From positions 1 through 21,330 of IMG/VR virus record IMGVR_UViG_3300037316_000194: a stretch of 21,330 bases of DNA. The stretch is one strand, 5' to 3'. Shown here one piece after another: positions 1-21,330 of this stretch. Within the stretch, counting starts at the first letter, position 1, and the number at the start of each line of letters is the position of its first letter. The notes under the pieces are model-generated. The model did no database searches. It saw only the letters and a list, made by a program, of their open reading frames with translations, and was not told where the DNA came from. The position numbers and the translations under genes were made by a program. The stretch comes from a virus.

Positions 1-2646
1 ATGACAAATCAACTGACAGATTCGACCGACCTGGCCATCTTGAACGGTGAGAATGAAGCGCCGAACGACGGTTCCGTTGCGCCGCTCGATGGTTCGTCCG
101 CCTCCGGCGGACTCGCCACAGGCGGTTCGCAGACGGCGCTCAAGGCAGGCGCGGCTCGCGGGCCGCTCGGGATCGACGGCAAGCGGGCGGCAGCCAATGT
201 GCAGGAAGCGGTGGCGAAGCTTGCGCTGGGGCCGAACAACGAGCGGCTTGAGGAGTTGCGCCCGGACCTGGTAAACGCGCTGCGCGAACTCGTGGTGCAG
301 TATCGCGAGGAGGGAATGGTCGCGCGGCGGCACGAAATCCGGCGGATCCGGCAGGCGCGGCTGTTTTGGCAGGGCTTGCAGTACGCTTGGTGGAATCCGC
401 AGGACATGACGTGGCACCTGCCGTACGAATCGAAAACGTACGACGACAGCGCCGCGGCGGAAATGCCTCGGTACCAGTTTGTGACGAATCTTTATCAGGC
501 GTTCGGGCTTTCGTTCATTTCGATCCTCAGCCAGGATGTGCCTGCAACGCGATTTTATCCCCAGTCGGCGCAATCGATCGGAGACATCTCGGCGGCGCGA
601 GCGGCTTCGCAGGTGTGCGATCTGGTCGAGCAGAACAATCGCGTGCAGCATTTGCTTACGGGCGTGGCGTTTTATTTGTGGACCGATGGGAAAATTGGCG
701 GCTACGTGCGGTATGTGGCTGACTCGCAGCGGTTCGGTTCGCACGATGAGCCGGTGATTGAGGAACATTATGTGGCGCTGGGCGACGACTCGTATGTGTG
801 TCCCGAGTGCGGCACGGAGCAGGGAGTAGGTGACAGGGGGCAGGGGGTAGGGGAAGAGCAAGAAGCGGGTGGCGGGTTGCAGGCGCCAGGGGAAAACCTG
901 ACACCTAGCACCTACAGCCCAACACAAACTCCCGACGCGCCTTCCAATAACCTGCCACCTGCCACCTACAACCTGCTGCCTGCAGTCCTCTGTCGGAACT
1001 GCGGCGGCTCGCTTGGGCCGGAACATTTCAAGCCTGCCGCGCGTGTTGCGGTTCCGCTGATTACCGGCGTGCGGCGCGTGTCGAATGGGCAGGAAGTGAT
1101 TTCGGTCGTCGGCGGGCTGGAGCTGAATACGCCGGTGTGGGCGAACGAAATGCACGAGTATCCGTACCTCCAGTGGTCGATGGAGGTGCACCGCGCGAAG
1201 CTGAAGGCGAGCTACCCGCACGCGGCGGACAAAATCCAGATGGGCGGACCGCAATCGGCCGACGAAGTGTACGCGCGATCGACGCGCGTGGCGATCTCGC
1301 AGGGATTGCCGACGACGCATCCAGGCGACGCGCTATTCAATTTGATCACGTTTTCACGGACTTGGATTCGGCCGTGGTCGTTCTACGCGATCGAGGACAA
1401 ATCGACTCGCGACGCGCTGCTCGCGCTGTTTCCCGAGGGCTGCTACGTCGCGTATGCCGGAGACACGTACTGCGAATCGCGCAATGAATCGATGGACGAC
1501 CGCTGGCGCGTGATGCACGCGCTTCCCGGCGACGGGCAAAACCGGCCGTCGGTGGGCGATTCGCTGGTGCAAATTCAGGAGCGCTACAACACGCTCTCCA
1601 ATATTCAGGCGGAAACGTACGAGTACGGCATACCGCCGATTTACGCCGATCCGCAGGTGCTCGATTTTGACGCGCTCGCGAATCAAACGGCCGAGCCCGC
1701 GGCGCACTATCCGGCGCGCGCGCGGCCCGGGCAGCCGCTGGCGGCGGGATTTTTTCAGCCCGCGCCGGCGCAAGTGCCGCCCGATCTCGTGCGGCATCAG
1801 CAGGAGTTGATGGGGCCGGTATCGCAATTTCTTACGGGACTTTTTCCCGCCGTGTTTGGCGGAGAAATGGAATCGCAAAAAACCGCCACGGGCTACGCGA
1901 TGGCGCGCGATCAGGCGCTCGGGCGATTGGGACTGGTGTGGCGGCGGCTGAAAACATTTTATTCGGACGTGATGCTGCTCTCGGTGGATTGCTTTAGAAA
2001 AAATCGTCCCGAGGACGCGGAGATTCCGATTCTCGGGCCGGGCGGGGAATTCGAGTCGCGCTGGATTCGCCTCGCCGATCTGAAAGGAAATATTCAGGCG
2101 CATCCGGAAAGCGATGAAACATTTCCGCGGCTGAAATCGCAGCAGCGCGCCGTGGTGCAGCAATTGATGGCGTCGTCCGATCCGATGATCCAGCAGGCAC
2201 TCACCGATCCGGCGAACGTCGGATTTGTGAAGAGCGTGCTTGGTTTGTCGGACCTCGTCGTGCCGGGAGAGGATTCGCGCAACAAGCAGCTGCGCGAGAT
2301 CGATCTTTTGTTGGCCAGCGCGCCAGTGGTGGAAAAGGGGACAGGTAGTCGGGGGCAGGTTGTAGGGGAAAACCTGACACCTGAAACCGGCCACCTGCTA
2401 CCTTCCGTGCCGGTGGATTTGCTGTTCGACAATCATGCTGTCGAGCTCGAGGAGTGCCGGCGGTGGGCGAACTCGGATGCCGGACAGATTGCGCACCTCG
2501 AAAATCCCGTGGGGTTTGCGAACGTGCGCGCTCACGCGGAGGCGCATTTGCGGGCGATTGGGTTGGCGTATGCCGCGCAGGGACAAACATCAAACGCACC
2601 AATACGACCATCGAATCCACAGCCGATTGAGCCAAAAGGGGTCTAA
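1..2646 (+). CDS. Phage portal protein with zinc ribbon and repeat-encoded inserts
   Basis: Probable portal protein, the ring at the capsid vertex through which DNA is packaged and ejected. The call rests on size (881 residues), on its place just upstream of scaffold-like and major capsid genes, and on portal-like segments (LFWQGLQYAWWNPQ at about 121-134; a helical region at about 620-700). No decisive motif was verified. Residues 267-270 (CPEC) and 331-334 (CRNC) form a CxxC pair typical of a zinc ribbon. The loop between them, about 274-328, is translated family B repeat. A second repeat-derived stretch lies at about 778-801. The ATG is the first base of the window, so the start may be internal and any ribosome binding site is unseen. 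The N-terminal 50 residues are low-complexity. Terminase would be expected upstream, outside the window. Confidence 0.8.
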   Translation: MTNQLTDSTDLAILNGENEAPNDGSVAPLDGSSASGGLATGGSQTALKAGAARGPLGIDGKRAAANVQEAVAKLALGPNNERLEELRPDLVNALRELVVQYREEGMVARRHEIRRIRQARLFWQGLQYAWWNPQDMTWHLPYESKTYDDSAAAEMPRYQFVTNLYQAFGLSFISILSQDVPATRFYPQSAQSIGDISAARAASQVCDLVEQNNRVQHLLTGVAFYLWTDGKIGGYVRYVADSQRFGSHDEPVIEEHYVALGDDSYVCPECGTEQGVGDRGQGVGEEQEAGGGLQAPGENLTPSTYSPTQTPDAPSNNLPPATYNLLPAVLCRNCGGSLGPEHFKPAARVAVPLITGVRRVSNGQEVISVVGGLELNTPVWANEMHEYPYLQWSMEVHRAKLKASYPHAADKIQMGGPQSADEVYARSTRVAISQGLPTTHPGDALFNLITFSRTWIRPWSFYAIEDKSTRDALLALFPEGCYVAYAGDTYCESRNESMDDRWRVMHALPGDGQNRPSVGDSLVQIQERYNTLSNIQAETYEYGIPPIYADPQVLDFDALANQTAEPAAHYPARARPGQPLAAGFFQPAPAQVPPDLVRHQQELMGPVSQFLTGLFPAVFGGEMESQKTATGYAMARDQALGRLGLVWRRLKTFYSDVMLLSVDCFRKNRPEDAEIPILGPGGEFESRWIRLADLKGNIQAHPESDETFPRLKSQQRAVVQQLMASSDPMIQQALTDPANVGFVKSVLGLSDLVVPGEDSRNKQLREIDLLLASAPVVEKGTGSRGQVVGENLTPETGHLLPSVPVDLLFDNHAVELEECRRWANSDAGQIAHLENPVGFANVRAHAEAHLRAIGLAYAAQGQTSNAPIRPSNPQPIEPKGV
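818..990. repeat. Family B degenerate inverted repeat inside the portal gene
   Basis: A G-rich left part (GGAGTAGGTGACAGGGGG and variants) is followed by a C-rich right part (CCTGCCACCTGCCACCTACA and variants), so the arms are roughly complementary. The block shares the exact 18-mer GGGGAAAACCTGACACCT with the copy at 2334-2403. It is read in frame and widens the loop between the two CxxC pairs of the zinc ribbon. Confidence 0.75.
2334..2403. repeat. Family B repeat, second in-frame copy in the portal gene
   Basis: Left half GGGGACAGGTAGTCGGGGGC and right half CCTGACACCTGAAACCGGCC followed by ACCTGCTACC are approximately complementary, around GTAGGGGAAA. It shares an 18-mer with the copy at 818-990 and is translated without a stop or frameshift (residues about 778-801). 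Confidence 0.7.
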
Positions 2647-2654
2647 ATAGCTTT

Positions 2655-2891
2655 TCAGTCCTGATCTTCGCGGAAATCTACGATGTCGTCCCAGTGGATT
2701 ACATACGCGCCTGTGCGCTTATACGTTTCTGGTTTGCTAGTCGAGATAAGATCGAAGATAACGTCGCGATGATCGTCGTCCAAATGAATGATCTTAGCTT
2801 TTAATAATTCGCCATTAGCGCAATTGAATGTGACGACTTTTTGCTCACTTCGGCGTAGCCGCTCGATGTCCTCGTTTGTCATGTCATCCAT
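2655..2891 (-). CDS. Small conserved hypothetical protein, antisense to the phage genes
   Basis: A 78-residue acidic protein ending 9 bp from the portal stop and facing against all other genes here. The translation is coherent, with FNCANGELLKAKIIHLDDDH, then DVIFDLISTS, and a VIHWDDIVDF tail. It resembles small GE(L/V)xxAKI...DVIYDLVS proteins that I recall from Acidobacteria genomes (from memory, not searched). Base composition is visibly more AT-rich than the phage genes, suggesting separate acquisition. There is no strong Shine-Dalgarno. The start could be the first ATG or the ATG three codons later. It is likely a stray host gene or phage moron of unknown function, with no catalytic motif or membrane segment. 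Confidence 0.7.
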   Translation of the reverse strand: MDDMTNEDIERLRRSEQKVVTFNCANGELLKAKIIHLDDDHRDVIFDLISTSKPETYKRTGAYVIHWDDIVDFREDQD

Positions 2892-2955
2892 TTTCTGATT
2901 TCGACGAAATGTACCACAAATTGGCGGGGATACCCTGCGATAAGGGGTTAAATCA

Positions 2956-4305
2956 ATGAGCAGCGGAGCGCAAGTGGATCTGGATTGGGCTGGGGCCGAC
3001 GCAGGGCAGGGCGGGGCGGGCGCTCCTTCGCCAAGCGCGCCGAGTACTGGCGCGGCTGGTGGGGCGTACCTGACGGATGAAGAGATTCTGGGGATCGAGC
3101 CGGTTGGCGGGGGTGCACCCGCTCACCATGATGCCATTCCGAGCCCCGACAGGGCCGGAGTAAACTCCGCGAGGAATCTGTCTTCTATCGATGATGCCGG
3201 CAATCCAGGGGCGCAGAGAGATTCCTCGGGCAAAGACGGCGCTCGGAATGACAACCAGGCTGCCGCGGCGGGACTCGGCACGGGTGCGCCGATGCCGGAG
3301 TGGATGCGGACGCTGGCGGCGGATCCGAAGCATGGGGGCGAGGCGCAGCAGCTGTGGCGCGAGCATCAGGAGTTTCGCGCGGCGTTTTCTTCTTCGGAGG
3401 AGGCGCGCGCGATCAAGGAATTGTTGCCCGGCGGGGTGAAGGATGTTTTGACGTTGCGCGAGGCCACGCAGTCCGTGGACAGGATCGACGCGGCTCTCTT
3501 TTCGGGAGATATTCGGGCGCAGTCGGAAGTGGTTGCGGAGTTGGCGCGGGCGAATCCGGCGGCGTTTCGGTCGATGTTTGCGGAGGCGGCGAAGGTGTTG
3601 GCGGGGATGGGGCAGAATCAGGAAGCAGGAGGCAGGAGGCAAGAGGCAGGAAACTTCGCAAGCTCAAGTCCCGCGATGAGTGCCGTTGCCGGTGGCGAGT
3701 TGGAAAATCGCAGGCAAGATGCCGGCGCTACAACTGCGGCGCCAGTCACGAATCACGAATCACAAATTACGAATCACCAGTCACCGGTTACCAGTCACCA
3801 GTCACCGAACTTCGACCCGGCGGCCTACTCGGCGTTTGAGCGGTCGACGAATGACGCTGTGGCGCGGGACGTGCGCGGGTCGATCGGCGACACGCTTGCG
3901 CGGGTGATGCCGGAGGGAGTGGCGGAGGGGGCGGCGCGGCGGATCGGCGAGGACATTTTTAACGAAGTGCATCGCGCGCTCGCGGCGGATCGAACTCTTT
4001 CGGAACAGGTCGCGGGTGTGTTGCGCGACAGGCGATTTGGCGGCGCAGAGCAACAGCGCGTCGCGACGCTGCTCGCGGGGCGCGCGAAGCAGTTGGTGCC
4101 CAGCGTGGCGCGGCGCGTGATCGGCGAATGGACGAGCACTGTTTTGAACACGGCGCGATCGAAGGCCGCGCGGCAAGCGGCGGCGGCGTCGCGCGTCGAT
4201 ATCGCCGCGCCGGGCGGATCGCTCGATTCGATGCCGCTGCGGGCGATGTCGTCGCGGGAAGTGAATTACGCGTCGATGAGCGATGAGGAAATTCTTAATT
4301 CGTAG
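2956..4305 (+). CDS. Scaffold-like head assembly protein carrying several repeat inserts
   Basis: A 449-residue protein between portal and major capsid, the usual place of a scaffolding protein. The N-terminal third is Gly/Ala-rich. Residues 110-220 and 290-415 are predicted mostly helical, charged and Ala-rich, which fits a scaffold. AAGGGG at 2941-2946 is a plausible ribosome binding site. Three tracts are translated repeats: about 61-99 (family E hairpin), 221-232 (GGRRQEAG from a CAGGAGG-type repeat) and 264-285 (TNHESQI-TNHQSPV-TSHQSP from family A heptamers). LTDEEILGIE near the N-terminus and MSDEEILNS at the very C-terminus share a DEEIL motif, perhaps a capsid- or portal-binding tail. 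No protease motif is visible. The function is inferred from position. Confidence 0.65.
   Translation: MSSGAQVDLDWAGADAGQGGAGAPSPSAPSTGAAGGAYLTDEEILGIEPVGGGAPAHHDAIPSPDRAGVNSARNLSSIDDAGNPGAQRDSSGKDGARNDNQAAAAGLGTGAPMPEWMRTLAADPKHGGEAQQLWREHQEFRAAFSSSEEARAIKELLPGGVKDVLTLREATQSVDRIDAALFSGDIRAQSEVVAELARANPAAFRSMFAEAAKVLAGMGQNQEAGGRRQEAGNFASSSPAMSAVAGGELENRRQDAGATTAAPVTNHESQITNHQSPVTSHQSPNFDPAAYSAFERSTNDAVARDVRGSIGDTLARVMPEGVAEGAARRIGEDIFNEVHRALAADRTLSEQVAGVLRDRRFGGAEQQRVATLLAGRAKQLVPSVARRVIGEWTSTVLNTARSKAARQAAAASRVDIAAPGGSLDSMPLRAMSSREVNYASMSDEEILNS
3134..3252. repeat. Family E hairpin embedded in frame in the scaffold-like gene
   Basis: The left arm runs from CATTCCGAGC (3134) to GAGGAATCTGTCT. 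The right arm runs from AGAGATTCCTCGG to GCTCGGAATGAC (3241-3252). The arms are largely complementary. The same motif, CATTCCGAGC followed by GAGGAATCTC, occurs at the right edge of the window (21300-21324), outside any gene. The copy here keeps the frame open. Confidence 0.75.
3742..3807. repeat. Family A heptamer array embedded in frame in the scaffold-like gene
   Basis: Roughly nine units of the C-rich orientation (TCACNNN, for example TCACGAA, TCACCAG, TCACCGG) run through the gene. Three 7-bp units make 21 bp, so the translation also repeats every seven residues: TNHESQI, TNHQSPV, TSHQSP. Unlike the intergenic copies there is no obvious facing GTGANNN arm. Confidence 0.8.
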
Positions 4306-4390
4306 GTTTTAGGTGGCGGGTAGCAGGGTGTAGGGGAAGTCAAACCCTGCGGCCCTCCCACCCGTCGCCTGCAACCCGCCACCTGAATCC
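4306..4390. repeat. Family B repeat between scaffold and capsid genes
   Basis: GGTGGCGGGTAGCAGGGTGT and GTAGGGGAAG on the left face CCCACCCGTCGCCTGCAACC and CGCCACCTGA on the right, forming an imperfect hairpin. It is related to the two copies inside the portal gene. The remaining bases before the capsid start hold the ribosome binding site AAGGAG. Confidence 0.65.
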
Positions 4391-4456
4391 ATCGGTTTTC
4401 CACTGCACTCATACAATCTGTACTTCATTCACTACTCATAACAATAAGGAGCAATC

Positions 4457-5728
4457 ATGGCAGCACAAAACAACGCACAAACCATCGCGTTGCAACTGGA
4501 GAAGGTGCGCGACAAAGTGCCCCTGCTCTACGAGCGCGACGATGTTCTGCTTAGCATGATCCAGGCCCGCGGTGACGTCGAGAAGGTCAGCTCGCGCAAC
4601 ATGCGCTTGCCGTTGCAATTGATTCCCGGCGGCAAGGCCGGAAGCTACAGCGCCGATGGCGGCGACCTGGGGCTCGGCTCGGGCACCACGTATGACGTCG
4701 CGCAAGTCTCGCCGATCTTTTTCCGGTTCGCCGTGCAAATCACCAAGCTCGTCGAATACGCGTCCAACTCGCGGGAGAAGGCGATCGAGAATGCCGTGAA
4801 GCGCGAAATCGCCAGCGGCATGAAGCAATTCCGGGCATTCCTCGACAAGGTGATTCAGACCGCCGGCAACGGCGTTCTGGGAACCATCAGCTCGATCGCC
4901 GGCTCCACGTTCACGATGGCCGTGCCCACGGGCGCGGCGCTGGTGTACGTGGGCCAGACGATTCAGATCTACGATCCGACACTCACCACCAATCGCAACG
5001 TCGCGGCCAGTGTCGTTTCCAACGTGACGGCGGCCGATCCGATTTCCTCGACGCAAACGATCACCGTGGACAACGTGCCCAGCGGCACGTCCGTCAACGA
5101 CGTGATCGTACATGACGGGCTTACCGGTTCGTCACCCGTGTCCCTCTACGGCATCAAGTATCACCAGAACAACGCCACCACCGGCACCTGGCTCAACCTC
5201 AACCGGGCCACGTACCCACAACAATTGCAAACGCCGCGCGTCAATGCGGGGAACGCCGCCCTGGTTCCCGGCCACGTGCGCCTCGCGATCAACAAGGTCC
5301 GCAAAGCGCTGGGCATCAATCAACTCGGCAAGCTCATCGCCTACACCAGCGTCGAGCAGGAGCACGCCTGGGAAAATCTCGGCATCACGGTTTCTCAGGT
5401 CGTCAAGGAAGGGCCGGGAGGCCGCGCGAGCGATCTCGACATGCTCTTCTCCGGAAAGAAAACGATGTCCGGCATTCCGATCAAGTCTTCGGTGAACGCC
5501 GATCAAACGCGCGTGGATTTCCTCGATCTCTCACACTGGGGCCGCGCCGTGATGAAGGACATCGACTTCTTCGAGGTGGGCGGGCAGACGGTGTTTCCGA
5601 TTTACGGCGCCAGCGGAGGCATCTCCGCGTCGTTCATCTTCTACTTCGACACCGGATTCCAGGTGTGGAACGACTCCCCGCGCAGCGGCAGTTACATCGA
5701 TGCTCTTGCGCGGCCGAATGGGTACTGA
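4457..5728 (+). CDS. Phage major capsid protein
   Basis: A 423-residue protein with a strong ribosome binding site (AAGGAG, 4446-4451) as expected for an abundant product. Residues 1-140 hold a helical N-arm and the segment ISPIFFRFAVQ-like (85-95) leading to the long helix AIENAVKREIASGMKQF (109-125), a pattern common in HK97-fold capsid proteins. Residues 142-220 form a Thr/Val/Ser-rich beta stretch that looks like an inserted domain. Residues 275-390 return to mixed alpha/beta, and the C-terminus (FIFYFDTGFQVWNDSPR) resembles an HK97-type final strand. Its place after portal and scaffold supports the call. Codon use is clean and GC-rich and no repeats have entered the gene, unlike its two upstream neighbours, which suggests purifying selection. 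Confidence 0.85.
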   Translation: MAAQNNAQTIALQLEKVRDKVPLLYERDDVLLSMIQARGDVEKVSSRNMRLPLQLIPGGKAGSYSADGGDLGLGSGTTYDVAQVSPIFFRFAVQITKLVEYASNSREKAIENAVKREIASGMKQFRAFLDKVIQTAGNGVLGTISSIAGSTFTMAVPTGAALVYVGQTIQIYDPTLTTNRNVAASVVSNVTAADPISSTQTITVDNVPSGTSVNDVIVHDGLTGSSPVSLYGIKYHQNNATTGTWLNLNRATYPQQLQTPRVNAGNAALVPGHVRLAINKVRKALGINQLGKLIAYTSVEQEHAWENLGITVSQVVKEGPGGRASDLDMLFSGKKTMSGIPIKSSVNADQTRVDFLDLSHWGRAVMKDIDFFEVGGQTVFPIYGASGGISASFIFYFDTGFQVWNDSPRSGSYIDALARPNGY

Positions 5729-5731
5729 TTC

Positions 5732-5820
5732 GTGACTAGTGACTGGTGATCGGTGACTGGTGAAGAGTTGACCTTCGACTCCGGAGGTTCACCAGTCACT
5801 AGTCACCGGTCACCAGTCAC
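5732..5820. repeat. Family A inverted heptamer array after the capsid gene
   Basis: The left arm of 33 nt (5732-5764) is GTGACTAGTGACTGGTGATC and continues in the same pattern. The right arm (5788-5820) matches its reverse complement at about 28 of 33 positions. The 23-nt loop contains GACTCCGGAGG. This long hairpin begins four bases after the capsid stop and could work as a terminator or RNA-stabilising structure. Confidence 0.85.
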
Positions 5821-5860
5821 AATTCCTTCGATGCACTACTGATATATTCAGGAGAAAAAC

Positions 5861-6247
5861 ATGTCTGTCACACTTACGCTTACGGATGTTGATCCTGGCG
5901 GGACGCAGATTTACGCATTCGGGACGGTGCAACTCTCGGGCAACTATCCGACCGGCGGCGATACCGTCGACTGGACGCAGCTCATTCGGCAGGTTGCCGT
6001 GCGCGGCGAAACCGTCGATTCGAGCATGGCCGATCCCGCATACGGGCCGGTCCAGGCGAGCTTCACCGTGCAGGGGGGAACGCCCAATCAGTATCAAATG
6101 CAGCAGGGCCCCGCGGCGAACAGTTGGAAGATGCGCGGCTACACGACGGGATCGAGCGGCGCGGAATTTACCGGCGGCTCGGCCTATCCATCGTCGGCCA
6201 CGAGCGACGTGATCACGTTCTCGGCGCAATTCCGCAAGTTGACATGA
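5861..6247 (+). CDS. Small beta-rich virion-type protein, possibly capsid decoration
   Basis: A 128-residue protein with a good ribosome binding site (AGGAG, 5851-5855). The sequence is rich in Thr, Ser, Gly and short beta-forming segments (VTLTLTDVDP, VQLSGNYPTG, DVITFSAQFRKLT) with no signal peptide or membrane segment. Immediately after the major capsid gene, decoration/head-stabilising or minor tail proteins are usual. I do not recognise a named family. The VITFSAQFRKLT ending suggests a compact beta sandwich whose last strand closes the fold. Confidence 0.75.
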   Translation: MSVTLTLTDVDPGGTQIYAFGTVQLSGNYPTGGDTVDWTQLIRQVAVRGETVDSSMADPAYGPVQASFTVQGGTPNQYQMQQGPAANSWKMRGYTTGSSGAEFTGGSAYPSSATSDVITFSAQFRKLT

Positions 6248-6252
6248 CTTGT

Positions 6253-6413
6253 GGACGGTGATTAGTGACTGGTAATTGGTGACTGGTGATTTGAAATTTG
6301 AGATTCATGAAAACCGGAACCTTCGTGCCATTGGTGGAGCTTTATGAAAAATGGTTTTCACCAGTCACCAGCCACGAGTCACCAGTCATTAACCAACAGT
6401 CACTCGTCGCCCT
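6253..6413. repeat. Family A inverted array with 70-bp spacer
   Basis: GTGATTAGTGACTGGTAATT and GGTGACTGGTGAT (about 6257-6290) face TCACCAGTCACCAGCCACGA and further units (about 6358-6412). The spacer 6291-6357 has no recognisable gene. An ATG at 6344 opens a frame through the right arm, but this is repeat-encoded. Confidence 0.75.
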
Positions 6414-6427
6414 TTCCTAGATCAAAC

Positions 6428-6979
6428 ATGATCCGAGTTTTGCGAGAAACGCTTGAAGTGCCTGCGGGCGTCGCGCGCGAGCTTGCGCTTGCGGGCGGGC
6501 ACAACCGGTTTGGTGAGCCGAATTACCGCGCGGTGTGGGGATGGTCGCGGCTGGACTGGATTGGGGGGAAGTGGGAAGACCGCGATCCCATTTCTGGAAC
6601 ACTTGTCCGCGAAGTGGTCGAACTGCGGCGCGAGCCGAAATACTTGCCGCACAATCGCTGGCACATCGAGCGGTGGATGCCTCCGGAGAGCTACGGTTCC
6701 CCGGGCGAGTGGCACGCGCAGACGATCGAAATCGTAAACGGGCGGAACGTTCCGGCGCTGGGGCCGTATCCTTCGCGCGGGGATTACGAGCTCTGCTTCA
6801 TGCTCGAAGGGCCGCAGGGCGAGTTCGTGCAACTGACGCCGGCGGTGGCGCGGCACATTGCGCGCGCGATCGAAACGAGCCGCGGCGTTCCGCAGGCAAA
6901 GAAAAAAGAAGCGCTCGACGAGCGGACGCGGCGCGAGGAGCGGGAATACGACGCATACGCGGAAGCCGCGCTGTCGTGA
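6428..6979 (+). CDS. Hypothetical phage protein
   Basis: I do not recognise a family. From the ATG at 6428 the product is 183 residues. An in-frame ATG at 6344 would add 28 residues read from the family A array (NGFHQSPATSHQS), so it is rejected as the natural start. The protein opens MIRVLRETLEV, has a Trp/Arg-rich middle (VWGWSRLDWIGGKWEDRDP; HIERWMPPESYG) and ends in a charged helix (KKKEALDERTRREEREYDAY). There are no membrane segments. It lies in the head-to-tail region, co-oriented with the structural genes. No clear Shine-Dalgarno precedes 6428, so translation could rely on coupling or on a structure in the repeat. Confidence 0.7.
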   Translation: MIRVLRETLEVPAGVARELALAGGHNRFGEPNYRAVWGWSRLDWIGGKWEDRDPISGTLVREVVELRREPKYLPHNRWHIERWMPPESYGSPGEWHAQTIEIVNGRNVPALGPYPSRGDYELCFMLEGPQGEFVQLTPAVARHIARAIETSRGVPQAKKKEALDERTRREEREYDAYAEAALS

Positions 6980-7127
6980 ATCGTGATTTGTGATTCGTGA
7001 ATCGTGACCCGTAATTCGCGAGCACGAAGACGATTCCGCGCTTCACAATTCACTCCAGGCGAAGCCGTTTGCAAAGTTTACTTCATCAGTTTGCTCCACG
7101 AATCACTAATCACAGTTCACGAATCAC
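6976..7127. repeat. Family A inverted array, GTGAATC subtype
   Basis: The left arm GTGAATCGTGATTTGTGATT and following units overlap the preceding stop codon. The right arm CACGAATCACTAATCACAGT then TCACGAATCAC lies at 7097-7127. The spacer of about 80 bp contains no gene. Confidence 0.75.
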
Positions 7128-7152
7128 GCTTACCGTAAGGAGAGAGAACGAT

Positions 7153-7776
7153 ATGCAAAGTGACACCGCGGTGATTGCAAATATCACGGAGCAGCACTAC
7201 ATGGCGCATCGAATGTACGGCACGTTTCAGATAGCCGGGCGCGCGGAAGGGGAAGCGTGCGCGCTGACGCGCGTTACGCCGCGCACGGCCGTGATGGACT
7301 ATGGCGACAAGCGCGTTTTGCCGCTGCCGATCGCGGCGCGCGAAATTGCCGAGGACATTTGCCGCGAAATCAATTCCGACGCGGGGGAGCGGAGTTTCCT
7401 GGGAGTCTTCGTGTGCGCGGGAGACGCGCCCACCGAAGAGGAGTTGAGGAGCGCGCAAGAGAGGCTCGACGAATTTTACCGCGCGCTGGTGGCGGGGGCG
7501 GACCGCGAGTGGGAACGTTCGCACTCGTTTCTCTTCATTCACGATTTGCAACGGCGGGCCGCGTCGAGGCTGGGCCTGCAGAAGGAATGGCATTATCAGG
7601 CGCGCGAGACCGAGGAGTGTCCCGGGTGCGGCGAACGGGTCAAGCCGGGCGTCGCGGTGTGCAAATCGTGCCACGCGATTCTGAATCGCGAGAAGGCGCT
7701 GGCGCTGGGACTGATTCAGCCGCCGGCCGATGGATTGCCACAGAGACACAGGGGCACGGAGAAGAGCAAAGACTAG
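7153..7776 (+). CDS. Phage-cluster protein with C-terminal zinc ribbon
   Basis: A 207-residue protein. The ATG at 7153 follows AAGGAGAG (7137-7144) at good spacing. A longer reading from 7069 would add repeat-encoded residues (FAPRITNHSSRIT) and is rejected. The body is alpha/beta and acidic, including EIAEDICREINSD and EEELRSAQERLDEFYRAL. Near the C-terminus CPGCGERVKPGVAVCKSCHA carries two CxxC pairs ten residues apart, a rubredoxin-like zinc ribbon that could bind nucleic acid or protein. The last 15 or so residues (GLPQRHRGTEKSKD) are read from a family C repeat, so the native C-terminus was probably shorter or different. I know no specific family. A minor structural or assembly role is only inferred from context. 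Confidence 0.75.
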   Translation: MQSDTAVIANITEQHYMAHRMYGTFQIAGRAEGEACALTRVTPRTAVMDYGDKRVLPLPIAAREIAEDICREINSDAGERSFLGVFVCAGDAPTEEELRSAQERLDEFYRALVAGADREWERSHSFLFIHDLQRRAASRLGLQKEWHYQARETEECPGCGERVKPGVAVCKSCHAILNREKALALGLIQPPADGLPQRHRGTEKSKD

Positions 7777-7928
7777 GAATGGAACCACGGATGGACACAG
7801 ATAAACACAGATAAGAACAATTCAAACGAAGAGTTTGAAAATCAGCCGGATTTTGATTTATCCAACCGTTTTTCTCTCCGTTTTTCATGTGTGTTCATCC
7901 GCGTTCATCGGTGGTCCTTCCCGTGTGC
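7737..7928. repeat. Family C long inverted repeat
   Basis: ACCACGGATGGACACAGATA at about 7784 pairs with TTCATCCGCGTTCATCGGTGG ending near 7914 (about 20 of 25 positions in the core). The outer parts (CCACAGAGACACAGGGGCAC; TTCTCTCCGTTTTTC) also pair weakly. The left arm overlaps the end of the zinc-ribbon gene and supplies its last codons. Repeats of this type are widely scattered in environmental bacterial genomes (from memory). Confidence 0.75.
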
Positions 7929-8017
7929 CACCGCGACAATTATTTATGCCACCTTGCACGAACTGTGAAAGAGTGAAAACCTGACAGCCTGTGAAGACTG
8001 TCCTACTTAGGGGATGA
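7929..8017. other. Gap before the fibre gene, with a fragment of a dispersed repeat
   Basis: No gene is seen. AACCTGACAGCCTGTGAAGA then CTGTCCTACTT resembles CCCTGTGAAACCTGTCCTAC at 13587-13606, so it is probably part of another dispersed repeat. GGGGATGA just before the ATG at 8018 may serve as a weak ribosome binding site. Confidence 0.4.
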
Positions 8018-11000
8018 ATGGAAATGACTAGACTTACTAGGCATCTTCTTGGCGTCGCGGTGTTTACTGGATTCGTGGTCGCGGCGTGTGGCGTGAATGC
8101 ACGCGCGCAGGGATCGCGCAAGGACGACATCGTGTTCAATGCGCAGGGGCGTCCGATGGCGGGCGCGACGGTGCGCGTGTGCACGTCGGCGGCGACGGGG
8201 CAGCCGTGCTCGCCGCTCGGGTTGATTTACTCCGATCCGGGGCTGACGCAGGCGCTGGCGAATCCGATCTCGATCGACGGGCTGGGGAACTACACTTTCT
8301 ACGCCTCGCCGGGGCGCTACGAAATCGAGATCAGCGGGCCTTCGATCATCACAAAGCAACTGCCAAACGTGATTCTGCCGAACGATCCGAGCTCGCCCAC
8401 CTTCACCACGGTGACGACGACGAGCGGGATCTCCGCGTTTTCGCTTTCGCTTAGCGGCAATCTCACCGTGAGCGGATCGGCGGCTATTACCGGATCACTA
8501 ACGGTAGGTGGGGCTCCCGTGCCGTCAACTAACCAGGACAACCGGTGGACGGCCGCGCAGCGGTTCAAGGGGCCCGATCCGTGGCGCGACATTACGGCAT
8601 ACATGCCTGCCGGCGGCTGCGATATGTCGGCTGTCGGCCTGAATCCGAGTCCGCCGTCTGGAACGATGACCGGAGGGTCGGCGGCTTTAAGCATCAATTT
8701 CCAACAGCTTTTGAATAATGGCTGTGGAATATTCGTGGCGAATGCCGGCCCTGCATCCACGCTGTTGACGCCTGGGCAGGGGACGGCTCCAAATCCGAAT
8801 GTCATTGGCGCGGCGGGATCGACCACGGTTCACTACAAGGTCGCGGCCATCGACGCGAATTATGGAACGTCCGCCGCGAGCGCGGCGATGACGGTCACGA
8901 CCGCGCCGGCGGCGCGAACGCCCATCAATTACGTGGGAATCTATTGGCAGGGAGTCGCGAACGCGGTTGGGTACCTGGTTTACAGCGATCAAACAGGCGG
9001 GGGAACGTACGTCCCGCTGGGCTACTCGTTCGATTGCTTTGGTTTCACCGCCGGGAATGTGTGCGGGATCATCGACAAGGGAGTGGAGACGAATAGTTGG
9101 GGAACCTATCAAAGTTTTTGGCCCGCAACGCCTCCCGCTGCTGTTACGAACCAGGCGCTCATTACTACGATTGTCTCGGGTGGTGGAACACTATCTTTGA
9201 CGCTCGCGGCTTCGGCGACGAACTCGGTAAGCGGCGCTTTCACCCTGCTGGACAATTCCCCGTTTTTCAAGTCCGCCATTACGGACGCATCGACGGACGG
9301 AACGCAGTTTAATAAAGGGACGGTTTTTGTACCCGAAGGTCTGTGGTACACGTCCACGATACCTTTTCCAACCACGGGCAGTTCCGGTGTGAATATCAAT
9401 CTTGTAGGGACGCCGTATATATTCGGCCTGCCGGTGGAAGGACCGCTCGGCACCGCTGGCTATACGGGCAATATTTCTATCACCGGAATGGGCGGTGGGT
9501 ATATTACGGACAATTGGAGTCTGTCATGCAGCAACATCATGGCTTACCCAACGCTCGGGGCTTTATTCGTGGCCTCCGGTGCATCAAGTAGCGTGAATCT
9601 CTCGAATGTATGCCTCAGCTTCGACCAAGCCGGAATCATTCAGGATTCGCAAGGAGCAATCACAGCCAAGAACACGAACTTCATTATTAATGGCAGCGGC
9701 CCTGCGCTCCAAGTGGACAACAACGCTTTTTTCAGCTTGTTCGAGCGCACGAATTGGAATGATGGGGCGAATCCGAGCGTTACGAACAATCAAGCGATCT
9801 GGTTTCTCGGCCTGACGAACACGGGCCACACCACCATCTTCGACTTTCGAGACAACTCTTTTATCGGACACACGATTCGCGCGGACAATCCTTTCCCGCT
9901 GGGAGGCGGTCCGACGGGCGAGATGGTATTCGACGGCCTGACGGACACGGAAAGCAGTTACGATCCTTGCTTCATCTGTCTAGCGACGAATTTTCCAATG
10001 GGTGGTCTTGAAATTGACAACGTGCAAACTGGCGACGCTAACGTGGCACAAAGTCTGGTGTACAGCTACAACGCGCTGGACCCCCCGCTCGGGTCGGTCA
10101 ACATTCATGGGCTAACCACAGGATATACACAATTGTATGGGTATGCTTCTCCAACCGCGAGTCCGGTAACTTGCCGCGCCGTGACGTATGAGAATCCCAA
10201 TCAGGGTGGCGCTGGACTGCTCAGCATAGGATATTTTGGCAGCATTTACGGCTCTTATTCGGGTTGCGACAACGGTCTCACGACGACGGGCTACGACGTT
10301 CAGACGAGCGAGGTTCTAACGAGCGGCGGGAATGATCCCCTTCTTGGACCCGCCGGCGAGCAGATGGTCGGGCACGTATTTCGGCGTCCGGTGACGGCGC
10401 TGACGCCAAGCGGGTCGGGCGGAACGCTCGCCGCGGGAACCTACTACATCAAGGTTACGGTGGTGGATGTGGCGGGGCGGGAGTCGGCTCCCAGCCCGGA
10501 ACTGTCGGCGGTGGTGTCGGGATCGACGAGCAGCATTGCGGTGTCTTCGGTGACGGGAATTTATTTCCCGACGAGCTGCAACGTCTACTTCGGCACGAGC
10601 GCGGGCGGCGAGGCCCACTATTGGAATTCCACGGCGGTGACGAACGGGACGTGCACCTTTACATTCACGACGACCGCTTCGCCCACGGGATCGACCACTC
10701 CAGGGGCGGTGGGCAACGCGATGCGGTCCTGGCTCAGCGAGGAAAACAACGCGAATTCGTGTTTGTTCTGCGGATTCAGCGGTGGCCTGGGAACTGGTTT
10801 CCTCGGCTTCAATCTTACCGCGGCACAATACGGCGCGCCTCCCACCGGGGTGCAATTTCCGTTTAATGGGGGCGTTCATAGCTATAAATTCTACTCGGCG
10901 TCCGAGACGACCGCTCCCACGGGAATTGCGAATGTCGATCAACTGTATGCCGACTCGACCGCACACCGGTGGAAGAAAATCGAGAACAACGGCGCCGTCC

Positions 11001-11464
11001 AAACGGTGGGAAGCGCCGATAGTTCCGCTTGCGCTTACCAGGGTCCCGTTTCGGCGGTAACGGGAACAGGGGCGGCCGCTACTTACTATACCTGCGCTCT
11101 TCCGGCGGGCGTGATGGGCGCGGGGCAGGGAATCATCATCACCGTCGTGGCCAAGCACACGACAGGCACCGCGGCCGTCACCTATACGCTGTCGTTCGGC
11201 GGGACCTCCACAACGGCAGCTCTGCCGGGCGGCGCGGCAAATCAACTCGAACACATTACCTACCTCATCATGAACAACCCGGGTTCCACGGTCGCGCAAA
11301 CCATTTCAACAGTGGGCCAGGACAGCAATGGCGGAACCAACTCGATCAAGCTCGATACGGCGGCCGTCAACACCGCGTCCGCGGTGACGATCAACTTGCA
11401 GTTCAATGTGGCGGCGACGGACGCGATTACGCCGGAAATGTTCCTCGTAGAACTGAAGCAGTAG
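8018..11464 (+). CDS. Large tail fibre/spike-like protein with N-terminal export signal
   Basis: A 1148-residue, Gly/Ser/Thr-rich, largely beta protein. Residues 1-31 look like a Sec signal (TRLTRH, then a hydrophobic run to about 22, then NARA/QG). VAAC at 21-24 could also be a lipobox. About 36-108 is a carboxypeptidase-regulatory-like beta sandwich (NAQGRPMAGATVRVC...GNYTFYASPGRYEIEI). SLSGNLTVSGSAAITGSLTV is a repeat typical of fibre stalks. About 265-360 and 795-900 are FN3-like, both with YxVxxxDxxGxxS features. About 430-780 has the short-turn pattern of a right-handed beta helix. The last 190 residues form a probable receptor-binding or trimerisation head. Host adhesion is inferred from this architecture and the phage context. 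An export signal is unusual for a phage fibre, so a host-derived secreted protein is an alternative. Confidence 0.75.
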   Translation: MEMTRLTRHLLGVAVFTGFVVAACGVNARAQGSRKDDIVFNAQGRPMAGATVRVCTSAATGQPCSPLGLIYSDPGLTQALANPISIDGLGNYTFYASPGRYEIEISGPSIITKQLPNVILPNDPSSPTFTTVTTTSGISAFSLSLSGNLTVSGSAAITGSLTVGGAPVPSTNQDNRWTAAQRFKGPDPWRDITAYMPAGGCDMSAVGLNPSPPSGTMTGGSAALSINFQQLLNNGCGIFVANAGPASTLLTPGQGTAPNPNVIGAAGSTTVHYKVAAIDANYGTSAASAAMTVTTAPAARTPINYVGIYWQGVANAVGYLVYSDQTGGGTYVPLGYSFDCFGFTAGNVCGIIDKGVETNSWGTYQSFWPATPPAAVTNQALITTIVSGGGTLSLTLAASATNSVSGAFTLLDNSPFFKSAITDASTDGTQFNKGTVFVPEGLWYTSTIPFPTTGSSGVNINLVGTPYIFGLPVEGPLGTAGYTGNISITGMGGGYITDNWSLSCSNIMAYPTLGALFVASGASSSVNLSNVCLSFDQAGIIQDSQGAITAKNTNFIINGSGPALQVDNNAFFSLFERTNWNDGANPSVTNNQAIWFLGLTNTGHTTIFDFRDNSFIGHTIRADNPFPLGGGPTGEMVFDGLTDTESSYDPCFICLATNFPMGGLEIDNVQTGDANVAQSLVYSYNALDPPLGSVNIHGLTTGYTQLYGYASPTASPVTCRAVTYENPNQGGAGLLSIGYFGSIYGSYSGCDNGLTTTGYDVQTSEVLTSGGNDPLLGPAGEQMVGHVFRRPVTALTPSGSGGTLAAGTYYIKVTVVDVAGRESAPSPELSAVVSGSTSSIAVSSVTGIYFPTSCNVYFGTSAGGEAHYWNSTAVTNGTCTFTFTTTASPTGSTTPGAVGNAMRSWLSEENNANSCLFCGFSGGLGTGFLGFNLTAAQYGAPPTGVQFPFNGGVHSYKFYSASETTAPTGIANVDQLYADSTAHRWKKIENNGAVQTVGSADSSACAYQGPVSAVTGTGAAATYYTCALPAGVMGAGQGIIITVVAKHTTGTAAVTYTLSFGGTSTTAALPGGAANQLEHITYLIMNNPGSTVAQTISTVGQDSNGGTNSIKLDTAAVNTASAVTINLQFNVAATDAITPEMFLVELKQ

Positions 11465-11700
11465 TAGTAGGGCAGGCTTCAGCCTGCGGGATTTCGTTAA
11501 CGGCTTGAGGGCATACACTCCATGGAAAATCAAAAGCCGCAGGCTGAAGAGCTCGTGTGGCAACTCGATTTACAACAGGCTAGCGGCTAAAGCCGTATTG
11601 GGTCTTCATATTTTACGGCACGGCTGAAGTGCCCTACAGAGATTTGGCATTTACCATCCAGGTTGAAGCCTGCGTCACTGGCACGTGCGGGACAATCGGC
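11465..11700. repeat. Family D palindrome cluster
   Basis: The near-palindrome GCAGGCTTCAGCCTGC is at 11472-11487, with its partner CCGCAGGCTGAAG at 11537-11549. GGCTAGCGGCTAAAGCCG and CACGGCTGAAGTGCC follow, and GGTTGAAGCCTGCG closes the cluster near 11675. Several small hairpins of one family are packed into about 210 bp between two genes. No coding region is evident. Confidence 0.7.
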
Positions 11701-11736
11701 TTTTGAAAAATTCGCGCGAAGATGAGGACTCCACTT

Positions 11737-12141
11737 ATGCACAAATTTCACAATCATTGCTGTCGAGCTGCGTGCGTGCTGTTGCTTGCCGCCGCATTCC
11801 TCGCCTCTGGGAACGCAAAGGCACAAGGGATTCCCGCAGGCACTACACATAGCGTCACGCTCACCTGGCTGGCGCCATCGCCAGTCGGAGGGTCGGGAAC
11901 AATCAGCGGATATAACGTCTACCGCTCGCCGTCGAGCACGGCGAACTACGCGAAGCTGAACACAGCTGTCAGTGTGGGGCTGACTTTCACGGACAGCAGC
12001 GTGTCCGCAGGCGCGAGCTACAACTACTGCGTGACGACCGTGGACTCCTTGGGCGAAGAATCGGTATGTTCGGCGCCGGCAACGGCCAATGTGCCATCAA
12101 ACCCAAACGCCCCGAGCGCTCCCCTCATCACCGTAAAGTAA
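11737..12141 (+). CDS. Small secreted fibronectin-III-like protein
   Basis: A 134-residue protein. The ATG at 11737 follows GAGGA (11726-11730); an upstream ATG at 11722 would add five residues with no better signal. Residues 1-30 form a clear signal peptide (basic start, AACVLLLAAAFLASG core, AKA/QG cleavage site). Residues 36-125 form one FN3 domain: SVTLTWLAPSPVGGSGTISGYNVYR, an aromatic YAKLN strand, and SYNYCVTTVDSLGEES before the final strand. Pro/Asn-rich PSNPNAPSAP closes it. Such domains bind sugars or proteins at the surface. It shares the AxA-QG signal end and FN3 theme with the preceding fibre, so the pair may act together outside the cytoplasm. The role is inferred. Confidence 0.75.
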   Translation: MHKFHNHCCRAACVLLLAAAFLASGNAKAQGIPAGTTHSVTLTWLAPSPVGGSGTISGYNVYRSPSSTANYAKLNTAVSVGLTFTDSSVSAGASYNYCVTTVDSLGEESVCSAPATANVPSNPNAPSAPLITVK

Positions 12142-12151
12142 AGAGGACCAC

Positions 12152-12388
12152 ATGAGCGCCTGGGCAAATTTCCGAGTATGGTGGCGCGGCCTGGTTGCGG
12201 CCGCAATTGCGGGCGGCGCCAACGGCGTCATCACCGGATTCGCGGCCGTAGGAATTGACCCCGAGCACTTCAATCTGCAGGCCGGATTGCACTCCACGCT
12301 GGCCATCGCGGGAGTCAGCGCCTTGATGTCCGGAATCATCGGCGTGGCGGCGTATTTGAAACAATCGCCGTTGCCGGCAGGACAGTGA
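12152..12388 (+). CDS. Holin-like small membrane protein
   Basis: A 78-residue protein with two likely transmembrane helices (about 13-34, LVAAAIAGGANGVITGFAAVGI, and 49-69, STLAIAGVSALMSGIIGVAAYL) joined by a short loop (DPEHFNLQAG). The N-terminus is aromatic and basic (WANFRVWWRG), and the tail is short. A ribosome binding site (AGAGGA, 12143-12148) sits just after the previous stop, so the two genes are probably co-transcribed. Size and topology fit class II holins, which open the inner membrane for an endolysin. However, no endolysin is in the window, so a general small membrane protein remains possible. Confidence 0.65.
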   Translation: MSAWANFRVWWRGLVAAAIAGGANGVITGFAAVGIDPEHFNLQAGLHSTLAIAGVSALMSGIIGVAAYLKQSPLPAGQ

Positions 12389-12469
12389 CTCGTGGCTGGT
12401 GACTGGTGAAAACCCGACGAACGAGCAAAGTGTGCGGATATTTTTGAATTTTCCACCAATCACCAAACA
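12385..12469. repeat. Family A array, left part interrupted by a MITE-like element
   Basis: GTGACTCGTGGCTGGTGACT then GGTGAAAACCC overlaps the stop of the holin-like gene. CCACCAATCACCAAACA follows at about 12453-12469. The continuation TCACCAGTCACCC resumes at 12604 after the inserted element. Confidence 0.7.
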
Positions 12470-12603
12470 CTAGAACCCATCTCATAAATGGCCGGCCTGC
12501 AAATTCGATTGGCCGTCAGGGGCTAAAGCCCTTGTTTTTCACATCCCTGATTGTCGCGGCTGAAGCCGCGACCCACAAAGATCATTTATGAGACAGCTTC
12601 TAG
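12470..12603. mobile_element. MITE-like element, copy 1 (134 bp)
   Basis: Ends are CTAGAACCCATCTCATAAAT and, in inverse, the complement of ATTTATGAGACAGCTTCTAG, matching at about 17 of 20 positions. The inside holds GGGGCTAAAGCCC and the perfect palindrome CGCGGCTGAAGCCGCG-type stem followed by ACCCACAAAGATC. The element has no ORF. It lies between TCACC-type heptamers, and both ends carry CTAG. Confidence 0.8.
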
Positions 12604-12656
12604 TCACCAGTCACCCTTCCATTTACACGCGAATCGCGAAATAAGAGGAACCCACC

Positions 12657-13382
12657 ATGCCTGTCGTCGGAACGACTGCGTACAACACTGCTGGGCAGAT
12701 CACGGCGCTGGTTCGCTCGCTGCTGAATGACGCCGCGGGGAATCTATTCACCGACACGGTGCTGTTGCCGTACGTGAATGCCGCGTACCGGAAGGCGCAG
12801 CGGTCGCTGGCCAACGTCCAATCGGGCAGCTTCCTGAGCGACAACGCCCTGCTGGTCGTGACCGCCGTCGCGGTGGTGGACGCCTCGGCGCAAGTCTCGA
12901 TCACGGACGCGACCGCGCCGCCGAACCAGTTGCCGCCTGACCTGCTGGTGCCGGTGAAATTGTGGGAGCGCGCGAACCTCAGTTCCGACGATTTCATGGA
13001 GATGACGGACCTGACCGATCACGATGGTCTGCCGTCGGAGCCACAGGGGAAGACGCTGCGTTACTGGGAGTGGCGCGCGGACGGTTTGTATTTTCTGGGC
13101 GCCACGCAAGACACGCAGATTCGTTTGCGCTACCAAAAGTCCTATCCCGATCTGGTCGATTCGACGAGTCCCGTGCTGATCCGCAACGCGCAGGAAGCGC
13201 TGGCGTATGCCGCCGCCGCGATGGCCGGGGCAGCGCGCGGGGCGCCACAAGCCGAACGCTGGGATATTGCCGCCGGGGACGCGCTCGAGGATCTGATTAC
13301 GCGCGCCACGCAGCGCGAACAACAGACGGGACGCCGGCGAAGGCCGTTTTCTTCGCGCGCGGGGTTTGCGCCGCTGGTATAG
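12657..13382 (+). CDS. Tail adaptor/tubular-A-like phage protein
   Basis: A 241-residue protein with a good ribosome binding site (AGAGGA, 12644-12649). It begins AGQITALVRSLLNDAAGNLFTD, then LLPYVNAAYRKAQRSLA, an opening I associate with phage head-tail adaptors such as the T7 gp11 tubular-A group. PPDLLVPVKLWERA and LRYWEWRADGLYFLGATQDTQIRLRY form the beta middle, and NAQEALAYAAAAMAGAA the C-terminal helix. It lies directly before a nozzle-like gene, the same order as gp11-gp12 in T7-like phages, which supports the call. The tail is basic (TGRRRRPFSSRAG). Family assignment is from memory and pattern, not from a search. Confidence 0.65.
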   Translation: MPVVGTTAYNTAGQITALVRSLLNDAAGNLFTDTVLLPYVNAAYRKAQRSLANVQSGSFLSDNALLVVTAVAVVDASAQVSITDATAPPNQLPPDLLVPVKLWERANLSSDDFMEMTDLTDHDGLPSEPQGKTLRYWEWRADGLYFLGATQDTQIRLRYQKSYPDLVDSTSPVLIRNAQEALAYAAAAMAGAARGAPQAERWDIAAGDALEDLITRATQREQQTGRRRRPFSSRAGFAPLV

Positions 13383-13383
13383 C

Positions 13384-13437
13384 GGTGATTGGTGACTGGT
13401 GACTGGTGATTCGTGAATCGTGGTTTGTGAATCGTGT
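13384..13437. repeat. Family A left arm (GTGANNN) after the adaptor gene
   Basis: GGTGATTGGTGACTGGTGAC and GGTGATTCGTGAATCGTGGT run as about seven 7-bp units. The facing C-rich arm is at 13682-13770, about 245 bp downstream, beyond other repeat material. Confidence 0.8.
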
Positions 13438-13681
13438 AAAGCGAATCGCTTCGATCATCCATGCAGTGCGGCCACGTCGAAAGGCTTCAGCCCGTCTGGT
13501 TTTGATTTTCTCGAGCCCCAAACGGCAGACAGGCTGAACAGGCTGCGGAAAAAGTAGCTTATAAGGAGTGGGGCCCTTCTTCCGCACCCTGTGAAACCTG
13601 TCCTACTCGGAACGAGTACTCCCCCGGCTTTTTAGCAATTTGGCCGAAAAACCACGAATTACTGGTGAGAACTCCGAGCGG
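13438..13681. repeat. Mixed dispersed repeats between the two family A arms
   Basis: No gene is seen in this gap. AAGGCTTCAGCCCGTCTGG (family D-like) at about 13480 is followed by ACAGGCTGAACAGGCTGCGG and AAAAAGTA, then a hairpin partner TCCGCACCCTGTGAAACCTG. The segment AACAGG(C)CGCGGAAAAAGTA recurs at 21269-21288, so this is a dispersed family. It looks inserted into the family A hairpin. Confidence 0.6.
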
Positions 13682-13770
13682 GTCACCCGTCACCAATCGC
13701 TAGTCACCAGTCACATGTCATCAGTCACTGTTCACGAATTACGATTCACAAATCACGAATCACAAAACAC
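13682..13770. repeat. Family A right arm (TCACNNN) before the nozzle gene
   Basis: TCACCCGTCACCAATCGCTA and later TCACGAATCACAAAACACGA continue in 7-bp steps up to the start codon of the next gene. This replaces any recognisable Shine-Dalgarno sequence there. Confidence 0.75.
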
Positions 13771-13775
13771 GACCT

Positions 13776-16475
13776 ATGAGCATTTCAGGGACAATTGACG
13801 CGCCGCTGGATTTGTTTGGCGGGCTGGTGACCGACATGGCCGCGGCGGACTTGCCGCAAGGGGTGTCGCCCGATTGCCGGGACGTGGCGTTTCTTCCAGG
13901 CGCGGTGAAAACTCGGCCCGGACTTTTGTCAGTTTACTCACCACTGACTGGTAACCCAACAGTTAACTACCTGAAGACTTACACGCAGCCGAGCCTTGTG
14001 AAGACGCTGCTGGCGATCGATTCGGCGGGAACGCTGTGGGGCGAGAATTCTCCCGGCGTGCTGACGCGGATCGCGGCGGGGCTTACGCCGAACGCCGCGG
14101 CGAGTTCCACATCCTTATTTAGCCGCGAGTATATCGCGCAGCACGACGGCAACTTCGGTTTGGACATGCCGCGCCAATATGACGGCACAAATTTGGATCG
14201 CGTGAGCCAGATCGGCCCGGGCGCGGGTCCCGCGGCAGTCGCGGACATCCTTGCGAATATCTCCGCCATTTCGCGCACGTCGAATGTCGTGACGGTGACC
14301 ACGGCGGCGCCAACGGGATTGCTCGCGACGGACCAGGTCGTCATCGCAGGCGTCACGGACACGACTTACAACGGAACTTTTCCGATTGCGTCGATTATCG
14401 ATTCGCTGCATTTCACCTACGCGCAAACAAATTCCAATTCGTCCTCCAGCGGAGGCACGGCCGCTCCAGTCGGTTCCATCAGCGCGGGCGTGCATCAGTG
14501 CGCCGTGATTTTCGTGACGCGGCAGGGTTACCTGACGCGGCCTTCGCCGCCGATATCCTGGACGGCGGCCGGCGGCCGGCGCGCGAACGTGACGGGAATT
14601 CCTTCGGTCGCTACGCTGCCAAATATCGTCGCGCGAATTCTGGCGTTTACCGGAGCGGGCGGCGATTTGTTTTACTACACGACGGGCCTGGACGGCGCGC
14701 CGCAGATGCAAGTGTTCGACAACAGCGCCTCGTCGTTCGTCGTGGATTTTTCGGACACTGCGCTCTTGGCGGGGATTGAAGCGGATTCGCTTTTTCAACT
14801 GGTGGAGCTCGGCGAATGCGCCGGCGTGATCGGCTACTCGGAGCGCCTGTTCTGGTGGGGCGAGCGCAACAAACAAAATAATTGGGAAAACCTCACATTT
14901 GACGGTGGATTCGGCGGCACGGGAAACAATGTGCCGCTGGGCTGGACTCCCGATGCAACATTTTTCGCCGGCGGCGGCTACGACTCGAGCGGAGAAGCGA
15001 TCTGGGGCGGCGATTACGCAATTCTCGGTGACGGCGTCACGGCGACGCGCGGGCTTATGACGCAGACGGCCGTGAGCGACTACAATGGCGCGCCACGCCT
15101 GCAAGCGAATACCGGCTACTCGGCGCGCGTGCGTGTGCGCATGACGGGCGCGCTCGCGCAAGGAACGCTGCACGTACACGTTTACAGCGCGTCGCTGGGA
15201 ATTTCGACCACCGGCGTTTCCGTTCCCGCCGCGCAAATCACGGCCGGCGCGTGGAAAGAATTTATCGCTCCGATCACTCCCGCGCTCGGCTTCACCACGA
15301 TTCCGTCCGACCTGCTGCTGCGCGTCTACGCCGACGGAACGCCCACGCTCAATGCCGGATTCCTGGTCGACAACATCGAGATTTTTCCCGCCGCACAGCC
15401 GTATAACACGTCGCTCGTGCGCGCGTCCTTCGCCGAGGATCCGGAAAGCTACGACGGCGTCAGCGGATTCATGAACGTGTCCGAAAACGACGGGCAGACC
15501 GTGCGCGCGGCGTTTCTCTTGCGGGAGCGGCTCTACCTTGTGAAGGACCGCTCGCTCCACGTCACCGAAGACGACGGCGTGAACGAGCCCGCTTCCTGGA
15601 CGATCAACGAAGTGTCAAACGCCGTTGGCACGCCATCGGTCGCCGGAGTGGACACGGGCGAGGACTGGGCCGTAATCGCCGGCCGCGCGGGCATGTACAT
15701 TTTCGACGGCGGCGAGCCCATAAAAATTTCGCAGGAGATTCAGCCGCTATGGGACACGATCAACTGGGCCGCCGGGCAAACGCTCTGGGTGCGCGTGGAC
15801 ACGCGCAACAAGCGCATCCTGTGCGGCGTGCCAACCGGTACGGCCACTTCTCCCAACCTCGTTCTGGTGCTGGACTATCGCAGCCTGTCGAGCGCCGGTG
15901 AAATCGAATCGCTCGGCTCGATCCTGTTCTCGACGCTGTCGGGAAAACTGTACGCCGTGGGCCGCTCGCGCAAGTGGTGTCCGTGGAACATCACGGCGAA
16001 TTCGTGCGCGCTTGCCGAACGCCCGGACGGCACCGCCCAGGTGTTTCTCGGCAACGGGCTCGTCGGCGGAGCTGGCAACGGAAAAATCTATCAGCTTTCC
16101 GACACGCAATTTTCCGACGACGGCGCGGCAATTAATTCCTTCTACACGACATACTTTTTTCTGAGCCACGATCTCGAACAGGCCTATCAAGTTCGCTCGC
16201 ACCGGAAACTTTTTGCGTACCTGGCTATCTACGCCGAAGGGGCAGGGAACTTGAACCTCTCCGCCTTCGTCGACAACGAAGCGTATCCGACGGCGCTCGC
16301 GCCGCTGCCGCTTTCCTCGCCTTCGCCGAAGGATCTCGAACTGCCCATCAATCTGCTCGGCGAACGCGTCGCGTTTCAGGTGGGCACAAACTCCCCCGGC
16401 GCATGGTTCAAACTAGAGCGATTCATTCCGTCGCTGCTGCCAGATCCGTGGTCACCGGTAAGAGGAGGGAATTGA
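13776..16475 (+). CDS. Tail nozzle/tubular-B-like phage protein with a jelly-roll insert
   Basis: An 899-residue protein. The opening DLFGGLVTDMAAADLPQGVSPDCRDVAF, then KTRPGLLSVY, is the pattern of T7 gp12-like nozzle proteins (a GG/N-terminal turn, then a gene-product-style RPG). Residues about 163-232 form a small beta domain (VVTVTTAAPTGL...VVIAGVTD...YNGTF) common in phage tails. About 385-545 reads like a carbohydrate-binding jelly roll (GWTPDATFFAGGGYDSSGEA; ANTGYSARVRVRMTGA; LVDNIEIFPAA). The remainder (RLYLVKDRSLHVT, GRAGMYIFDGGEP, LVLVLDYRS) suggests a beta-propeller. No good Shine-Dalgarno precedes the ATG, which follows a family A array. It lies directly after the adaptor-like gene, as expected. 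The jelly-roll could contact host polysaccharide. The nozzle role is inferred. Confidence 0.75.
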   Translation: MSISGTIDAPLDLFGGLVTDMAAADLPQGVSPDCRDVAFLPGAVKTRPGLLSVYSPLTGNPTVNYLKTYTQPSLVKTLLAIDSAGTLWGENSPGVLTRIAAGLTPNAAASSTSLFSREYIAQHDGNFGLDMPRQYDGTNLDRVSQIGPGAGPAAVADILANISAISRTSNVVTVTTAAPTGLLATDQVVIAGVTDTTYNGTFPIASIIDSLHFTYAQTNSNSSSSGGTAAPVGSISAGVHQCAVIFVTRQGYLTRPSPPISWTAAGGRRANVTGIPSVATLPNIVARILAFTGAGGDLFYYTTGLDGAPQMQVFDNSASSFVVDFSDTALLAGIEADSLFQLVELGECAGVIGYSERLFWWGERNKQNNWENLTFDGGFGGTGNNVPLGWTPDATFFAGGGYDSSGEAIWGGDYAILGDGVTATRGLMTQTAVSDYNGAPRLQANTGYSARVRVRMTGALAQGTLHVHVYSASLGISTTGVSVPAAQITAGAWKEFIAPITPALGFTTIPSDLLLRVYADGTPTLNAGFLVDNIEIFPAAQPYNTSLVRASFAEDPESYDGVSGFMNVSENDGQTVRAAFLLRERLYLVKDRSLHVTEDDGVNEPASWTINEVSNAVGTPSVAGVDTGEDWAVIAGRAGMYIFDGGEPIKISQEIQPLWDTINWAAGQTLWVRVDTRNKRILCGVPTGTATSPNLVLVLDYRSLSSAGEIESLGSILFSTLSGKLYAVGRSRKWCPWNITANSCALAERPDGTAQVFLGNGLVGGAGNGKIYQLSDTQFSDDGAAINSFYTTYFFLSHDLEQAYQVRSHRKLFAYLAIYAEGAGNLNLSAFVDNEAYPTALAPLPLSSPSPKDLELPINLLGERVAFQVGTNSPGAWFKLERFIPSLLPDPWSPVRGGN

Positions 16476-16689
16476 CGTCGCGCTGTCGTTTTAAGAACGG
16501 CCTGTCGTTTCATTCCTCTAACCAGCAACCAAGAAAGGGTTCGGGCATCGAATTAAGAGTGACCCAGGGCATTCGGCCTTGTGGTGTACTTGTAGCAAGG
16601 AGAGGTACTTATGGCACCTTGACCTCGAATGCTTGCGGAGCGTATCCTTACGTGCCCGAAGAATATAGCGGTCGGAACGGTTTATTCTC
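16476..16689. other. Gap before the protease cassette
   Basis: About 214 bp with no convincing gene. It differs from other gaps in lacking family A or D repeats. AAGGAGAGGTACTT followed by ATG GCA CCT TGA at 16611-16622 gives a strong ribosome binding site in front of a three-codon frame, perhaps the ghost start of a lost gene or a leader. The possible promoter at 16619-16648 overlaps it. Confidence 0.5.
16619..16648 (+). promoter_or_regulatory. Possible sigma-70 promoter of the protease cassette
   Basis: TTGACC at 16619-16624 (five of six consensus bases for -35) and TATCCT at 16643-16648 (four of six for -10) are 18 bp apart. Transcription would begin about 35 bp before the cassette's first ATG. 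This is a weak pattern call that could arise by chance, but it sits in the one gap where a new promoter is expected. Confidence 0.3.
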
Positions 16690-17709
16690 ATGTGGGAAGA
16701 ACGCAAGAAAATCATTGCGCAAATCGAAAAAAAGCGTGACTCGCGCCTGATTTGCTACCTGACTTCGGATCGTCAGAACGCCATCGCTATCATTGCGAAG
16801 GACGTTATTCCTTTTTTTTATAATCAACTAATGCAGTGGGGCAAGGTGAATCGGCTTGATATTCTTGTGTTCACAACTGGCGGCGACACGCTAGCTGCGT
16901 TCGGATTGGGCCAGCTCGTTAGAGAATTTGCGGAATGGGTAGGTGTTTTGGTTCCTGAGAAATGTTTCAGTGCGGGGACCTTGTTTGCTCTTTGTGCAGA
17001 CGAGATTTACATGACTGGCGCTGGCACGCTTAGCCCAATCGATCCTAGTATCACGACGCCTTTGAACCCAGTGGCCGAAGGTCAGATGCCCGGACAAAGG
17101 CAACTCTTGCCGGTAAGTGTTGAAAGTGTTGCCGGTTTCAAGAGCCTGCTACAGGAAGAATGGGGGATCAAGAGCGAAGAGTCATTAGTGCAGGTTTACA
17201 AGCTCTTAGCGGAACGTGTACACCCTCTCGCACTGGGGGACGTCTACAGGAGCCGCCAACAAATCGAAAGACTCGCTCGTCAACTGCTGGTTGGCCACCG
17301 GAAGGACAAGGCAAGTATCACGAAGATTATCCAAACCCTTACAAGGGGGTTAGGTTCACACGACTACCCAATTTCGAGGAAAGAGGCTCGCATGCTAATG
17401 GGCCGCCAGATAGCTGCCGATGACACTGATTTGGAGAAGCTTGTATGGCAGCTTTTTCAAGACTATAGACAGGAATTGTCTCTTGGAGTGCCCTACAATC
17501 CAACGGCAGAACTCGCAAAACAACAAGCTGCTGGAACCCAGGTCCCTTTGCGAATCAAGCTGAACATGGCGGTCATTGAGAGTATCCAATCGAGGGATGT
17601 TTTCGAGCAGGAGTCGTTGCTATCCGAAATGGTCGTTCAGGGTCCTGCCGGTCCAATGAAAGCACTTCAGCAAGCGGTAGTCGACGCGGGTTGGAAACAT
17701 TACGTGTAG
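16690..17709 (+). CDS. SDH-type serine protease (ClpP/SppA fold), cassette gene 1
   Basis: A 339-residue soluble protein of the serine dehydrogenase proteinase (SDH_sah) type, a branch of the ClpP/SppA fold. ILVFTTGGDTLAAFGLGQLV (58-77) carries the TxGG oxyanion turn. CFSAGTLFALCADEI (92-106) carries the probable nucleophile Ser94. GTLSPIDPSI (112-121) is the following conserved strand. HPLALGDVYRSRQQIERLARQLL (178-200) and SHDYPISRKEA (223-233) hold candidate histidines H178 and H224 for catalysis. There is no signal peptide or transmembrane segment, so it would act in the cytoplasm, unlike SppA. Base composition is lower in GC than flanking genes (hand count 23/60 G+C in 16801-16860, against 41/60 in 13021-13080). 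It ends 17 bp before the next gene, with which it forms an operon. The substrate is unknown. No clear Shine-Dalgarno is visible. Confidence 0.85.
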   Translation: MWEERKKIIAQIEKKRDSRLICYLTSDRQNAIAIIAKDVIPFFYNQLMQWGKVNRLDILVFTTGGDTLAAFGLGQLVREFAEWVGVLVPEKCFSAGTLFALCADEIYMTGAGTLSPIDPSITTPLNPVAEGQMPGQRQLLPVSVESVAGFKSLLQEEWGIKSEESLVQVYKLLAERVHPLALGDVYRSRQQIERLARQLLVGHRKDKASITKIIQTLTRGLGSHDYPISRKEARMLMGRQIAADDTDLEKLVWQLFQDYRQELSLGVPYNPTAELAKQQAAGTQVPLRIKLNMAVIESIQSRDVFEQESLLSEMVVQGPAGPMKALQQAVVDAGWKHYV

Positions 17710-17726
17710 CTGTTTGGGAGGCAGAC

Positions 17727-18350
17727 ATGGAAACGACTAATCACGATTTCAGTACGAATCAAGGTGTGCTCGATTCACTGGCGCCGGCCATGAGGAACGC
17801 TCAGTACACTTTTCCGACGTATAGCGAAGCGAGCCAAAGTAACATACTTTTCAATCCGGTCACAGGTTTTCGGCTCGGTGTTCCCACCGCCGAATTCTTG
17901 GCGACATCGTGCCCACCCACGATCGTGGATATTCGGCCTAACACTGCCGCACGACTTCCCGGATGGCAGGTGTTTAATCTTGCTCGACGCCTTGTTGAGG
18001 TGTTCCGAAATATCGAGAGGATCGCAGGACTCCCAGCGGACTGGGATTCATTCGGAAGCGGACGGGCTGCCCCAATCGCAGTGAATATCGCGCGCAACCT
18101 AGTCTGGAACGTCGTGGTCAAATTAGCTGCTCAAGGGGTAGACGCGACCCCCTACGATGTTGCGCCCTTGTCCGGTCGAGGTGTGCAGTTGGAGTGGCGC
18201 GGCGACGCGGGTACGATTCAGGTTGAAGTATCTGGGGAAGGCCGCTTGGGTTATCTATTGTTCCGTGGTGAGGACGCACCACGGGAAACAGAAGAGGCTG
18301 ACGACGTTTCCGAAAGCCACATTATGGCTCTAATCTCATCCTTGATTTAA
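17727..18350 (+). CDS. Conserved hypothetical protein, LPxxWDSFG family, cassette gene 2
   Basis: A 207-residue protein. The ATG at 17727 follows GGGAGG (17716-17721) at five bases; an ATG at 17691 would overlap the protease gene by 19 bp and has no better signal. LPADWDSFGSGRAAPIAVNIA (102-122), VAPLSGRGVQLEWRG (145-159) and IQVEVSGEGRLGYL (164-177) make a recognisable conserved core: LPxxWD(S/G)(F/Y)G, then a helix, then GGxxLEW and a beta hairpin. I recall this core from many bacterial proteins without assigned function, often next to a LYRRxxPDH protein as here. The N-terminal 60 residues are variable, and the C-terminal tail is acidic (GEDAPRETEEADD). It probably works with its neighbours. 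No catalytic motif is evident, so a binding or adaptor role is possible. Confidence 0.8.
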   Translation: METTNHDFSTNQGVLDSLAPAMRNAQYTFPTYSEASQSNILFNPVTGFRLGVPTAEFLATSCPPTIVDIRPNTAARLPGWQVFNLARRLVEVFRNIERIAGLPADWDSFGSGRAAPIAVNIARNLVWNVVVKLAAQGVDATPYDVAPLSGRGVQLEWRGDAGTIQVEVSGEGRLGYLLFRGEDAPRETEEADDVSESHIMALISSLI

Positions 18351-18365
18351 TGATTTGTCACTACA

Positions 18366-18719
18366 GTGGTGCAGCCAATCGTTCCCGATGATGACGACCT
18401 TCTTTACAGGCGGTTGGTTCCGGATCATCTTTATCCAGATGGAGCAGTCAAATCGAACGCGTACAAGTTAAACGGTAAGCCGGATCCCTCTGTTTCCGTG
18501 GATCTTGAAAAGCTGACCAATGTGAAAGAGTCTCTACAGCGTTCGCGTAGGGGTGATGCACTACTCGGTGTCATCAAAGTTCGGGAAGTGCGGGCCCTAG
18601 GACTGACCGTCCGCCACGACCCGACCGACGAAAATCCCGCCCATGCAATTATTGAAGGAAACACCACAAAGACGACCTGTGAGCAGCTCGCCAAGTTGAC
18701 GATGCCCCTTCAGGGATAG
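18366..18719 (+). CDS. Conserved hypothetical protein, LYRR...NPAHA family, cassette gene 3
   Basis: A 117-residue protein starting at GTG (18366; a second GTG follows at once), 15 bp after the stop of gene 2, with no clear Shine-Dalgarno, so translational coupling is likely. Motifs are DDLLYRRLVPDHL (10-22), SVDLEKLT (44-51), RALGLTVRHDP (76-86) and NPAHAIIEG (90-98). From memory these define a widespread family of short proteins of unknown function, often adjacent to LPxxWDG-type proteins. The conserved H84 and D85 (HDP) and H93 (PAH) could bind metal or form an active site, though that is speculation. There is no signal peptide or membrane segment. It is the last gene of the low-GC cassette. 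Confidence 0.8.
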   Translation: MVQPIVPDDDDLLYRRLVPDHLYPDGAVKSNAYKLNGKPDPSVSVDLEKLTNVKESLQRSRRGDALLGVIKVREVRALGLTVRHDPTDENPAHAIIEGNTTKTTCEQLAKLTMPLQG

Positions 18720-18763
18720 GGCCCGTTAAAAGAAGGATTCCTACGAATAATCCGCAAACGGGT

Positions 18764-18790
18764 ATGAGTAGAATCGGCCAGCTCGTCTAA
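18764..18790 (+). pseudogene. Possible ghost start of the downstream virion gene
   Basis: ATG AGT AGA ATC GGC CAG CTC GTC TAA reads MSRIGQLV-stop. The real gene 109 bp downstream opens MLKIGQLAQ. Thirteen bases (ATCGGCCAGCTCG against ATCGGCCAACTCG) differ at one position. The family D palindrome lies between. A chance match is possible over so short a stretch. Confidence 0.35.
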
Positions 18791-18799
18791 GTAGAGAAG

Positions 18800-18860
18800 A
18801 CTTCAGTCCGTGCGGTTTTTGTTCGCAGTGATGGCAACGCCGACAGGCTGAAGCCTGCGC
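18800..18860. repeat. Family D palindrome between cassette and virion gene
   Basis: GACTTCAGTCCGTGCGG (about 18799) faces GACAGGCTGAAGCCTGCGC (18842-18860), whose own CAGGCTGAAGCCTG is nearly self-complementary. This is the same family as 11472-11487. Confidence 0.6.
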
Positions 18861-18872
18861 TAATGAAACCCC

Positions 18873-19412
18873 ATGCTGAAAATCGGCCAACTCGCGCAGA
18901 TCAAGAGCGACTCGCCCTATGTGTACGAGGCGCTCACGCAGCTCGTGAACGGGGTGAATGCTGTCGGACGCGCGACCGGCGTCGATCCCTCGGGCGCCAT
19001 TGCCGCGCCATCGCCGATTGGCAGCCTGAACGTCACCGCCGCGGACGGAATTTTCGATTTGGCCATCACGGACAATTCGACGGTGAATCGCGGCATTTTT
19101 TATTTCGCGGAATCGGACACGACGCCCGCGTTCAGCCAGCCTTACGTGCATTTTCTCGGCAGCTCGCGCAATTTGCGGATATCGATCGGCAATCAGACGC
19201 TCTACTGGCGCGCCTACTCGCAATATCTCGGCTCGGAAACTTCGCAGCCGGTAGCCTTTGGCACTCCGCCAACCGCTGTCGCGGGAGGTGGCACGGCCGC
19301 GGGCCCGGCGCTGCAGCCCTCGAGCGGTAGCGGCACCGCGTCCGGCAGCGAAGGCGGCTCCGGCTTCGGCCAGGTGGCGCGGAGCAGCTCCGGCCCCGTC
19401 ATTTTGCGGTAA
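18873..19412 (+). CDS. Phage virion-type protein with Gly/Ser-rich tail
   Basis: A 179-residue protein starting MLKIGQLAQIKSDSPYVYEALTQLVNGVNAVG, a helical opening. Residues 45-125 are beta-rich (IGSLNVTAADGIFDLAITDN, GIFYFAESDTTPAFSQPYVHF, LRISIGNQTLYWRAYSQYLGS) and look like one fibronectin-like sandwich. Residues 140-175 are low-complexity Gly/Ser/Ala (GGGTAAGPALQPSSGSG). The codon use is GC-rich like the tail genes, and the cassette is the intruder before it. I do not recognise a named family; a minor tail or baseplate component is inferred from neighbours. No strong Shine-Dalgarno is visible before the ATG. Confidence 0.7.
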   Translation: MLKIGQLAQIKSDSPYVYEALTQLVNGVNAVGRATGVDPSGAIAAPSPIGSLNVTAADGIFDLAITDNSTVNRGIFYFAESDTTPAFSQPYVHFLGSSRNLRISIGNQTLYWRAYSQYLGSETSQPVAFGTPPTAVAGGGTAAGPALQPSSGSGTASGSEGGSGFGQVARSSSGPVILR

Positions 19413-19425
19413 GTAAAAACAATTT

Positions 19426-19459
19426 CACCACAGAGAACACAGAGGTCACAGAGAAAACA
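19426..19459. repeat. Family C-like left arm of a nested repeat stack
   Basis: CACCACAGAGAACACAGAGG and TCACAGAGAAAAC pair with TTTTCTCTCTGTCCTCTG at 19747-19764 (reverse complement). Between these arms lie a MITE-like element and a family A hairpin. Confidence 0.65.
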
Positions 19460-19471
19460 AAAGAATGGTGA

Positions 19472-19605
19472 CTAGAAGCCATCTCATAAATGGCAAGGCA
19501 TCCAGGCTCGGTTGGGCGTCAGGGGCTGAAGCCCTGTTTTTCAGGTTCCTGAATGTCGCGGCTGAAGCCGCGACCCACAAAGACGATTTAAGAGATATCT
19601 TCTAG
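19472..19605. mobile_element. MITE-like element, copy 2 (134 bp)
   Basis: The ends are CTAGAAGCCATCTCATAAAT and the complement of a degraded right end (GATTTAAGAGATATCTTCTAG). Inside are GGGGCTGAAGCCC and GCGGCTGAAGCCGCGACCCA as in copies 1 and 3. It is flanked by GGTGA on the left and TGACTGGTGACTGGTGA on the right. No ORF is present. Confidence 0.8.
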
Positions 19606-19706
19606 TGACTGGTGACTGGTGAAAACCCACCCGGCCACCAATTCCCAAGTTGCACGAGGGGTTTTGCTTTTCACGAGTCACAAGTTACGAATCACGAGTC
19701 ACGACG
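19606..19706. repeat. Family A hairpin adjoining MITE copy 2
   Basis: TGACTGGTGACTGGTGAAAA then CCCACCCGG on the left faces GGGGTTTTGC and TCACGAGTCACAAGTTACGA, TCACGAGTCACG on the right. The stem includes the AAAACCC/GGGTTTT pair also seen after MITE copy 3. No gene is present. Confidence 0.7.
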
Positions 19707-19746
19707 TGAGGAATCCATTTTTCCGATTCTTTTCCGCCGCCGAAAC

Positions 19747-19771
19747 TTTTCTCTCTGTCCTCTGTTTTTAT
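19747..19771. repeat. Family C-like right arm before the GNAT gene
   Basis: TTTTCTCTCTGTCCTCTGTT is the partner of the arm at 19426-19459. It runs almost to the start codon of the GNAT-like gene, which has no Shine-Dalgarno sequence. Confidence 0.6.
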
Positions 19772-19781
19772 TTTTGTTTTG

Positions 19782-20264
19782 ATGCGCATCCGCGAATACA
19801 CACCGAATGATTTCGACGCGCTTCGCCAGATGCACGCCGCGCAGGGTTTCGGCTATCCGTTCCCCGATCTTGAAAGCCCTCTGTTTGTAGCAAAGCTAGT
19901 CCTCGAAGACGAGGTCGATGACGCACCCGACGAAACTGGGGACGCCGGGGGCAGGGAAGTGCCGCATCGCAATTCCCCGCCAGAACCATCCCCCAGGGCA
20001 AATCCGCGCCGCATTGCGATGGCGGTCCTGCTGCGCCTCACAGCCGAAACGTATTTACTGCACGATCCCGCCGCCGGCACGCCCCGCCTGCGCTGGCAAC
20101 GATTCCTCGCTCTTCACGAAGCCGTGCGGAGCAGCGCGGCCGCCCGAGGCCTCGACGACGTTCAGGCATTTCTCCCGCCGCGCGTGGCGCGCGCATTCGG
20201 CCGCCGTCTGGAGCGCCTCGGCTGGACGCACGATCCCTGGCCCTGTTTTTCGCGGCGAGTGTGA
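19782..20264 (+). CDS. GNAT-like acetyltransferase with an inserted loop
   Basis: A 160-residue protein resembling GCN5-related N-acetyltransferases, from the ATG at 19782 (the TTG before it is less likely). MRIREYTPNDFDALRQMHAAQGFGYPFPDL is the usual N-terminal strand-helix, FVAKLVLEDE the strand before the core, and IAMAVLLRLTAETYLLHD the central strands. FLALHEAVRSSAAARGLDDVQAFLPPRVARAFGRRLERLGW provides the late helices and last strand. The acetyl-CoA R/Q-x-x-G-x-G/A loop is not evident. Residues 46-77 (DDAPDETGDAGGREVPHRNS and a Pro-rich tail) look inserted into a strand connection, perhaps another absorbed repeat. It may be inactive or bind a different acyl donor. Phage-encoded GNAT-like proteins of this sort exist in other tailed phages (from memory). 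No Shine-Dalgarno is seen. Confidence 0.65.
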   Translation: MRIREYTPNDFDALRQMHAAQGFGYPFPDLESPLFVAKLVLEDEVDDAPDETGDAGGREVPHRNSPPEPSPRANPRRIAMAVLLRLTAETYLLHDPAAGTPRLRWQRFLALHEAVRSSAAARGLDDVQAFLPPRVARAFGRRLERLGWTHDPWPCFSRRV

Positions 20265-20267
20265 AAC

Positions 20268-20286
20268 GGTGACTGGTGAATAGTGA
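20268..20286. repeat. Family A fragment left of MITE copy 3
   Basis: GGTGACTGGTGAATAGTGA is the left side of the array into which MITE copy 3 appears to have inserted. It joins directly to CTAG. Confidence 0.7.
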
Positions 20287-20419
20287 CTAGAAGCTATCTC
20301 ATAAATGCCAGCCTTCCAAATTCGATAGAACTTCAGGGGCTAAAGCCCATGTTTTCGAGGAATCTGAATGTCGCGGCTGAAGCCGCGACCCACAATGCCA
20401 TTTATGAGATAGCTTCTAG
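20287..20419. mobile_element. MITE-like element, copy 3 (133 bp)
   Basis: The best-preserved ends: CTAGAAGCTATCTCATAAAT at the left and, inverted, ATTTATGAGATAGCTTCTAG at the right, a perfect 20-bp inverted repeat. The middle has GGGGCTAAAGCCC and GCGGCTGAAGCCGCGACCCA, as in the other copies. It is flanked by GTGA and TGACGGG. No ORF is present. Confidence 0.85.
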
Positions 20420-20570
20420 TGACGGGTAAAAACCCGCCTGCCCACCACTGCTAAAATTGCACGACGGGTTTTGCATTCCACGAATCACGGTTCACCAGTC
20501 ACGAATCACAAATCACGATTCCACGCCTTACGGTTCACCAGTCACCGATCACCAGTCACCAGACACCACT
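20420..20570. repeat. Family A array before the last gene
   Basis: TGACGGGTAAAAACCCGCC leads to a C-rich run: TCACGGTTCACCAGTCACGA, then TCACCGATCACCAGTCACCA and others. A frame opening at 20471 reads through this array, but it is repeat-coded, and a good ribosome binding site lies after it. Confidence 0.75.
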
Positions 20571-20581
20571 CGGAGGTCCCC

Positions 20582-21127
20582 ATGGGACGCGGCGCACAAG
20601 CCCAAACGCAACAAATGATCGACCAGCAACTCTCCCAGCAAAACGCCATGAACCAGCAGATCTACGGATCGACGCAGGCGCTCGGTTCGCAAGCGGCGTC
20701 CGGCTATCAGAACATGCTCGCCAATCCCGGCTATTCGCAGGCGGAACAATCGGCGATCGGCAATCTCTCGCAGTCGGCGCTGTCGTCCTCCTTTGACGCG
20801 CTCGCGCAAAACGCCGCGAACCGCGCCGCGCGCACGCGCAACTCCGCCGGCTACGGCGAATTAGTCGACTCCCTCGCGCGCACCCAGGGCCAGGACCAGG
20901 CCAACCTCGCGCAGCAAAATCAAATCGCATTCGCCAATGCCTCGCGCTCGGACACGAGTTCGGCGCTCTCCGGTCTCTCCGGACTCTACGGCACCGACTC
21001 GGGGCTGCTCGGACGCGCCCTCGGCGTCCCCGCGCAATTGCTCGACGCCAGCGCGCGCAACGCGGCGTCCAGCGGATTCAACTTCGGTTTCGGCCCCGGC
21101 GGATTGTCGTTTGGCTTTAAAGGATAG
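20582..21127 (+). CDS. Ala/Gln/Ser-rich phage-type protein
   Basis: A 181-residue protein. The ATG at 20582 follows GGAGG (20572-20576) and is preferred over an upstream in-frame ATG at 20471, which would add residues read from a family A array. The protein is rich in Gln, Ala, Ser and Asn: AQTQQMIDQQLSQQNAMNQQ near the N-terminus, then a long helical region (SYSQAEQSAIGNLSQSALSS-like; ANRAARTRNSAGYGELVDSL) and a Gly/Phe tail (FNFGFGPGGLSFGFKG). Gln-rich helical proteins late in a structural block are sometimes internal virion or tail-chaperone proteins, but I know no family here. There are no transmembrane segments. Confidence 0.7.
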   Translation: MGRGAQAQTQQMIDQQLSQQNAMNQQIYGSTQALGSQAASGYQNMLANPGYSQAEQSAIGNLSQSALSSSFDALAQNAANRAARTRNSAGYGELVDSLARTQGQDQANLAQQNQIAFANASRSDTSSALSGLSGLYGTDSGLLGRALGVPAQLLDASARNAASSGFNFGFGPGGLSFGFKG

Positions 21128-21199
21128 CTCGCAATTCTCACCACAAATCTTGCTGTTTTCCGTCTGTGTTGCTCCAAAGCCCGCGTCACATGCATGACG

Positions 21200-21330
21200 C
21201 GGTCCGAGTAGGGCAGGCTTAAACCTTTCGCCCTGTGACGGCGCTGCACACGGAAGCCCGACAAGCTAAACAGGCCGCGGAAAAAGTATTTTATTTTGTC
21301 ATTCCGAGCGAAGCGAGGAATCTCTCTTCG
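21200..21330. repeat. Dispersed repeats at the right edge (families D and E)
   Basis: GAGTAGGGCAGGCTTAAACC is related to family D at 11466. AACAGGCCGCGGAAAAAGTA matches the 13533-13555 element. CATTCCGAGC then GAGGAATCTC from 21300 is the start of a family E hairpin that probably continues beyond the window. No gene is seen in 21128-21330. Confidence 0.65.

What the first reader, a model, noticed from the sequence alone, without database searches (positions are those of the whole stretch)
16690..18719. Compact cassette: SDH-type serine protease plus two conserved unknown proteins, inserted in a phage structural block
Seen: three tightly spaced co-directional genes (gaps 17 and 15 bp), lower GC than both flanks, no family A repeats between them, and an isolated promoter-like site before them. 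Known: gene 1 has ClpP/SppA-fold SDH features (TTGGDT, SAGT serine, HPLALG); genes 2 and 3 carry recurrent cores (LPxxWDSFG...LEW; LYRR...HDP...NPAHA). Inferred: a moron-like accessory system, possibly anti-phage defence, toxin control or host-protein processing. A protease with two small partners inside a prophage is a typical arrangement for a defence or exclusion module, but I know of no named system with this trio.
Basis: partly seen in the sequence, partly recalled or inferred. Interest (0 to 1): 0.75.

Follow-up and report, generated by a model that had tools for sequence, protein, structure and literature searches.

The report
Phage-borne protease-gated toxin-antitoxin-like cassette
A phage carries a three-gene cassette in which a Clp-type protease sits in front of a protein pair already suspected of defending bacteria against phages; close relatives of the protease sit in front of many unrelated toxin-antitoxin pairs, which points to a previously unrecognised way of controlling such pairs with a dedicated protease.

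Summary
In detail: three intact co-directional genes (gaps 17 and 15 bp) form a GC-poor island in a phage genome. Gene 1 is a Clp-fold SDH protease with Ser94, Asp118 and His224 present in all 118 sequences aligned. Genes 2 and 3 are divergent members of PDC-M32A/B, a named but uncharacterised phage-defence candidate. The same trio recurs in one other virus contig, with no other tested gene shared. Gene 1 relatives are usually followed by one short Ser/Thr/Asn-rich 'tag' ORF under purifying selection. In a minority a toxin-antitoxin pair follows instead: Panacea/MAG6450, MazF (twice), RelE-like, PIN, GNAT or Doc. In two of these (MazF, RelE-like) the tag is demonstrably fused to the antitoxin-position protein. 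Best reading: a modular protease-gated toxin-antitoxin-like module, with gene 2 as antitoxin or adaptor and gene 3 as effector. The tag in window gene 2 is only suggestive, the gene 3 fold is unresolved and nothing was tested in cells. New variant of a known kind; interest 0.66.

The parts
16690..17709 (+). Gene 1: cytosolic-looking Clp-fold SDH-type serine protease, 339 aa
   Evidence: PF01972 E 3.5e-18; phrog_11747 E 6e-41; aligned with 117 relatives
16969..16971 (+). codon of Ser94 (SAGT motif), putative nucleophile
   Evidence: invariant in 118/118 sequences; codon read
17041..17043 (+). codon of Asp118 (PIDPS motif), putative triad residue
   Evidence: invariant in 118/118
17359..17361 (+). 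codon of His224 (GSHDY motif), putative triad residue
   Evidence: invariant in 118/118
17727..18350 (+). Gene 2: PDC-M32A-like protein, 207 aa; proposed antitoxin/adaptor
   Evidence: PADLOC PDC-M32A C-terminus E 2e-4; 40% identical to L086 gene 2; relatives in Chloroflexota and Proteobacteria
17772..17798 (+). Possible protease-recognition tag core in gene 2 N-terminus (DSLAPAMRN; tags often read DSLxxxMKN)
   Evidence: suggestive only: strict pattern in 15/75 tags vs 2/949 background N-termini; motif matrix p 0.014; not in L086 gene 2
17961..18347 (+). Gene 2 C-terminal folded domain (two helices, five strands, helix; WDSFG ... GVQLEW core)
   Evidence: AlphaFold2 pLDDT mostly 63-89 except a 103-111 loop, against 25-41 for residues 1-78
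18366..18719 (+). Gene 3: PDC-M32B-like protein, 117 aa; proposed effector/toxin
   Evidence: PADLOC PDC-M32B E 5.8e-10; 53% identical to L086 gene 3; profile A5
13776..16475 (+). Upstream phage virion structural gene (context)
   Evidence: phrog_5838 E 1.4e-7 and phrog_3287 E 3e-7, head and packaging

Best explanation
A phage-carried, protease-gated toxin-antitoxin-like module. Gene 3 is the effector, gene 2 is its antitoxin or adaptor (folded C-terminal domain plus a flexible N-terminal recognition segment), and gene 1 is a dedicated Clp-fold protease that acts on the gene 2 N-terminus. A disturbance such as superinfection would change protease action on gene 2 and free gene 3, stopping the cell. 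Shown: the genes, an intact catalytic triad, the gene 2-3 pairing with and without the protease, and that related proteases recur before unrelated toxin-antitoxin pairs, in some cases with a shared tag fused to the antitoxin-position protein. Inferred: which protein is the toxin, that the protease cuts gene 2, the direction of control, and the trigger.
For: Genes 2 and 3 match PDC-M32A/B. Trio repeated in L086, which has no match to the window's 13 other proteins tested. Gene 1 relatives are followed by a short ORF in 82 of 118 tree rows; pN/pS of that ORF is 0.06-0.40. Toxin-antitoxin pairs in the same position: SocA_Panacea 1e-20 plus MAG6450 7e-24 (11 loci, one tested), MazF 8e-24 and 2.5e-13, GNAT 1.5e-7, PIN 3e-7, RelE-like 2khe 0.009, Fic/Doc 1.2e-9. 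A tag HMM built without them hits the antitoxin-position N-termini of L042 (2e-8) and L104 (2e-5). Partner types fall in separate places on the protease tree. 122 operon-like flanking genes showed no toxin-antitoxin family among the 25 listed. Elsewhere genes 2-3 lie between hsdM and hsdS (L158) and next to MNT/HepT (L159). Gene 2 residues 1-78 are modelled with very low confidence while residues 79-207 mostly fold.
Against: The tag is not significantly detectable in window gene 2 (E 2.9; empirical p 0.024 or 0.005 by model) and absent from L086 gene 2. The Panacea, PIN, GNAT, one MazF and Doc first ORFs are also not significant with the tag HMM. Most gene 1 relatives have no toxin at all. No toxin fold was found for gene 3: model pLDDT 62, no significant Foldseek match. 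44 of 69 control Pfam families were not listed, so some may be toxin-antitoxin. No cell or biochemical test.
Confidence: 0.4

Rival explanations
1. Protease as toxin disposer: gene 2 binds gene 3 and docks it on the protease, which degrades the toxin, as SocA delivers SocB to ClpXP. Loss of the protease or of gene 2 releases the toxin.
For: SocA, a Panacea antitoxin, is a known adaptor for ClpXP (cited in PMC8832971, read), and Panacea proteins sit next to this protease in 11 loci. A docking tag on the antitoxin fits an adaptor.
Against: The same paper reports that other Panacea antitoxins neutralise without ClpXP or Lon. Standalone tags without any toxin are the commonest arrangement, which an adaptor alone does not explain. 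No Panacea domain in window gene 2.
Confidence: 0.2
2. The protease itself is the toxin or exclusion enzyme and the tag or gene 2 is its inhibitor; toxin-antitoxin fusions are double modules in which one antitoxin holds two toxins.
For: Protease plus tag alone is a complete conserved unit, for example between Q and holin on the opposite strand in E. coli prophages (47 of 5426 genomes hold the gene), a typical moron site.
Against: Does not explain why genes 2-3 exist without the protease; toxicity of the free protease is untested.
Confidence: 0.2
3. Genes 2-3 are an effector pair of a defence system of their own (PDC-M32) and the protease is the phage sensor that replaces TIGR04255 in this lineage, not a toxin-antitoxin controller.
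For: TIGR04255 genes stand directly upstream in L136 and L137 (E 3e-26, 1e-40), and similar-looking genes in L144 and L145; position equivalent to the protease here.
Against: The L158 and L159 pairs have neither; PDC-M32 has not been shown to defend in the literature found.
Confidence: 0.12
4. Chance neighbours: an accessory protease moron next to an unrelated gene pair, with no joint function.
For: Only two trios known; each part exists without the other.
Against: Same order, tight spacing and depressed GC across all three, shared by two phages that share no other gene tested; parallel of protease plus toxin-antitoxin pairs in several phyla.
Confidence: 0.08

Closest known systems
PDC-M32 (PADLOC phage-defence candidate, proteins M32A and M32B)
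   Same: Gene 3 matches M32B over nearly its full length; gene 2 matches the C-terminal domain of M32A; same gene order in relatives
   Different: Window gene 2 lacks the roughly 260-residue N-terminal part of M32A; an SDH protease is added upstream; PDC-M32 has no known mechanism
SDH_protease PF01972 / NF047768 Clp-fold SDH serine proteinases
   Same: Fold family and Ser/Asp/His set
   Different: Scores 82 bits against a 250-bit equivalog cut-off; belongs to a mobile subfamily coupled to tag ORFs and toxin-antitoxin pairs
SocAB and Panacea toxin-antitoxin systems
   Same: Some relatives of gene 1 stand directly before a Panacea protein and its partner; SocA links an antitoxin to a Clp protease
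   Different: There the protease is the housekeeping ClpXP, encoded elsewhere; window gene 2 has no Panacea domain
Toxin-antitoxin-chaperone (SecB-like) tripartite systems
   Same: A third gene acts on antitoxins of unrelated toxin families through a short added segment (from general knowledge)
   Different: Third gene here is a protease, not a chaperone; the segment is N-terminal

Membership tests
SDH_protease (PF01972) | Score above the curated Pfam cut-off | tested here: met
   66.1 bits against 31.3
SDH_protease (PF01972) | Conserved Ser, Asp and His | tested here: met
   Ser94, Asp118, His224 invariant in 118/118
NF047768 Clp_like_SDH equivalog | Score above the 250-bit cut-off | tested here: not met
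   82 bits
PDC-M32 | M32B-type protein | tested here: met
   E 5.8e-10 over residues 9-110
PDC-M32 | M32A-type protein over its full length | tested here: not met
   Only profile positions 292-360 of 375 matched, E 2.4e-4
PDC-M32 | Protects against phages | not testable with these tools
   No assay; only library annotation and one prophage paper mention
Type II toxin-antitoxin system | Two small adjacent co-directional genes | tested here: met
   Gap 15 bp; the pair recurs in other genomes
Type II toxin-antitoxin system | Recognisable toxin fold | tested here: inconclusive
   No Pfam, NCBIfam or PDB match; low-confidence model with weak, non-significant KptA matches
Type II toxin-antitoxin system | Toxicity and neutralisation | not testable with these tools
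   Needs an expression assay
SDH-protease tag operon (described here) | Tag segment in the ORF after the protease | tested here: inconclusive
   Window gene 2: HMM E 2.9, empirical p 0.024/0.005; motif DSLAPAMRN; L086 negative
SocAB / Panacea | Panacea domain in the antitoxin | tested here: not met
   No Pfam hit in gene 2
Toxin-antitoxin-chaperone | SecB-like chaperone as third gene | tested here: not met
   Third gene is a protease

The most novel reading that the evidence does not exclude
A general, undescribed class of toxin-antitoxin-protease systems: one mobile Clp-fold protease family with its own short recognition tag, which is exchanged between otherwise unrelated antitoxins (of MazF, RelE, Doc, PIN, GNAT and Panacea-partner toxins, and of the PDC-M32 pair), so that toxin release is controlled by a dedicated protease and can be carried by phages.
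Probability: 0.35. Interest if true: 0.85.

Novelty: new variant of a known kind. Interest (0 to 1): 0.66.

Why it matters
Antitoxin turnover is usually ascribed to housekeeping proteases such as Lon and ClpXP. A protease family that travels with its own tag and with many toxin types would be a dedicated release switch, comparable to the chaperone-controlled systems, and would give PDC-M32 a testable mechanism. It would also name a conserved small gene that is unannotated in the E. coli prophage records inspected.

Tried and rejected
Single-protein searches of viral contigs, phages and plasmids with genes 2 and 3 found nothing; profiles were needed. PDLC04579 in Alphaproteobacteria and in ten locus genomes: no hits. 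Last viral scan with alphaproteobacterial gene 2: no relatives. L007 first ORF looked like gene 2 by eye but the profile did not support it. PDC-M32A N-terminus as a TIGR04255 domain: suspected, not supported (TIGR04255 proteins do not hit PDC-M32A). Gene 3 and gene 2 folds: no significant structural match; the gene 3 hint of a KptA/ADP-ribosyltransferase fold (E 0.5) is not used. Distant Chloroflexota SDH proteases (L183-L191) have no tag and no toxin-antitoxin pair, so the link is confined to one subfamily. Literature: no paper in the held library describes an SDH protease with toxin-antitoxin genes; PMC8832971 mentions unspecified proteases among accessory third genes. Promoter claim rejected as chance-level.

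Full report
1. The observation. The window is a 21,330-base IMG/VR virus record. The three ORFs exist at the stated place, with 17 and 15 bp gaps. Gene 2 starts at 17727 behind a GGGAGG ribosome site. The cassette has 52.1% GC against a window mean of 58.7%, and GC3 of 0.54-0.56 against 0.69-0.82 for the phage genes measured. The upstream gene is a virion structural protein, and a gene further upstream matches a major head protein. The promoter-like site is no better than chance.

2. What the genes are. Gene 1 matches SDH_protease PF01972 (E 3.5e-18) and the phage family phrog_11747 (E 6e-41). Ser94, Asp118, His224 and Gly64-Gly65 are invariant in 118 of 118 sequences, so the enzyme looks intact. 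The nearest solved structures by profile are the PH1510 nfeD-type proteases (E 5e-4). Genes 2 and 3 match PADLOC's candidate defence proteins PDC-M32A (C-terminal part, E 2.4e-4) and PDC-M32B (E 5.8e-10). PDC-M32 has no described mechanism; the one paper found lists it in Sinorhizobium prophages (PMC12429752).

3. The trio recurs once. L086 (IMG/VR contig 3300043385_000001) carries protease (68% identity), gene 2 (41%) and gene 3 (54%) in the same order. It lies beside tail and HK97-type capsid genes (my reading of the ORFs; not profile-tested). Thirteen other window proteins have no match in L086. The trio therefore appears to move as a unit between different phages.

4. The pair without the protease. 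A gene 3 profile found 6 of 251 Chloroflexota genomes; five have gene 2 next to gene 3 and none has the protease there. Upstream stands a TIGR04255 gene in two of them (E 1e-40 and 3e-26), and a similar-looking gene in L144 and L145 from the search in the order of G001. In L158 the pair lies between hsdM and hsdS of a type I restriction system; in L159 it is followed by a nucleotidyltransferase and a HepT-like gene.

5. The protease without the pair. In most relatives the protease stop is overlapped or closely followed by a short ORF, median 66 aa, 32% Ser/Thr/Asn; 82 of 118 tree rows have such an ORF. Its sequence is conserved across phyla and its pN/pS is 0.06-0.40 in 17 pairs, so it is a real gene. 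In E. coli the unit sits between antiterminator Q and holin on the opposite strand of prophages; 47 of 5426 genomes hold the protease gene, and the short ORF is not annotated in the records inspected.

6. The protease with toxin-antitoxin pairs. In 11 Bacillota-type loci the next gene is a SocA_Panacea-like protein (E 1e-20, one tested), in most followed by a MAG6450-family partner (E 7e-24, one tested). Single loci have MazF (L104 8e-24; L070 2.5e-13), a GNAT protein (L073), a PIN protein (L121), a RelE-like protein (L042, PDB 2khe E 0.009) and a Fic/Doc protein (L180, 1.2e-9). A profile built only from stand-alone tags hits the antitoxin-position ORF of L042 (2e-8) and L104 (2e-5), and also L037 (2e-6), whose partner is unidentified. 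On the protease tree the Panacea loci are one clade, the two MazF loci lie apart, and the window with L086 form their own clade (support 98), although long branches make deep placement unsure. Among 122 operon-like flanking genes from the same loci none of the 25 listed Pfam families is a toxin-antitoxin family; 44 further families were not shown, so this control is incomplete.

7. Does window gene 2 carry the tag? It has DSLAPAMRN near its N-terminus, and tags often read DSLxxxMKN. The strict pattern occurs in 15 of 75 tags and 2 of 949 background N-termini; the pattern was written after seeing the sequence. The profile E-value is 2.9, empirical p 0.024 or 0.005 by model, and 0.014 by motif matrix; L086 gene 2 is negative. 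I call this suggestive, not shown. The two-sequence AlphaFold2 model gives residues 1-78 very low confidence and folds most of 79-207.

8. Mechanism. By analogy of position, gene 2 is the antitoxin or adaptor and gene 3 the effector. Competing directions are set out under the rivals: the protease destroys the antitoxin, disposes of the toxin through the antitoxin as SocA does with ClpXP (PMC8832971), or is itself the toxin. Nothing here separates them; the gene-removal and Ser94Ala tests would. No fold could be assigned to gene 3 or gene 2.

9. Novelty. The parts are known families or named candidates; tripartite toxin-antitoxin systems exist. The recurrent pairing of one protease subfamily and its tag with many toxin types was not found in the held literature, which lacks most subscription journals and preprints.

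Noticed in passing
L002 (E. coli plasmid-prophage NZ_CP081794.1) 6988-7167; also L129, L130: Unannotated 59-aa ORF overlapping the end of an SDH protease gene between Q and holin; conserved and under purifying selection in related prophages.
   Followed up: partly
L158 2989-4511: PDC-M32-like gene pair embedded between hsdM and hsdS; its gene 2 is 376 aa, the full PDC-M32A length.
   Followed up: partly
L144 2475-4190, L145 2489-4225: Three-gene arrangement: TIGR04255-like protein, short gene 2, divergent gene 3; the TIGR04255 assignment here is by eye only.
   Followed up: partly
L180 2597-4363 (minus strand), same place as L161: SDH protease, 88-aa Ser/Thr-rich ORF and Doc-like gene next to a putative restriction-modification pair in a Chloroflexota genome.
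   Followed up: partly
L007 6993-8194 and L074 4486-5149: Two unidentified gene pairs directly behind the protease in Spirochaetota; those of their proteins that were scanned match nothing in Pfam.
   Followed up: no
L037 7260-7811: 183-aa unidentified protein behind a tag-bearing 89-aa ORF in a Chloroflexota genome; possible new toxin or effector.
   Followed up: no
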